Source of the DNA: Clostridia bacterium
GTDB lineage: Bacteria; Bacillota; Clostridia; Christensenellales; Aristaeellaceae
Assembly (NCBI GenBank): GCA_017396845.1
Contig: JAFQKQ010000018.1
Span: 1 to 55,279 of the forward strand
DNA: 55,279 bases
Direction of reading: 5' to 3'
How positions within the stretch are numbered: the stretch's first letter is position 1; each line of letters opens with the position of its first letter. The notes beneath the pieces are model-generated. The model made no database searches, had not been told where the DNA came from, and worked only from the letters and a program-made list of their open reading frames with translations. Both the position numbers and the translations under genes were made by a program. Below, in pieces: positions 1 to 55,279 of this stretch.

Positions 1-1
1 G

Positions 2-250
2 GACGAGTGGGTAGCAGGCGGCATGCCCATCACCAAGATGATGAATGTTGAGAGAAGAAACGGCAAGGACAAGCCCGTTATCCGCAAGGCTCTGGTTGAG
101 CTGGACGGCGCTCCCTTCAAGTTCTTTGAGTCCAACCGCGCCGAGTGGGCGGTAGAAACCGCTTACACCTATCCGGGCGCCATCCAGTACTACGGCCCCG
201 CCGAGGTTTGCGATCTGACCACCAGAACCCTCGCTCTTGAGAAGGCTTAA
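2..250 (+). CDS. pfp: Diphosphate-dependent phosphofructokinase, C-terminal end (partial)
   Basis: The reading frame is open from the first bases of the window and ends at 250, so only the last 82 residues are present. The segment starts [15 protein letters not shown] and continues with [20 protein letters not shown], which matches the C-terminal part of PPi-dependent fructose-6-phosphate 1-phosphotransferases. These cytoplasmic enzymes interconvert fructose 6-phosphate and fructose 1,6-bisphosphate using pyrophosphate. The ATG at 23 is an internal methionine, not the start. An intrinsic terminator follows directly, so this gene ends its operon. The family call rests on the C-terminal fingerprint only; the PPi/ATP-discriminating residues lie outside the window. 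Confidence 0.8.
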
Positions 251-265
251 TTAAACATATTATAG

Positions 266-320
266 AGAAAGCATTAACGCTGCCGGTTTTCCGGTGGAGT
301 TAATGCTTTCTTCTATTTAT
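266..320 (+). terminator. Intrinsic terminator after pfp
   Basis: A 12-bp perfect stem (267-278 GAAAGCATTAAC with 299-310) closes a 20-nt loop that contains a small CCGG/CCGG inner stem. It is followed by a T-rich tract (TTCTATTTATCTATTTATC). It lies 16 bases after the stop codon and separates pfp from the degraded stretch downstream. Confidence 0.85.
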
Positions 321-375
321 CTATTTATCGCTTCTTTGCCGTATTGCACCGGTTTCTCATCTTCCGCCGTTCTGT

Positions 376-720
376 ATGAATGAAAGGGAAGACTGTCAGA
401 TGCATAGTGATTCCGGAGGGCATTTGGATAAGCGGAGGAAATCAGATCGCGTTTGATGCGGATGTATATGAAAATTGCGGAAGCATTCCATTACGGCGGC
501 TGCGCGGGCGATATGCTGAGCAAAGGCTTCTGTGCATTCTCCGGCGAATGCGCAATCGATATGACGCCGGGCTTTTCTTAACAGCCGAATCACCGCCGGA
601 CGTGCCCGGAAAGCGGAAACATATATGTAAAAGCCTCAGGCAGCGGAACGAAAGCGTATATTTCCACCGAAACGACAGGCGATGCGATAGATTTTGGAAT
701 AAATCATGGGATTAAGAACC
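376..720 (+). pseudogene. Degraded coding remnant, family not recognised
   Basis: No intact gene is convincing between the terminator and the promoter at 819. Protein-like segments occur in different frames: IPEGIWISGGNQIAFDADVY near 407-466, GDMLSKGFCAFSGECAIDM near 510-566, and NIYVKASGSGTKAYIST followed by a hydrophobic-poor segment from about 617 to 740. Frames switch at stops or frameshifts, as expected for a decayed gene. The longest single ORF (380-715) becomes arginine-rich and unnatural after its first 30 residues. I do not recognise the family. The remainder (720-818) holds only a small GCCGCC-TAAA-GGCGGC hairpin at 758-773. Confidence 0.3.
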
Positions 721-818
721 TGGCTGGGCAGTTAAGGTATGAGGAGCGCGGGCACCGGCCGCCTAAAGGCGGCTTCGGCTCTGCGCATTTTCGGTTTTCC
801 ATTTTTGTAGATTCACTA

Positions 819-848
819 TTGACATATAAGCTTATCAGCATATACAAT
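819..848 (+). promoter_or_regulatory. Sigma-A-type promoter upstream of the acyltransferase pseudogene
   Basis: TTGACA at 819-824 and TACAAT at 843-848 are separated by 18 nt. A palindrome ATAAGCTTAT (826-835) sits in the spacer, and ATTCAC (811-816)/GTGAAT (858-863) flank the promoter as an inverted repeat, so a repressor could bind here. The promoter still looks intact although the first gene behind it is broken. Confidence 0.6.
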
Positions 849-887
849 AGACTTACGGTGAATCATGACAAAAATGTGAGGAAAGTT

Positions 888-2155
888 AGAAGAAAATCCG
901 AACACGATACCTATCTTATGACGAGGTAATGCGCATTAAATGGCCGAAGCATAAAAATCCGATGAAGCCCAAATGGTTTTTGAAGATTTTGATCTGAGTC
1001 CTTTCCATACTGTCGCTCAGAGGCGTATCTTTTTCATATGAAAAAGAGGATATGGAAAAGGCGGGAAATGAAAACGTATTGATTCTGATGAACCATTCGT
1101 GCTTTCTGGATCTGAAAATCGCAAGCGGCATATTTTTTCCGAAACCGTTCTCCATTGTAAGTACGACCGATGGATTTGTCGGGAAAAGTCTGCTCATGCG
1201 CATGATCGGCTGTATACCGACGAAAAAATACGTGAGCGATGTTGCGCTGGTTCGCGATATGCGCTATGCGCTTACAAAGTGCAATTCAAACGTACTCATG
1301 TTCCCGGAAGCCGGATATTCACTGGACGGGCGTGCAAGCTCGCTTCCGGAGAGTATGGGCGCAGTGCTCAAATGGCTGAAAGCGCCGGTTGTCGCCTTAA
1401 CGACCTACGGCGCGTTTGCAAGGGATCCGTTGTACAATGGATTGCAGCTTCGGAAGGTAAAGGTGCATGCGAAGGTAAAATGCCTGCTTTCGTCTGAGGA
1501 GGTTCAGAATAAACCGATTGAAGAAATCGATCGGGCGATCCGGGATGCGTTTTCCTTCGATCAGTTCAGATGGCAAAAAGAAAACGGTGTGAAGATCACG
1601 GAGCCGTTCCGCGCGGACGGGCTTGAAAGATTGCTGTATAAATGCGCGGCCTGCCGCAGCGAGGGAAGCTTGAAGGGCGAGGGGACGCATCTTACGTGCG
1701 TCCATTGCGGAAAAAAATACGAGCTTACCGAGTACGGAGAGATGAGGGCATTAAACGGTGATACGGAGTATGCGCACATTCCCGATTGGTATGACTGGCA
1801 GAGGGAAGAGGTGCGAAATGAGGTTCTGAGCGGACAATATCGCCTGGAGAAGGATGTTGAAATCGGAATGCTCGTGGATTACAAGGCGCTTTATATGATT
1901 GGAAGCGGCGTGCTTACGCACGATCAAGCGGGTTTTACATTGACCGGAGCAGACGGCAGGGAGTATTTCCGCCAGCTGCCGTACTCTGCGCATAGTCTGA
2001 ATGTGGATTATTTCTGGTATGAAAAGGGAGATGTGATCTGTATTGGAAATTCCGACGCCCTCTTTTACTGTTTCCCGAAGGGAGATTGCTCGGTAACGAA
2101 GGCAAGACTTGCGGCGGAGGCGATTTATGCAAGCCGCAGACGGAAAAAGGGATGA
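888..2155 (+). pseudogene. PlsC-like acyltransferase with zinc-ribbon tail, N-terminus disrupted
   Basis: The family transfers acyl chains to lysophosphatidate at the membrane. The frame gives KKIRTRYLSYDEVMRIKWPK from about 890, then KPKWFLKILI, a TGA stop at 995-997, then VLSILSLRGVSFSYEKED. The homologous N-terminus is therefore present on both sides of an in-frame stop, probably CGA to TGA. The expected start is also damaged: a ribosome site GAGGAAAG (878-885) is followed by TTAGAAGAAA, where one missing T would restore ATG-AAG-AAA. From Met at 1052 the frame is open to 2155 (367 aa) and keeps the acyltransferase HX4D motif (NHSCFLD), the FPEAG motif, and a C-terminal CxxC...CxxC zinc ribbon. 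A shortened protein from 1052 is possible but has a poor ribosome site. Confidence 0.7.
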
Positions 2156-2174
2156 AGGCATTAAAGGAGCGAAC

Positions 2175-2939
2175 ATGGATATACAAAAAAGAATCGAATT
2201 ATGGCGCGGGGAGGAGAAAATCGCGCATATTCACGGCTGGGATTTTTCACATATCGACGGACGGTATGAAGAGAAAGAGGGTCTTCCGTGGGATTACAAG
2301 GCGGAAATTCTTTCAAGGCTTATGTCTGATATGAAGATTCTCGATATCGATACGGGCGGCGGAGAATTTCTTTTGTCGCTGAAACACCCATATGAAAACA
2401 CGTCCGCGATGGAGGCGTATCCTCCGAATGCAGAACTTTGCAAAGATACGCTTCTTCCGCTGGGAATTGATTTCAGAGCCGGAAACGGAAGAGAAGCGTA
2501 TCCGTTTCCGAACGAATCGTTTGATATGGTGATGAACCGCCACGGCGACTATAATGCGGATGAGATTCATAGGATTCTCAAAAAGGGCGGACTGTTTATC
2601 ACCCAGCAGGTGGGCGCTCAAAACGATCGTGAGCTTGTTAAGCTGCTCATGCCGGACTATGAAGCGCTTCCGTTTCCGGAGCAGTATGCGGATGCGGCTG
2701 CGGAAAAATTCCGCCTGGCGGGCTTTGAAATCATCAAAAAGGACGAATGCTTCCGGCCGATTGTATTTTTTGACGTTGGGGCGCTTGTGTGGTTTGCAAG
2801 GATCATCGAGTGGGAATTCCCGGGCTTCAGCGTGGATAACAATCGAAATGAACTCATACATGCTCAGGAGCTGATCGATCGGTTCGGAAAAATTGAAGGA
2901 AGCATTCACAGATTTCTGCTGGTCGCCCGAAAGGCATAG
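2175..2939 (+). CDS. Class I SAM-dependent methyltransferase
   Basis: This 254-residue cytoplasmic protein has a Rossmann-type methyltransferase core: motif I KILDIDTGGGEFLLSL near residue 50, the acidic strand-2 position in AMEAYPPN, and a strand-4 region SFDMVMNRHGDY. Such proteins are usually annotated as small-molecule methyltransferases; the substrate cannot be read from sequence. The start at 2175 is chosen because AAAGGAG (2163-2169) precedes it at good spacing; longer upstream starts overlap the acyltransferase in another frame. It lies 19 bases after the acyltransferase frame and probably shares its promoter. A new promoter begins right after its stop. Confidence 0.75.
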   Translation: MDIQKRIELWRGEEKIAHIHGWDFSHIDGRYEEKEGLPWDYKAEILSRLMSDMKILDIDTGGGEFLLSLKHPYENTSAMEAYPPNAELCKDTLLPLGIDFRAGNGREAYPFPNESFDMVMNRHGDYNADEIHRILKKGGLFITQQVGAQNDRELVKLLMPDYEALPFPEQYADAAAEKFRLAGFEIIKKDECFRPIVFFDVGALVWFARIIEWEFPGFSVDNNRNELIHAQELIDRFGKIEGSIHRFLLVARKA

Positions 2940-2959
2940 CGATATTTCGCCTGCAAACG

Positions 2960-2988
2960 TTGACTTTATCATGTGCGTGTGATAGAAT
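2960..2988 (+). promoter_or_regulatory. Promoter of the capE-capF-capG operon
   Basis: TTGACT (2960-2965) and TAGAAT (2983-2988) are spaced by exactly 17 nt, with a TGTG sequence just upstream of the -10. Transcription would begin near 2995, directly before the hairpin at 3001. Confidence 0.75.
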
Positions 2989-3000
2989 TTTATTATCATT

Positions 3001-3033
3001 ACTTCCCTGATGCGGAGCGTAGGGAAGTTTTTT
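3001..3033 (+). terminator. Terminator-like hairpin in the capE leader (candidate attenuator)
   Basis: ACTTCCCT (3001-3008) pairs perfectly with AGGGAAGT (3021-3028) across a 12-nt loop and is followed by six T residues (3028-3033). It sits between the promoter and the capE ribosome site (GGAGG at 3039-3043), at the very 5' end of the predicted transcript. It could end transcription early unless antagonised, or it could simply protect the 5' end of the mRNA. Confidence 0.55.
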
Positions 3034-3051
3034 ACTACGGAGGATGAAGAA

Positions 3052-4095
3052 ATGTCTGACTTTTCCGGCGCAACGCTGATGATTACCGGTGGAACCGGTT
3101 CGTTTGGAAATACGGTTTTAAAGCATTTTATTGAAACGGATATCGGCGAAATCCGCATTTTTTCGCGCGACGAAAAAAAGCAGGACGACATGCGCCATGA
3201 TCTGCAGCTCCGCTATCCGGATTTTGCGAAAAAGGTGAAATTCTTTATCGGCGACGTGCGCGATGCGCGTTCGATTCAGGACGCGATGCCGGGCGTGGAT
3301 TACATTTTCCATGCGGCGGCGCTCAAGCAGGTGCCTTCATGCGAGTTTTTCCCGATGCAGGCGGTTCAGACCAATATCATCGGCACCGACAATATGCTGC
3401 ACGCGGCTGTTGACGCAAAGGTCAGGCGCGTGGTGTGCCTGTCGACGGATAAGGCTGCGTATCCCATCAACGCCATGGGCATTTCGAAGGCGATGATGGA
3501 GCATGTAGTGTTTGCAAACGCCCGCGTAGCGGCGGAAAGGGGAAACACTACGATCTGCCTGACCCGATACGGAAATGTAATGTGCTCTCGCGGAAGCGTG
3601 ATACCGCTGTTTATTGATCAGATACGCGCCGGAAAGCCCATCACGATCACCAATCCCGAAATGACGAGATATCTGATGAACCTGGATGAGGCGGTAGAGC
3701 TGGTGAAGTTTGCCTTTGCCAACGCCAATCCCGGCGACCTTTTCATACAGAAGGCGGACGCATGCACGATTGCTGACCTTGCCAAGGCGGTTCAGAAGCT
3801 TTTCGGGGATACCGGCACGAGAATTATCGGCACCCGGCATGGCGAAAAGCTGTTTGAAACGCTGATGACGATGGAGGAAAGCGCGAGAGCCGAGGATATG
3901 GGCGGTTATTTCCGCGTTTCCGCGGACAACCGCGACCTGAATTACGATAAATATGTGGTGAGCGGCGTTGTGAGAGAATCCTTCTGCGAGCCGTATACCA
4001 GCCATAATACCAAAAGGCTTGATGTGGACGGCACGGTTCAAAAGCTGCTTACGACCGATTATGTAAAGGACGAAATCAATAAATCAATCGGATAA
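3052..4095 (+). CDS. capE: UDP-GlcNAc 4,6-dehydratase/5-epimerase (CapE/FnlA type)
   Basis: This cytoplasmic short-chain dehydrogenase catalyses the first step from UDP-GlcNAc towards UDP-N-acetyl-L-fucosamine, removing water and inverting C5. It is 347 residues long, as usual for the family. The NAD(P)-binding loop TGGTGSFG is at residues 12-19, and the catalytic region reads INAMGISK: Met replaces the usual Tyr of YxxxK, which is characteristic of CapE-type enzymes rather than PglF/FlaA1 types. The start at 3052 follows GGAGG by 8 nt; an upstream ATG at 3010 lies inside the leader hairpin. capF and capG downstream supply the later steps of the same pathway. Confidence 0.88.
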   Translation: MSDFSGATLMITGGTGSFGNTVLKHFIETDIGEIRIFSRDEKKQDDMRHDLQLRYPDFAKKVKFFIGDVRDARSIQDAMPGVDYIFHAAALKQVPSCEFFPMQAVQTNIIGTDNMLHAAVDAKVRRVVCLSTDKAAYPINAMGISKAMMEHVVFANARVAAERGNTTICLTRYGNVMCSRGSVIPLFIDQIRAGKPITITNPEMTRYLMNLDEAVELVKFAFANANPGDLFIQKADACTIADLAKAVQKLFGDTGTRIIGTRHGEKLFETLMTMEESARAEDMGGYFRVSADNRDLNYDKYVVSGVVRESFCEPYTSHNTKRLDVDGTVQKLLTTDYVKDEINKSIG

Positions 4096-4102
4096 ATATA
4101 TG

Positions 4103-4133
4103 AACCGCTTCGCGGAAATGCGGAGCGGTTTTG
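4103..4133 (+). terminator. Hairpin after capE, possible partial terminator
   Basis: An 11-bp stem with one G-T pair (4103-4113 with 4120-4130) encloses a 6-nt loop and is followed by only four T residues. In the middle of the operon it could reduce rather than abolish readthrough, which would make capE more abundant than capF and capG. Confidence 0.5.
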
Positions 4134-4173
4134 ACTGAAACATCGTTTTTCGGAAGACAGGGTGGTTTTACGA

Positions 4174-4677
4174 ATGAAAAATTTGTACTTTATCGGCGGA
4201 ACGATGGGCGCCGGGAAGACGACCACGGGACAGATTCTGAAAAGGCTGCTTCCCAAGAGCGTGTTTTTGGACGGCGACTGGTGCTGGGATGCGGATCCCT
4301 TTGTCGTGACGGACGAAACAAAGAAGATGTGCCTTGAAAACATCGGCTTTCTTCTGAACAATTTTATCGAGTGCTCGGAATATGAAAATGTGATTTTCGC
4401 GTGGGTGATGAACTCGGATTCGATTATCGAAAGCGTCACGTCGCGCCTTATGATGGAGAAAGTGAATTTTATCAATGTTTCGCTCGTTTTGTCGGAGGAG
4501 GCACTGGTAAAAAGGCTTAAAGGGGACGTTGATAAAGGGATTCGAACGATCGATGTGATAAAAAGAAGCGTAGACAGGCTGCCAAGCTATCGGCATGTGA
4601 ACGCCCGTAAGCTTGACGTGACGGATATAAGCGCGACGGTTGCGGCGAGGCGCATCATGGAAGGGGAATTCGATTGA
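4174..4677 (+). CDS. Small P-loop nucleotide/sugar kinase-like ATPase
   Basis: This 167-residue cytoplasmic protein begins with a Walker A loop GGTMGAGKTTTG (residues 8-19) and has the size and layout of small AAA/shikimate- or nucleotide-kinase-like proteins. A DGDWCWD stretch after strand 2 resembles the acceptor-binding part of such kinases. The phosphate acceptor is unknown. The start at 4174 follows AGGGTGG at 8 nt spacing; an upstream ATG at 4162 is in the same frame but overlaps that site. It lies between capE and capF and overlaps capF by 4 bases, so it is translationally coupled to the sugar pathway, where a kinase is not normally needed. Confidence 0.7.
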   Translation: MKNLYFIGGTMGAGKTTTGQILKRLLPKSVFLDGDWCWDADPFVVTDETKKMCLENIGFLLNNFIECSEYENVIFAWVMNSDSIIESVTSRLMMEKVNFINVSLVLSEEALVKRLKGDVDKGIRTIDVIKRSVDRLPSYRHVNARKLDVTDISATVAARRIMEGEFD

Positions 4678-5882
4678 AGATACTGATTACCGGCGCAAAG
4701 GGGTTTGTGGGGAAGAATCTCAGTGAAAACCTGAAAAATATCAGGGACGGCAAAAATCGCACGCGCCCGGAATTGAATATATCCGAAATTTTCGAGTACG
4801 ATGTGGACAGCAATCCTGAAAAGCTTTCACAGTACTGTGAAAAAGCGGATTTTGTGTTTCACATTGCAGGCGTGAACCGGCCGAAGGAATCCGCTGAATT
4901 TATGACCGGAAATCTCGTGTTTTCGGATAAAGTTCTTTCAGAACTCATGAAAGCCAAAAACACCTGCCCGGTTATGCTTGCAAGCTCTATTCAGGCGTCG
5001 CAGATTGACCGTTACCGGGAATCGGATTACGGAAAGAGCAAGCATATGGCCGAGGAGCGCTTTTTTGAGTACGGGAGGAAAACGGGCGCAAAGGTGCTCG
5101 TATACCGCTTCTTCAATCTCTTCGGAAAGTGGTCAAGGCCGAATTACAACAGCGTCGTAGCGACCTTCTGCCACAATATCGCAAACGATCTTCCCATTCA
5201 AATCAACGATCCGGCGCAGAAGATCACGCTTTCCTATATAGACGATGTGGTCGAAGAAATGCTGAGCGCGCTTTCGGGAAAGGAATGCCACTGCGATTTT
5301 GACGGCTTAACGCCTGTGTTTTCGGAAAGCGGACGCTACTGCACGGTTCCGGTTATGCATGAAACAACGCTTAAGGAGATTTCCGAGCTTCTGCATACGT
5401 TTCATGCGCAGCCTGCAAGTAAGACCCTTCCTGAAATTCCCGAGGGCTCCTTTGGGAAAAAGCTGTATTCCACATATCTTTCCTATCTTCCGGAAAGCAA
5501 AATATGTTTTCCGCTCACTATGAACGAGGACGCGCGGGGAAGCTTCACGGAGATTCTGAAAACGGCCTCTTCCGGGCAGTTTTCGGTAAACGTATCCAAT
5601 CCCGGCGTCACGAAGGGCGAACACTGGCACAACAGCAAATGGGAGTTTTTTATCGTGGTCAGCGGACGCGCAAGGATTATGCAAAGAAAAATCGGTTCGG
5701 ATGAAGTGCTGACTTTCGATGTGTCCGGAGAGAAAATGGAATGCGTTTACATGCTGCCGGGATACACGCATAATATTATAAACCTCAGCGATACGGAAAA
5801 GCTGATTACGCTCATGTGGGCGAACGAACAGTTTGACAAAGATAAGCCCGATACGTTTTATGAAAGGGTGGAAAAAGCATGA
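4674..5882 (+). CDS. capF: CapF bifunctional SDR reductase-cupin
   Basis: CapF reduces the 4-keto intermediate made by CapE on the way to UDP-L-FucNAc. The 402-residue protein starts with an NAD(P)-binding motif (ILITGAKGFVGKNL, residues 2-15) and contains FVFHIAGVNRPKE, typical of this family. The last 120 residues form a cupin domain with GEHWHNSKWEFFIVVSG, which supplies the metal-binding histidines. Translation appears to start at a TTG (4674-4676) overlapping the kinase stop TGA, with AAGGGGAA (4661-4668) as ribosome site. It overlaps capG by the sequence ATGA, so all steps are coupled. Confidence 0.88.
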   Translation: MKILITGAKGFVGKNLSENLKNIRDGKNRTRPELNISEIFEYDVDSNPEKLSQYCEKADFVFHIAGVNRPKESAEFMTGNLVFSDKVLSELMKAKNTCPVMLASSIQASQIDRYRESDYGKSKHMAEERFFEYGRKTGAKVLVYRFFNLFGKWSRPNYNSVVATFCHNIANDLPIQINDPAQKITLSYIDDVVEEMLSALSGKECHCDFDGLTPVFSESGRYCTVPVMHETTLKEISELLHTFHAQPASKTLPEIPEGSFGKKLYSTYLSYLPESKICFPLTMNEDARGSFTEILKTASSGQFSVNVSNPGVTKGEHWHNSKWEFFIVVSGRARIMQRKIGSDEVLTFDVSGEKMECVYMLPGYTHNIINLSDTEKLITLMWANEQFDKDKPDTFYERVEKA

Positions 5883-7051
5883 AGGACGTTCGGTTTCAAA
5901 ATAACGGTAAAATCAAGCTTCTGATCATCGTCGGTACGCGCCCGGAGATCATTCGCCTATCGCAGGTGATCAAAAAGTGCAGAGAGTATTTCGATACGAT
6001 TCTTGCGCACACGGGGCAGAACTACGATTACAATTTAAATGGCATATTCTTCAGGGATCTGAAGCTTAGGGAACCGGAAGTGTACATGGACGCGGTAGGG
6101 GACACCCTCGGTCAGACGATGGGCAACATTATTGCAAAGTCCTACGATCTGATGGAAAAGATACTGCCGGACGCGGTTTTGGTGCTGGGCGATACCAATT
6201 CCTGTCTCTCCGTGATCGGCGCAAAGCGCCTGCACATTCCGATTTTCCATATGGAAGCCGGAAACCGCTGCAAGGACGAGTGCCTGCCGGAGGAAACCAA
6301 TCGGCGCATTGTGGACATCATTTCAGACGTCAATATGTGCTATTCCGAGCACGCAAGAAGATATCTGGCAGATACTGGGCTTCCGAAGGAGCGCACGTAT
6401 GTCACGGGATCGCCCATGGCGGAGGTGCTGAAAGAAAACCTTCCCGAGATTGAAAAAAGTGATGTTCATCAAAGGCTGGGTCTTCAGAAGGGAAAATACA
6501 TACTGCTTTCCGCGCACAGGGAAGAAAATATTGATACCGAAAAGAATTTCACATCCCTTTTTACTGCGATTAACGCAATGGCGGAGAAATACGATATGCC
6601 GGTTGTGTACTCCTGCCATCCCAGAAGCAGAAAGCGCCTGGAAAAGAGCGGATTTCAATTGAATCCGCGCGTGATGATGCACGAACCGATGGGCTTTCAC
6701 GATTATAACTGTCTTCAGATGAACGCATTCTGCGTGGTATCCGACAGCGGCACGCTTCCCGAGGAGAGCAGCTTTTTTGCATCCGTCAACCGTCCTTTTC
6801 CCGCCGTATGCATCCGCACGTCCACCGAGCGCCCGGAGGCGCTGGACAAGGCGTGCTTCATATTGGCGGGTATCGATGAAAAATCGCTGCTTCAGGCGGT
6901 GGATACCGCCGTTTCGCTGCATGAAAACGGCGATTACGGCGTCCCCGTGCCGGATTACACGGATGAAAACGTGTCGGTCAAGGTGGTAAAAATCATTCAG
7001 AGCTATACGGGCATTGTGAACCGAATGGTTTGGAGGAAGGATCAAAGATGA
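5879..7051 (+). CDS. capG: UDP-sugar 2-epimerase (CapG/FnlC, UDP-L-FucNAc forming)
   Basis: This 390-residue cytoplasmic enzyme belongs to the non-hydrolysing UDP-GlcNAc 2-epimerase family, with IIVGTRPEIIRLSQVIKK near the N-terminus, GDTNSCLS, MEAGNRC, the ETNR motif, and SDSGTLPEE at the nucleotide-binding site. In its context after capE and capF the likely reaction is the final C2 epimerisation to UDP-N-acetyl-L-fucosamine. The substrate is assigned from operon context; sequence alone would also fit wecB-like epimerases. The start overlaps the capF stop (ATGA). Confidence 0.87.
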   Translation: MKDVRFQNNGKIKLLIIVGTRPEIIRLSQVIKKCREYFDTILAHTGQNYDYNLNGIFFRDLKLREPEVYMDAVGDTLGQTMGNIIAKSYDLMEKILPDAVLVLGDTNSCLSVIGAKRLHIPIFHMEAGNRCKDECLPEETNRRIVDIISDVNMCYSEHARRYLADTGLPKERTYVTGSPMAEVLKENLPEIEKSDVHQRLGLQKGKYILLSAHREENIDTEKNFTSLFTAINAMAEKYDMPVVYSCHPRSRKRLEKSGFQLNPRVMMHEPMGFHDYNCLQMNAFCVVSDSGTLPEESSFFASVNRPFPAVCIRTSTERPEALDKACFILAGIDEKSLLQAVDTAVSLHENGDYGVPVPDYTDENVSVKVVKIIQSYTGIVNRMVWRKDQR

Positions 7052-8427
7052 AATTTCTGATACTGAACGGAAGTCCGAAGGGCGAATATTCGATTACGCT
7101 TCATACGGCTATGTTTCTTGAAAAGAAATTTCCCGGTCACGAATATGAAGTTCTTCATGTAGGAAAGAAAATCCGCGCGTTTGAAAAAGATTTTTCCGAT
7201 GCAAAGAAGGCGATTGAACGGGCGCAGGCGATTATATTTGCATATCCTGTGTATACGTTTATCGCAACCGGTCAGCTGCACAGATTTATCGAGCTTATGA
7301 AGGCAAGCGGCATAGATCTATCCGGAAAAATCGCCACCCAGATTACCACCTCCAAGCACTTTTATGATATAACCGCGCATAACTATATTCAGGAGAATTG
7401 TCAGGATATGGGCATGCGCTTTGTGAGGGGCTTATCCGCCGATATGGAGGATCTTACGACGGAAAAGGGCAGGCTGGAAGCGGAATCGTATTTTAAGCGG
7501 CTTGTTTTCAGCATCGAAAACAGTATATTTGAACCGAACAGGCTTATGAAAAGCCAAAATACGCTGAAAAAAGCCGAGCCTTCAAAGAATGCGGAAAAAA
7601 CGATCGGCGGAAGGGTTGCCATCGTTGCCGATCTTAAGGAAGACGATGAAATTCTGGAAAGCATGATCAATCGCCTTCAAAGCAGACTCCCTGTAGCTTC
7701 TTCCGTTTACAATATCAGGAAAATCAATATCATGGGCGGCTGCCTCGGCTGTTTTCGATGCGCTGCCGGCGGCAAATGCGTCTACACAGACGGATTTGAC
7801 CGCTTTTTGCGCGAAGAAATCGAAACGGCGGATGCGATTGTGTACGCATTCAGCATATCCGATCATTCGATGGGCGCCCGGTTCAAAATGTTTGACGACA
7901 GAAGATTCTGCAACGGCCACCGCCCCGTAACCGAGGGAACGCCGATTGCCTTTATCGTGAACGGGGATGTATCCTGTGAACCAAACCTTTCCATGATCCT
8001 TGAAGCCAGAAGTCAGGTTGGCGGAAACGCGCTTTCGGGAATCGCGGACAGTGCCTCGGATGTAAACGCACAGATCGACGCAGTCGCGGATTCCATTGGG
8101 TTCATGATCGAAAACCACTACACCGAACCGCAGAATTTCTACGGCGTCGGCGGTATGAAGATATTCAGAGACCTTATTTTTCAGATGCGCGGCCTCATGC
8201 GTGCGGATCACAGGTATTACAAATCGCACGGCAAGTACGATTTCCCGCAAAAGAACCGGGGTACGATCATCAAAATGCAGTTGGTGGGCATGCTGATGAA
8301 TAACAAGAAGATTCAGGCGAAGATGGGCAATCGGCTGAATGAGGGTATGGTGGCGCCGTATAAAAAGGTACTGGAAAATTTGAAGGAATCAGAAGAGAGC
8401 GGCGGAGGAACGGAAGGCAAGCGGTAA
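7048..8427 (+). CDS. Tandem two-domain flavodoxin/NADPH-dependent FMN reductase
   Basis: This 459-residue cytoplasmic protein contains two flavodoxin-like halves. The first begins FLILNGSPKGEYSIT, a phosphate-binding loop for FMN, with FAYPVYTF further on. The second starts near residue 185 (GGRVAIVADLKEDDE) and carries GGCLGCFRCAAGGKC followed by a YTDGFDRF segment, resembling the CxxCxxC regions of iron-sulfur flavoproteins. The role is likely redox, partner unknown. Start 7048 overlaps the capG stop (ATGA), so it belongs to the cap operon. A bidirectional terminator follows. A redox enzyme is not a known requirement for UDP-L-FucNAc synthesis. Confidence 0.72.
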   Translation: MKFLILNGSPKGEYSITLHTAMFLEKKFPGHEYEVLHVGKKIRAFEKDFSDAKKAIERAQAIIFAYPVYTFIATGQLHRFIELMKASGIDLSGKIATQITTSKHFYDITAHNYIQENCQDMGMRFVRGLSADMEDLTTEKGRLEAESYFKRLVFSIENSIFEPNRLMKSQNTLKKAEPSKNAEKTIGGRVAIVADLKEDDEILESMINRLQSRLPVASSVYNIRKINIMGGCLGCFRCAAGGKCVYTDGFDRFLREEIETADAIVYAFSISDHSMGARFKMFDDRRFCNGHRPVTEGTPIAFIVNGDVSCEPNLSMILEARSQVGGNALSGIADSASDVNAQIDAVADSIGFMIENHYTEPQNFYGVGGMKIFRDLIFQMRGLMRADHRYYKSHGKYDFPQKNRGTIIKMQLVGMLMNNKKIQAKMGNRLNEGMVAPYKKVLENLKESEESGGGTEGKR

Positions 8428-8490
8428 TTTGTCAGCGTAAGATACAATAACGCAGCCGCTCCCGGCGAAATCGTAAACCGCAAAAAGAAA

Positions 8491-8519
8491 CGCACTTCTA
8501 CCCGAAGTGCGCTTTCTTA
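8491..8519. terminator. Bidirectional intrinsic terminator
   Basis: CGCACTTC (8491-8498) pairs with GAAGTGCG (8504-8511) around a 5-nt loop. The T-rich side CTTTCTTAT serves the plus strand and the AAAAAGAAA on the other side serves the minus strand. It separates the convergent cap and AI-2E/glycyl-radical operons. Confidence 0.8.
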
Positions 8520-8530
8520 TGCCCGATTGT

Positions 8531-9694
8531 TTACTCCCGCGGCGGATTGGTATCGCTCAGTGCGTTTCTCACTGCCGCCCGCTCGTCAAACGGCTCGGGG
8601 AGGCGTTTGTCCATGGCTTCGCTTAAGAGCGTGTAAATGACCGAAGTGATGGGAACGAACAGCATCATGCCGGCCATACCCATGAATGCGCCGCCCAGCG
8701 TTACCGCCATCAGGGTGAGGTAGGCAGGCAGGCCTACCGATTCGCCGACCACCCGGGGATAGATCACATTTCCTTCGATCTGCTGAATGATCAGGAACAT
8801 AACGCAGAAAATGAGCGCGTCGGTCGGGCTTTCAAGAAGAATCATGAATGCGCCTATGCCGAAGGACATAAACGCGCCGACGTAGGGGATCAGCGCCAGA
8901 ACAATGGTCAGGCTGCAGATGGAGAGCGCGTACGGCAGACGGAAAACAGACATGCCGATAAAGAGTATTACGCCGAGGATTACGGATTCCAGGCACTGTC
9001 TGGAGAGAAATGTGGAAAAGGTGGATACGAAAAGATTCGCGACCTTGCTGATATAGGCGGCGATGCGGGAGGGAAGGAACGCGAAGGTCAAACGGCTTGC
9101 GGAATGCTTGATGCGCTTTTTGTCGAGCAGCACGTAGATGGCGAGCATGATGCTCATCAAAGCGGAAGTAAGCGAACTGAATATGGACATCGCTGTGTTT
9201 ACCGTCGCACCGGCGATGGTTCCTATATTGCCGGTAAACCAGTTTTTGATTTCGTCCAGGATCGCGCCGAAGTTAAAGTGCTGATCCTCCTCGAGGAACC
9301 GGTTGATAAAGGCTTCAATCTCTGCGGAATTATTGTTGATGGTGCTGTAGAGATTGGCAACCGCGCTTGTCAGCTGAGGCACGAAGAACAATATGATTGC
9401 CGCGATGACTATGGGAGTGAGCGTGAGCACAATCAGAAAGCTCAGAATTTTGAGCTTCTTTTCAGACAGCCGATGCTTTCTGTCGAGCTTCACAAGCAGC
9501 TTTTCCGTTCCGCGAAGGGGAACGTTCAGCACAAGGGCGATGGCAAGTCCCGCAATCAAGGGATTTAAAAGTACAATAAACTTCCGAACAAATACCCATA
9601 CCGAGCCTATATTGCTGACCAGCGCATACAGCAAGACGGCAAAAACAATAACGGGCAGCCATTTTCTGAGCAGTTTTTTTTCAGGGCTATTCAT
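8531..9694 (-). CDS. AI-2E family transporter (PerM/YdiK-like)
   Basis: This 387-residue integral membrane protein has the typical layout: paired N-terminal helices (VIVFAVLLYALVSNIG and VFVRKFIVLLNPLIAGLAIA), a further helix near residue 85, a long soluble segment around residues 110-165, and a C-terminal helix bundle with VSTFSTFLSRQCLESVI, ALIPYVGAFMSFGIGAFM and PRVVGESVGLPAYLTLMAVT. Members have been linked to autoinducer-2 export, Na+/H+ exchange or unknown cargo; the substrate here is unknown. Start by CGGAGGTG spacing. It lies 18 bases after the glycyl radical enzyme on the same strand, so it is probably co-transcribed with it. Confidence 0.82.
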   Translation of the reverse strand: MNSPEKKLLRKWLPVIVFAVLLYALVSNIGSVWVFVRKFIVLLNPLIAGLAIALVLNVPLRGTEKLLVKLDRKHRLSEKKLKILSFLIVLTLTPIVIAAIILFFVPQLTSAVANLYSTINNNSAEIEAFINRFLEEDQHFNFGAILDEIKNWFTGNIGTIAGATVNTAMSIFSSLTSALMSIMLAIYVLLDKKRIKHSASRLTFAFLPSRIAAYISKVANLFVSTFSTFLSRQCLESVILGVILFIGMSVFRLPYALSICSLTIVLALIPYVGAFMSFGIGAFMILLESPTDALIFCVMFLIIQQIEGNVIYPRVVGESVGLPAYLTLMAVTLGGAFMGMAGMMLFVPITSVIYTLLSEAMDKRLPEPFDERAAVRNALSDTNPPRE

Positions 9695-9712
9695 TTTTCA
9701 CCTCCGTGAGGG

Positions 9713-11683
9713 TTATTGGTAGCTTGTCCGCATCAGTATCTGATCCTGATAGGCTGTGTCGAGCTCGACAAAATGACCGCTCCAGCCCCATACGCGAACA
9801 ATGAGATCCTGATGGTTTTCCGGGTGAATCCGCGCGTCCTCAAGCGTTTCGCGGCTGACGGCGTTTAATTGCAGCTGGTGTCCGCCGAGCATGATATAAC
9901 TTTTTACAAGCTGCGCGACCTTATTTACGCCCTCCTGATTCCGCATGACCGTATCGTGCATTTCAAGCGTCAAAGGGCCGCCGTTCATTACGCGCAGAAG
10001 CGCGGGGCGCGCCATATGGCGGATTACGGTGAGCGGACCTGCGTCCGTAACGAGGAGCGAGGGAGAGAAGTTCGCGGGCAGCCTTTCGCCGGGCAGGTGT
10101 CCGTTTGCCATGGCGGGAAGAGTATCCGCGTGCCACAGATAATACATAGCGCTGCCGGTGCCGGGGCGGAACACGCCGTCGCGCTCGTTTCGAAGGGGCG
10201 AAAGCGCGTCTGCAAATGCATTCAGAAGCGCGTCTGCAATTGCCGTGCATTCGTCGTCGCGGCCGAGCTTGGGCGCATTGTTTCGTACAAGGCTGAGGAG
10301 CGTGCGGCTGCCCTCAAAATCCGTACGGAGCGCAGAAAGCAGCTCGTCCTTTGACACGGATTTTTCGTCGAATATGTATTTTTTTACCGCCGCCAGCTGA
10401 TCGACTGCGTCGGAAAAGCCGGTTCCGTGAACGCCGTAGTTGTTGTATTTTGCGCCTTCCGATATATCGTGTGTGAAATCGCTCATGAGAACGCTCTGAT
10501 ACGGGGCGCTCTCGATATAAATGGGAGAAAGTTTCTTCGCATCCGCTTCCGCTCTTTCGCTGAGTGAGCGCTTTACGGAATCGAAGATAGAATCATAGCT
10601 TTCCGCCTCCGAAAGCCTTTCCCTTATAACGCCGTTTACAATTTCGCTTAAGGAGATCGCCATGATATTCGGAATGTCCATGCCCTTTCCGGGGATAATG
10701 AACTCCCAGCAAGCGGCGACGGTGTAATCCCGCGCGTCCTCAATATCGTAGCCGTAATTCACCAGAGCCGGGATTACGATATCGTCGTTTGCATACTGCG
10801 GGAAGCCGAGTCCCTGCTTTGTAAGCTCGGTTGCGCGGATGAACAGCGAAAGCGGCGTGTTTTTATCTACGCGAAGATTGATCTTCGGGTCGCTTCTGCG
10901 GTTATTGAGCGAAGCCGTCAGACATATGTATGTAAGCTCGTTTACCGCGTTGTTTCCGTCTCTGTCTACGCCGCCCAGCATCATGCTCTGGCCGTTATCT
11001 CCCTGCTGCATGCCGGTGTACAGGTCGCTGTCGCGGTTAAAGGAGAGAAACATTTCCTCGGTAAGCGCAAGCGCATCCTCTTCGGTGATCAGCTTCGCCT
11101 CTATATCCTTTTTATAGAACGGATACATATACTGATCGAAGCGCCCGAGGGTATTGTGGTATACGTTGCTTGCCCAGAGGGAAAAGTGCAGAATTCTTAA
11201 AAGCTTAAGCGCGTCTTCGTAGTGCTTTGCGCCGAAGCGGACGGCGTTTGAGAGCGCTTCGTCCTGATAGCGGTCCGCATATTCGATCACTGCGTCAATG
11301 GTAATGTCTCTTGCGCGATTTCCGGTTTTCCGCGTAAGAAGTCCTCCTGCAAGAACGCCCGCCCAGTCGCTTGATATATTGCACACGCGTCCTTGCTCAT
11401 GGATATAATGCGAAGCGAAAATCTGCTCCTTTTCGCCTTCGGCGTAGATATCAGGAAACGATTTTATGGTGCGCCAGGCGTAGATTTTTTCGCCGGGATG
11501 CCGGATGATTTTTTCGTTTTCCAGAAATTTTTTCAGCCGCAGCGCTGCGCGGTCTTCCATGGAAAGCGCAGGATCGGCGATTTCCTTTGAGATTTGAGAC
11601 CATTCATGCTTTGAAAGCTCGCGTCTGTATGCGTGGTGGCATTTGTTTTTCAAAAATATGCGGGCTTCTTCAATGCGGTTCAT
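9713..11683 (-). CDS. Glycyl radical enzyme of unassigned substrate (PFL-like fold)
   Basis: This oxygen-sensitive cytoplasmic enzyme uses a protein glycyl radical. The C-terminal radical site is RVWGWSGHF with the radical-bearing glycine at residue 633. The catalytic loop is AACWEF with Cys325 and Glu327: a single Cys in a CxE arrangement as in dehydratase/lyase-type members, not the Cys-Cys pair of pyruvate formate-lyase. At 656 residues it is clearly shorter than the usual 750-850. The start overlaps the activase stop (ATGA), so activase and enzyme are coupled. Candidate reactions include dehydration or C-X cleavage of a small polyol or amine; none is proven. Confidence 0.85.
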   Translation of the reverse strand: MNRIEEARIFLKNKCHHAYRRELSKHEWSQISKEIADPALSMEDRAALRLKKFLENEKIIRHPGEKIYAWRTIKSFPDIYAEGEKEQIFASHYIHEQGRVCNISSDWAGVLAGGLLTRKTGNRARDITIDAVIEYADRYQDEALSNAVRFGAKHYEDALKLLRILHFSLWASNVYHNTLGRFDQYMYPFYKKDIEAKLITEEDALALTEEMFLSFNRDSDLYTGMQQGDNGQSMMLGGVDRDGNNAVNELTYICLTASLNNRRSDPKINLRVDKNTPLSLFIRATELTKQGLGFPQYANDDIVIPALVNYGYDIEDARDYTVAACWEFIIPGKGMDIPNIMAISLSEIVNGVIRERLSEAESYDSIFDSVKRSLSERAEADAKKLSPIYIESAPYQSVLMSDFTHDISEGAKYNNYGVHGTGFSDAVDQLAAVKKYIFDEKSVSKDELLSALRTDFEGSRTLLSLVRNNAPKLGRDDECTAIADALLNAFADALSPLRNERDGVFRPGTGSAMYYLWHADTLPAMANGHLPGERLPANFSPSLLVTDAGPLTVIRHMARPALLRVMNGGPLTLEMHDTVMRNQEGVNKVAQLVKSYIMLGGHQLQLNAVSRETLEDARIHPENHQDLIVRVWGWSGHFVELDTAYQDQILMRTSYQ

Positions 11684-12525
11684 AGTACATGCACCTCCAT
11701 ATTGCGCAATAAAAACGGCTCTGTAATTGCGTTCGGACGGATGGATGTGTCAAATCCGGGACGGTATTCCTTCCTGACGGACGCATATTTTGCGCCGGCC
11801 GCCGTGTGATAGGGGAGAAGCTCTATCATCTCAAGCGCTTTGGCGCCCTCCAGCAGGCGCGCGGTAGAGGTAAGGTTTTCCTCGGTATCGTTTACGCCGG
11901 GAATCAGAGGCACACGGATTCTGAAGGGAATCATGCTCTGCATTAGCCACGAAAGATTTTTGAGAATCAATTCGTTGTCTACACCCGTGTATTCTTTATG
12001 AACAGCGGGATCCGTATGCTTTATATCCATGATGACCAGATCCATTTCCTTTGCCGCCCTTTGGAAAACATTTTCGCTTGCATATCCGCTCGTTTCGACG
12101 GCGGTATGAAGCGGCTTCAGAAGGCTGTTAAGCTCGAGAAGAAAATCGGTCTGCATGAGCGCTTCGCCGCCGCTGAAGGTTACGCCGCCGCCGCTTTGCA
12201 TAAGAAGCCCGGCGTTTTTGAGGATCTGATCGGCAACGTCCTTTGCTTCGACTTCGCGCCCGGCGATTCGTATAAGCCCTTTCGGACATGCCTTTTCGCA
12301 TGCGCCGCAGCCGGTACATTTGCCGGGACTTGGGCATACCGAGTCGCATGCCGAGCAATGCATGCACAGCTGAAGCTTTGTAACCCTTGTCGGCGAAAAA
12401 TCCAGTCCCTCCGGGTTATGGCACCATTTACATCTGAGAGGGCAGCCCTTAAAGAAGACTGTGCTTCTGATGCCGGGGCCGTCGTACACGGCGAATTCTT
12501 CAATATCAAATATTCGTCCCTTCAT
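11680..12525 (-). CDS. Glycyl-radical enzyme activating enzyme (radical SAM, PflA-like)
   Basis: This 281-residue enzyme cleaves S-adenosylmethionine to install the radical on the partner encoded next to it. The radical-SAM cluster motif is C28-PLR-C32-KW-C35, preceded by the family signature YDGPGIRSTVFFKGCPL. Two ferredoxin-type Cys sets follow (C54, C57, C60, C64 and C70, C73, C76, C80), giving two auxiliary 4Fe-4S clusters as in dehydratase/decarboxylase-type activases but absent in PflA proper. The spacing is compact. The SAM-binding GGE motif appears as TFSGGEALMQ. Start follows GAGGGA at 12530-12535 on the minus strand. Confidence 0.88.
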   Translation of the reverse strand: MKGRIFDIEEFAVYDGPGIRSTVFFKGCPLRCKWCHNPEGLDFSPTRVTKLQLCMHCSACDSVCPSPGKCTGCGACEKACPKGLIRIAGREVEAKDVADQILKNAGLLMQSGGGVTFSGGEALMQTDFLLELNSLLKPLHTAVETSGYASENVFQRAAKEMDLVIMDIKHTDPAVHKEYTGVDNELILKNLSWLMQSMIPFRIRVPLIPGVNDTEENLTSTARLLEGAKALEMIELLPYHTAAGAKYASVRKEYRPGFDTSIRPNAITEPFLLRNMEVHVL

Positions 12526-12605
12526 ACGTTTCCCTCAAATAAAATACATGCCGACTTCATACGCGGCTTTTATTCGCGCAGACTCCGGCGTGTAGGTGTA
12601 TGAAA

Positions 12606-13892
12606 TTAGAGAACGCAAGCGAATGCGCTGTCTTGATATTGTTTGCGCGTTACGCATGCGCCGAGCATGCGCAGTTTTTCGTCGATGCGCTCGTATCCGC
12701 GAAGGATGTACTGCATACCGGCGATTTCACTGTCGCCCTCGGCGATCAGCGCGGCGACGATCATGGCTGCGCCCGCACGAAGGTCTGTAGCGGTGATGCG
12801 CGCGCCGTGCAGCCGTTCAACGCCTTCTACAATGGCGGTGCGGTCGAGCACGCGGATGTTCGCGCCCATGCGGCGAAGCTCATCCACATAGCGGAAGCGG
12901 TTTTCAAATACGGTTTCCGTTACGTAGCTTGCGCCCATGACGGTGGTAAGCATTGCGGTCATCGGCTGCTGAAGATCGGTGGGGAAGCCGGGATATACCT
13001 GCGTTTTAATATTCAGCGGGCGAAGAGCGCCGTCTGCGCGCACGCGGATCCAATCATCCGCGTCCGTCACGTGAACGCCCATCTCCAGAAGCTTTGCAGT
13101 GAGCGACTCCATGTGTGTGGGAATCGCGCCGCGGATCAATACATCTCCGTGCGTTGCGGCGGCGGCGATCATCAATGTGCCGGTTTCAATCTGATCGGGG
13201 ATGACGGCGTAGGTGGAGCCGTGCAGCGGTCTTCCGCCGCGAATGCGGATCACGTCCGTACCTGCGCCCTTGACCCATGCACCCATGGAGGAAAGGAAGT
13301 TTGCCGTGTCCACGATGTGCGGCTCTTTTGCCGCATTGTGGATGGTGGTATTGCCCTTTGCGCATACGGCGGCCAGCATGGTGTTGATGGTTGCGCCTAC
13401 GGAGGGGAAATCCAAAAAGACCTCTTTGCCTTCAAAGCGATCGGTGGTTTCGGCGTGAATTACGCCGCCTGTAATTTCTACATTTACGCCGAGAGACGAA
13501 AGTCCCTTGACCGTGTAATCGATGGGGCGGTTTCCGATATCGCAACCGCCGGGCATCGGTACATGCGCACAGCCCAACCTTCCCAGAAGCACCGGAAGCA
13601 GGTAATAGGAGGCGCGCATTTTATGCACAAGATCGTAGGGGGGATTGTTTTTGGTAAGTCCCCTCGGGTCTATGTGCATGACGCCGTTTTCAAATTCAAC
13701 CTTGGCGCCCAGCCATTTCAGCATATCGCGAAGACAGTATACGTCGTCGATATCCGGCAGATTTTCTATTGTCGAAGGGGTCGAAGCCAAAAGTGCAGCG
13801 GGAATGATAGCGACTGCCGCGTTTTTACCGCCGCTCACATTCACTTCTCCCTGCAGACGGACTCCGCCCTGAATGCATAACGTTTCGATCAT
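12606..13892 (-). CDS. murA: UDP-N-acetylglucosamine 1-carboxyvinyltransferase MurA
   Basis: MurA adds enolpyruvate from PEP to UDP-GlcNAc, the first committed cytoplasmic step of peptidoglycan synthesis and the target of fosfomycin. The protein (428 aa) has VSGGKNAAV near the N-terminus with the PEP/UDP-binding Lys, and the catalytic loop MPGGCDIGNRPID with Cys117, so it should be fosfomycin-sensitive at this position. The start at 13892 is preferred over 13898 because AGAAGG then sits 6 nt upstream. It has its own consensus promoter at 13998-14026. An 80-base gap separates it from the activase gene downstream, without a clear terminator. Confidence 0.93.
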   Translation of the reverse strand: MIETLCIQGGVRLQGEVNVSGGKNAAVAIIPAALLASTPSTIENLPDIDDVYCLRDMLKWLGAKVEFENGVMHIDPRGLTKNNPPYDLVHKMRASYYLLPVLLGRLGCAHVPMPGGCDIGNRPIDYTVKGLSSLGVNVEITGGVIHAETTDRFEGKEVFLDFPSVGATINTMLAAVCAKGNTTIHNAAKEPHIVDTANFLSSMGAWVKGAGTDVIRIRGGRPLHGSTYAVIPDQIETGTLMIAAAATHGDVLIRGAIPTHMESLTAKLLEMGVHVTDADDWIRVRADGALRPLNIKTQVYPGFPTDLQQPMTAMLTTVMGASYVTETVFENRFRYVDELRRMGANIRVLDRTAIVEGVERLHGARITATDLRAGAAMIVAALIAEGDSEIAGMQYILRGYERIDEKLRMLGACVTRKQYQDSAFACVL

Positions 13893-13997
13893 GATCATCC
13901 TTCTTTGGACACTCGGTCCTTCCGTTTTTTCGGACGACGGGGAGCGCGGGAAAAAATTCCTCTAAAACCCCCATCGGATCATAGGCATGCTTCCTAC

Positions 13998-14026
13998 ATT
14001 ATACACGTTTTGCGCCGAGCAATCAA
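13998..14026 (-). promoter_or_regulatory. murA promoter
   Basis: On the minus strand TTGATT (14026-14021) and TATAAT (14003-13998) are separated by 17 nt, a near-consensus vegetative promoter. The 5' leader to the murA start is about 100 nt. Nothing else is visible in the murA-proC gap. Confidence 0.8.
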
Positions 14027-14088
14027 GTTATTTCTCGATCAAGCATATGTGAATGACGGGGATTTTACTAAAAACGGTATAAAAAGCT

Positions 14089-14871
14089 CTATTTTCCCAT
14101 GACTGCGTCCACCGCATCCATGAAAGCGGAGCGCATGCCCGCTTTTTCCAGTGCCTGAACGCCGCGGATAGTGGTTCCGGCAGGCGAACATACGCCGTCT
14201 TTGATCACGCCCGGGTGCATGCCGGTTTCCAGCTGCAGCTTTGCGCAGCCCAGAGCCGTCTGACTGGCGAGCTTATAGGACAGCACACGGGGGATGCCGT
14301 ATTTTACCGCCGCATCCGACAGCGCTTCCAATACCATTGCGATAAACGCAGGGCCGCAGCCCGCGACCGCTGCGCCGGCCGCCATGAGATGCGAGGGAAG
14401 ATGGAATACGCTTCCGGCCTTTGAAAACATTTCTTCAATCTGCTTATGCTCGTTTTCCGGGAGCGAATGGCGGCTTTCGAACATGAATACGCCTTCGCCA
14501 ACGCTGCAGGGCGTATTCGGCATGATGAAAAGATGGGGCGTATCCGGATGGAGAAGCGCTTTATACCTATCAAAATCATAGCCGTTTATAACCGAGAGCA
14601 TGATTTTCCCGCGGAGCGCGTCCTTGCAGCCTTCAAGCACCTTTTCGATGTGATACGGCTTTACCGCAAACAGTATTGCGTCGCATTTTTCGATGAGGGA
14701 GGGGATATCCTCTGAGATATTGAAATGCATTTCCGCCTGAAACGCTTTGAGCGCTTCCGGATGATGCCCGCATACGTATACATTTTCGCTTTCGATAGCG
14801 CCCGCTGTAATCAATCCGCGTATAAGCGCCGAGCCCATATTGCCCGCGCCGACAAATCCCAATGTTTTCAT
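14089..14871 (-). CDS. proC: Pyrroline-5-carboxylate reductase
   Basis: ProC reduces 1-pyrroline-5-carboxylate to L-proline with NAD(P)H, the last step of proline synthesis. The 260-residue protein starts with the Rossmann motif LGFVGAGNMGSALIRGL, has the AVKP motif (ILFAVKPYHIE), IMPNTPCSVGEG, and the substrate/dimer region GCGPAFIAMVLEALSDAAVK followed by DGVCSPAGTTIRGVQALE. All are conserved family signatures. The start is supported by TAAGGAGGC 7 nt upstream. It stands 38 bases downstream of the DUF2974 gene on the same strand and may be read from the two-component operon. Confidence 0.93.
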   Translation of the reverse strand: MKTLGFVGAGNMGSALIRGLITAGAIESENVYVCGHHPEALKAFQAEMHFNISEDIPSLIEKCDAILFAVKPYHIEKVLEGCKDALRGKIMLSVINGYDFDRYKALLHPDTPHLFIMPNTPCSVGEGVFMFESRHSLPENEHKQIEEMFSKAGSVFHLPSHLMAAGAAVAGCGPAFIAMVLEALSDAAVKYGIPRVLSYKLASQTALGCAKLQLETGMHPGVIKDGVCSPAGTTIRGVQALEKAGMRSAFMDAVDAVMGK

Positions 14872-14909
14872 GGTAAGCCTCCTTATATGATGCGTATTTG
14901 TTCGTATTT

Positions 14910-16010
14910 TTAGTTCTTATCCCGTCCGGAAAACACGGAATTGTTAACGGCGCTTTCCCAAACGAACGAGCTGTATTGATCCAGCGCGATTTTCATAAAC
15001 TGTCCCGTGAGCGCGATGATTTCCTTCTTGTCTTCAAAGCTCAGATCAGCAGCCGCGATGATGATGGGAATCAAATTTCGCGCGCTGGACTTTAACTCCT
15101 TTATGGTTTTCACATTCGTTTTGTTTAACAGATTATAGATCATATCGATCATGCGCCTGCGCTTTTCGGGGCTCATGCCCGTAAGCCACCTGCGTATGGA
15201 TTCATTCATGCAGTAGGAGAAATCGGAGTGTTTTTGGGTGATGATAAACGATTGATCCTCTATGAGCCAGCTGTACGGATGGTGCTGAAAAAGCCCGTGC
15301 GCATCGCTTTCCACGATTAAGTAATCGTTTGTATGCTCAAGCAGCATGCCTACGATGCTGGAGCGCGGGATGAACGTGCGTATGCGCGGGGCGATACGCT
15401 TGTAGCCGTCGCTGGCAATGGTCGATATATCATGTCCCGGACCATCGTTATTGTATACGTTTATGATCCGATCCTGAATATCCGATGCGCATAGCGCGCT
15501 TGCGTAAACCGCAAGGTTGCCGCCTTTGGAATGCCCGCCCACGCGAAGGGGGCATTTGAGTATGCGCCCGATGCGGCTTAAATATTTGAGCGCCTCTGTC
15601 TGCGCGGGAATCGGCGTGATGAAGGACAGGTTGAAGTCCTCCTTCCAGCCGACGAGCGTGTTGTCGGTGCCTCGGTAAGCGACATAGGCGGTTCCGTCGG
15701 GCAACAGGAAGGTTACCGCTGAAAATTGAAGCGTGTATTGCTCGCTCAATATGCTTTCGTATTCCGTGAGCACGGCGTCCTTCAAACGCTGTGATTCCGC
15801 GGCGCTTTTCAGTAAGCTTTCGCGCATTTCGGGGCATGCATACGCATGCGCTTCATATATGCTTTCAAGGCTTGCGGGCAATAAGCGCTTTGCGTCTTCA
15901 TACCGAACGTATGCAAGGTCTGAAAGTATCAGGTTGTCTACGTCACTGAAGGGCGTGCTTGTCAGGCGCTCTTTTCCGAAATTGTTGATATAATCAAGCA
16001 TGTTCGCCAT
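14910..16010 (-). CDS. DUF2974/Mbeg1-like lipase-fold protein
   Basis: This 366-residue protein has the alpha/beta-hydrolase nucleophile elbow GGHSKGGNLAVYA with Ser161, preceded by AYVAYRGTDNTLVGWKEDF, a lipase-like oxyanion region. It fits the DUF2974 (Mbeg1-like) group of Bacillota, whose substrate is not established. No signal peptide is visible, so it acts inside the cell unless exported otherwise. The start at 16010 is one base after the histidine-kinase stop with GAAAGAGG 8 nt upstream; an alternative start 6 codons earlier overlaps the kinase. The tight coupling suggests a function tied to the signal sensed by the kinase. Confidence 0.78.
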   Translation of the reverse strand: MANMLDYINNFGKERLTSTPFSDVDNLILSDLAYVRYEDAKRLLPASLESIYEAHAYACPEMRESLLKSAAESQRLKDAVLTEYESILSEQYTLQFSAVTFLLPDGTAYVAYRGTDNTLVGWKEDFNLSFITPIPAQTEALKYLSRIGRILKCPLRVGGHSKGGNLAVYASALCASDIQDRIINVYNNDGPGHDISTIASDGYKRIAPRIRTFIPRSSIVGMLLEHTNDYLIVESDAHGLFQHHPYSWLIEDQSFIITQKHSDFSYCMNESIRRWLTGMSPEKRRRMIDMIYNLLNKTNVKTIKELKSSARNLIPIIIAAADLSFEDKKEIIALTGQFMKIALDQYSSFVWESAVNNSVFSGRDKN

Positions 16011-16011
16011 A

Positions 16012-17268
16012 TCATTTGCCTCTTTCAACGAGCTTGTTTTTAAACGAAACGCGGAACTCTGTGCCGCCGGTTTCCGAGCTGATTACGTCGATAATTGCAT
16101 CGTGCGCATCGGCGACGGTTCTTGCGATGGAAAGTCCTAGTCCGTTTCCCTCCACATTTGCGTTCTGGGCGTTTTTGAGCCGGCAGAAGCGTTCGAATAT
16201 GCGCTCCTGCTCCTCCGGTCGAATCCAGGTTGAGGCGTTGTATACGGAAAAATACGTTCTTCTGACCTGCTTTTCCAGCGAGATTCGAATGCGTCCGCCT
16301 TCCTTTTCATATTTCAGCGCGTTTTCAATGAGCGCCGAGAACATGCGGGAGAGGCCCTTCTCATTTCCGCGGTGTTCGACGCCGTCGGGGATCAAGATTT
16401 CCATGTCGATGTGCTTATCAAAGGCCAGCGCTTCAAACTGCAGCGTAAGCCCGGTAAGCAGCTGGGAAAGATTGATCTGCGTAAACTCTTCCCTGCGAAC
16501 GTTCAGGTCGGATTGCACCAGCACCAGCATCTCGCGCACCAGGTGGTGCATCTCATGCGCCTCGTCCTCGGTGCTCTTCAGCCAATGCATAATCTCTTCG
16601 GCTTTTCCCATTTTGCCGCTTTTCAGAATTTCGATGTTTGCAAGAATTACCGTGAGCGGCGTTTTTAGGGCGTGAGATGCGTCTGCAATGAAGCGCTTCT
16701 GCTGTTCCCAGGCGTTTTCGGTAGAAAGCAGCGCGCCCTTGGAAACCAGATAGCTGACGCCGACGACCAGATATACGGACAATAATCCGATTAAGGACAG
16801 GATTGCCGCCAATGATTTGGTGGAAGCGATGATATGACTGTCGTTTGTGATTGCGATGCGGGTTTCATTTTTATGGACTTCCTTTACAAAATACAGCGAA
16901 TCCTCGGCGCCGCCGGACATGTCCTCGCTTTCAAGGGCGTATTCGATCAATTTGTTCAGCGCTTCTTCGGATATGGTTGCGCCGTAGTAGAAGACGCGCA
17001 TGTCTTCCATAGTATGCTCAGGCAGCACGCAGATGACATAGGGGATAAATTCCGTGTCGGGGAGGGAAGCGTTTTCGCTAAGCGATATGGGCGCGTAGCG
17101 CATTGGGCCCTTGCGGCTCTCATAAAGCGCGTTTGTAAGCGTTTCCTCCAGTGAAGAGTAGCGCTTGGAATAGGTAATCATGCATATGGCGAGAAATACC
17201 ACCACCAGCACGATGCCTACATGCATTGTGTTTGATATAATGAATTTTTTTCGAAGGCGCTTTAGCAT
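16012..17268 (-). CDS. Membrane sensor histidine kinase
   Basis: A 418-residue class I kinase with two membrane helices (about residues 15-33 and 152-175) flanking a roughly 115-residue extracellular sensor, so it probably detects an envelope or external cue. The dimerisation box is DASHALKTPLTV with phospho-acceptor His199; the residue after His is Ala rather than the common Glu, which is seen in other HPK1-type kinases. N box ALIENALKY, F box ERIFERFCR and G box GNGLGLSIARTV are intact, so it should be active. It lies 6 bases downstream of its response regulator. Confidence 0.88.
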   Translation of the reverse strand: MLKRLRKKFIISNTMHVGIVLVVVFLAICMITYSKRYSSLEETLTNALYESRKGPMRYAPISLSENASLPDTEFIPYVICVLPEHTMEDMRVFYYGATISEEALNKLIEYALESEDMSGGAEDSLYFVKEVHKNETRIAITNDSHIIASTKSLAAILSLIGLLSVYLVVGVSYLVSKGALLSTENAWEQQKRFIADASHALKTPLTVILANIEILKSGKMGKAEEIMHWLKSTEDEAHEMHHLVREMLVLVQSDLNVRREEFTQINLSQLLTGLTLQFEALAFDKHIDMEILIPDGVEHRGNEKGLSRMFSALIENALKYEKEGGRIRISLEKQVRRTYFSVYNASTWIRPEEQERIFERFCRLKNAQNANVEGNGLGLSIARTVADAHDAIIDVISSETGGTEFRVSFKNKLVERGK

Positions 17269-17274
17269 GGAAGG

Positions 17275-17949
17275 TTATTCCTCCGTTTCCAGGCGATATC
17301 CCACCCTCTGAAGATTTTTGATCGATACGCGGGAGGAGAGAAAACGAAGCTTCCTGCGAAGGAAGGATATGTATGCCTCTACATTGTTGTCGTCTGCATT
17401 GGAATCCGCGCCCCATACGTTTAATATCAGCGTTTCCTTTGTTACCGCAACGCGGGGACTTGAGAGCAGAAGCCGCATGACTTCAAACTCTCTGGGGCTT
17501 AAATGTACGCAAGAGGAGGCGCTTTTGAGATCAAAAGAGGAGAGATCGAGCGTAATATCGTGAAAGCTCAGGGTGGAAAGTATCACTTCGCCCGAGCGGC
17601 GGGTGAGCGCTTTTACCCTTGCAATCAGCTCCTCTGTAGAAAAAGGCTTGGTCATATAGTCGTCCGCGCCCGCATTCAGGCCCAGAACTTTATCGGGAAT
17701 GGAGTCCTTTGCCGTAAGCATCAGAACTGGCGTATGCACTTTTGCTTCGCGGATTGTTTTTACTACGTCAAATCCGTCTTTGTCCGGAAGCATTACATCC
17801 AACAGAATCACATCGTAGGAATTGGCGAGGGCGAAATCGATTCCGCTTTGCCCGTCGTTCACCGCATCGCAGCGAAAGGATTGATCCTCCAATATCCTTT
17901 TCAGTACTGCCGCCAGCCTTTTTTCATCCTCAATGATTAATGCGCGCAT
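17275..17949 (-). CDS. OmpR/PhoB-family response regulator
   Basis: A 224-residue DNA-binding regulator. The receiver domain has the acidic pocket (IIEDE, residues 5-9), phospho-acceptor Asp51 in LLDVMLPDKDGF, and the conserved MTKPF lysine at 101. The C-terminal winged helix (about 125-224) includes LSPREFEVMRLLL and DNNVEAYISFLRRKL. The start at 17949 is chosen because AGGGAGGGAAG lies just upstream; a start 12 codons earlier has no ribosome site. It heads the regulator-kinase-DUF2974 operon and probably controls its own transcription. Confidence 0.9.
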   Translation of the reverse strand: MRALIIEDEKRLAAVLKRILEDQSFRCDAVNDGQSGIDFALANSYDVILLDVMLPDKDGFDVVKTIREAKVHTPVLMLTAKDSIPDKVLGLNAGADDYMTKPFSTEELIARVKALTRRSGEVILSTLSFHDITLDLSSFDLKSASSCVHLSPREFEVMRLLLSSPRVAVTKETLILNVWGADSNADDNNVEAYISFLRRKLRFLSSRVSIKNLQRVGYRLETEE

Positions 17950-17975
17950 AGTTTCTTCCCTCCCTATATGATGGT

Positions 17976-18004
17976 ATGATAGCATATTGCCGGCGTTTTC
18001 GCAA
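17976..18004 (-). promoter_or_regulatory. Promoter of the two-component operon
   Basis: On the minus strand TTGCGA (18004-17999) and TATCAT (17981-17976) are spaced by 17 nt. The -35 side faces the divergent promoter at 18032-18060. Confidence 0.55.
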
Positions 18005-18031
18005 TCCCATGTCTATAATCGGGAAAAGGGA

Positions 18032-18060
18032 TTGTATTTTGTTAATTTTGGTGTTACAAT
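18032..18060 (+). promoter_or_regulatory. Promoter of the sugar isomerase gene
   Basis: TTGTAT (18032-18037) and TACAAT (18055-18060) with a 17-nt spacer, 30 bases upstream of the start codon at 18091. Confidence 0.6.
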
Positions 18061-18090
18061 ATCTTCGAAATCATTGAAGGAGGTAAGCGC

Positions 18091-18999
18091 ATGAATATAT
18101 CCGTACAGACGGGCGGAATACTGGATCGGTTTGGAATGGAGAAGGGACTGAAAATGATCGCTGACGCCGGATTTGATGCAGTGGATCTGAATATGGATCA
18201 CGGACTGCCCGGCTCGAATATCCATAAAGGCATATGCGAAAGCGTCTTTGATGCACCGCATGAGGAGCGCATGGAAAGAGTGCGCGTGCTGAAAGAAACG
18301 GCGGACAAATACGGCATTTCTTTTTATCAGGCGCATGCGCCGTTTCCGAGCTACGTAAAAGACGACTGCAATATGAACGAATACCTGATCGAGGTGCTCG
18401 AAAAGTGCATCGAGGCATGCGGATATTTACAGTGCAGATATCTGATTATCCATCCCATGTTCCTCGGATATGACAATCAGATGGATAAGGACGCGGAGTG
18501 GGATGTGAACATCGAAAGATATTCCCGCTTGATTCCCGCGCTGAAAAAGTATGATGTGATTGCGTGCCTTGAAAACATGTTCACGGGTCACAGGAAAAAG
18601 ATCTACGAAGCCATTTGCTCCGATTTCAACGAGGCGGCGGCGTATATCGACGAGCTGAACGGAATTGCGGGCGAAAAACGGTTCGCGTTCTGCTTTGATA
18701 CCGGCCATGCACTGCTCCTTGGAAAGGATATCTATAATTCTCTTCTGCAGGTGGGAGAGCGGATCGAAACATTCCACATTCACGATAACGACGGCATCGA
18801 TGATCAGCACATCGCACCCTATACCGGAAGGCTGGATTGGGACCGCTTCATCAAGGGCGTAAAGGAGATCGGATTTAAAGGTACGCTGAGCTTTGAAACG
18901 TTCAACATCTGCAATATATACGATCCCGAGCTGATTCCCCACGCGCTGAAACTGATAGCGGAAACCGTAAAAATGTTTGCAAGAAGAATTGAAGGATAA
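18091..18999 (+). CDS. Sugar phosphate isomerase/epimerase, xylose-isomerase-like TIM barrel
   Basis: This 302-residue cytoplasmic protein matches AP-endonuclease-2/xylose-isomerase-like TIM barrels. Visible metal-site elements are LIIHPMFLGY, ACLENMFTG (Glu), FAFCFDTGHALLL (Asp and His), TFHIHDNDGIDDQHIAPYTG (His, Asp) and the late GTLSFET glutamate, the usual divalent-metal ligands. Members epimerise or isomerise keto-sugars and inositol derivatives; the substrate is not evident. The start has an excellent AAGGAGG 7 nt upstream. It is monocistronic, with its own promoter and a very strong terminator. Confidence 0.82.
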   Translation: MNISVQTGGILDRFGMEKGLKMIADAGFDAVDLNMDHGLPGSNIHKGICESVFDAPHEERMERVRVLKETADKYGISFYQAHAPFPSYVKDDCNMNEYLIEVLEKCIEACGYLQCRYLIIHPMFLGYDNQMDKDAEWDVNIERYSRLIPALKKYDVIACLENMFTGHRKKIYEAICSDFNEAAAYIDELNGIAGEKRFAFCFDTGHALLLGKDIYNSLLQVGERIETFHIHDNDGIDDQHIAPYTGRLDWDRFIKGVKEIGFKGTLSFETFNICNIYDPELIPHALKLIAETVKMFARRIEG

Positions 19000-19005
19000 A
19001 AAAGG

Positions 19006-19052
19006 AACCGCCCCGATGAAGCCGGATGGCTGGCTTCGTCGGGGCGGTTTAT
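19006..19052 (+). terminator. Strong intrinsic terminator
   Basis: An 18-bp stem with one G-T pair (19006-19023 with 19032-19049) and an 8-nt loop, beginning 6 bases after the isomerase stop. The T side is short (TTT ATTATTT). The A-rich 5' side would also allow termination on the minus strand. Confidence 0.85.
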
Positions 19053-19146
19053 TATTTCGGGGATGGCATGCTCGTTTGAACATATACCATAACGGTGAAT
19101 TCCGGTTGTTGCACCGCCGGTACGGAAAAAACGATCCGCTTTGCTC

Positions 19147-19617
19147 CTACGCCTTCTTGGGCTCGATCAGAAGGGAGTGGAATCTTCCGAAGATGTAGTA
19201 TTCCAGCCAGCCGCTTCTTTCTGCGGTGGGGTTTTCGGTTAGGATCGTTACGTAGAAATCGTCCGTCTGAAAGGGGCGGATATCCTTGGGACCCGCGTCC
19301 TGCATGTAAACGAGCATATCGCCCTCGATACCCTTGGGCGTGTACTGCGTCCATTCGGCGGGGAAGGGCGAAAAATTCCTGGCCTCGATGGTTATTGTGA
19401 CAAAGGAATACCGACTGATATCATCAAGGGAGGTGATACCTTCATAATGGCCGTTGGCCACGAGTTCTTCCAGCGCCTGAAATTCCGTCTGCATGGCGGA
19501 AGCCTCCGTCACGCTTACGTCCATCTCGGCGGGAAGGGAGGAAGAAAGGATGTAGTAGCCCACGAGCAACGCGGCGATGATTGCAAGACCTGTTAAAAAT
19601 TTCGCAAATGATTTCAT
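19147..19617 (-). CDS. Membrane-anchored hypothetical protein
   Basis: I do not recognise this 156-residue protein. It has one N-terminal membrane helix (about residues 7-26, KFLTGLAIIAALLVGYYIL), no lipobox cysteine, and a soluble extracellular part rich in beta-type sequence (FVTITIEARNFSPFPAEW, DDFYVTILTEN). The composition resembles small substrate-free anchored domains of Clostridia. It is a lone minus-strand gene between the isomerase terminator and the polA promoter. A weak ribosome site (ACGGAGAAAC) precedes the start. Confidence 0.65.
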   Translation of the reverse strand: MKSFAKFLTGLAIIAALLVGYYILSSSLPAEMDVSVTEASAMQTEFQALEELVANGHYEGITSLDDISRYSFVTITIEARNFSPFPAEWTQYTPKGIEGDMLVYMQDAGPKDIRPFQTDDFYVTILTENPTAERSGWLEYYIFGRFHSLLIEPKKA

Positions 19618-19692
19618 TTCTGTTTCTCCGTCAGCGTAATTTCTGCTTTATTTTATCATGTGCGCGGTAAAAAGTCTATATTCTAAAAAAAT

Positions 19693-19721
19693 TTGCGTTT
19701 TTTCATTGTTTGCGGTATAAT
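19693..19721 (+). promoter_or_regulatory. polA promoter
   Basis: TTGCGT (19693-19698) and a perfect TATAAT (19716-19721) with a 17-nt spacer, 33 bases upstream of the polA start. Confidence 0.7.
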
Positions 19722-19754
19722 AATACTGATTAACTATATCCGTGGAGGATTCGT

Positions 19755-22355
19755 ATGAATTCAAAGATCGTGCTGGTGGATGGTTACAGCCTGATGTATC
19801 GCGCCTTTCATGCGCTGCCCCTGATGGACAATGGGGAGGGCGAGTATACCAATGCGATTTACGGCTTTTTGAATATGCTTTTGAAGGTGATTGAGGAGGA
19901 AAAGCCTCAGTATTGTCTGGTTGCCTTTGACGAGCATGGAAAGACCTTCCGGCACGAAAGGTTTTCAGAGTATAAAGCCGGCCGCGCCCCGACGCCCGAG
20001 GAAATGAAGACGCAGATTGTGCGAATCCGGGAAATTCTGACGCTTGCCGGTATTGCGCAGCTGGGCCTTGCGGGATATGAGGCGGACGACATTCTGGGCA
20101 CGATCAGCCGCATCTGCGAGGAAACGGGCGTTGACGCGCTGATTGTGACGGGCGACCGCGACTCCTATCAGCTGGCGGGCGAAAGAACCACGATACTCTA
20201 CACCAAGCGCGGCATCACCGATACCGAGCGCGTGACGCCCGAATGGATACAGGAAAAATACGGCGTAGAGCCTATTAAAATGAGGGATATCAAGGGATTG
20301 ATGGGCGATGCTTCCGACAACATTCCGGGCGTTCCCGGAATCGGAGAGAAGACGGCGATGAAGCTCATCCATCAGTTCGGCTCCTTGGAAAACGCGCTTG
20401 ACAGGGCGCAGGACGAACTCAAGGGCTCCGTTCAGAATAAGCTGCTCACCTACCGCGATCAGGCGATCGAGAGCAAATTCTTAGGAACCATCGACAGGCA
20501 TGCGCCGATTGAATTTGATTTTGAAAATGCAAAGCTCGGGCAGTTTTCAAATGCCTTTACGCTTATGCAAAAGCTGAAACTGCGTTCTCTCGTTGCGCGT
20601 ATCCGCGAGATGGAAGCATCAAACGGAGGAAAGAAAGCGGAAGAGAGCGTAAAAGAGGAGACGGCGGATAAACCGCCCGTCGTCAGGGTGCAGGGCGCAC
20701 AGGCGCTCAAAGCCCAGATTGAAAAGTGGTTTGATAATGAAATCGGGCTTATGGCCGTATATATCGGCGAAGGCTTCTCCGCCTGTCTGGATACGGGCGA
20801 AACCCTGACGGCGGAAATCGGCGGCGATTTGTTAAGCCCCGGGCTTACAAACGAGGATATCGTATCGGCGCTTATGCCGCTTTATAAAAGCGAAAGAACG
20901 GGGATTGCCGTTCACAATATAAAATCCTTCCCGGGCGATATTCAGCCGTTTAAAAACAGAGCGGAGGACACCATGCTTGCGGGTTACGTATTAAACCCGC
21001 AGAGAAGCGCCGGAACGCTGGAAGACGCATGCGCGCTTGAAAACGTGGAATTTAACATCAGCTGTCCAGCCGAAAGCCTTATGGCCCTGATTCGGATTCA
21101 AAAGGCGCAGATGGAGAAGAACGGGCTTACCGATTTATATAAAAATGTTGAAATGCCGCTGGCGTTTGTGCTTAAGGATATGGAGAAAGCCGGTTTTCGG
21201 GCAGACGGAGCGTATTTACAAAAGCTCGGAGAAAAGTATGCCGAAAGAATAGAGGCAATCACGCATGAGATTCGCTCTCTTGCGGGTGATTACGGAAACG
21301 GCATAAACCTGAATTCGCCCAAGCAGCTTTCAAAGCTTCTCTTTGAGGATTTGAATCTTCCCGTGCCCGGCGGCAAAAAGTCGAAGATGTCGACCGCAGC
21401 GGAGGTGCTGGAGGAGCTTTCCGGCGAGTATCCGATCTGCGAAAAAATACTGGAATACCGGAAATACCAGAAGCTGTCAAGCACCTATGTAGACGGCATG
21501 CTTCCGAAAATTTCGAAGGACGGGCGCATTCATACCTCCTTTGAACAGGCGGTCACCGGAACCGGGCGCATAAGCTCAAGAGACCCGAACCTGCAGAACA
21601 TCCCTGTCAGAACGGAATTGGGCAGGGAAATCAGAACCGCTTTTATCGCGGAAGAAGGATGCGTTCTGGTGGACGCGGACTATTCGCAGATAGAGCTTCG
21701 CGTGCTTGCGCATATGTCGGGGGATCCCGCCATGCAGGACGCGTTCAATAAGGATCAGGATATCCATACCAGAACGGCTGCGGAGGTATACGGCGTTTCC
21801 ATCGATCAGGTGACGCGTGAAATGCGCTCAAACGCCAAGGCGGTAAACTTCGGTATTGTGTACGGTATATCCGATTTCGGGCTTGCCAGGAACATCGGGG
21901 TTTCCCGCCGGGAAGCGGCTGAGTTTATCGAAAAATACAACGCGCGTTATCCGTACGTGAAAAAATATATGGATGAACAGGTAGCGCTCGGCAAGGCGCA
22001 GGGCTATGTGAGCACGCTGTTTTCAAGACGCAGATATCTGCCCGAGCTTCAAAGCGCCAGCTACAACATGCGTTCCTTCGGGGAACGCGCCGCCATGAAC
22101 AGCCCCATTCAGGGAACAGCGGCCGACATCATCAAAATCGCGATGGTGAAGGTGGATGAGATGCTGAAAAAAGAGGGGCTGAAAGCGAGACTGATACTTC
22201 AGGTGCACGATGAATTGATCGTCGAAGCGCCTTTGGATGAAAGAGAAACAGTGGAAAGGCTTTTGATCGACGGTATGGAGTCCGTGCTTCAGATGGACGT
22301 CCCGCTGCGCGCGGAGCTTTCAACGGGAGGTAACTGGAATGAGTGTAAATCGTAA
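19755..22355 (+). CDS. polA: DNA polymerase I
   Basis: An 866-residue repair and Okazaki-fragment polymerase. Residues 1-290 are the 5'-nuclease (LVDGYSLMYRAFHALPLM, GYEADDILGT, GDRDSYQL, GDASDNIPGVPGIGEKTA). Residues about 300-470 hold the proofreading fold, but the DxE motif is absent, so 3'-5' proofreading should be lost, as in many Bacillota. Residues 480-866 are the polymerase: motif A VDADYSQIELRVLAHMSGD, motif B region RSNAKAVNFGIVYG, motif C LQVHDELIVEAP. Start at ATG with GTGGAGG 7 nt upstream. The 3' end overlaps coaE by 17 bases. Confidence 0.96.
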   Translation: MNSKIVLVDGYSLMYRAFHALPLMDNGEGEYTNAIYGFLNMLLKVIEEEKPQYCLVAFDEHGKTFRHERFSEYKAGRAPTPEEMKTQIVRIREILTLAGIAQLGLAGYEADDILGTISRICEETGVDALIVTGDRDSYQLAGERTTILYTKRGITDTERVTPEWIQEKYGVEPIKMRDIKGLMGDASDNIPGVPGIGEKTAMKLIHQFGSLENALDRAQDELKGSVQNKLLTYRDQAIESKFLGTIDRHAPIEFDFENAKLGQFSNAFTLMQKLKLRSLVARIREMEASNGGKKAEESVKEETADKPPVVRVQGAQALKAQIEKWFDNEIGLMAVYIGEGFSACLDTGETLTAEIGGDLLSPGLTNEDIVSALMPLYKSERTGIAVHNIKSFPGDIQPFKNRAEDTMLAGYVLNPQRSAGTLEDACALENVEFNISCPAESLMALIRIQKAQMEKNGLTDLYKNVEMPLAFVLKDMEKAGFRADGAYLQKLGEKYAERIEAITHEIRSLAGDYGNGINLNSPKQLSKLLFEDLNLPVPGGKKSKMSTAAEVLEELSGEYPICEKILEYRKYQKLSSTYVDGMLPKISKDGRIHTSFEQAVTGTGRISSRDPNLQNIPVRTELGREIRTAFIAEEGCVLVDADYSQIELRVLAHMSGDPAMQDAFNKDQDIHTRTAAEVYGVSIDQVTREMRSNAKAVNFGIVYGISDFGLARNIGVSRREAAEFIEKYNARYPYVKKYMDEQVALGKAQGYVSTLFSRRRYLPELQSASYNMRSFGERAAMNSPIQGTAADIIKIAMVKVDEMLKKEGLKARLILQVHDELIVEAPLDERETVERLLIDGMESVLQMDVPLRAELSTGGNWNECKS

Positions 22356-22974
22356 GGTATATATCGTAGGCCTGACGGGTGGTATCGCATCGGGCAAATC
22401 GGAGGCGGCGCGCCATCTGGAATCCATCGGAGCCAGATGCCTGGACGCCGACGCCATTTCCCGCAGCATGACCGCGCCCGGCGGCCCCTTGCTTCCTAAA
22501 CTCAGGGAGGTGTTTGGAGACGAGGTATTCAATGAGGACGGAACGCTGAACCGAAGGAAGCTGGGGGACATTGTGTTTTCCGATCCCCTTCAGCGCCGCA
22601 TTTTGGATTCCATCACGCATCCTGCCATTCAGAAGGCGATGATGGACGATGTGGAGAAGGCCGAGGCGGAAGGCGTGCCGATCGTGATATTGAATGTACC
22701 GCTGCTTTTCGAGACCGGCATGGATGCGCTTTGCGATGAAACATGGCTCATTTCGCTGGATTACGAGCGTCAGCTGGAGCGGCTTGTGAAGAGAGACGGC
22801 CTTACCGAGGAACAGGCAGAGGCCAGAATCAATTCGCAGATGTCGCTGGAGGAAAAGGAAGCCCACGCCACCGTAATCATCGACAACAGAAGAACGGTGG
22901 AGAAGATGTGCGCTGAGCTTACAAGCCTTTACAATGCGCTTGAAAAGAAGCTTCACCGCATGGAGAATGAATGA
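22339..22974 (+). CDS. coaE: Dephospho-CoA kinase
   Basis: CoaE phosphorylates dephospho-CoA with ATP in the last step of coenzyme A synthesis. The 211-residue protein has the P-loop GLTGGIASGKS (11-21), the LDADAISR substrate motif, and VPLLFETGMD in the lid/substrate region. polA-coaE adjacency is common in Bacillota. The start lies inside the end of polA with GGGAGGT upstream, and the stop overlaps the next start (ATGA), so the three genes form one tightly coupled operon. Confidence 0.94.
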   Translation: MSVNRKVYIVGLTGGIASGKSEAARHLESIGARCLDADAISRSMTAPGGPLLPKLREVFGDEVFNEDGTLNRRKLGDIVFSDPLQRRILDSITHPAIQKAMMDDVEKAEAEGVPIVILNVPLLFETGMDALCDETWLISLDYERQLERLVKRDGLTEEQAEARINSQMSLEEKEAHATVIIDNRRTVEKMCAELTSLYNALEKKLHRMENE

Positions 22975-23537
22975 GAAGAAAAAAGACCGGAACGGGACAT
23001 TTACTGCTGATAATTGCGCTGATTGCGTTTGTGTTCATCCTTCCGGGCGCATATCAAAGATGGCGCTATCCTGTCAGAATGGAAGACGAGATTCGCTTCC
23101 ATGCATCAAGGTACAACATGCCGCCGGAGCTGATCGCAGCGTTTGTGGCCACGGAATCCTCCTACAATCCGCGGGCTGTGTCCGATAAGGGCGCAAGAGG
23201 GCTGATGCAGATTATGCCGGATACAGGCGGCTGGATCGCAGGAAAGCTGGGCGAAAAAAGCGCGTATTCGCCGGATTTGCTGTTTGAAGCGGAAACCTCG
23301 CTCAGATATGGCTGCTGGTATGTGAATTTTCTTCTGAGCCGCTATGACGGCTGCCTGATCAATACCATAGCCGCCTATCATGCGGGACAGGGGAAAGTGG
23401 ACGAATGGCTCAAAAATCCCGAATACTCCGATGACGGACGCGTGCTGAAAGCCGTTCCCGAGTCGTCGCCCGCCACCAGGAACTACGTAAATAAGGTTAA
23501 GAAGGCTTATGATTACTATAAAGAAGCATATCGGTAA
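22971..23537 (+). CDS. Membrane-anchored soluble lytic transglycosylase (Slt family)
   Basis: This 188-residue enzyme cleaves the MurNAc-GlcNAc bond of peptidoglycan outside the membrane. One helix (about residues 9-28) anchors it. The SLT domain follows with catalytic Glu62 in FVATESSYNPRAVS, GLMQIMP (78-84), and AAYHAGQGKVDEW near the C-terminus. It is overlapped with coaE (ATGA) and its 3' end overlaps the next gene by 29 bases. The polA-coaE-transglycosylase order recurs in Clostridia. Confidence 0.9.
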   Translation: MRRKKTGTGHLLLIIALIAFVFILPGAYQRWRYPVRMEDEIRFHASRYNMPPELIAAFVATESSYNPRAVSDKGARGLMQIMPDTGGWIAGKLGEKSAYSPDLLFEAETSLRYGCWYVNFLLSRYDGCLINTIAAYHAGQGKVDEWLKNPEYSDDGRVLKAVPESSPATRNYVNKVKKAYDYYKEAYR

Positions 23538-25062
23538 ATTTCTGATTCTCACGGTTTTTGTGCTGACCTCGGTTTTCTCGGGGAGCGTTCCTGCGCTTGC
23601 GTCGGAGGTTCCTTCCTTTGTCGTTGGGCTTGTAAGCGCCGAGGGCGCTGCGCTCAATCCGCTGGTGTGCAATCAGCGGGATCTGATCAATATAAACGAA
23701 TTGGTATTTGAGTCTGTCATCGATTTTGACGACGAGCTCAAGCCTACGGGCGAGCTGGCGCTTTCCTGGACGGTGGAGGAAAGCGTGTTTACGTTTAAGC
23801 TGCGCGATAATGTGCGTTTTCATGACGGCACGTATCTCTCCGCGCAGGACGTTTACGAGACTTATCAGCGCATTCTCGCGCTCGGCGATAACGGAAGCCC
23901 GTATTATTCCCGCTGTCAGTACATAAAGAGCATGGAGGTTACGGATCTTTATACCCTGAAGGTGACGGGGAAATATGAATCTCTGCTCACGCTGTACGCG
24001 ATGACCTTCCCTGTGCTTCAGAGGAATTCCGTCACTTGGGAAACCGCCGTTGGAACCGGGCCGTACTGGTATATGAATTACGAACTTGACTGGCTGCGCG
24101 TGGACGCAAATCCCTATTGGTGGAAAAAAGCGCCCGTGATCCAGTCGATTTACGGCTATCGATATAACGAGACGGGCGACGCTTTAAAAGCGCTCAGCAC
24201 CGGCGAGATCGATGCTATGGCGACGCGTTCGCAGTCGGCGGCGCTTGGAAGGCTGTTGTCCGACCGCACGAGCGTCGACTATACCACGCTTACCTATGAA
24301 ATGCTGATTCCCAATATCGATACGGTTCAGTTTGCATCGGTAAAAACCCGACAGGCGCTTATGTACGCCATTGATATCACCGGCATTGCCTCCAATATCT
24401 ATATGGACATGGTTACGGAGGCGGAGGTTCCCGTGGTTCCCGGAAGCTGGCTGTATGAACCGCAGTCCGCCGTGTACTTTGAATCGAAGGAACGCGCCAT
24501 GCAGCTGCTCTATGAAGCGGGCTGGGGCGATTTCAACGGCGACGGCATATTGGATCAAGTAGTAGACGGCGTGCTTGAGCAGCTGGACTTTACACTGATT
24601 ACCTATATCGACGATACGGCGGCTACGAGAACGCATGCCGCAGAGATGATTCGCGATCAGCTGCGCCCGCTGGGCATCAATGTGACTGTTGAAACGCTGA
24701 GCCTTTCGGCGGTTCAGAAGCGGCTCGCCAATCACGATTTTGATCTGGCGCTGTGCGCTGTGAACATGTCGCTGCTTCCGGATCTTACCTTCCTTTTGGC
24801 GAGCGACGGAAGAATGAACTATTCTCAGTATGAAGACGGCGGCATGAAAAACTTCCTGACGGCAATCTACGAAACTACCGATGAAACGCAGTTCAAAATC
24901 CTGTTCAGCCAGATGCAATTGAAGATTGCCGAGGAGCTGCCGTTTCTGGGGCTGTTCTTTAGAAAGGGAACGTTCATGACCACGTCAACCGTAACGGGCC
25001 TGGGCGCCGTAAGGGAAACGGACGCGCTCAGGGGAATAGAGTATATCGAATTCCTCGATTGA
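23509..25062 (+). CDS. Extracellular solute-binding protein family 5 (oligopeptide/nickel-type)
   Basis: A 517-residue periplasmic-type binding protein with signal peptide (cleavage likely after PALA, about residue 31). The family-5 core is clear: SWTVEESVFTFKLRDNVRFHDGTYLSAQDVYETY near residues 83-116. An EF-hand-like GDFNGDGILDQ occurs in the second lobe, frequent in this group. Unlike most Gram-positive homologues it lacks a lipobox cysteine, so its retention at the cell surface is unexplained. No permease or ATPase genes lie next to it. The start is inside the transglycosylase gene; an upstream ribosome site (AAGAAGG) supports it. Confidence 0.82.
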   Translation: MITIKKHIGKFLILTVFVLTSVFSGSVPALASEVPSFVVGLVSAEGAALNPLVCNQRDLININELVFESVIDFDDELKPTGELALSWTVEESVFTFKLRDNVRFHDGTYLSAQDVYETYQRILALGDNGSPYYSRCQYIKSMEVTDLYTLKVTGKYESLLTLYAMTFPVLQRNSVTWETAVGTGPYWYMNYELDWLRVDANPYWWKKAPVIQSIYGYRYNETGDALKALSTGEIDAMATRSQSAALGRLLSDRTSVDYTTLTYEMLIPNIDTVQFASVKTRQALMYAIDITGIASNIYMDMVTEAEVPVVPGSWLYEPQSAVYFESKERAMQLLYEAGWGDFNGDGILDQVVDGVLEQLDFTLITYIDDTAATRTHAAEMIRDQLRPLGINVTVETLSLSAVQKRLANHDFDLALCAVNMSLLPDLTFLLASDGRMNYSQYEDGGMKNFLTAIYETTDETQFKILFSQMQLKIAEELPFLGLFFRKGTFMTTSTVTGLGAVRETDALRGIEYIEFLD

Positions 25063-25080
25063 CGCGTAAGCATACATTGG

Positions 25081-25113
25081 AACGCTTCGGAAGCTTTTTC
25101 TTCCGGGGCGTTT
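25081..25113 (+). terminator. Intrinsic terminator of the polA operon
   Basis: AACGCTTCGGAAG pairs with CTTCCGGGGCGTT across a short T-rich loop, with mismatches inside the stem, and is followed by TTTCTATT. It lies 19 bases after the solute-binding protein stop. Confidence 0.65.
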
Positions 25114-25205
25114 CTATTGCATTCGGCGCGGCGAACGGAAAACAATTTTGGACGCAGACGGATATTATGAGAGGGGATAGAATATGACGTAGGGAAGGGA
25201 AAACT

Positions 25206-25349
25206 ATGCTTGATTGGGCGCTTTCGTTCGGCGCGGCTTTTCTGGTATGGAAGCTTCTTGTATACATCAAACGCTTTTTGAAACGGCGAGTACGGAAAAC
25301 AAAAGACAGAATTAATTCGACGGCAGTTGATTTGCAATTCTATAAATGA
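25206..25349 (+). CDS. Small single-pass membrane protein (47 aa), unrecognised
   Basis: An ATG at 25206 with AGGGAAGGGA 6 nt upstream opens a 47-codon frame. The first half is a membrane helix (LDWALSFGAAFLVWKLLVYI) and the second half is strongly basic (KRFLKRRVRKTKDR), so the tail would face the cytoplasm by the positive-inside rule. No homologue is recognised. It is 66 bases upstream of the MntP-like gene and could be co-transcribed with it. The good ribosome site and membrane pattern support a real gene. Confidence 0.5.
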   Translation: MLDWALSFGAAFLVWKLLVYIKRFLKRRVRKTKDRINSTAVDLQFYK

Positions 25350-25414
25350 GATAATCGCCGGAAACTGTTTGACTGGACGGTATGAGCCGGCTGGAAAGGG
25401 CGGGTAAAGGGGCA

Positions 25415-25999
25415 ATGAACATAAGCGCCGTATTTTTGCTGCAAAGCATTTTGCTCGGGGTTGGGCTTGCAATGGATGCGTTTTCTGTGTCGCTGGCAAA
25501 CGGATTAAACGAACCGGGCATGAAAAAGGGAAGAATGAGCCTGATTGCCGGCGTTTTTGCGCTTTTTCAGTTTGCCATGCCGCTCATAGGCTGGACAATT
25601 GTACATATCGTTGTCGGCTATTTTACCGCCGTCGAAAAGCTGATCCCGTGTATTGCGCTGATTCTCCTTTGCTTTATCGGCGGAAAAATGCTCTATGACA
25701 GCATAAAATCGAATGATGCGGCTGATGAGAAACCTGCGGTCGGCTTTCTGGCGCTTATGATGGAAGGCGTTGCGACCTCCATCGACGCGCTGTCGGTGGG
25801 CTTTACGATATTCGATTACAGTTTTATTACGGCGTTGATCTGCTGCGTGCTGATAGCGGTTACCACCTATATCATCTGCATCGGCGGCCTTGCAATCGGC
25901 AAAAGATTCGGCGTGAAGCTTGCCCGAAGGGCTGGGATTTTGGGCGGCTCAATATTGATTATCGTTGGTATCGAAATATTCCTGAACGGCATACTGTAA
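25415..25999 (+). CDS. mntP: MntP-family manganese efflux pump
   Basis: This integral membrane protein (about 194 residues, six helices) consists of two related halves: GVGLAMDAFSVSLANG near the start and GVATSIDALSVGFTIF in the middle. Each carries the conserved Asp used for Mn2+ in the MntP (DUF204) family, which exports excess manganese. The start at 25415 is chosen from the homologous N-terminus and an AAAGGGG just upstream; a longer start at 25382 has no ribosome site. No Mn-sensing riboswitch of the yybP-ykoY type was seen in its leader. Confidence 0.87.
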   Translation: MNISAVFLLQSILLGVGLAMDAFSVSLANGLNEPGMKKGRMSLIAGVFALFQFAMPLIGWTIVHIVVGYFTAVEKLIPCIALILLCFIGGKMLYDSIKSNDAADEKPAVGFLALMMEGVATSIDALSVGFTIFDYSFITALICCVLIAVTTYIICIGGLAIGKRFGVKLARRAGILGGSILIIVGIEIFLNGIL

Positions 26000-26010
26000 G
26001 ATTTTTTGTG

Positions 26011-26055
26011 AAATGTAAGCGCCGGATTTTAAAATGAATGCGCTTACATTTTTGT
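26011..26055 (+). terminator. Terminator after mntP
   Basis: A 12-bp perfect stem (26011-26022 AAATGTAAGCGC with 26040-26051) and a 17-nt loop, followed by a T-rich tract. It ends right at the -35 box of the next promoter. Confidence 0.75.
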
Positions 26056-26084
26056 TTGACATTCCCCAAAGCGAAGGGTATAAT
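26056..26084 (+). promoter_or_regulatory. Promoter of the GH105 gene
   Basis: A perfect consensus promoter: TTGACA (26056-26061), 17-nt spacer, TATAAT (26079-26084). Such strength suggests control by another factor, but no operator is obvious besides the upstream inverted repeat. Confidence 0.85.
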
Positions 26085-26122
26085 AGTTTCATAACATAAG
26101 AAATCTCGGGAGGGTAAAGGAT

Positions 26123-27172
26123 ATGGCGATGAACTATGAGAATATTGCAAATCTTGTACTTGAACGATTGAAATTGCCCGATACGGAGGATGTCAGCAGC
26201 GGCCATCTTACAATGGATAATTGGGAATGGCCGACGGGCGTCGCGCTGTACGGCGTATGGAAAACATATAAAAAGACGGGCGATAAGAATATACTTGACT
26301 ATCTTGAAAGCTGGTATGCCCGCAGATTTACCATGGAAAAGCCACACAGAAACGTAAACACCGTAGCGCCGATGCTTGCGCTTACGTTTATGTACGAGGA
26401 GACGAAGAACGAGGAATATCTTCCGCACATACTCTCCTGGGCCGAATGGGTCATGAACGAAATGCCGAGAACGGAGCTTGGCGGCCTTCAGCACTGCACG
26501 GTCTGGAACCGTCACTACGAGCAGCTGTGGGACGATACGCTGTTTATGACGGTTTTGTTCCTTTTAAAGGCGGGTCTGGTGCTCGGCAATAAGGAATGGG
26601 TGGAGGAAGCCGGCTATCAGTTCCTGATTCATATCCGGTATCTTCAGGATAAGATCACGGGTCTTTGGTATCACGGCTGGACGTTTGACAGAAGGCACAA
26701 TTTTGCCGAAGCCTTCTGGGGCAGAGGAAACGCCTGGGCGGTAATGTCCTCGGTGGAATTTGTGGAGATGGTCGGAAGGGATTCGGCGGTTGCGCGCTAT
26801 GTGCTTGCATGTCTCAATGATCAGGTGCTCGCCCTGTGGAAGCTTCAGCGCGAAAACGGCATGTTTACAACGCTTCTGGATGTAGAAGAAACCTATCTTG
26901 AAACCAGCTGTACGGCGGGCATCGCCTGCGGCGTTTTGAAGGGCATTCGTCTTGGCTATATCGATGAGAAATACAGGGATATGGGCATGAAAGCCGCCGC
27001 CGCCGTCATCGAAAGAATTGCGGAGGACGGTACCGTGCAGGGTGTTTCCAATGGCACCGGCATGGGACACACGCTCGATTTCTACAAAAACATCTCGATC
27101 ACCCCCACCGCATACGGACAGGGCATCGCATTTCTGATGCTCACGGAGCTTTGCGAAGGGGAAGAAGGATGA
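26123..27172 (+). CDS. Glycoside hydrolase family 105 (unsaturated rhamnogalacturonyl hydrolase)
   Basis: This 349-residue (alpha/alpha)6-barrel protein removes unsaturated uronic acid residues from pectin fragments left by polysaccharide lyases. Family features are MDNWEWPTGVALYG (31-44), the WDDT motif (136-139) with the candidate catalytic Asp, FWGRGNAW (198-205), and a late TAYGQGIAFLML segment. There is no signal peptide, so it acts on imported oligosaccharides in the cytoplasm. Start by GGGAGGG 8 nt upstream. It overlaps the next small ORF by ATGA, and an AraC-type regulator follows. Confidence 0.88.
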   Translation: MAMNYENIANLVLERLKLPDTEDVSSGHLTMDNWEWPTGVALYGVWKTYKKTGDKNILDYLESWYARRFTMEKPHRNVNTVAPMLALTFMYEETKNEEYLPHILSWAEWVMNEMPRTELGGLQHCTVWNRHYEQLWDDTLFMTVLFLLKAGLVLGNKEWVEEAGYQFLIHIRYLQDKITGLWYHGWTFDRRHNFAEAFWGRGNAWAVMSSVEFVEMVGRDSAVARYVLACLNDQVLALWKLQRENGMFTTLLDVEETYLETSCTAGIACGVLKGIRLGYIDEKYRDMGMKAAAAVIERIAEDGTVQGVSNGTGMGHTLDFYKNISITPTAYGQGIAFLMLTELCEGEEG

Positions 27173-27375
27173 ATAAAAAAGAAGATTTGACGGTTAACAG
27201 CCGCATTCGGGCGCTTGGAAAGATGCGCGGACTGTTTCGGGAACAATCGGCTGAAAGAGCGAATGTAAGCCGTTCACATATCAATTCTGTAGAAGTACCG
27301 GGAATTGTACGCTCGCTTTCGCCGGAGGTTTTCTTTAATATTACCGATGCTCCGGAGATTGCTCCTGCGGATTGA
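27169..27375 (+). CDS. Hypothetical 68-residue protein
   Basis: The frame starts at an ATG overlapping the GH105 stop (ATGA), the usual sign of translational coupling. The product is short and basic at the N-terminus (MNKKEDLTVNSRIRALGKMR) with no recognisable domain, membrane helix or cysteine. Part of it (RALGKMRGLFREQSAERANV) could form an amphipathic helix. A terminator follows 73 bases later. It may be a real coupled gene or a remnant; I cannot assign it. Confidence 0.4.
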   Translation: MNKKEDLTVNSRIRALGKMRGLFREQSAERANVSRSHINSVEVPGIVRSLSPEVFFNITDAPEIAPAD

Positions 27376-27447
27376 ACAGCCGCATCGGTTTTTCCGAGCA
27401 GAGTATTCAATAAGTCGGAGAACTGAGATCGCTTGCGGAGCGGTAAA

Positions 27448-27488
27448 GAGGCATTTAACGGATTTTCGTTGAATGCCTCCGTTTTTTT
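27448..27488 (+). terminator. Terminator of the GH105 transcript
   Basis: A 13-bp stem with one G-T pair (27448-27460 with 27467-27479), a 6-nt loop, then CG and seven T residues: a textbook intrinsic terminator. Confidence 0.9.
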
Positions 27489-27514
27489 GTCCGTCCTACC
27501 GCCGGTTTCCGCGC

Positions 27515-27543
27515 TTGCGGTGGCATGGGATATGTGATATAAT
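27515..27543 (+). promoter_or_regulatory. Promoter of the AraC-type regulator gene
   Basis: TTGCGG (27515-27520) and TATAAT (27538-27543) with a 17-nt spacer. Transcription would start near 27550, which makes the GTG at 27567 too close to serve as start and supports the one at 27606. Confidence 0.65.
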
Positions 27544-27605
27544 TGCTATTATGATATTATGGAAAAGTGTTTTCGAAATTTGCATCGGGATACGGGGGCG
27601 TATTG

Positions 27606-29831
27606 GTGAAGCATAGAATCCGGTATTATCTGAAAAGCACGTTTGTCAGGTACACGCTTTCATATATTCTGATATTGATGATATTGATTACGTGCATTGT
27701 GGCGTATATGTATATCCATTTTCACAAAACCATATACGAAAGCACGCAGGATGCGCAGACCAATAAGCTTGCAAGCGTCAGATATCAGAGCGAAAATCAT
27801 ATTCAGCTGATGATGGGAATTGCCGAACAGCTGGGGCTTTCGGTTGCGTCCGGGAATCCGGGGGAAGAAAACGCGAACGAGATCATGGCGGCGCTTGCGC
27901 CCTATGGCCTGTATTACGATTTCTGCGATCAGCTGTACGTACACTTCTACGGGGACGAATGGGTATACGGCGCGGATGTACGCGTGAAAAAGGAAACGTT
28001 CTTCTCCGAAACGGTGGCATACGAGACGACGTCGGAAAAAGATGTTCTTGAAAGAATCGAAAAAAAGGGCGAGACGAGCGTAATTGAAAGCCAGCTGGTG
28101 GTAAACAATCTTGTGAGCGCGGAAGAGAGAAATATGCTCACATATATACTCCCGCTTGGAATCGATAAAGCGAATGCGTCCGGCTGCGCCGTGTTCTTTA
28201 TTCCCGAGGAGCGCTACAAAAGGTTTATGGAGGACGAAATCGCAGACGGCGGCAATCGGTATATACTTTTTAACGGCGAAATCGTCGCCTCGGGCGAGAC
28301 CTTTTCGCTGGATGATGCGTATGTAAAGCAGGCGGCGAACGGCGCGGCGCAGACGGAAATATATGAAAAGCTGGTTGCGGGCAGAATGTACCTGTTTATC
28401 GCAATGCCCGGTGATATCGAGGGCTTTTCATTCTTTACCGCCATACCGCTTACCAGCATTTCGAAGACTGTGGCCAGCGGCTGGAGCGGCTTTGTTGTGA
28501 TTTTGCTTGCCTTCACGCTTCCGTGCCTGGGCTTTATGATACTGATTTCCCGCAGCAATTACCGGATGATCCGCGATATGAGCGCGCAGTTTGCAACCGA
28601 TGAGGATGCTTATGCCGACAATATCGACGTAATCAGAGAAGGCATTCATACGCTGGTCGGAAAAAACCGGGATCTTGACACGGAGCTTGAAAAGAGCCTG
28701 CCTGCAAGAAGAAATCAGTTTGTGAATCAGCTGGTAAAGGGAAGGTTTGAAAATAAGGAGGCGGCGACTGAAAAGGCGAAGGAGGTAGGGCTGGATATTG
28801 AAAAGGCCTTCTTTGAGATACTGCTTCTTGGATTGCCTAAGGATAATGTGGGCGTTTCCGCGGAAACGATTCTTGCCGCCGCGCCGGAGGGCGTTTCATG
28901 CGCGGGCACCGATCTTTTGGGCTACGACCAGCTTCTGATTGCGGCATTTTCCGACGACGATGAGAGTCTCAAAAAGTTCGCGCTTGACATCTCACGCCTT
29001 CCCGATATTGTAAGCTTCAGAATTCCTGTCGCCGTGAGCGGCATACATGAGGATTTCGGAGATATGCCCGCTGCCTGTCTGGAAGCGACGAGCGCTTATG
29101 ACGGGCGTTTTGTGGCGGGCGAAATGCGGCTTTTGAGCTTTTCGGAGGTTGGAAGCTCTACGCAAAGCCTCATTCCGCAGGCGAGAAACTACATCGAAGC
29201 CATCAAGCAGGCGATGTCGTTCGGAAACAGCGTGGATATGAATCAAAAGCTCGACGAACTTTTGATGTTTTTGAGAAATGCAAACTTGTCCATGGTTGCA
29301 TTCAGGCAGATTTATAACGAGGTCATCGCCGCGATTATCTCCATTGCCGGTTCGAGTGATCAGGAGGCAATCAAGTATTACGACCTGTTCACACTTTCCA
29401 ACTGCCGTTCGATCGACGAACTGGACGGGATTCTCAGGAAAGTGTGCGCCGGCATCATGGAAAACAGCCGTGAGAAGGATCATCAGCCGCTGATTCAGAA
29501 TATCCTTCAGTATATGGCGAAAATGTATACGGATCCGGGCTTTACGCTTTCACAGGTTGCGGAGGAATTTTCGCTCACAACCACCCGACTTTCCATCGAA
29601 TTCAAGGAAAATATGCGCATGACGCCGTCCGATTACCTGACTATGCTTAGAATGGAGCATTCGAAGAAGCTTCTGAAGGAGACGGATAAATCGATCAAGG
29701 ACATCTGTACGGAGGTCGGCTACTCGGATGTTTCCAGCTATATCCGCCGCTTTAAGCAGTACACCACGCAAACGCCGCTTCAGTTCAGGCAGACAATCAG
29801 AAGTGCGGAGGAAAAACAGAAGGATGGATAG
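27606..29831 (+). CDS. Membrane-bound AraC-family transcriptional regulator
   Basis: A protein of about 741 residues with helices near residues 15-37 and 290-315 around a roughly 250-residue extracellular sensor, then a cytoplasmic region and a C-terminal AraC DNA-binding domain (FTLSQVAEEFSLTTTRLSIEFKE, SIKDICTEVGYSDVSSYIRRFK). Clostridia and Bacillus use such proteins to sense extracellular sugars and activate nearby glycan-degrading genes. GTG at 27606 (GGGGG ribosome site 27594-27598) is preferred; TTG 27603 and GTG 27567 are in frame alternatives. Adjacent GH105 and GH127-like genes are plausible targets. Confidence 0.83.
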   Translation: MKHRIRYYLKSTFVRYTLSYILILMILITCIVAYMYIHFHKTIYESTQDAQTNKLASVRYQSENHIQLMMGIAEQLGLSVASGNPGEENANEIMAALAPYGLYYDFCDQLYVHFYGDEWVYGADVRVKKETFFSETVAYETTSEKDVLERIEKKGETSVIESQLVVNNLVSAEERNMLTYILPLGIDKANASGCAVFFIPEERYKRFMEDEIADGGNRYILFNGEIVASGETFSLDDAYVKQAANGAAQTEIYEKLVAGRMYLFIAMPGDIEGFSFFTAIPLTSISKTVASGWSGFVVILLAFTLPCLGFMILISRSNYRMIRDMSAQFATDEDAYADNIDVIREGIHTLVGKNRDLDTELEKSLPARRNQFVNQLVKGRFENKEAATEKAKEVGLDIEKAFFEILLLGLPKDNVGVSAETILAAAPEGVSCAGTDLLGYDQLLIAAFSDDDESLKKFALDISRLPDIVSFRIPVAVSGIHEDFGDMPAACLEATSAYDGRFVAGEMRLLSFSEVGSSTQSLIPQARNYIEAIKQAMSFGNSVDMNQKLDELLMFLRNANLSMVAFRQIYNEVIAAIISIAGSSDQEAIKYYDLFTLSNCRSIDELDGILRKVCAGIMENSREKDHQPLIQNILQYMAKMYTDPGFTLSQVAEEFSLTTTRLSIEFKENMRMTPSDYLTMLRMEHSKKLLKETDKSIKDICTEVGYSDVSSYIRRFKQYTTQTPLQFRQTIRSAEEKQKDG

Positions 29832-30262
29832 AGCCTGGCAGAGCATATGGAAGCATGAATCGCAAATAAGCGCCTGAAGGGCTACGCGCCTGCTCGTTTC
29901 CCGCAGAGCATCGGCAATAAAACGAAAGTCAGCACAAAAGCAACCGCCCCCCTTCCGTCTCGCTGTGATAGGCCGTTCTTCCCTGCAAGCGGGGACGGCA
30001 GGAGGGAAAGAAATTGCGCAGAATTTGATCCGATCGGACGCTGTTCATTTTGGCGGGTATGTAAGTCCTTTGGAAGGAAATTTAAATAACAAAAAGTGTA
30101 AATAAGAAGAAGCTGCCGGCTTACCGGCCTTAAAAAGGGAGAGCGGATGCTTACGCGAAGGGCATCGCACTTCGCCGGAAACGTTGATTCCGCAGCAAGC
30201 AGCAAGCCCCCGGTACGATATTGAAATCGTTCCGGGGGCTTGCTGCTTGCGTAGCGTATCCG
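29832..30262. other. 431-base gap without convincing gene
   Basis: Between the convergent AraC and ABC genes I see no credible ORF (a 107-codon minus frame at 29882-30205 has unnatural composition and no ribosome site). Structured pieces are CTTCCCTGC...GCAGGAGGGAAG (29969-30006), GCCGGCTTACCGGC near 30115-30128, and the long inverted repeat at 30195-30250. The composition is mixed and could hide a small RNA. Confidence 0.5.
30195..30250. repeat. 19-bp perfect inverted repeat
   Basis: 30195-30213 pairs perfectly with 30232-30250, and a further 5-bp inner stem (30215-30219/30226-30230) leaves a 6-nt loop. The hairpin is unusually long and GC-rich, yet neither side has a T-tract. It lies 13 bases from the 3' end of the ABC gene, so it could still act as an mRNA 3'-end stabiliser or terminator for the convergent units. 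Confidence 0.8.
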
Positions 30263-32104
30263 TTATAATGTCGCTTTTCCCAACAGCGCCTGTTCGCGTT
30301 CCTCGCTGAACTGGTTGGCGTAGAGGTTGTAGTAGTAGCCTCGTTTTTGAATGAGCTCTTTGTGAGAACCGGATTCGGTTACTTCGCCGTGCTGGATGAC
30401 CAGAATTCTGTCGGCGGAGCGAATGGTGGAGAGACGGTGGGCGATGATGAAGCTGGTGCGGCCTTCGAGCGATGTTTCGATGGCCTTTTGAATCTTCTGT
30501 TCGGTTTCGGTGTCTACCGAGCTCGTTGCCTCGTCCAGTACAAATATGGCGGGGTTGGCAATCAGTGCGCGGGCGAAGGAAACCAACTGCTTTTGGCCCG
30601 TGGACAGGCGGTTTCCACCTTCTCCGACGTCGGTATCGTAGCCCTTTTCAAACTTCTGTATGAATTCCTCCGCGTCCACCATCCGGGCGACCTTCTCAAT
30701 TTCTTCGTTTGATGCGTCGAGTCTTCCGTAGCGAATGTTGTCGCGGATGGTGCCGGAGAAGAGGTGGGGCTGCTGAAGCACGTAGCCCAGATGCGATTGA
30801 AGCCAGAGCTGAGAGCGCTCTTTGTAGTCCGTGCCGTCGATCAGGATTCTGCCCTCGGTGGGCTCGTAGAAGCGGCAGATCAGGTTTACAATGGTGCTCT
30901 TTCCGCTTCCGGTTTCGCCGACCAGCGCGATGGTTTCGCCGGCTTTTACCTTGAGGCTGAAGTTTTTCAGCACCTTTTCGCCGCCGGAGTACTGGAAGGA
31001 TACGTTTTCAAACTCGATATCGCCGATCAATTCGGGCCAGTTCGAGCGGTCGGGGTTCAGGTTGCTGCCGAATTCCTTTTGAACCGCCTCGGAGTCCTTG
31101 ATTTCCGGTTCGGTTTCCAGCATCGTGATTACGCGCTCGCCTGCTGCCTGGCTGTTCTGCATGTCCGCAAAGGTGCGCACGATGCTTACGATGGGCTCAA
31201 AGATGTTGCTGGCGTAGTTTACAAACGCGGTCAGCGTACCCACGGTGAGCGCGGCATTTACGCTGAATACCTTAGCGCCGCCCTGCCAGAGGGTAAAGGC
31301 GATGGCGATGGAGCCTAAAGACATGACGATGGGGAAAAGGAGCGAGCTGTTGAGCGCGGCGCGGATGGAATTGCGCTTCATATTGTGCGTAAGCTCTACA
31401 AATTCCTCGTTGTTGGCCTCTTCGCGAACGAGCGTCTTGGTGGTTTTCGCGCCCATGATGCCCTCGTTGAACGCGCCCGTGATCTTGGAGTTCGTCTTTC
31501 TTACTTCGCGGTAGCTTTTGAGGATCTTTTTCTGGAAGTACATGGCGACCACTGCGATTACCGGGATTACGGAAAGCACGGCAAGCCCCAGCTTCCAATC
31601 AAGCGTCAGCATCGTGAATGCCGACATGACGACATAGCCCGCGCCCCACATAAGGTCGATCAGGCCCCAGCCGATGGTGTCGCCGATGCGCTGAGTATCG
31701 CTGGTCATGCGGGCGATCAGGTAGCCGACGGGCGTCTTGTCATAGAAGGAAAAGGAGAGCTCCTGAAGGCGCAGAAAGCCGATTTTTCGGATGCGGTGGG
31801 TCATGCCTACCTCCACCTTGCCCGATATGAAACAGAAGGAGAATATGCATGCAACCTGCGCAAGCACCACCAGCGTATAGCGGATGACAAAGAAACCGAA
31901 GCCCTCCAGAGTATGGTTCTGGATGTAAACGTCGATGGCTTCACGGGTAAGAAGCGGAATCTGTACGTCGAGATAAGCGCTGAAAATCATCAGCAGGCAG
32001 ACGAGAATCAGATGCTTGTGAAAGGGCTTGGCGTATTTTAACAGTTTTTTCCAGAGCGATGCGTCAAATCGTTTGTTATAATCCTGTTCTTCCTGAAACT
32101 GCAT
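30263..32104 (-). CDS. ABC exporter half-transporter, catalytic-site subunit (BmrD/YfiC-like)
   Basis: A 613-residue membrane half-transporter: six helices in residues about 30-330, then an ATPase domain with Walker A GETGSGKST, Q-loop YVLQQPHLFSG, signature LSTGQKQ, Walker B IFVLDEATSSVD (catalytic Glu intact) and H-loop IAHRLST. The signature departs from LSGGQ, as in the subunit that contributes to the degenerate site of heterodimeric exporters. It follows its partner gene after 15 bases. Likely exports drugs, lipids or peptides; cargo unknown. Confidence 0.88.
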   Translation of the reverse strand: MQFQEEQDYNKRFDASLWKKLLKYAKPFHKHLILVCLLMIFSAYLDVQIPLLTREAIDVYIQNHTLEGFGFFVIRYTLVVLAQVACIFSFCFISGKVEVGMTHRIRKIGFLRLQELSFSFYDKTPVGYLIARMTSDTQRIGDTIGWGLIDLMWGAGYVVMSAFTMLTLDWKLGLAVLSVIPVIAVVAMYFQKKILKSYREVRKTNSKITGAFNEGIMGAKTTKTLVREEANNEEFVELTHNMKRNSIRAALNSSLLFPIVMSLGSIAIAFTLWQGGAKVFSVNAALTVGTLTAFVNYASNIFEPIVSIVRTFADMQNSQAAGERVITMLETEPEIKDSEAVQKEFGSNLNPDRSNWPELIGDIEFENVSFQYSGGEKVLKNFSLKVKAGETIALVGETGSGKSTIVNLICRFYEPTEGRILIDGTDYKERSQLWLQSHLGYVLQQPHLFSGTIRDNIRYGRLDASNEEIEKVARMVDAEEFIQKFEKGYDTDVGEGGNRLSTGQKQLVSFARALIANPAIFVLDEATSSVDTETEQKIQKAIETSLEGRTSFIIAHRLSTIRSADRILVIQHGEVTESGSHKELIQKRGYYYNLYANQFSEEREQALLGKATL

Positions 32105-32119
32105 AAACTTTTCCCTCCT

Positions 32120-33973
32120 TTATGCGGTTTTTTCGGTCTGATTGAGCTCTTCCTCCAGCGCCGTCTGAATCATGTAGATTCTCCGGTACAGACCGTCTTC
32201 ATGGATCAGCTCGTCATGGGAACCATTCTGTGCCACGCGGCCGTTCTGCAGTACGATTATCACGTCGGCCTCCGCAAGTGTGGTCAGGCGGTGGGAGATG
32301 ATAAACGTGGTCGCGCAGGTTCCGCCTTCCTTTTTCTGCTCTTTGAGCGCTTCGCGGATGGCTTTATCGGTCTCCGTGTCCACGGCGGAGAGGGAGTCGT
32401 CGAAGATGAGAATATCGTTTTGCTTAAGCAGCGTTCTTGCAATCGCCACGCGCTGCTTCTGTCCGCCCGACAGCGTTACGCCTCTTTCGCCGACCAGCGT
32501 ATCGTAGCCGTTTTCAAAATCCTGTATAAAATCATGCGCGCAGGCGGTCCTGGCGGCGTCAAAGATCATTTCATCGGTGGGATTCTTTACGGCGATGCCG
32601 ATATTGTTTCTTACCGTTCTCGAATATAAAAACGGCTCCTGAAGAATGAGGCCGATGCGGCTCCTTAAGTGGGATTTCCTGATCTTTTTGATGTTCACGC
32701 CGCCGATTCTGATTTCGCCGCGCCCGTCTTCTACATCGTAAAGCCTTTGAAGCAGGTGCATAAGCGTGGATTTTCCCGTTCCCGTCGCGCCCAATACGGC
32801 AACTGTCTGACCGGCCTTTACGGTGAAGTCGATATCGATCAGAACAGGATTCATTCTCTCATATTCAAAGCCCACATGATCGAATACGATATCGCCCTCA
32901 ATCGGCGCGCAGACTGCGTCTTCATCGTCCTCTTCGCTCTTGGCTACCAAAATCTCGTCGATTCGGTCGAAGGCGACCAGGGATTTGCCCATATCGGACA
33001 GGATTCGTCCCATCTGTCGGATGGGCCAGAGCAGCATTGATATGTAGGTTACGAATTTGGTCATGTCGCCGATGGAGAGTATGTCGTTTGCACTGGCGGC
33101 CAGAAACACGCCGTAAACCAGCGTAACGCCCGTCTGCGCCATGCTCAGAAGGTCGCTTCCGGACCAGTATATCGCCAGGAGATTGCAAAGCCTTCTGCTC
33201 TTTTTCCAGAGATCGTCGTTGGCTTCGTTGAACTTGTCGATTTCAAACTGCTGCCTTCCGAATGCGCGCACCACGCGAACGCCCGTCAGGTTTTCCTGAA
33301 GTACGGCGCTCATCTTGCCTTCGGCTTCGTCGGACAGCTGGAAGCTCTTTCGAACCCATTTAAAAAACCACATGGCGAATACGAACAGAAACGGCACCAG
33401 TACCATGCTGACCAGCGTCATTTTCACGTTCATCTGAAGCATCAGTGTGAGCGCCACGATCAGCATGAGCACCGCGCGGAACACTTCAACCACCTGCGTC
33501 TGCAAAAAGCGGCGGATGGTTTCAACGTCGGATGTGCACCTTTGAATGAGGTCGCCGGTCTTGGCTTTCACATGATAATCGTAGGGGAGGGACTGAAGGT
33601 GTGTGTAGAGCCGATCCCGCATGTTTTTGGCGATTGCTTCCGATGCGGTGGCCGTCCAGCGGCTTCTGAAATACTGGAAGCAGCCGTTTAATACGTAGAG
33701 TGCGATGATGATCAGCGCCGCAATCCAAAGGTGACTCACTACGTAATCAAGTCCCCCGCGCTGATAGTAAAAGCGGTTCAGGAAAGCGGGGAAATTGAGC
33801 GGATCGTTGGTTCCCTTTGCCTTGCTTGTGAGCGCATCGGCAATTCCGCCGAGAACGCTTGGCGATATGAAGCCTACAACGCTCGTCACGCCCACGGCAG
33901 CCACGGCGCCGAAATAGCGCAGGCGGTTGCCCTTCATCATGTCGACTAAAAGTTTCAGCTTTCTGGATGCCAT
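32120..33973 (-). CDS. ABC exporter half-transporter, degenerate-site subunit (BmrC-like)
   Basis: A 617-residue partner of the preceding half-transporter. Six helices are followed by Walker A GATGTGKST, Q-loop LILQEPFLYSR, canonical signature LSGGQKQ, and Walker B ILIFDDSLSAVD, where Asp replaces the catalytic Glu. One canonical and one degenerate ATP site is the hallmark of heterodimeric exporters such as BmrCD and TM287/288, and gene order (degenerate subunit first) matches bmrC-bmrD. The start at 33973 is set by TTGGAGG 7 nt upstream; the 10 extra upstream codons lack a ribosome site. A leader peptide and terminator precede it. Confidence 0.88.
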   Translation of the reverse strand: MASRKLKLLVDMMKGNRLRYFGAVAAVGVTSVVGFISPSVLGGIADALTSKAKGTNDPLNFPAFLNRFYYQRGGLDYVVSHLWIAALIIIALYVLNGCFQYFRSRWTATASEAIAKNMRDRLYTHLQSLPYDYHVKAKTGDLIQRCTSDVETIRRFLQTQVVEVFRAVLMLIVALTLMLQMNVKMTLVSMVLVPFLFVFAMWFFKWVRKSFQLSDEAEGKMSAVLQENLTGVRVVRAFGRQQFEIDKFNEANDDLWKKSRRLCNLLAIYWSGSDLLSMAQTGVTLVYGVFLAASANDILSIGDMTKFVTYISMLLWPIRQMGRILSDMGKSLVAFDRIDEILVAKSEEDDEDAVCAPIEGDIVFDHVGFEYERMNPVLIDIDFTVKAGQTVAVLGATGTGKSTLMHLLQRLYDVEDGRGEIRIGGVNIKKIRKSHLRSRIGLILQEPFLYSRTVRNNIGIAVKNPTDEMIFDAARTACAHDFIQDFENGYDTLVGERGVTLSGGQKQRVAIARTLLKQNDILIFDDSLSAVDTETDKAIREALKEQKKEGGTCATTFIISHRLTTLAEADVIIVLQNGRVAQNGSHDELIHEDGLYRRIYMIQTALEEELNQTEKTA

Positions 33974-34001
33974 ATTTTCCTCCAATTCGTTTTTTACGCA
34001 C

Positions 34002-34033
34002 AAAAACGCCGGGTGAGTTTGACTCGCCCGGCG
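34002..34033 (-). terminator. Intrinsic terminator in the ABC operon leader (attenuator)
   Basis: On the minus strand a 12-bp stem (34033-34022 with 34018-34007, one C-A mismatch) and 3-nt loop are followed by five T residues (34006-34002). It lies between the leader peptide and the first ABC gene. Its 5' arm (34030-34022, CGGGCGAGT) can alternatively pair with GCTTGCCCG at 34088-34080 inside the leader ORF. Confidence 0.85.
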
Positions 34034-34064
34034 ATAAGCATAGACAGAAGATATTTTTATATAT

Positions 34065-34130
34065 CTATATCTTATTCTGCGGGCAAGCGGAATGATTATT
34101 TACGTCAGCAGTGCGGAATCTGTTGTTCAT
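34065..34130 (-). CDS. Leader peptide of the ABC exporter operon (21 aa)
   Basis: On the minus strand ATG at 34130 is followed by 21 sense codons (MNNRFRTADV... ending ...CPQNKI) and TAG at 34065. A strong ribosome site AAAGGGG (34144-34138) lies 7 nt upstream. The promoter is about 30 nt further upstream, so this is the first thing translated from the transcript. Codons 14-17 (GCT TGC CCG) overlap the antiterminator arm. By analogy with BmrB, ribosome stalling in this peptide would let the antiterminator form and switch on the exporter genes. The peptide itself needs no function. Confidence 0.75.
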   Translation of the reverse strand: MNNRFRTADVNNHSACPQNKI

Positions 34131-34167
34131 TTTCGCTTCCCCTTTCTTTCGATATTTTTCGAAATTC

Positions 34168-34196
34168 AGTATACTCCCGATTGGATAAAAATGCAA
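34168..34196 (-). promoter_or_regulatory. Promoter of the ABC exporter operon
   Basis: On the minus strand TTGCAT (34196-34191) and TATACT (34173-34168) are spaced by 17 nt. The predicted start near 34161 gives a leader of about 190 nt before the first exporter gene. Confidence 0.75.
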
Positions 34197-34300
34197 TATG
34201 CATCAGTGGAAGATTCATAAATTAACATATACTTTGTGCGCGAAAGCCGTTTACATCTGAGAAGCTGTATGCTACATTCTTCATGAGGAGGTCGATCGAA

Positions 34301-35968
34301 ATGAAATTCAGAGTTTCCAACCGTGTATCTCAGCCTATGAGCGGAGTATCTCTTACGGGCGGCGTTTTTCAGAGGATGTTTGAAAACAATATTGGCTTTT
34401 TGAAGGGCTTCGATCTTGACAGAATTCTCTATTGGTACCGCGTGCATAAGGGGAAAAAGTCGCCGGGCGTTCCGTATGCATTCGGGGACGGGCATTTTGA
34501 AAACAATTTGAAGGGTCAGACCGCAGGCGAATTTCTGATGGGCGCGTGTACGTCGCTTTTATGGAAGGAGGATAAAGCCCTTCGCGATATGGCAGACGCG
34601 ATCGTAGACGAAATTGCGCAGTGCAAAGATGACGACGGCTTTCTGATTCCAATCACAAGAGATGAATTCAAAACGCGCGAATACCCGAATTACACGCGCG
34701 CATGGATTACCTTTGGGCTCCTGGACGCGGGCTTCGCGGGAAACGAAAAGGCGTTTTCGCTGGCGCGCGGCATGAGCGACTGGTTCAACAGATCCGAAGT
34801 GCTTCCGTATGTGAAGGATATGAATCTGGGCTTTCAGGGAATACTCGCTTGTACCCGCGTATATACCTCTCCGATCGGGAAGAAAGAGGATATCGATACC
34901 GCGCTTATGTATTATAAGGAAGACTGGTGGCTTGACCAGCTGATCAAAGGCGATCACAGGGCGATTTACGAGCATCCGGGCAATCATCCGCATTCAACGC
35001 TTTTAACGACGCTGGAAGGCTATCATGACATCTTCAGAGCTACGGGCGATCCGAAATATCTGACCGCCGTAAAGAGCGCGCTTCATATGTATGAGGACAA
35101 GTGGCAGCATGTGGGCGGCGGAATCTCCATGTGTGAAAACGATCGGTATTTCCCCGGCTGCAATTGGCTGAGCCCCAATCACAACTATAATGAACTGTGT
35201 TCCACCAATTTCTGGGTGCTTCTCAATCAAAGAATGCATCTGCTTGAACCGGATAACGCGCATTACATGGATGAAATCGAATCCTCCCTTTATAACGTGC
35301 TTCTGGCTTCGCAGGTTTCCGACCGGGGATATCATTATCTCAATTTCCTTGAGAAGCACAAGGATATGCGCTGGCTCGACCGTGCGACCTGCTGCGCCTC
35401 TCTGGGTACGCGGCTTGCGGGACTGCTTCCGCAGTTTCTGTATTCATATGCGGAGGATGAAGTATACATCAACCTCTACGCCCAAAGCGAAGCCGCGCTT
35501 GAAAACGGCGTAAAGCTTTCGGTGCATACGGATATGCCCGAAAACGGGCGCGTGCTGGTAAAAATCCATAACTGCGATCGGCCCTTTACCCTCTATCTGC
35601 GCCATCCGCGCTGGGCGTGTGAGGATGGGAAATCCTTCTATATAAAAAAAGAAAACGTACGCGCGGGCGACATTTTCGAAATGGAATTTCCGTTCATAAT
35701 GAAGGGAGTAAAATATACGGGCGCGGAGCAGATCTACGGGAAGGAGCGCTGGGCGCTTATGAGAGGGCCGATGCTGTTTGCATGCATGGGCGCACCCGCG
35801 CCGCTCACGGTAACGTGGGATCCCGAAAACCCCGAAATGTGGTTTGAGCCCGTAAAGGGAAAATGGGACAGGCTTTCGCTTCGGGGAGATGAGATGCACG
35901 AATACCGCGCGTATGCGTCGATTGAGGACGAGCCGTTCAGCGTTTATCCTGTCCTCTTGCGGCCGTAG
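34301..35968 (+). CDS. GH127-like glycosidase (DUF1680, beta-L-arabinofuranosidase type)
   Basis: A 555-residue cytoplasmic protein with the (alpha/alpha)6 barrel and C-terminal beta domain of GH127. The zinc/nucleophile set known from HypBA1 appears present: ELC (Glu and Cys ligands) in NYNELCSTNF and the Cys-Cys pair in RATCCASLGTRL, where the first Cys would be the nucleophile. FLYSYAEDEVYINLYAQSEA follows, a family signature. The acid/base Glu is not certain: CEN sits 19 rather than 16 residues before the ELC Glu. Start 34301 follows GAGGAGG at 9 nt; an upstream ATG at 34283 lies in that site. The 3' end overlaps the next gene, on the opposite strand, by 32 bases. Confidence 0.8.
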   Translation: MKFRVSNRVSQPMSGVSLTGGVFQRMFENNIGFLKGFDLDRILYWYRVHKGKKSPGVPYAFGDGHFENNLKGQTAGEFLMGACTSLLWKEDKALRDMADAIVDEIAQCKDDDGFLIPITRDEFKTREYPNYTRAWITFGLLDAGFAGNEKAFSLARGMSDWFNRSEVLPYVKDMNLGFQGILACTRVYTSPIGKKEDIDTALMYYKEDWWLDQLIKGDHRAIYEHPGNHPHSTLLTTLEGYHDIFRATGDPKYLTAVKSALHMYEDKWQHVGGGISMCENDRYFPGCNWLSPNHNYNELCSTNFWVLLNQRMHLLEPDNAHYMDEIESSLYNVLLASQVSDRGYHYLNFLEKHKDMRWLDRATCCASLGTRLAGLLPQFLYSYAEDEVYINLYAQSEAALENGVKLSVHTDMPENGRVLVKIHNCDRPFTLYLRHPRWACEDGKSFYIKKENVRAGDIFEMEFPFIMKGVKYTGAEQIYGKERWALMRGPMLFACMGAPAPLTVTWDPENPEMWFEPVKGKWDRLSLRGDEMHEYRAYASIEDEPFSVYPVLLRP

Positions 35969-36842
35969 GGCGAATGAGCGCTTTTTCTCTGCCCTCTGAA
36001 AAGCGGAACCAGCCGCGAAGGTAATCGCGAAGCATATCCGGGTGCGTTTCCATCGCCATGTGCGCGGCGCGCACCAGATGCTTTTCCGCTTCCGGCAGCT
36101 GCTTTTTAAGTTTCAGGGGAATCTGACCGCCGAAAATCTTATCTTCAAGACCCCAGATCAGCATGAGCGGGGTCTTGATTTCGTATGCCGCATCGCTGAG
36201 CCGATAGCCGTCCTTCAAAACCTTGTACATGAGCTGCGCAGTGTTTTTTCGGCTCAGCATGCGGTTCAGGGAAAGCAGACGCTCTTTTTTCACACTCCTG
36301 CCGTAAATCTTTTCGGCGAGCTTCTTAAAGCGCTTTTTATTGAGTATGTAGTGCTTGTGCCAGGCTTCGATCAGACCTTTTCCGCCTTTGGATATGAGGA
36401 AGGCGTGAAGGGGCGAAACCAGAAAGCGTTCGACGACGGGGCTCAACAGTACGCGGGAAAGCGTGCTGTCCGGCTGATACAGCGCCATGGTCATCACGGC
36501 TGCCGCGCCGTTTCCGTGGCCGATCAAATGCCATTTCGTCTGCTCCTCTGCGCGGCTTTTCTCCACTTCGTCCAATATTCCCCAGAGGATCTGGGCGCGG
36601 GTGTCGTTATCCTGAGGCGCGGACGCGGATGCGGGGCACTTGCCGAAGCCCGGAAGATCGGCGCATACGACGAGGCAGCCGGACGATGCGAGCATTTCCG
36701 CAAGCTTGTTCCAGGCTGTGAGGTCGGATGCGGGCGAAGAAACAAAGAGGGCGCGGTGCTGAATGGAGGGAGTATCCGGCGTATAAATGCGCGCAAAAAC
36801 GCGGATGCCCTGAAAGGACAAACGCATATCTTCTTTACGCAT
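35937..36842 (-). CDS. Alpha/beta hydrolase-fold protein lacking the nucleophile serine
   Basis: A 301-residue cytoplasmic protein with the alpha/beta-hydrolase layout: ADLPGFGKCP, the elbow HLIGHGNGAAA, the acid position in LMLIWGLEDK, and a candidate catalytic His in RAAHMAMETHPD. The elbow would normally be GHSxG; here residue 110 is Gly (codon GGA), two base changes from a Ser AGC codon. The protein is therefore probably not a serine hydrolase and may bind a ligand or partner. Start follows AAGGAGG at 7 nt. It is a single gene facing the GH127-like gene. Confidence 0.78.
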   Translation of the reverse strand: MRKEDMRLSFQGIRVFARIYTPDTPSIQHRALFVSSPASDLTAWNKLAEMLASSGCLVVCADLPGFGKCPASASAPQDNDTRAQILWGILDEVEKSRAEEQTKWHLIGHGNGAAAVMTMALYQPDSTLSRVLLSPVVERFLVSPLHAFLISKGGKGLIEAWHKHYILNKKRFKKLAEKIYGRSVKKERLLSLNRMLSRKNTAQLMYKVLKDGYRLSDAAYEIKTPLMLIWGLEDKIFGGQIPLKLKKQLPEAEKHLVRAAHMAMETHPDMLRDYLRGWFRFSEGREKALIRPTAARGQDKR

Positions 36843-37047
36843 ACAGCCGCCTCCTTGCTTATGACATAAAAACGCACTTTATATTGTATCACAGGATCGA
36901 AAATCATACATTTCCAATGTATTGAGCTTTCGCTACAATTCGCTGACAAACTTTACACAGGTAACGAAAAAGCATCGAAATCGTAAGGTAAATAACAAAC
37001 GGCGTATTTTGCTCTGCAGATTTCAAGTTTATATCACATTATTTCCG

Positions 37048-37076
37048 TTTATGCGCCTCTCTTTGCGTGCTATAAT
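37048..37076 (+). promoter_or_regulatory. Promoter of the zinc-ribbon/DUF5685/DnaJ operon
   Basis: TTTATG (37048-37053, weak -35) and TATAAT (37071-37076, perfect -10) with a 17-nt spacer, 46 bases upstream of the start at 37123. Confidence 0.55.
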
Positions 37077-37122
37077 AAAGACACGGCGAATAGAAAGCGC
37101 CGAACACACCGGAGGGATTACA

Positions 37123-37527
37123 ATGAACAAATTTCAGAATTCCATGTATCGTTTTTTTATCGGCAGACGCGGCACGGACCAATTGACTTTTGCGCTTCTG
37201 ATTACAGCTGTAATTTTAAGCCTGATTTCGAGCATCTTCGGCTTATTGATCGGCAGCATTCTTTCAACTGCCATGTGGATATACTCGCTGTTTCGCATGC
37301 TGTCAAAAAATATCCCCGCCCGCGAAAAGGAGAATCAATGGTTCCTGTCGAAATATACGCCCGTTTCCATGTATCTTAAGCAGGCGAAGGTACGTTTTCA
37401 GAATCGCAAGGTATATCTGTATTACCATTGCCCGCAGTGCAAGGCGTGGCTCAAGCTTCCCAGGCACATCGGCGAAAAGACGGTTACCTGCGGTAAATGC
37501 GGCGCAACGTTTAAAAAGAAGGCGTAG
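37123..37527 (+). CDS. Small membrane protein with C-terminal zinc ribbon
   Basis: A 134-residue protein with two closely spaced membrane helices (about residues 22-54) and a C-terminal zinc ribbon YHCPQCKAW...CGKCGATFKKKA. The family is common in Clostridia near DUF5685 and DnaJ-like genes; function unknown. The start at 37123 has GGAGG 8 nt upstream; the frame is open further upstream but without a ribosome site and across the promoter. It lies 6 bases before the DUF5685 gene, so it is the first gene of a three-gene operon. Confidence 0.72.
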   Translation: MNKFQNSMYRFFIGRRGTDQLTFALLITAVILSLISSIFGLLIGSILSTAMWIYSLFRMLSKNIPAREKENQWFLSKYTPVSMYLKQAKVRFQNRKVYLYYHCPQCKAWLKLPRHIGEKTVTCGKCGATFKKKA

Positions 37528-37533
37528 AGAACG

Positions 37534-38376
37534 ATGTTTGGCTATGTTACCGTAAATACAGAAGAGCTTACAACCGAACAGACGGCTCGCTTTAAAGAGG
37601 TGTACTGCGGCGTATGCACGTGCCTGAAAGGGATCAGCGGGCATACGGGCAGACTTGCCTTGAGCTATGACTGCACGTTTTTGGCGCTTTTGCTAAACGC
37701 GCTCTACGAGCCGGAGGAAATTGCGGGCGAAGCGCGGTGCATAACGCATCCCGTCAGAAAACGAAAGTATTCCGTCAGCGAAATGACGGAATATGCGGCG
37801 GATATGAATCTGCTTTTGTTCTACTTAAGCGCGCTGGACGGCTGGGAGGACGAGGGGAAATGCGTAAAATACGCGCTTTCGAAGCTCTATCAAAAAAATG
37901 CCGAGAAGGTGAGCCTCAAATATCCGCATAAAACGCAGGTCATACAAAAAGAGCTTAAGCGGCTTCATGAAATCGAAAAGGAGCGCGTATCGGATATAGA
38001 CGCGCCTGCATCCTGCTTTGGGCGGCTGCTTTCCGAAGTGTTTGTGTGGCGTGAGGACGAATGGGCGCATATTCTCAGGGATATGGGCTATGCACTCGGA
38101 AGATATATCTATATAATGGATGCGTGGGACGATCTGAAGAAGGATGAAAAAGCGAGCGCTTATAATCCGCTTTCATCAATCAGATGCGAAGAAGACTACG
38201 AAGAGCGCGTACACAGCATACTTATGATGGAAATCGCGGAATGCGCGATGGCGTTTGAAAAGCTGCCTATCGTGCAGGATGCGGAGATTCTCAGAAATAT
38301 ACTGTATTCCGGCGTATGGATGAAATACGTTTATAAGAAGGATGCAATGAACAGAAAGGGAAAGAAGACCACATGA
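37534..38376 (+). CDS. DUF5685 family protein
   Basis: A 280-residue cytoplasmic protein with the N-terminal family pattern [20 protein letters not shown], then [12 protein letters not shown] with closely placed cysteines and [20 protein letters not shown] helical region [21 protein letters not shown] carries Asp residues in a spacing reminiscent of isoprenoid-synthase folds; no reaction is known. It overlaps the downstream DnaJ-like gene by ATGA, a constant neighbour of this family, which points to a chaperone- or metal-linked role that remains unproven. Confidence 0.8.
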
Positions 38377-39074
38377 TTCAGGATCCGTATCGAGTGCTGG
38401 GCGTTGAGCATAGCGCCACGGACGACGAGATCAAAAAAGCATATAGAAATCTGGCCAAAAAGTATCATCCCGATGTGAATCAGGGATCGCCCGAAGCCGA
38501 ACAGAAAATGAAGGAAATCAATGAGGCGTACGACATGATCGTAAATAAGAAGTATACGCCCGGACAGAATTCTTCAGGCTATTCCGGCTACGGTCAGGGG
38601 CCGTACGGCGGTCAGGGCGCATCCTACGGGGGATACGGCCCGTTCGGCGGCTTCGGCGGTTTTGGCGGCTATCAATATAATGCCGGAAGAGGGCAAAACA
38701 CGTATACCGGCGGGGCGGATGAGTCGGCGGATATGCGCGCGGTTCGCAATTACCTGAACAGCGGCCATTATCAGGAGGCGCTGAATCTTCTTTCGCAGAT
38801 TTCCGTTCGCGGGCCGAGATGGTGTTACTATATGGCGGTTGCAAATGAGGGGCTCGGAAACCGCATTAACGCGCTCAATTATGCGCAGCAGGCTGTGAGA
38901 ATGGATCCCAACAATCAGGAATACAGGGAGCTTCTGGAGCGCCTGCAGTATGCGCAGTACGCCTATCAGGCCAACGGAAGAAATTTTTCAATGCCGGGCG
39001 GCATGAGGGTTTGCTTTAATTTCTGTCTGCTTCCGCTTCTGTGCAGATATTTATCGTTTTTTTTCTGCTGCTGA
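38373..39074 (+). CDS. DnaJ-domain protein with TPR-like helices and cysteine-rich tail
   Basis: A 233-residue co-chaperone-like protein. Residues 1-65 are a J domain with the HPD triad (32-34) needed to stimulate Hsp70. A Gly/Tyr-rich linker follows (about 68-115), then TPR-like helices ([34 protein letters not shown]), and a short hydrophobic C-terminus with several cysteines (about 208-233) that may insert into the membrane or bind metal. The last 59 bases overlap the 3' end of lgt on the other strand, so the tail is coded opposite the lgt tail. Confidence 0.83.
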
Positions 39075-39990
39075 CGGAACGTACGAATATCAGATATATC
39101 GAGAACGCAGAGCTGATCGCGAGCGATGGTATAAACAGGGGCTTTGTAAAGCCGAATGAAAACACGGCGTCAATGAGCGCAGTCAGCGCCGCCGCGGATG
39201 GCAGTACGGCCGCCGCGCGGCGCTTTTTTGAGGGCTTTGAGGATATCAGCAAATACCCAAGGCATAGGAGAATGATAAGTGCGCTCAGCGCCTGAGATAC
39301 GCGGATGGATGAAATATACAGGCTGTCCGTTCGGATGCCCTCGACGATTGCCCGCTCAAACGAATAGAGCACTGCGTAATATATAAACGCTGCGCCCGGA
39401 AATGCAAACGCCTTCTTTTTTTCAAGCAGCAGTATTGAAAAGACGATACAAAGGCACCATACGGATTCATAGAAAAATGCTGCGGCATGCCATGCATTCA
39501 GCCGCTCAATGTACACGGCGAATGGAAAAAACTGGAGGGCGGGATTGGTTATTTCCATGCCGAAGGCTTCCTGATTGATGAAATTTCCCCATCTTCCGAC
39601 TGCCTGTCCAAGCGCAACAGAAGGCGCGGCGAGATCGGCAAGGGAGAAAAAGGAGAGCTTCCGCTTTTTTGAAAACAGAAATCCCGTGAGAATGCCAAAG
39701 AGTATGCCGCCGTAGATTGCCATGCCGCCGGAGCGGATGGAAAACACGGAAATGGGATCCTGAATGTAGAAGTCCAGATTGAACAGTACGTAGTACAGCC
39801 TTGCGCCGATGATCGACATGGGAAGTACCCACAGGCTTAAATCAATCACGGTATCCTTTGGAAAGCCGTATCGCTTTTCCCGCTTCTCGGCGATGAATAC
39901 GCCTGAAAATACGCCCAGGGCGATCAGTATTCCGTAATAGCGGATGGGGAAATTGAAGATTTCTATGGCGGTTTGGGTGAATTTCAGCAT
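39016..39990 (-). CDS. lgt: Prolipoprotein diacylglyceryl transferase
   Basis: Lgt attaches diacylglycerol to the lipobox cysteine of prolipoproteins in the membrane. The protein (about 324 residues, seven helices) has [11 protein letters not shown] near the N-terminus, [14 protein letters not shown] and [13 protein letters not shown], the latter containing the conserved Arg and Asn of the active-site loop. The C-terminus (about 60 residues) is longer than usual and overlaps the DnaJ-like gene. The start at 39990 follows GAAGGG at 8 nt; a 29-codon longer frame has no ribosome site. lspA, the next enzyme of the pathway, is 4 kb away. Confidence 0.92.
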
Positions 39991-40159
39991 GATGCGCGCC
40001 CTTCTTTTCATTTTTCCGGTTAAATTATAGGGGCTAAAGGGTGAAATTGTCAATCCTTTCGCAAAGGAAGGTTGCAATGAAACGAGTTTTCGTATATAAT
40101 CTATGGATACTGGTTTATTATGCGCATTTGTTGATGCGGTATACGTCGGAGGCGGAATT

Positions 40160-41338
40160 ATGGCTAAGGTACGCGTAACGGGAAGGTTTTATGTGTTTCT
40201 GATGCTCGTAGCGGCCATTGTGCTTTTTATATTCAGGGACAGCATATTTACCACCAGTGAAAGCGCGGTAGTTACCACGTCCGTCGCCAAGGATGTGCGT
40301 CAGGTGAAGGCCGTAATCGTTCGCGACGAGACGCTGTACTCCGAGAAACAGGTTTCCCGCGTGGAGTTCATTGCCCCCGAACACACGCTGGTTCGCGCGG
40401 GCGATCCGGTGGCGTATGTGTATTCTCTGGAATACAGCGAAAGACTGATTAACGAGCTGAACAACATCCGCAAAAACATACAGCAGTACCACAAGGTGGT
40501 TCTCGGAAACGAATTGGATTCGCAGCTTGAGGTGTACGATCTTACGGTCAAGCAGAAGGCGCTGGATCTTAAGAGCCTCGTCAGAAGAACCACGAACGGC
40601 AACTTCTTAAAGCTTGTAGAGCAGCTGGAATCGTCCATGGAGGAAAGGCGTCAGTACATGAGCGCCAACATGCGAAGCGATACCAAGCTCATCAAATACT
40701 ACGACGAAGAAAAGCAGAAGATCAGCACCATCGACGGCTGGCGCACGGCCAAGCAGACGGACAGAGACGGCATTGTGAGCTTTTATCTGGACGGATATGA
40801 AGATGTACTCACCGTGGATTCCATGGAGGATTTCACCATTTCAAAAATGCAGACCGTGCTTGCGGGCGGAAGCCTGGGCGATTCGTCAAGCCGTACGAAC
40901 ACGGATATCTTCCGCGTTGTGAATCAGAATAACTGGTACATGGTTGTGTTGAGCGAGGACAGCTCGTGGAATCCCGTCATCGGAAACACGTACACGTTCC
41001 AGATGCAGGGCTTTGAGGATCTCGTGTATACGGGCGTCGTATCGCGCGTTCAGAAAAGCGGAACGACGGTCATGGCGCAGCTTGCGGTAACGGATCCCAT
41101 CGGCCCCCTGATCTATCAAAGAAGCGGCATTGCTGCGTTGGGCACGGATCTTTCCGGATTCTCGGTTCCCGCAAAGGCGATTGTTAAGCGCGACGGTCAG
41201 GACGGCGTATTACTCTTTGACGTTCCGGGCGGAACGTTTATACCGGTTGAGGTCATTCATCAGGACGGCGACAGAGCGCTGATATTCCCGATGGTCGAAG
41301 GCGCGATCGTCGTAGGCTCGCATGTTCTGATCGAATAG
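40160..41338 (+). CDS. HlyD-like membrane-fusion protein
   Basis: A 392-residue protein with one N-terminal membrane helix (about 10-27), then a HlyD-type arrangement: a barrel/lipoyl-like segment (RQVKAVIVRDETLYSEKQ, VEFIAPEHTLVRAGDPVAYV), a helical stretch of about 60 residues (NELNNIRKNIQQYHKVVLG...), and a beta C-terminus (VPAKAIVKRDGQDGVLLF). Such proteins usually join exporters; in Clostridia this one sits upstream of the PLPBP-sepF cluster without a transporter, so its role is open. Start has GGAGGCGG 6 nt upstream. PLPBP follows after 9 bases. Confidence 0.78.
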   Translation: MAKVRVTGRFYVFLMLVAAIVLFIFRDSIFTTSESAVVTTSVAKDVRQVKAVIVRDETLYSEKQVSRVEFIAPEHTLVRAGDPVAYVYSLEYSERLINELNNIRKNIQQYHKVVLGNELDSQLEVYDLTVKQKALDLKSLVRRTTNGNFLKLVEQLESSMEERRQYMSANMRSDTKLIKYYDEEKQKISTIDGWRTAKQTDRDGIVSFYLDGYEDVLTVDSMEDFTISKMQTVLAGGSLGDSSSRTNTDIFRVVNQNNWYMVVLSEDSSWNPVIGNTYTFQMQGFEDLVYTGVVSRVQKSGTTVMAQLAVTDPIGPLIYQRSGIAALGTDLSGFSVPAKAIVKRDGQDGVLLFDVPGGTFIPVEVIHQDGDRALIFPMVEGAIVVGSHVLIE

Positions 41339-41347
41339 GAGGAGCGG

Positions 41348-42031
41348 ATGAGGGATAAAGAAGAAATCCTTTTCAGGTATAAAGGCCTTCATGATACGCT
41401 GAATGATATGAGCGGAAAATGGGGCGGCGTAAAGATTCTTCCGGTTACAAAGACGGTGGACGCCGAGAGGATACTGTATCTCAAAGAAGCGGGCGTTGAA
41501 CAAATCGGCGAAAACCGAGTGCAGGAAGCGATGGAGAAGCTGGATGCGCTGAATGGCGCGTTCGATATTCACATTATCGGGCGCATGCAGACCAATAAAG
41601 CCAAGTATGCTTCGCGCTTTGCCTCCGTTATCCAGTCCATAGACAGAATCGAGCTTTGCGAGGCACTGGAAAGGGCGCTTGACAAAGCGGGGCGCACAAT
41701 GAAGGCGCTGATTGAAGTGAACATCGGCAATGATCCGAACAAGGCCGGGATTTCGGAAGAGGAAACGTCGGATTTTGTGAGGAAAATGAAGGCGTATCCG
41801 CACTTGATCGTAAAGGGGCTTATGACGGTTGCGCCGATTGTTCAGGACGCGGAGGAAGTTCGCCCGTATTTTCAGAGGATGCGCCGCCTGTTTGACGGCA
41901 TACGCCAGGAAAGCGGCGGAGAGAATATGGATACGCTGTCGATGGGCATGTCGAACGACTGCTTTATCGCCGCCCAGGAGGGCGCTACAATAGTGAGGAT
42001 CGGCTCTGCGATCTTCGGACGCAGGCAGTAA
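41348..42031 (+). CDS. PLP-binding protein, YggS/PROSC family
   Basis: A 227-residue cytoplasmic single-barrel PLP protein (PLPBP) that buffers pyridoxal phosphate and influences amino-acid pools. The PLP lysine is in ILPVTKTVDAERI, followed by EQIGENRVQEAMEKL, HIIGRMQTNKAKY, and the phosphate-binding end LSMGMSNDCFIAAQEGATIVRIGSAIFG. The position directly before sepF in a division cluster is a conserved feature of Bacillota. Ribosome site AGGAGG overlaps the end of the preceding gene. Confidence 0.92.
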   Translation: MRDKEEILFRYKGLHDTLNDMSGKWGGVKILPVTKTVDAERILYLKEAGVEQIGENRVQEAMEKLDALNGAFDIHIIGRMQTNKAKYASRFASVIQSIDRIELCEALERALDKAGRTMKALIEVNIGNDPNKAGISEEETSDFVRKMKAYPHLIVKGLMTVAPIVQDAEEVRPYFQRMRRLFDGIRQESGGENMDTLSMGMSNDCFIAAQEGATIVRIGSAIFGRRQ

Positions 42032-42081
42032 AAAACCTTTTTCGCGCGAAGACGGCGCGTCAGCAATTGGAGGAATTGGAA

Positions 42082-42678
42082 ATGGCTCAGAAATCCGGCC
42101 TGAACTTCAAAAGAGTTTTGGAGTTTATTGGGGTCGTGGAAACAAGCAATGAGACGGAAACGAACGCAAGAAGGCAGAGATACGAGGAAGAGGCGTATGA
42201 AGAGCCCAGATATACGCCGCCCCGCAGCCGTATGCGCGAGGAGTATGACGATTACGGCGAGCAGCGTGAACCGCGCTATGATCAGCGCCGCTCATACCGC
42301 GCGCCGGCGGAGGATGTCCGGCGGCGTCCGAATCCGAAAAGCCGTCCTCAGCCGAATCAGAAACAGCGTCCCGCGCCGGGTGACCGCGGCATGGTGCGCT
42401 CGGAAACAGCCATTGAGGCCAATACCAGCACTATGGTTTATTACCTGCACTCACTTTCCGAATGCGGCGACGTAATTCAGGATCTGATTCGCGGAAACAG
42501 CGTGTTTATGAATCTGGAAGAGACGGATTCCGCGCAGATGCAGCGCATTGTGGATACTCTGGCCGGCGCGACCTTCGCGCTGAATGCGAAAATCCGCAAG
42601 GTTTCCGAAAAAACATATCTGATTGCCCCAAAGAATGTAAGCGTTAATATGACCCGAAGCGTAGAGCGCAGATATTAA
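42082..42678 (+). CDS. sepF: Cell division protein SepF
   Basis: SepF bundles FtsZ polymers and anchors the Z ring to the membrane. The protein is 198 residues: an N-terminal amphipathic segment (GLNFKRVLEFIGVVE), a long disordered Arg/Tyr/Pro-rich linker (about 25-110), and the C-terminal SepF core (STMVYYLHSLSECGDVIQDL, ADSAQMQRIVDTLAGATFAL-type helix, KVSEKTYLIAPKNVSV). The start at 42082 follows GGAGGAATT at 7 nt. sepF, YggT and divIVA follow each other as in most Bacillota. Confidence 0.92.
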   Translation: MAQKSGLNFKRVLEFIGVVETSNETETNARRQRYEEEAYEEPRYTPPRSRMREEYDDYGEQREPRYDQRRSYRAPAEDVRRRPNPKSRPQPNQKQRPAPGDRGMVRSETAIEANTSTMVYYLHSLSECGDVIQDLIRGNSVFMNLEETDSAQMQRIVDTLAGATFALNAKIRKVSEKTYLIAPKNVSVNMTRSVERRY

Positions 42679-42688
42679 GAGGAGAAAT

Positions 42689-42970
42689 ATGAGTTCAACT
42701 GTTCGTATGCTGATTGGCGAGGGCATTTATTATTTTCTCATGCTCCTGGATTATGCGATACTGATCCGCGTAATTCTGAGCTGGTTCATGGATCCCTTCA
42801 GCAAGGTAATGCAGGTGTTTATACTGATTACCGAGCCCGTAATCGCGCCGATCAGAAATCTCATGTCCCGCATTATGGGAAATTCAATGATGCGCCTTGA
42901 TTTTTCCCCCTTTATCGCGATGTTCCTTTTGACGCTGATCAGGAATGTTGTGATGCGTATGTTCTTTTGA
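42689..42970 (+). CDS. YggT family membrane protein
   Basis: A 93-residue integral membrane protein with two hydrophobic segments (YYFLMLLDYAILIRVILSWF and FIAMFLLTLIRNVVMRMFF) separated by the family motif TEPVIAPIRNLMSRI. YggT proteins are found beside sepF and divIVA and are linked to division or osmotic stress, without an established mechanism. It is 10 bases downstream of sepF with AGAGGAGA as ribosome site. Confidence 0.9.
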   Translation: MSSTVRMLIGEGIYYFLMLLDYAILIRVILSWFMDPFSKVMQVFILITEPVIAPIRNLMSRIMGNSMMRLDFSPFIAMFLLTLIRNVVMRMFF

Positions 42971-43085
42971 AAATGGGAAAAATTGATAAAAGTGTGTTAC
43001 AGGCAGGAATTTTATGAATTTTGTAGAATAGCATGAGTAACTCGGAAAACCATGTTATCAGTACCAATGAAAGGAAAGATATACT

Positions 43086-43613
43086 ATGGCAATCACTGTA
43101 AAGGATATTCGTGATAAGCAGTTCGCTCAGGAAGTCCGCGGCTACAATGTAGACGAGGTAGACGATTTTCTCGATGCGCTCGCACTTCAGATGGAGCAGC
43201 TCGTCCGCGAGAACATTTCTCTGAAGAACGCGCTTAAGGAAGCCGAGGAGAAGGCGGAAGCGGCGCTGGAGCCCTCCGACGTAGCCAATGTGCCCGCCGT
43301 TCAGGAGAACCTGCCCGCATTCAACGAGCCCAGCTACTTCAAGAACCTCGAGACCACCCTGCGCGAGACGCTCATCAGCGCTCAGCGCATTGCCGATGAG
43401 ACGATTGACGACGCCCGCAAGAAGGCCCGCAAGATCGTAGCGGATGCAGAGGAGCAGGCTCAGACGCTGGAAGAGCAGTCCACTTTGAAGATGGCGGAAG
43501 CCAAGGCTGATTACGATGCGCTTAAGAATGCGTCCGAAGAATATCGCCGCAACTTCAGCATTCTGGTGGAAGGCCAGGCGAAGCTTCTTAAGGAGAGCCC
43601 GCTTTTCAACTGA
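43086..43613 (+). CDS. divIVA: DivIVA-domain cell division/polar scaffold protein
   Basis: DivIVA marks negatively curved membrane at septa and poles. The 175-residue protein starts with the conserved lipid-binding region ITVKDIRDKQFAQEVRGYNVDEVDDFLD, followed by coiled coils (about 35-65 and 90-170, rich in Glu, Lys, Ala and Gln). The codon usage is strikingly biased towards C- and G-ending codons compared with neighbours, which fits a highly expressed gene. AAAGGAAAG precedes the start. The 115-base upstream gap has no clear promoter. Confidence 0.92.
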   Translation: MAITVKDIRDKQFAQEVRGYNVDEVDDFLDALALQMEQLVRENISLKNALKEAEEKAEAALEPSDVANVPAVQENLPAFNEPSYFKNLETTLRETLISAQRIADETIDDARKKARKIVADAEEQAQTLEEQSTLKMAEAKADYDALKNASEEYRRNFSILVEGQAKLLKESPLFN

Positions 43614-43636
43614 GAAAAATTCGCTTCCATCGATTT

Positions 43637-43678
43637 CGGAGCCGCGAACGGGATAACCCGCGTCGCCGGCTCCGATTT
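43637..43678 (+). terminator. Terminator-like hairpin after divIVA
   Basis: CGGAGCCG (43637-43644) pairs with CGGCTCCG (43667-43674), with an inner CGGG...CCCG stem, followed by a modest T run (ATTTATTTG). It separates divIVA from the next operon. Confidence 0.65.
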
Positions 43679-43737
43679 ATTTGAATGAATGTTTTTCCGC
43701 GCGCCTTCGCAAGCTATTTGCGAGGAGGTGCGTGGAG

Positions 43738-44016
43738 ATGGCGCACGAAAGGCTGTTTCATAAAATCGAGAGGCTTTCCATGACGCTTGAAAGGATGCAG
43801 CTGGATGAATATCTGAAATTTGTGTCCGACAAAAAGCGCATGCTGCTGATGGCGCTGATGGGCGGCGTAATGCGCGGCGTGGGATTCATGTTCGGCTTTT
43901 CTGTGATCGGCGCAATTGTTGTGACGCTTTTGCGGGGGCTGCTGTACGACAGTATTCCCGGAATCGGCTCGTTCTTTGCGGAGGTTATGAATGAGATTGA
44001 AACGCGCACAAGGTAA
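43738..44016 (+). CDS. DUF5665-like small membrane protein
   Basis: A 92-residue protein with an N-terminal helix-forming region (HKIERLSMTLERMQLDEYLKFV) and a hydrophobic stretch (LMALMGGVMRGVGFMFGFSVIGAIVVTLL), the pattern of DUF5665. Such proteins are found beside lspA in Clostridia; function unknown. The start at 43738 has AGGAGGTG upstream. Its 3' end overlaps the lspA start by 26 bases, so translation is coupled. Confidence 0.75.
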   Translation: MAHERLFHKIERLSMTLERMQLDEYLKFVSDKKRMLLMALMGGVMRGVGFMFGFSVIGAIVVTLLRGLLYDSIPGIGSFFAEVMNEIETRTR

Positions 44017-44476
44017 GATGCTTTCGGCGGGGCTGATCCTGATTTTGATACTGATCGACCAGGCGTCAAAGGCGTGGGCGCTTTCGGCGCTCAATGAAAC
44101 AAACGGATATGCCATTCCCGTAATAAACGGAATTGTGCGCTTTCAGTTTGCGTGGAATGCGGGCGCGGCGTTTTCGTTTTTAAAGGATGCGCCGTATATT
44201 GTGTTTGCGCTGAGCGCGGTTGTTTTGTTTTTGGTGGCGCTGATCGTGTTTTTGTCAAGAACGCTGAATGCGAAAACCAGGCTGTGCCTTTCGATGGTCT
44301 TTGCGGGTGGGCTTGGAAATCTCATCGACCGCGTGCGCTTTCAAGCGGTGGTTGACTTTATCAAGCTGGAATTCATATCGTTTCCGGTATTCAATTTTGC
44401 GGATATATGCGTTACAGTGGGCGCTTTGCTTCTGATTTTGTGCGTATATATTCCTTCCGGTCGGGGGATGGAATAG
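43991..44476 (+). CDS. lspA: Signal peptidase II (lipoprotein signal peptidase)
   Basis: LspA cuts the signal peptide from lipid-modified prolipoproteins in the membrane. The 161-residue protein has four hydrophobic helices and the family motifs: LIDQASKAWA near the N-terminus, FAWNAGAAFSF, and the two catalytic Asp in GNLIDRV and VFNFADICV. The inhibitor globomycin binds this fold. The RluA-type synthase follows after two bases, an almost universal pair in Bacillota. Confidence 0.94.
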   Translation: MRLKRAQGKMLSAGLILILILIDQASKAWALSALNETNGYAIPVINGIVRFQFAWNAGAAFSFLKDAPYIVFALSAVVLFLVALIVFLSRTLNAKTRLCLSMVFAGGLGNLIDRVRFQAVVDFIKLEFISFPVFNFADICVTVGALLLILCVYIPSGRGME

Positions 44477-44478
44477 AA

Positions 44479-45384
44479 ATGATCAAGAGCGTAGACGAAT
44501 CTAATTCCGGCGTACGGCTGGACGTATTTTTGTCGGACGGCTGGGAGATTACGCGTTCGCGCGCCTCAGCGCTCATCAAGGAGGGCGAGGTGCAGGTAAA
44601 CGGCGTCGTTCAGACGAAGGCCGGACTGATTGTGAAAACGGGCGATGAGATTGCTTTTGAACCCAGGGAAGCCAGACCTGCGCATGTCGAGGCGCAGGAT
44701 ATTCCGCTTTCCATCGTATATCAGGATGAGGATCTTGCCGTGGTGTTCAAGCCCAGCGGGATGGTGGTTCATCCGGCGGCGGGAAATTACGACGGAACGC
44801 TGGTAAACGCGCTGCTTATGCATCTGGACGGTCTGTCCGGCATCGGCGGCGAGATTCGTCCAGGCATCGTGCACAGAATCGATAAGGACACGTCGGGGCT
44901 TTTGCTTGTTGCAAAAAACGACAAAAGCCATCTTGCGCTTTCCAATCAGATCGCGGCGCACGATATCGAAAGGGCATATCAGGCGATACTGATCGGACGG
45001 ATGAAGACTTTGTCCGGCGATGTGGATGCGCCGATCGGAAGACATCCGAGCGACCGAAAGAAAATGGCGATTGTGAAGGGCGGGCGCGAAGCGCGAACGC
45101 ATTTTGAAGTGCTGGAGGAGCTTAACAAGGCGACCTACGTCAAATGCGTGCTTTCAACGGGGCGTACGCATCAGATTCGCGTACATATGGCGTCTCTCGG
45201 GCATCCCGTATTGGGCGATCCCGTGTACGGCCCAAAAAAATCGCCGTATCCGGTGGAGGGCGGTCAGCTTCTGCACGCCTACAGGCTGGGCTTTTCGCAC
45301 CCGACGACCGGAAAGACAATGCTATTTGAAGCGGAGCCGGAAGAGAGATTCAGGGTATGGCTTAAAAAGCTGAAATTGAATTGA
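44479..45384 (+). CDS. RluA-family pseudouridine synthase (RluD-like)
   Basis: A 301-residue enzyme that isomerises uridines in rRNA. An N-terminal S4 domain (about 12-60, RLDVFLSDGWEITRSRASALIKEG) precedes the catalytic domain with HRIDKDTSGLLLVAK, where Asp135 is the catalytic residue. Length and S4 domain fit RluD more than RluA or TruC; the exact target uridines are not readable from sequence. The start at 44479 has only a weak purine-rich ribosome site (GGGGG then GGAATAG), two bases after the lspA stop. Confidence 0.9.
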   Translation: MIKSVDESNSGVRLDVFLSDGWEITRSRASALIKEGEVQVNGVVQTKAGLIVKTGDEIAFEPREARPAHVEAQDIPLSIVYQDEDLAVVFKPSGMVVHPAAGNYDGTLVNALLMHLDGLSGIGGEIRPGIVHRIDKDTSGLLLVAKNDKSHLALSNQIAAHDIERAYQAILIGRMKTLSGDVDAPIGRHPSDRKKMAIVKGGREARTHFEVLEELNKATYVKCVLSTGRTHQIRVHMASLGHPVLGDPVYGPKKSPYPVEGGQLLHAYRLGFSHPTTGKTMLFEAEPEERFRVWLKKLKLN

Positions 45385-45420
45385 GGAAAGCGTTTCAGGC
45401 ATAATTTTCAACCCATAGCG

Positions 45421-45482
45421 CGCCCCTCGGCGGGACAGACTATCCGTGACGGATGATCTTACCGGCGAGGGGGCGTTTTTTC
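45421..45482 (+). terminator. Terminator whose 3' arm holds the next ribosome site
   Basis: CGCCCCTCG (45421-45429) pairs with CGAGGGGGCG (45466-45475, one bulged base), a long loop contains an ATCCG/CGGAT mini-stem, and six or more T residues follow. The same 3' arm contains GAGGGGG (45467-45473), the only ribosome-binding candidate for the gene at 45484. Confidence 0.75.
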
Positions 45483-45483
45483 T

Positions 45484-46080
45484 ATGAAAAGCATTCGAAG
45501 CCTCATCGGCATGATGGCGATATCGTCAGGCGGCGGACGGAGGCTCGGACGCGTTTTGAAGCTATCCTTTGACGAAGCGCTCAGCGGGCTTGACGGCATA
45601 TGGATTGCCGGCCGTCTGGGGAAGACGATGTTTTGCCCGGCGGAGGATGTGGAAATGCTCGGCGATGTAGCGGTGATTGTGGGGAAGATATCCCGCCGAA
45701 AGCCGCAGGGAGAGCCGTTTCGCATGCGCAAAGCGCTGGACGCTTCGGGCGCGCTGATCGGCGCGATTGTGGGCGCGTATGTGAGCGAGGAGACGCTGAT
45801 TGTGGAAGAACTGGAGATGTCTCTGGGATTCTGGGAGGACGTCGCCGGCGGACGGAAGAGCATTCGTCATTTCTCTGTGAGAACGCCCGGAGGCGATGTG
45901 GTAGTGAGCGAGAAGGGAGGGGAAGAGAATGAAGAAGAGCTGGGTTCGCGGTATGATCGCCGGCGCGATGATCGGCGCATCCGCGGCGACGGTCTATGGC
46001 ATGATGAACTGGCAGACGGAGCGGAAGATGGCAAGAGCCGCGATGAATGCGGGTCGCGCAATCATGGACAAGACTCATAA
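45484..46080 (+). CDS. PRC-barrel domain protein
   Basis: Residues 1-145 contain two PRC-barrel-like domains (MKSIRSLIGMMAISSGGGRRLGRV, ALSGLDGIWIAGRL; and DASGALIGAIVGAYVSEETLI), the YlmC/YmxH pattern of Bacillota, probably a binding module. After residue 149 the frame runs into an Arg/Asp/Gly-rich tail (152 bases) that overlaps the next, well-formed gene in another frame. This tail looks translated only because no stop intervenes; the native C-terminus may be shorter. Start chosen from homology; the ribosome site is inside the upstream hairpin. Confidence 0.72.
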   Translation: MKSIRSLIGMMAISSGGGRRLGRVLKLSFDEALSGLDGIWIAGRLGKTMFCPAEDVEMLGDVAVIVGKISRRKPQGEPFRMRKALDASGALIGAIVGAYVSEETLIVEELEMSLGFWEDVAGGRKSIRHFSVRTPGGDVVVSEKGGEENEEELGSRYDRRRDDRRIRGDGLWHDELADGAEDGKSRDECGSRNHGQDS

Positions 46081-46093
46081 AATGTTCGGGTGA
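45929..46093 (+). CDS. YtxH-like small membrane protein (54 aa)
   Basis: ATG at 45929 is preceded by GGGAGGGGAAG. The 54-residue product begins KKSWVRGMIAGAMIGASAAT, a short Gly/Ala membrane helix of the YtxH type, and ends in a basic helix (QTERKMARAAMNAGRAIMDK). Such proteins are small stress- or envelope-linked membrane proteins without known activity. It overlaps the tail of the PRC-barrel frame by 152 bases, and its sequence looks natural while the overlapping frame does not. Confidence 0.75.
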   Translation: MKKSWVRGMIAGAMIGASAATVYGMMNWQTERKMARAAMNAGRAIMDKTHKMFG

Positions 46094-46104
46094 TATCGTT
46101 TTTG

Positions 46105-46127
46105 CCGCGCGCCCGAACGGCGCGCGG
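46105..46127 (+). terminator. GC-rich hairpin before the second AI-2E gene
   Basis: A 9-bp perfect stem CCGCGCGCC (46105-46113)/GGCGCGCGG (46119-46127) with a 5-nt loop. No T-tract follows, so it is a weak terminator candidate or an mRNA processing/stability element. Confidence 0.45.
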
Positions 46128-46149
46128 TTGTGATATTCGGGAGGAAAAC

Positions 46150-47178
46150 GTGCGAAAATTTTTCAGAAACGCTTCCGGCATGCGAGTGCTTTTTACGGCG
46201 CTTTTGATGGCGCTTGTATATCTGCTGTTTGCCCGAAGGCTTGTAAGCGCCCTGTATCTTACATTTGCAGCGCTCGCATTTGCCTACTTTCTTGAGCCCA
46301 TGACGCGCTTATGGGAAAGAAAAATCGGGCGCGGCTTTGCTTCGCTTTTTTCCATACTGATTGTGATCGGCGCATTGCTCTTGTTAATAGCTGCCGTTAT
46401 GCTTCCGGCGCTTATGGAGATCCGGCTTCTGCCTGCATATATTGAGGCGGCGGCTGACAGGCTTACGGACGCGGGAGAAAAAATTGCGCCGTTTTTAAAG
46501 CTTGACGGAATAAAAATCCAGCAGGCTTCGGGCGAGCAGGTGAGCAAGATTGCGTCCCGGCTTATCGGCATGCTGATTTCGGGTGCAGGCTCGATTGCGT
46601 CGCTTGCTTCGGGCGCGATGGTCGTTATTGCGCTTACGTACTTTTATCTGGCGGATTGGGATCAGCTGTCGGTAAGAATTGCCATGTTTATACCCGTCAG
46701 ATTCCGCGCGGGCGCGATTCGTGCGTCCGGCAGCATACGAAGAGAGCTTGGACAGTACTTAAGAGCGCAGGCGATGATCGTCTTATCGGTATCTGTGCTG
46801 ACGGTTGCGGTTTTGTATGTTCTCGCTTCGCCTATGCCGCTTGCGCTGGGGCTTATGTACGGGCTTATGAATGCCATACCGTACTTCGGGCCTTTGTTCG
46901 GCACGATTCTTCCGGTTGCTTCAGCGCTTTCGGGCGGATGGCAGCAGGCGCTTGCAACACTTGCCGCGCTCCTTTTGATTCAGCAGATTGACGCTTATGT
47001 GCTTCAGCCCCGCGTGATGGGCGCGATGTCCGGTGCAAGCCCGGCCATGATATTGATCGCTCTTGCGGTTGGTTCGTCTTTGGCCGGCGTTACGGGCATG
47101 TTCCTTGCGCTTCCGGCGCTGGTATCAATAAAAGCCGCCTATCGGTCGTTTACATCGGCAAGGGATGACGCGGCGTGA
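46150..47178 (+). CDS. AI-2E family transporter, second paralogue
   Basis: A 342-residue integral membrane protein of the same family as the gene at 8531-9694, but shorter and divergent. Helices: MRVLFTALLMALVYLLFARRLV, LYLTFAALAFAYFLEP, LFSILIVIGALLLLIAAVML near the N-terminus, a soluble segment (about 105-160), then the C-terminal bundle with GLMNAIPYFGPLFGTILPVA and IQQIDAYVLQPRVMG. The cargo is unknown. The start is GTG at 46150 with GGGAGGAAAAC upstream; an in-frame ATG at 46090 lies inside the previous gene. Confidence 0.83.
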   Translation: MRKFFRNASGMRVLFTALLMALVYLLFARRLVSALYLTFAALAFAYFLEPMTRLWERKIGRGFASLFSILIVIGALLLLIAAVMLPALMEIRLLPAYIEAAADRLTDAGEKIAPFLKLDGIKIQQASGEQVSKIASRLIGMLISGAGSIASLASGAMVVIALTYFYLADWDQLSVRIAMFIPVRFRAGAIRASGSIRRELGQYLRAQAMIVLSVSVLTVAVLYVLASPMPLALGLMYGLMNAIPYFGPLFGTILPVASALSGGWQQALATLAALLLIQQIDAYVLQPRVMGAMSGASPAMILIALAVGSSLAGVTGMFLALPALVSIKAAYRSFTSARDDAA

Positions 47179-47288
47179 AATGAAAAAGATGACACGAGGA
47201 ATACATCAAAACATTACAAAGAAAAATGACATGAATCGGTTGACAAATTGGCGCTGCGGGTGTATAATAATTTCTGTTGTTAAGCCTT

Positions 47289-47362
47289 GTGCCTGTAGCT
47301 CAGCCGGATAGAGTGTTTGGCTACGAACCAAAAGGTCAGGGGTTCGAATCCCTTCAGGCACG
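47289..47362 (+). tRNA. tRNA-Arg (anticodon ACG)
   Basis: A complete cloverleaf: acceptor stem GTGCCTG (47289-47295) with CAGGCAC (47355-47361), D loop with AGCTCAGCCGGATAGAG, anticodon stem TTTGG/CCAAA around CTACGAA (anticodon ACG, reads CGU/C/A after inosine modification), T arm GGGTTCGAATCCC. The discriminator base is G at 47362 and CCA is not encoded. A terminator follows within 10 bases. Confidence 0.95.
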
Positions 47363-47367
47363 CTGAA

Positions 47368-47400
47368 GACCGGAAGTTTAAATCCTCCGGTTCTTTTTTT
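47368..47400 (+). terminator. Terminator of tRNA-Arg
   Basis: ACCGGA (47369-47374) pairs with TCCGGT (47386-47391), extended by AAG/CTT-type pairs, followed by a T run (47394-47400). Confidence 0.75.
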
Positions 47401-47407
47401 ATGTATG

Positions 47408-47455
47408 AAACAGGGCGGATGCAGAATAATTGGTCTGCATCCGCCCTGTTTTATT
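47408..47455. terminator. Bidirectional terminator between tRNA and L,D-transpeptidase
   Basis: An 18-bp perfect stem (47408-47425 with 47434-47451) with an 8-nt loop. A-rich and T-rich flanks serve both strands; it ends at the stop codon of the convergent L,D-transpeptidase gene. Confidence 0.9.
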
Positions 47456-47918
47456 ACGGAAGAATATTTACAATATCGCCCTTTTTGATGAGCACATCCA
47501 AAGATTCGATATCCCTGTTTGAAAGCGCGATACAGCCCATCGTCCAGTCGCCTGTCTTTTGCTCGGGGCTTTCGCCGTGAATCATGATATAGCCGCCCAG
47601 GGGTGTTTTCCACGGCGGGCGCACGCCGATCAGATGGCATACGCGAATGGCGGCATACTGAAAGAAACGAATCCTTTTTTCCCGAAGCGCCTTTTCCGCA
47701 TCGGCGCAGGACGGATAATTTATGCCGAAGGACAGGTGAAATTTGCTCTGAGGATTTCTGCTGATGATTCTGTATGCGCCCTCGGGCGTTCGTCCGTCGC
47801 CCTCCTGCGTCTTCGGATGCAGGGGGTTTTTCCCAAGGGATATGGGGAAGGAGCGGACCGGGCGCCCTTCGTTGGAATATACATTCAGAATCCGTTCATT
47901 TTTCAATATTTCAATCAT
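47454..47918 (-). CDS. L,D-transpeptidase catalytic domain protein (YkuD)
   Basis: A 154-residue protein that is essentially a bare YkuD domain: VRSFPISLGKN, DGRTPEGAYRI, and the active site IMIHGESPEQKTGDWTMGCIALS with the catalytic Cys in MGCI. YkuD enzymes form 3-3 cross-links in peptidoglycan or attach proteins to it. No signal peptide or anchor is visible, which is unusual for an enzyme acting outside the membrane; a non-classical route or another cytoplasmic substrate is possible. Its start overlaps the end of the upstream Ig/NodB gene by 8 bases. Confidence 0.85.
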   Translation of the reverse strand: MIEILKNERILNVYSNEGRPVRSFPISLGKNPLHPKTQEGDGRTPEGAYRIISRNPQSKFHLSFGINYPSCADAEKALREKRIRFFQYAAIRVCHLIGVRPPWKTPLGGYIMIHGESPEQKTGDWTMGCIALSNRDIESLDVLIKKGDIVNILP

Positions 47919-50076
47919 GGCTGGTTGTGAACACCTGATTGGTGCTTCCTGTGATTTCGATCAGTTCAGACACGGTGACAAAATCATATCCGTCAAGGAT
48001 CAGCGCGGGCAGCAGTAATTCAAGCGCCTTTGCCGTTTCCGCTGCCGCGTCGTGGAATACGAGGATTGCGGTATCGTATCTGGCGGCGTACGCCGATTCG
48101 AATATATCCTCCGCCGTTCTGCCCGACAGCATGTCGCCTACATCCGCCGACCAGCCGACAAACCTTCTCGTGTCCAAGAAGGAAGTAAACAGCTTTACGG
48201 AAAGATTGGCATCCGGCGCTCGTAATACGGTGGGCTTGCGACCGGCGGCGTTTTGAATCAGCATATCGGTGTACTGGATGTGGGTTGCTATGTCCTCAAG
48301 CGACATGTGGTTCAGACTTGTGTTGTTATAGGTATGGTTTCCGATTTCGTGATCGGTATCCTTAAACAGCTCTGCTGTCTCCGGGCGCTGGGATACGCTT
48401 GCGCCCAGCAGGAAGAATGTGGAATCCGCATCGTATGCGCGAAGTACGTCCAGAATCCGGGGGGTGTTTTCCGTGGGGCCGTTATCGAAGGTGAGGCAAA
48501 TATACTTGGTGGCGATGGACGGGTTTTTATCTACCGTTACGCCGGCTTCGCAGGTGAGTTTTCCGTCTGCGGTTTTTGCGGATATGATGGCGGTGCCGGG
48601 TCTTCTTGCATAGAGTACGCCGTCGATAATCGCGCATACGTCCGGATTGGAGGAGGAGTAATACAGCTCGGCGGGTTTTACGTCCTCCGGAACGGATACG
48701 ATTTCAGCGGTATAGGAGTTGTGGGCAAGGAGAAGATAGGAATTGCGCTCAAAGGCGATTTTTTCAATGTCTCCGGTTACGCGAACTTCCGCTTGGGCGG
48801 TGAGACCGCTGGCGGTTGTTGCCGTGACAGTGGTTAAGCCGTAGGCGACGGGCGTTAAGAGGCCCGATTCGTCTACCGTACATATGTGCTCGTCACCGAT
48901 TTTCCACTGAATACCGCCTTCATACGCGTCTTCCGGCGTAAACAGGATTTCCGCCTGAACGCCGCTTCCGTTTTTTTCAAGCACGTATTTTTCCTGACTC
49001 AGTTGTATGCTCTCGGGCGGCTCGCCTACATATACCTGACACTGATCGCTCAAACCGTTTTCCGATACAACGGTCACAACGGCTCTTCCGTATCCGGCTG
49101 CGGTCAGGCGGCCGTCGCGAACGTTTACTACGCTTTCGTCGGAGCTGCTCCAGGCGAGCGCGCAGTCTGCGGCGGAATCCGGCGTTATTACGGCTTCCAA
49201 TTGATGGGTGCGCACTTCGCGCGAGAGCGCGACGGCGTTTTCGGTGAGGCGGAGCGTCTTTGGAATTTTCTTAACTGCAATTTCCGCCTGTGCGTATACG
49301 CCGTTTACCGCGGTTGCGCGGATGGTGCATGCGCCGTTCCCTATTGCGGTTACAAAGCCGCTTTGGTTCACCTGAACCACGTTTTCATCGCTGGACGACC
49401 ATGTGAGCGAGCGGTCGCGCGCGTTTCCGGGGAATACATAGGCGTCAAGCTGAAGCGTATCTCCGATGGAGAGCATGGCGTCCGGCGGATCCAGCATGAT
49501 GGAATTGACTTCGGAGGGAACGTAAATGGTGGCGTTCGCCGTCATGCCGTTTACGGCGGTCAGCGTAAGAATCGCGGTTCCGTAGCCTACGGCGGTCACT
49601 CTTCCGTTTCCGTCGACGGTTGCGACGTTCGTGTCGTCGCTCATCCATTTAACGCGCTGATCGGATGCGTCTGAATTGATGCTATAATTCATATCGACGC
49701 TCTCTCCGAGCAGAAGCTCAATATCGCTGTCGATGATGGTTACTTCCGTTACCGGGTTTCCCGTTACTTCCGCGATAATCTGCGCCCTGTCGCCGGAATC
49801 GATGGTGGCGGTGATGACCGCCCTTCCGGCGGCGTGGCCGGTTACTTTTCCGCCGGAGGTGACGGTTGCGATATATTCGTTGCTGCTCGTCCATATGACC
49901 GTGTGATTCATAAGGTTTACGGGGGATATGGACACGGAAAGCGATTTTGTCTGTCCTGGCGCAAGAAGCAGCCCGTTTGGCGCTATGCTTACCTGATATG
50001 TACCGGCGGCATGGGCGGGAAGGCATGATGCAATGAGCATGCACAGTATAAGCAGTATTCCCATCCGTCTTTTCAT
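47911..50076 (-). CDS. Secreted six-Ig-repeat protein with degenerate NodB domain
   Basis: A 721-residue exported protein. The signal segment (about 1-24) could be cut after AHA, or by signal peptidase II before Cys18 (IASC lipobox). Six bacterial Ig-like (Big_2) repeats of about 80 residues occupy 25-520, each ending in patterns such as GRVTAVGYGTAILTLTA. A NodB polysaccharide-deacetylase fold follows. The metal-binding motifs are altered: TFDNGP has Asn532 instead of the second Asp, and GNHTYNN has His581 but Asn585 instead of the second His; RAPD replaces RxPY-type. ILVFHD and GWSADVGD remain. It probably binds rather than deacetylates wall glycans. Promoter at 50109-50137. Confidence 0.85.
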   Translation of the reverse strand: MKRRMGILLILCMLIASCLPAHAAGTYQVSIAPNGLLLAPGQTKSLSVSISPVNLMNHTVIWTSSNEYIATVTSGGKVTGHAAGRAVITATIDSGDRAQIIAEVTGNPVTEVTIIDSDIELLLGESVDMNYSINSDASDQRVKWMSDDTNVATVDGNGRVTAVGYGTAILTLTAVNGMTANATIYVPSEVNSIMLDPPDAMLSIGDTLQLDAYVFPGNARDRSLTWSSSDENVVQVNQSGFVTAIGNGACTIRATAVNGVYAQAEIAVKKIPKTLRLTENAVALSREVRTHQLEAVITPDSAADCALAWSSSDESVVNVRDGRLTAAGYGRAVVTVVSENGLSDQCQVYVGEPPESIQLSQEKYVLEKNGSGVQAEILFTPEDAYEGGIQWKIGDEHICTVDESGLLTPVAYGLTTVTATTASGLTAQAEVRVTGDIEKIAFERNSYLLLAHNSYTAEIVSVPEDVKPAELYYSSSNPDVCAIIDGVLYARRPGTAIISAKTADGKLTCEAGVTVDKNPSIATKYICLTFDNGPTENTPRILDVLRAYDADSTFFLLGASVSQRPETAELFKDTDHEIGNHTYNNTSLNHMSLEDIATHIQYTDMLIQNAAGRKPTVLRAPDANLSVKLFTSFLDTRRFVGWSADVGDMLSGRTAEDIFESAYAARYDTAILVFHDAAAETAKALELLLPALILDGYDFVTVSELIEITGSTNQVFTTSHD

Positions 50077-50108
50077 AGGTCTTTTTCTCCTTCAAACATA
50101 CTGCGTTC

Positions 50109-50137
50109 ATTATAGTACAGTGTATGTAAATAGTCAA
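50109..50137 (-). promoter_or_regulatory. Promoter of the Ig/NodB-L,D-transpeptidase operon
   Basis: On the minus strand TTGACT (50137-50132) and TATAAT (50114-50109) with a 17-nt spacer, 33 bases upstream of the start codon. A near-consensus vegetative promoter. Confidence 0.8.
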
Positions 50138-50195
50138 TATATTAGAAATGAAAAATACTTACTTCGAAACAAATATGAAATATATATGAAATTAC

Positions 50196-50224
50196 TTGCG
50201 CAATTTGCAATTGTGTTGTACACT
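50196..50224 (+). promoter_or_regulatory. Promoter of the RadC operon
   Basis: TTGCGC (50196-50201) and TACACT (50219-50224) with a 17-nt spacer, 25 bases upstream of the start codon at 50249. Confidence 0.6.
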
Positions 50225-50248
50225 ATTAGTCAGAATGGAGGCATGCGC

Positions 50249-50524
50249 ATGGAAATCAGGCTGCCGATTGAGGAACTGAAGAAATTTCTGGAGACCAACG
50301 AGGATTGCGAAGCGCTAACGCAAGATGAATACGTATCCGATCTGTATGACGGAGATACGCCGCTTACTGTGAATCTGCGTCTTGAGGATGGGAAAGCGGT
50401 AATTCTGGCCGCTGCCCGCCTGTTGTACGATGAAGAGCAGGACGGCTGGTATATGGGCGAGCGCGTGGAGGATGAGGATCTGATTTTGCGCGCGTTTGAA
50501 AGCGCCATGACGGGCGGAAAATGA
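50249..50524 (+). CDS. Small acidic hypothetical protein (91 aa) upstream of radC
   Basis: The product is an acidic 91-residue protein with no membrane helix (IRLPIEELKKFLETNED, NLRLEDGKAVILAAARLLYDEEQDGW). I do not recognise the family. The start at 50249 follows GGAGG (50237-50241) at 7 nt; the frame extends further upstream through the promoter but without a ribosome site. It overlaps radC by ATGA, so it is translated with it. Confidence 0.65.
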   Translation: MEIRLPIEELKKFLETNEDCEALTQDEYVSDLYDGDTPLTVNLRLEDGKAVILAAARLLYDEEQDGWYMGERVEDEDLILRAFESAMTGGK

Positions 50525-51240
50525 AGATGGGCGGCGACAGCGTTTCGCACGGAAAAGAAGCCCTGGCTCAATTGATTTACGAAACTGACCGAAAAATGTC
50601 CGGCGAAGAGACGGTCAGACTATTGATGGAAGCGGTAGGTTCGATCAAATCCATCTATGAAATGAATCGGGATGATCTTCAGACGGAACACGGCATTCCC
50701 AAATCCGTTTCCGAGATGATCGATCTGATCGACGATATCGGCAGGTGCGTTCTGCGGGACAATTTTCCGGACAATCCGATGATTGCAAACTGCGGCTGCG
50801 CCGCCGAATACCTTCAGGCGTTGATGTACGGGCGGCATGTGGAATACTGCTATCTGATGCTGCTCGACGCAAAGGGCAGGATGATCGCCTGTCCCCTCAT
50901 GCAGCGCGGAACCATTGACCGTTCTGCGGTGTATGCGCGGGAATTGGCGCTTAAGGCGATAAGGCTCAAGGCAAAATACGCGGTGATGGCGCACAACCAT
51001 CCGGGCGGAACGCTGGAGGCTTCGCAGGCGGATGTGAAAACGACGCATGCGGCGATGGAAGCGATGAACGCCGTAAACGTAGTGATGCTGGATCACCTGA
51101 TTATCGCGGGGCGCGAATATACAAGCATACGAAAAGCGGGAACGCCCGCTGAAAAGATATGGCAAATGCAGAATCCAAAGGATAAGCTGCTGCTTACTTT
51201 TATTAAGACGAATGCGCCTGAGAAGGGCGGGAGGAAATGA
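50521..51240 (+). CDS. radC: RadC-family JAB-domain protein
   Basis: A 239-residue protein with an N-terminal helix-hairpin-helix part (about 45-75, KSIYEMNRDDLQTEHGIPKSV) and a C-terminal JAMM/MPN+ metal-dependent isopeptidase-like domain: metal motif HNHPGG with downstream SQADVKTT Asp, and MLDHLIIAG. RadC is named for DNA repair but its cellular role remains uncertain. The JAMM ligands are complete, so metal binding is expected. It overlaps both neighbours by four bases. Confidence 0.88.
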   Translation: MKMGGDSVSHGKEALAQLIYETDRKMSGEETVRLLMEAVGSIKSIYEMNRDDLQTEHGIPKSVSEMIDLIDDIGRCVLRDNFPDNPMIANCGCAAEYLQALMYGRHVEYCYLMLLDAKGRMIACPLMQRGTIDRSAVYARELALKAIRLKAKYAVMAHNHPGGTLEASQADVKTTHAAMEAMNAVNVVMLDHLIIAGREYTSIRKAGTPAEKIWQMQNPKDKLLLTFIKTNAPEKGGRK

Positions 51241-51956
51241 TGACTTCGGCTGTATGCCCCAAATGCGGAAAAACGACGCTGTACGAAGGCGAAGCGCCGA
51301 AATTCTGCGCCCACTGCGGCGGAGAATTTAAAATCGGCGAAAAAAAGGACGAGGCGCTTGACAAGCTCCTGAAAAATGCGCTCAGCGAGGGCGATACCGC
51401 GAAAAGGTATCAGCTGCTTTTGAAAGCCCGGGAAGCATATCCCGACTGCTATGAGGTGGAAAAGGAGATTCTGTTTCTGGGCAGGCTTTATGAGCGCGGC
51501 GGCAAACCGGATTTTTACAGAATTCCCTATTGGCCGCTGGCTGCCTACGAGAATCCCGGCGAGTTTTCCAGAAAAAAGCGGGAGGAAATGCTGACGCGCT
51601 TTTTCGAAAATCCGGAAATCGACAGGGTCGCCGATCTTCTGGGCGATAAGGATGCTTTCTGGGAGGAATACCTTTTCCGGATGGCGAAGGGATATGTGGA
51701 TTTGTTCCTCAAGGGAAATAATGCCAATTCCACATTCTTCGGCTTCAGAAGGCGCGAGGGAGAAATTATGAAACGATGTGCGCAGAGCCTTGTGCGAATG
51801 CTTGCGAATATCGAAAAAGCGGATTATCCCGATGAGAAGCTGAGAAAAACGCTTGTCAGAGCGCTTTGGACAGAATTTGTCGACGCGTTTGACGGCGCAT
51901 CCGCCAATGAGTGGCTGTTAGGATACGCCGAAGGGCGCGTAGAATATCGTCCGTAA
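51237..51956 (+). CDS. N-terminal zinc-ribbon hypothetical protein
   Basis: A 239-residue cytoplasmic protein with an N-terminal zinc ribbon (CPKCGKTTLYEGEAPKFCAHCG) and a helical remainder (EEMLTRFFENPEIDRVADLL, FRRREGEIMKRCAQSLVRML) without a recognised domain. It overlaps the radC stop by four bases and has GGGAGGA as ribosome site. In Clostridia similar proteins accompany unrelated genes, so the radC link may be incidental. Confidence 0.7.
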   Translation: MMTSAVCPKCGKTTLYEGEAPKFCAHCGGEFKIGEKKDEALDKLLKNALSEGDTAKRYQLLLKAREAYPDCYEVEKEILFLGRLYERGGKPDFYRIPYWPLAAYENPGEFSRKKREEMLTRFFENPEIDRVADLLGDKDAFWEEYLFRMAKGYVDLFLKGNNANSTFFGFRRREGEIMKRCAQSLVRMLANIEKADYPDEKLRKTLVRALWTEFVDAFDGASANEWLLGYAEGRVEYRP

Positions 51957-52022
51957 AAATGGAACCGATAGATCAAGAGCTTCGTCTAAGAAGCGAGGGT
52001 TTATAACCGGAGGAGGAGAGAT

Positions 52023-55000
52023 ATGAAGCGTTTAAAGAAACTCACCTGCCTGATGATGGCACTGATGATAGCGCTTGCGTCGACTGCCGGTATGGCCGAA
52101 GGGCTTACCGCAGGCACCGGCGCATACGGCGCATATATCGGAAAGAACGGCTCCATTTACCAGACCTGGTATGAAGAGCCTGTCGTAACCGAGGGCGCCG
52201 ACTGGATTGTCGGCGTGTACGACGGCTATGTATACTATCAGACGGAGAATGCGCCCGATGAATGGGGCAACGTCACGAACGCATTGCACCGCGCGCCGAT
52301 GACGCTGGTATCCGATAATCCGTCGGTAGTAATGATGCCGCAGGAAATGCTCGCTGCAAGCATTACGGGAAACGCCGTAATCGATGAATCAAGCGGCTAT
52401 GTGTATTATGTAAGCGGAACGGATGCAAGAAACATTCAGATTCTTGCATGGTTTCCGAACATCGGAAAGGTAGACGTTACCGCTTATACGGCGCAGGAGC
52501 CGGTGAAGAAGGTAGCGCTTTCTGCTAACGGCCCCGTGTTCTATACGGAAAACGGGAAATACCTCTATGTGCAGCTGCTCGGACAGGCGATTTCCATTCA
52601 GATGGACGAAGAACCGATTCAGAAAACCGAAATGTTCGCAGGGGTAGAGATTCAGCTGACTGAGAGCGGTAAGCTGCTTCTGTGCCTGGACGCGGTAAAT
52701 AATATCACCGTTCTCATTCAGGAGGACGTGCAGGCCTATGCGCTTTACGACGGCGCTGTGTACTATCTCAGGAACACCCGCTGGCTGTCCGAGATCAACC
52801 GGTTTGACCTTGTAACGGAAACATCCACCGTGCTTTGCCGCACGATGAAGGAATGGATGAATCAGCTGGTATGTGCGGGCGATTATCTGTATATTATGGA
52901 CGGCGACTACACCGTGTACCGCGTAAGCCCGGTCACCGGTAAATACGCTGCATACATGCTGCTCAAAGAGCCGTATGAGGATTACCCGGGCTATCAGCCG
53001 ATGCTGGCCGCCGCGGGCGACGAGCTGATTGTATACGATCAGCCGATCGATCCGAATTCCGGTCTTGAAACGCAGTTCTACTATAATGCGTTTGTTGGTT
53101 CTGAGGACCGCACAACGCCCACGCCTACGCCTTCTCCCACGCCCACGCCCACGCCTACGCCCACGCCTGCGCCGTATGTGTATCCTACGCTGTCACGCGG
53201 AAGCCGCGGCGATGATGTAAAGCTGCTCCAGGAGAAGCTGGCCGAGCTTGGATATCTCGACGATAAAGCGGACGGCATCTTCGGCGCGAAGACGCAGATC
53301 GCGCTTGAGTGGCTGCAGAGCGATCAGGGTATGACCGTAACCGGACGCGCGGATAACGAATTCATGCAGAAGCTGGTAAACGGCGAGATTCCCGCGTACG
53401 ATCCCTATGTTGAAGTTATGAAGGGAGCCTCCGGCGAGCGCGTCGTAAGGCTTCAGAACCGCCTGCGCGAGCTTGGTTATCTGGCAGGCGCTGCAGATGG
53501 AAAATATGGAAACGCTACGGCAAGCGCCGTATCGCTTTTCCAGCAGGAAAGCGGACTTCCCGTAACCGGGAATGCCGATACCGAAACGCTGAAGGCGCTC
53601 TTTTCCGAGAGCGCCTCTGTTTGTCAAAGCTACATAGAATTGAAAAAAGGACACAGCGGCCTTCGCGTAACGGAGCTTGTCAACAGGCTGATTAAGCTGT
53701 ACTATCTGCCTTCCTCTGCGCGAACGAGCATATATAACGATCAGGTAGTCAACGCCATGAAGCAGTTCCAGAGCCGCATCGGCTATCGGCAGACCGGCGT
53801 TGCTACGCCTTATATGCAAAGCCGCCTCTTTGCATCCAACGCGCCGGAGTACGACGGCTATCAGGAGCTTGTCAGCGGCAATACCGGCGAGCGTGTAAGA
53901 CAGATGCAGGCGAGACTGATATACCTTGGCTATCTGCCTTCCGGCGCGGACGGTATTTTCGGCCCGAACACGAAGGCGGCTGTAACTGCGTTCCAGGCGC
54001 AGATCGGCATTACCGCGAGCGGAAAAGCGACGGTTCAAACGCTGGAATACCTGTTTGATGCGAATGCGCCTGCGGCGGATCCGTTCATTCCCTTTACGGG
54101 CGAAACGCAGCCGATCGGAATCGTTTCCGCAAAAATGGCGGAGGTATTTGATAAACCGTACTTCAAGGGTGAAAACATTGGCTTTGTTTTCCAGGGAGAC
54201 AGACTGCCGGTACTGGCCTTGAACAGCGTATGGGCGAGGATTATATATCCGGACGGAAGCACGGGATATGTAAAAGCGGATGCGCTTACGATTTCCGTAC
54301 CCACGCCTACGCCTACACCCACGCCTACGCCCAGTCCTACACCCACGCCCACGCCTACGCCCATTCCGGAGGATACGCCGGAGCCGTTTATGCCGGTTGA
54401 GGGAGAAAAATATGTGATTGTCGTCTCCGAAAGCGCGAAAATATACGAAGAAGCGGACGTTATGAGCAGGGTCGTATATGAAGCTGTTGCGGGCGAGATA
54501 TTCAGCCTGCATGCGGTTAACACCGCATGGGCGCTGATCGGAAACGGAGGAGCGACCGCGTATATTCTTAGGCCGGATATCGAGGAGTATGTCGCACCCG
54601 TGATCACGCCTACACCCGAGCCGGAGATTACCCCCACGCCTGAGCCGGAGATTACGCCCACGCCCGAGCCGGAGATTACGCCCACGCCCGAGCCGGAGAT
54701 TACCCCCACGCCGGAGCCGGAGATTACGCCCACGCCCGAGCCGGAGATTACCCCGACGCCGGAGCCGGAGATTACGCCCACGCCCGAGCCGGAGATTACC
54801 CCCACGCCCGAGCCGGAGATTACCCCGACGCCGGAGCCGGAGATTACGCCTACGCCGGAGCCGTTTATTCCGGTAGACGGAGAGAAATACATTATAGTCA
54901 TCAGCGAATCGGCAATGATTTACGCTGAACCGAGTACAGACGGCGAAGTGCTCTGCGAAGTATATGAGCATGAAACGTTTAGTGTATTTGAATACAACAG

Positions 55001-55279
55001 CACCTGGGCGAAAATCGGCAACGAAATGGCAATGGGCTACATCCTGCGTACGGACATAGACGAATATATTATGCCCGTCAGTACGCCCGAGCCCACGCCC
55101 ACGCCTGAGCCTACGCCCACGCCCGAGCCCACGCCCACGCCTGAGCCCACGCCCACGCCCGAGCCCACGCCCACGCCCGAGCCCACGCCCACGCCCGAGC
55201 CTACGCCCACGCCCGAGCCCACGCCCACGCCCGAGCCTACGCCCACGCCAACACCCGAGCCTACGCCCACGCCTGAGCC
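52023..55279 (+). CDS. Giant secreted peptidoglycan-binding/SH3 repeat protein (3' end beyond window)
   Basis: The frame is open for 1085 codons to the end of the window. Residues 1-24 are a signal peptide (cleavage near GMA-E). Residues 25-355 have beta-propeller-like repeats (DUF5050-type: [29 protein letters not shown]). A PTPT linker (about 362-384) leads to four PG_binding_1 repeats (about 387, 463, 536 and 615; e.g. [36 protein letters not shown]). SH3-like modules follow at about 696, 790 and 946, the last two being near-copies, separated by [10 protein letters not shown] linkers. The third SH3 copy ends in a PTPE stretch that runs off the window. Strong GGAGGAGGAG ribosome site. Probable wall-attached adhesin or scaffold. 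Confidence 0.87.
53107..53178 (+). repeat. Short PT-linker repeat
   Basis: A Thr/Pro codon repeat (CCCACGCCTACG-type, 6-bp units) encoding a PTPTPTP linker between the propeller-like domain and the first peptidoglycan-binding domain. Confidence 0.8.
54618..54857 (+). repeat. Ten 24-bp tandem repeats encoding EPEITPTP
   Basis: GAGCCGGAGATT plus a variable 12-bp half (ACGCCCACGCCC, ACCCCCACGCCT, ACCCCGACGCCG and so on) repeats ten times. Third-position differences between units show partial homogenisation. Changes in copy number would keep the frame, so the linker length can vary between strains. Confidence 0.9.
55083..55279 (+). repeat. 12-bp tandem repeat encoding PTPE, continuing past the window
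   Basis: Units of ACGCCCGAGCCC and ACGCCTGAGCCT type repeat about 16 times to the last base, so the true length cannot be seen. Codon-level variation is small, which makes assembly collapse possible. Confidence 0.9.

Follow-up and report, generated by a model that had tools for sequence, protein, structure and literature searches.

The question raised by this locus is how the expression of two adjacent ABC exporter genes may be set by the short leader in front of them. The genes lie on the minus strand of a 55,279-nucleotide contig of a Clostridia bacterium of the family Aristaeellaceae (GCA_017396845.1, JAFQKQ010000018.1), the whole of which we call the window, and an earlier note, made from the letters alone, had read the leader (34196-34002) as a leader-peptide attenuator. 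This reading survived a comparison with related genomes, in which its refutation was sought in a missing short ORF or missing paired arms: a short ORF, a strong ribosome site, a terminator, and two helices with locus-specific partners recur before homologous exporters. We consider it highly probable that the element is a ribosome-mediated transcription attenuator, and our best reading is that it senses slow translation whatever the peptide, in the manner of bmrB-bmrCD and vmlR.

A short leader ORF precedes an ABC exporter pair

The elements of the leader and the genes behind it are collected in Table 1. Direct reading of the sequence gave a promoter with the 17-nt spacer described in the earlier note, whose -10 element TATACT (34173-34168) holds up with a 5/6 consensus match, but whose -35 element TTGCAT (34196-34191) is weak, matching at 3/6 positions. 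The promoter was absent from a simple consensus scan, the -35 element being under the scan threshold, and in the best-match scan that we used for the relatives it scored 8/12, there with an 18-nt spacer. The ORF and its ribosome site were confirmed as they had been described; codons 4 to 6 of the ORF read R-F-R. The terminator had been given as a 12-bp hairpin with five T, and its place and TTTTT tract stood, but the stem has 11 pairs over 12 positions with a single C-A mismatch, around a 3-nt loop. This hairpin (-19.3 kcal/mol) begins 31 nt past the leader stop codon and was not listed by a simple terminator scan of the window. Since simple consensus scans missed both the promoter and the terminator, the elements are unremarkable singly, and the case rests on their fit to each other and on the relatives.

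Table 1. Positions of the leader elements, the pairing segments, and the exporter genes in the window
Feature	Position	Strand	Basis
Leader promoter	34168..34196	-	direct sequence reading
Ribosome site (Shine-Dalgarno, SD), AAAGGGG	34145-34139	-	sequence reading
Leader ORF, 21 codons, MNNRFRTADVNNHSACPQNKI followed by stop	34065..34130	-	sequence reading
Segment 1: SD, spacer, start codon; anti-antiterminator 5' arm	34127..34142	-	MFE fold
Segment 2: leader codons 12-17	34080..34095	-	fold, pair count
Segment 3: terminator 5' arm and loop	34019..34033	-	pair count
Intrinsic terminator: 34033-34007 plus TTTTT 34006-34002	34002..34033	-	sequence, pair count
Exporter subunit A, 617 aa, ABC exporter half	32120..33973	-	ORF, motifs
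Exporter subunit B, 613 aa	30263..32104	-	ORF, motifs

NCBIfam held no family for the leader peptide, and the leader had no match in Rfam at gathering score, where the sole match in the window was a tRNA elsewhere. ARAGORN found a single tRNA in the window, tRNA-Arg (anticodon ACG) at 47289-47363 (+). When the 21-aa peptide was compared with 150 related genomes, only the peptide itself was found with any confidence; the other matches, seven at E 0.05 or worse, fell in frames of 78 to 272 aa.

The two downstream genes show the degenerate-site asymmetry that had been noted before. Subunit A has an Asp after Walker B (ILIFDDS) in place of the catalytic Glu, together with the signature LSGGQ, and subunit B has an intact catalytic Glu (IFVLDEA) with the signature LSTGQ. 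Among the best 60 of 159 solved chains for subunit A, the top rows were animal P-glycoproteins, and the bacterial chains included Sav1866, TM_0288, and BmrC/YheI; among the best 60 of 181 for subunit B, P-glycoproteins were again in the top rows, and the bacterial chains included 6raf chain A, which we take to be TmrA, TM_0288, and BmrD/YheH. These motifs and matches point to an ABC exporter pair with one degenerate ATP site, and the two subunits probably form a heterodimer. A close homologue of subunit B directly followed that of subunit A in 29 of the 30 loci L021 to L050, the contig ending at the remaining one (L031).

On the other side of the leader promoter lies a divergent gene, 34283-35968 (+), which matched the NCBIfam model for aceric acid hydrolase only weakly (64 bits, against a cut-off of 950); its product may be related to glycoside hydrolases, with an unclear substrate. 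Farther off, the ORF at 27567-29831 (+), 754 aa, presumably resembles a membrane-bound AraC-type regulator, and the ORF adjoining it (26123-27172) is, we assume, glycoside-hydrolase-like.

Three leader segments are predicted to form mutually exclusive helices

The minimum free energy fold of the leader contained the terminator, i.e., helix 3:4, plus a helix 1:2 that joins 34142-34127 with 34095-34081 (-15.7 kcal/mol as a duplex; core on segment 2, 34089-34081). This third arm, a pairing of the SD and the start codon with segment 2, had been missed by the earlier note. It places the leader ORF across the anti-antiterminator hairpin, with the SD and start codon paired to the ORF's own end. The helix that had been proposed before, 2:3, was found in full: GCTTGCCCG (34088-34080) pairs with CGGGCGAGT (34030-34022) at 9/9 positions, two of them G-U, and is exclusive with termination, because the antiterminator and the terminator have segment 3 as a common 5' arm. 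On the ORF side it occupies codons 15 to 17 (Ala-Cys-Pro), however, not codons 14 to 17 as had been stated. Because the stretch that pairs with the SD and start codon (34095-34081) contains most of the antiterminator segment, segment 2 has two partners, and the leader appears to be a 1:2 / 2:3 / 3:4 attenuator made of an anti-antiterminator, an antiterminator, and a terminator.

The leader transcript folded at -52.2 kcal/mol (z = -4.8), a value reached by none of 200 shuffles. When the middle segment was shuffled with the SD and terminator sides fixed, helix 1:2 was equalled in 16 of 5,000 shuffles and helix 2:3 (arm and loop) in 59 of 5,000, and none of the 5,000 equalled both.

We folded the nascent RNA, ending at 34019, under constraints that place a ribosome on the leader. 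All 9 bp of helix 2:3 formed with the P site at codons 1, 2, 3, 5, 7, and 9; at codon 11, 5 bp were left, and at codons 13, 15, 18, and 21 there were no 2:3 pairs. The folding check suggested in the earlier note thus came out in two parts: the antiterminator forms in nascent folds with an early ribosome, but the full leader at equilibrium preferred the terminator at every ribosome position tested. Since the terminator is favoured at equilibrium, the switch must be kinetic, and kinetic control is how classical attenuators work.

A leader of the same design recurs before homologous exporters in the window's order

Homologues of subunit A at E 1e-130 or better were present in 111 of 200 related genomes, with 112 matches, of which we examined 90, the remaining 22 being all weak. 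Together with 11 loci from named contigs these made 101 upstream regions, 98 of them with at least 200 nt. Leaders were selected on the SD and an ORF of 10 to 50 codons, and a hairpin was sought after the stop. Six loci were excluded by eye after their poor pairings had been seen (L078, L085, L087, L099, L102, L106), and L058 was dropped because it lies on the same contig as L002. The resulting set of 54 leaders included L002, L004, and L005 from the named contigs, and in 51 of them a terminator lay 9 to 51 nt past the leader stop; nearly all of these 51 came from the window's order. Without the exclusions by eye and with corrected gene starts, 58 leaders were selected, 53 with a terminator. 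L002 (Christensenella sp. UBA4379) and a contig of the window's own family (C64 of G007) share one and the same leader.

A typical leader (e.g., L040 and L047) reads GAAAGGAGGCCGCA...ATG, with an ORF ending in TGCGGCCGCC and a terminator 5' arm and loop with CGGCTGCA. Upstream of the SD, the highest-scoring promoter match averaged 10.1/12 over the 54 leaders, against 7.15 in shuffled sequence, and was at least 9/12 in 46 of them, so that most relatives have a much better promoter than the window's in the same place. In the 51 terminator-bearing leaders the ORF measured 18 to 46 codons.

The leader peptides, on the other hand, had hardly any residues in common, not even among leaders of a single genus (L045, L046, and L052), except for those imposed by segment 2. 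Of the codons that differ within two close pairs of leaders, 6 change the amino acid and 1 is silent in one pair, 7 and 2 in the other; these ratios do not point to a conserved peptide, the numbers being too small for a rate. What is conserved across the relatives is the RNA pairing and the open frame, not the peptide sequence.

In the SD frame the first in-frame stop fell 8 to 60 nt before the hairpin in 51/51 leaders, against 0/51 and 10/51 for the other two frames, a figure that partly reflects the selection for a 10- to 50-codon ORF with the hairpin sought after its stop. The tightness of the spacing does not: the middle half of the stop-to-hairpin distances spans 24.5 to 32 nt. Median distances are about 13 nt from segment 2 to the stop codon and about 29 nt from there to the hairpin, so that a ribosome at the end of the ORF would sit over much of segment 2 and leave the terminator clear.

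This frame bias bears on the reading in which a ligand or protein binds the RNA and the short ORF has no part in the control. A set of three alternative helices could respond to a ligand just as to a ribosome, and the patAB exporter attenuator is described without a leader peptide in the excerpted text of PMC4319486, whose main text does not contain the term. However, only the SD frame stays open to a stop near the hairpin, no RNA sequence beyond the SD and its partners was seen to be conserved across the relatives, and Rfam, searched on the window, gave the leader no match at the gathering score. We regard a ligand- or protein-bound element as quite improbable.

Segment 2 pairs with the partners of its own locus

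If the helices matter, a segment should pair better with the partners of its own locus than with those of others. We fixed the regions as the SD to the start codon, the last 48 nt of the ORF, and the inner terminator 5' arm plus loop, and permuted the partners among the 51 leaders. Own partners gave a mean of -19.55 kcal/mol for 1:2, against -14.50 ± 0.37 in permutations, and of -16.90 against -14.48 ± 0.38 for 2:3, neither being reached in 20,000 permutations. The 53 leaders kept without exclusions by eye gave -19.24 against -14.21 ± 0.35 and -16.76 against -14.37 ± 0.37, respectively, again with 0/20,000. Segments 1 and 3 share segment 2 as a partner and should therefore resemble each other; their own-locus similarity was equalled in 26 of 20,000 permutations. 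Reversing segment 2 abolished the 1:2 effect (1,259/5,000) and nearly abolished the 2:3 effect, leaving a small drift (314/5,000; 550/20,000 in the rerun with 53 leaders). Permutation keeps the shared ancestry in the data, but common descent by itself would not produce complementarity between partners that have diverged.

Evidence for helix 2:3 is weaker than that for 1:2, as the leaders that reached the 5% level against plain shuffles of their own locus numbered 40/54 for 1:2 and 14/51 for 2:3. The SD/start region had at least 5 pairs with the ORF end in 50/51 leaders, and positions +2 to +9 after the SD core were paired in 39 to 52 of 52 to 54 leaders while each held at least 3 kinds of base and several pair types occurred. 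With a ribosome at codon 2, nascent 2:3 formed in 44/51 leaders; at equilibrium it survived in 11/51, and 40/51 preferred the terminator. With the ribosome at the stop codon, the terminator 3:4 formed in 50/51.

The design extends to other orders of Clostridia

We found the exporter, at 1e-150, in 55 of 291 genomes of the class Clostridia, the window's own included. The loci from outside the window's order numbered 29, and 26 of them had enough upstream sequence. A rule of SD, ORF, and terminator with no pairing criterion, fixed after one earlier look at the loci that had included pairing, was passed by 14 of these 26 regions and not by the other 12. In the 14 leaders own partners gave -15.55 against -11.65 ± 0.86 kcal/mol for 1:2 and -17.58 against -12.13 ± 0.86 for 2:3, each with 0/20,000 permutations, and the reversed control gave 4,946/20,000. 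These leaders are AT-richer, many of them reading GGAGGTCGTG..., yet are paired locus-specifically, which means that the design was kept while its letters changed.

These two sets bear on a further reading of the element, plain insulation by a constitutive terminator that dampens the exporter, the other pairings having no regulatory role. It would agree with the terminator winning in the window at equilibrium wherever the ribosome was placed, but it gives no use to helices 1:2 and 2:3, whose locus-specific pairing is conserved in both sets, and we consider it very improbable.

Within the related genomes, automatic leader calls followed the identity of the homologue to the window's subunit A. 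Over 87 homologues, 3 of the 90 loci having too little upstream sequence, a leader was called for 11/14 at 60% identity or more and for 29/32 at 53 to 59% (40/46 at 53% or more together), for 10/21 at 48 to 52%, or 12 with two recovered, and for 2/20 below 48%; this last group probably consists of paralogues. Among the 35 homologues without an automatic call, L091 and L109 were missed through a wrong gene start, the calls having used a start too far downstream where the match begins deep in the protein, and had leaders at normal distance once corrected. As diverged leaders, L038 (0/500 shuffles) and L082 (2/500) were supported, and L028 (39/500) is doubtful.

Two genomes of the window's own genus (G001 and G002) had a best scored subunit A match of only 44% identity, and genomes of other genera in the same family (G053 and G046) had a homologue at 71%. 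The distribution of the operon looks patchy, whether by loss, transfer, or incomplete assembly. Because the same-genus genomes showed no close exporter homologue, the element could not be traced among the nearest relatives.

A DNA pattern built on the consensus SD and start codon matched in 33 of 120 genomes, against 9 of 120 for its reversed control. At 30 matched loci examined, 11 had an open ORF of less than 60 codons, and 10 of these were already-known exporter leaders. The eleventh (L137) has no terminator or exporter behind it and looks like a chance match. Since the pattern is blind to leaders with divergent SDs, the window's own for example, and 30 matched loci were examined, dedication of the element to the exporter is unproven.

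Ribosome speed rather than a particular peptide may be sensed

If the ORF is translated, its codons could matter in two ways. In an amino-acid attenuator, a scarce charged tRNA, e.g., for Cys or Arg, would stall the ribosome at leader codons and turn the exporter on. Cys is indeed more frequent inside segment 2 than outside it (5.7% against 2.7%), as is Arg (13.2% against 9.3%), and the window's Cys codon lies within segment 2. However, this excess follows from the pairing of segment 2 with GGCCGC-like SD flanks, and a ribosome stalled within segment 2 would cover it and favour termination. Composition and inspection of the 54 leaders gave no amino-acid run or conserved codon, and the regulated genes are those of an exporter rather than of an enzyme of biosynthesis. 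We give this reading hardly any probability.

An arrest peptide specific to macrolides or ketolides, sensed through an early Arg/Lys-X-Arg/Lys as in erm-type leaders, has somewhat more in its favour. That motif is given for ketolides (PMC8298421), and R-F-R of the window's leader lies among the codons at which a stall would free segment 2. We compared 67 leaders with their shuffles, using 13 of the 14 from other orders and omitting L143 as a near-copy of L142. The motif occurred in codons 2 to 10 of 20/67 leaders, against 12.0 expected (5/3,000), and basic residues were in excess at spacing one, not at spacings zero, two, or three. The test was post hoc, however, and not significant in the 54-leader set alone (191/3,000); codons 11 to 20 had a similar tendency (11/67 against 6.5; 78/3,000), so that it is not special to early codons. 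Moreover, 47/67 leaders are without the early motif, and the free variation of peptides even within a genus fits poorly with a specific arrest. We therefore judge an arrest peptide unlikely and prefer the sensor of slow translation.

A model for ribosome-mediated attenuation of the exporter

Computation gave the parts, their pairings, the locus-specific conservation of these pairings, and the conserved ORF geometry; we infer the transcription start, translation of the leader, and a kinetic commitment to 2:3. RNA polymerase would start about 15 nt upstream of the strong ribosome site, and the first ribosome would load on the nascent leader. With no ribosome loaded, helix 1:2 would tie segment 2 to the SD and start codon, the terminator 3:4 would form, and the exporter would be off; by this lock, failure of initiation would also lead to termination. 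A ribosome of normal speed would reach segment 2 and the stop codon and cover segment 2 as the terminator forms, which would again leave the exporter off. A ribosome held in about the first nine codons, in contrast, would occupy or strain segment 1 and leave segment 2 free to capture the emerging terminator 5' arm (2:3), so that transcription would read through into both exporter genes. The position and speed of the ribosome would matter in this scheme, and the peptide sequence not much. Induction by ribosome-targeting antibiotics is suggested by the likeness to bmrB, vmlR, and cplR and by the exporter itself, and the pump may export drugs of this kind.

We see an even chance that the element is, in a wider sense, an attenuator spread over the class Clostridia and reserved, within the range of our searches, for a single clade of heterodimeric exporters. 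Evolution would then keep nothing but its geometry: the end of the ORF locks the ribosome site of that ORF, the peptide is free to vary, and the terminator follows the stop at roughly one ribosome length. Such a leader would act as a band-pass gate, off without initiation, off with fast elongation, and on only with a ribosome that has started and is slow.

Comparison with known attenuators

The closest likeness in terms of genes is bmrB-bmrCD of B. subtilis (PMC4191407), where a short leader ORF also precedes a two-gene heterodimeric exporter and induction, there by 50S-targeting antibiotics, requires translation of the leader; its authors call it the first report of ribosome-mediated attenuation of a multidrug ABC exporter. 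The claim that the leader mirrors it held as regards the logic; the anatomy differs. The structures of bmrB lie inside its 53-aa ORF (nucleotides 60 to 162), and what its anti-anti-terminator does is called unclear (PMC4191407). Here the terminator comes after the stop codon, and the anti-antiterminator is a pairing of the SD and start codon with the ORF end that is kept across diverged sequences.

The arrangement of the helices resembles that of vmlR of B. subtilis (PMC9226507), which has its uORF in an anti-antiterminator hairpin and an intrinsic terminator as the default, and in which a stalled ribosome frees the antiterminator, as in our model. However, the vmlR uORF has three residues (MIN) and precedes an ABC-F resistance gene (PMC9226507), whereas the leader here has 21 residues (18 to 46 in relatives) and precedes an exporter. 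A clostridial case is cplR of Clostridioides difficile (PMC10201436), likewise a uORF attenuator, in which a 5' hairpin covers the uORF and a terminator follows; it differs in its uORF, MR[I/M] with a conserved consensus, in its ABC-F gene, and in a terminator stem that also hides the main SD.

For patAB of Streptococcus pneumoniae, an exporter attenuator too, the excerpted account (PMC4319486) leaves the inducing signal open. The ABC-leaders of Naville and Gautheret (2010; PMC2965389) are predicted attenuators before ABC transporters, one of them before a multidrug export operon in lactobacilli; they were read as possible riboswitches or protein-bound elements, and their description there states no leader ORF. 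In the uORF motifs of PMC8632094 we found no ABC transporter case, the term being absent from its main text, and titles and abstracts of the open-licence literature held no recognisable description of this Clostridia leader, which is weak evidence of absence. We file the element as a variant of ribosome-mediated attenuation that works like bmrB and vmlR and differs from both in anatomy.

The dozens of diverged leaders amount to a natural mutagenesis in which the contacts were kept and the peptide was not. Whether such leaders report a particular drug and codon or merely a slow ribosome is a general question that leader swaps make directly testable, and if the band-pass reading is true, elongation-blocking drugs in general would be reported and a block of initiation would be ignored. 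The finding suggests that drug-inducible exporters are present in many little-studied Clostridia and would escape searches that rely on conserved leader peptides.
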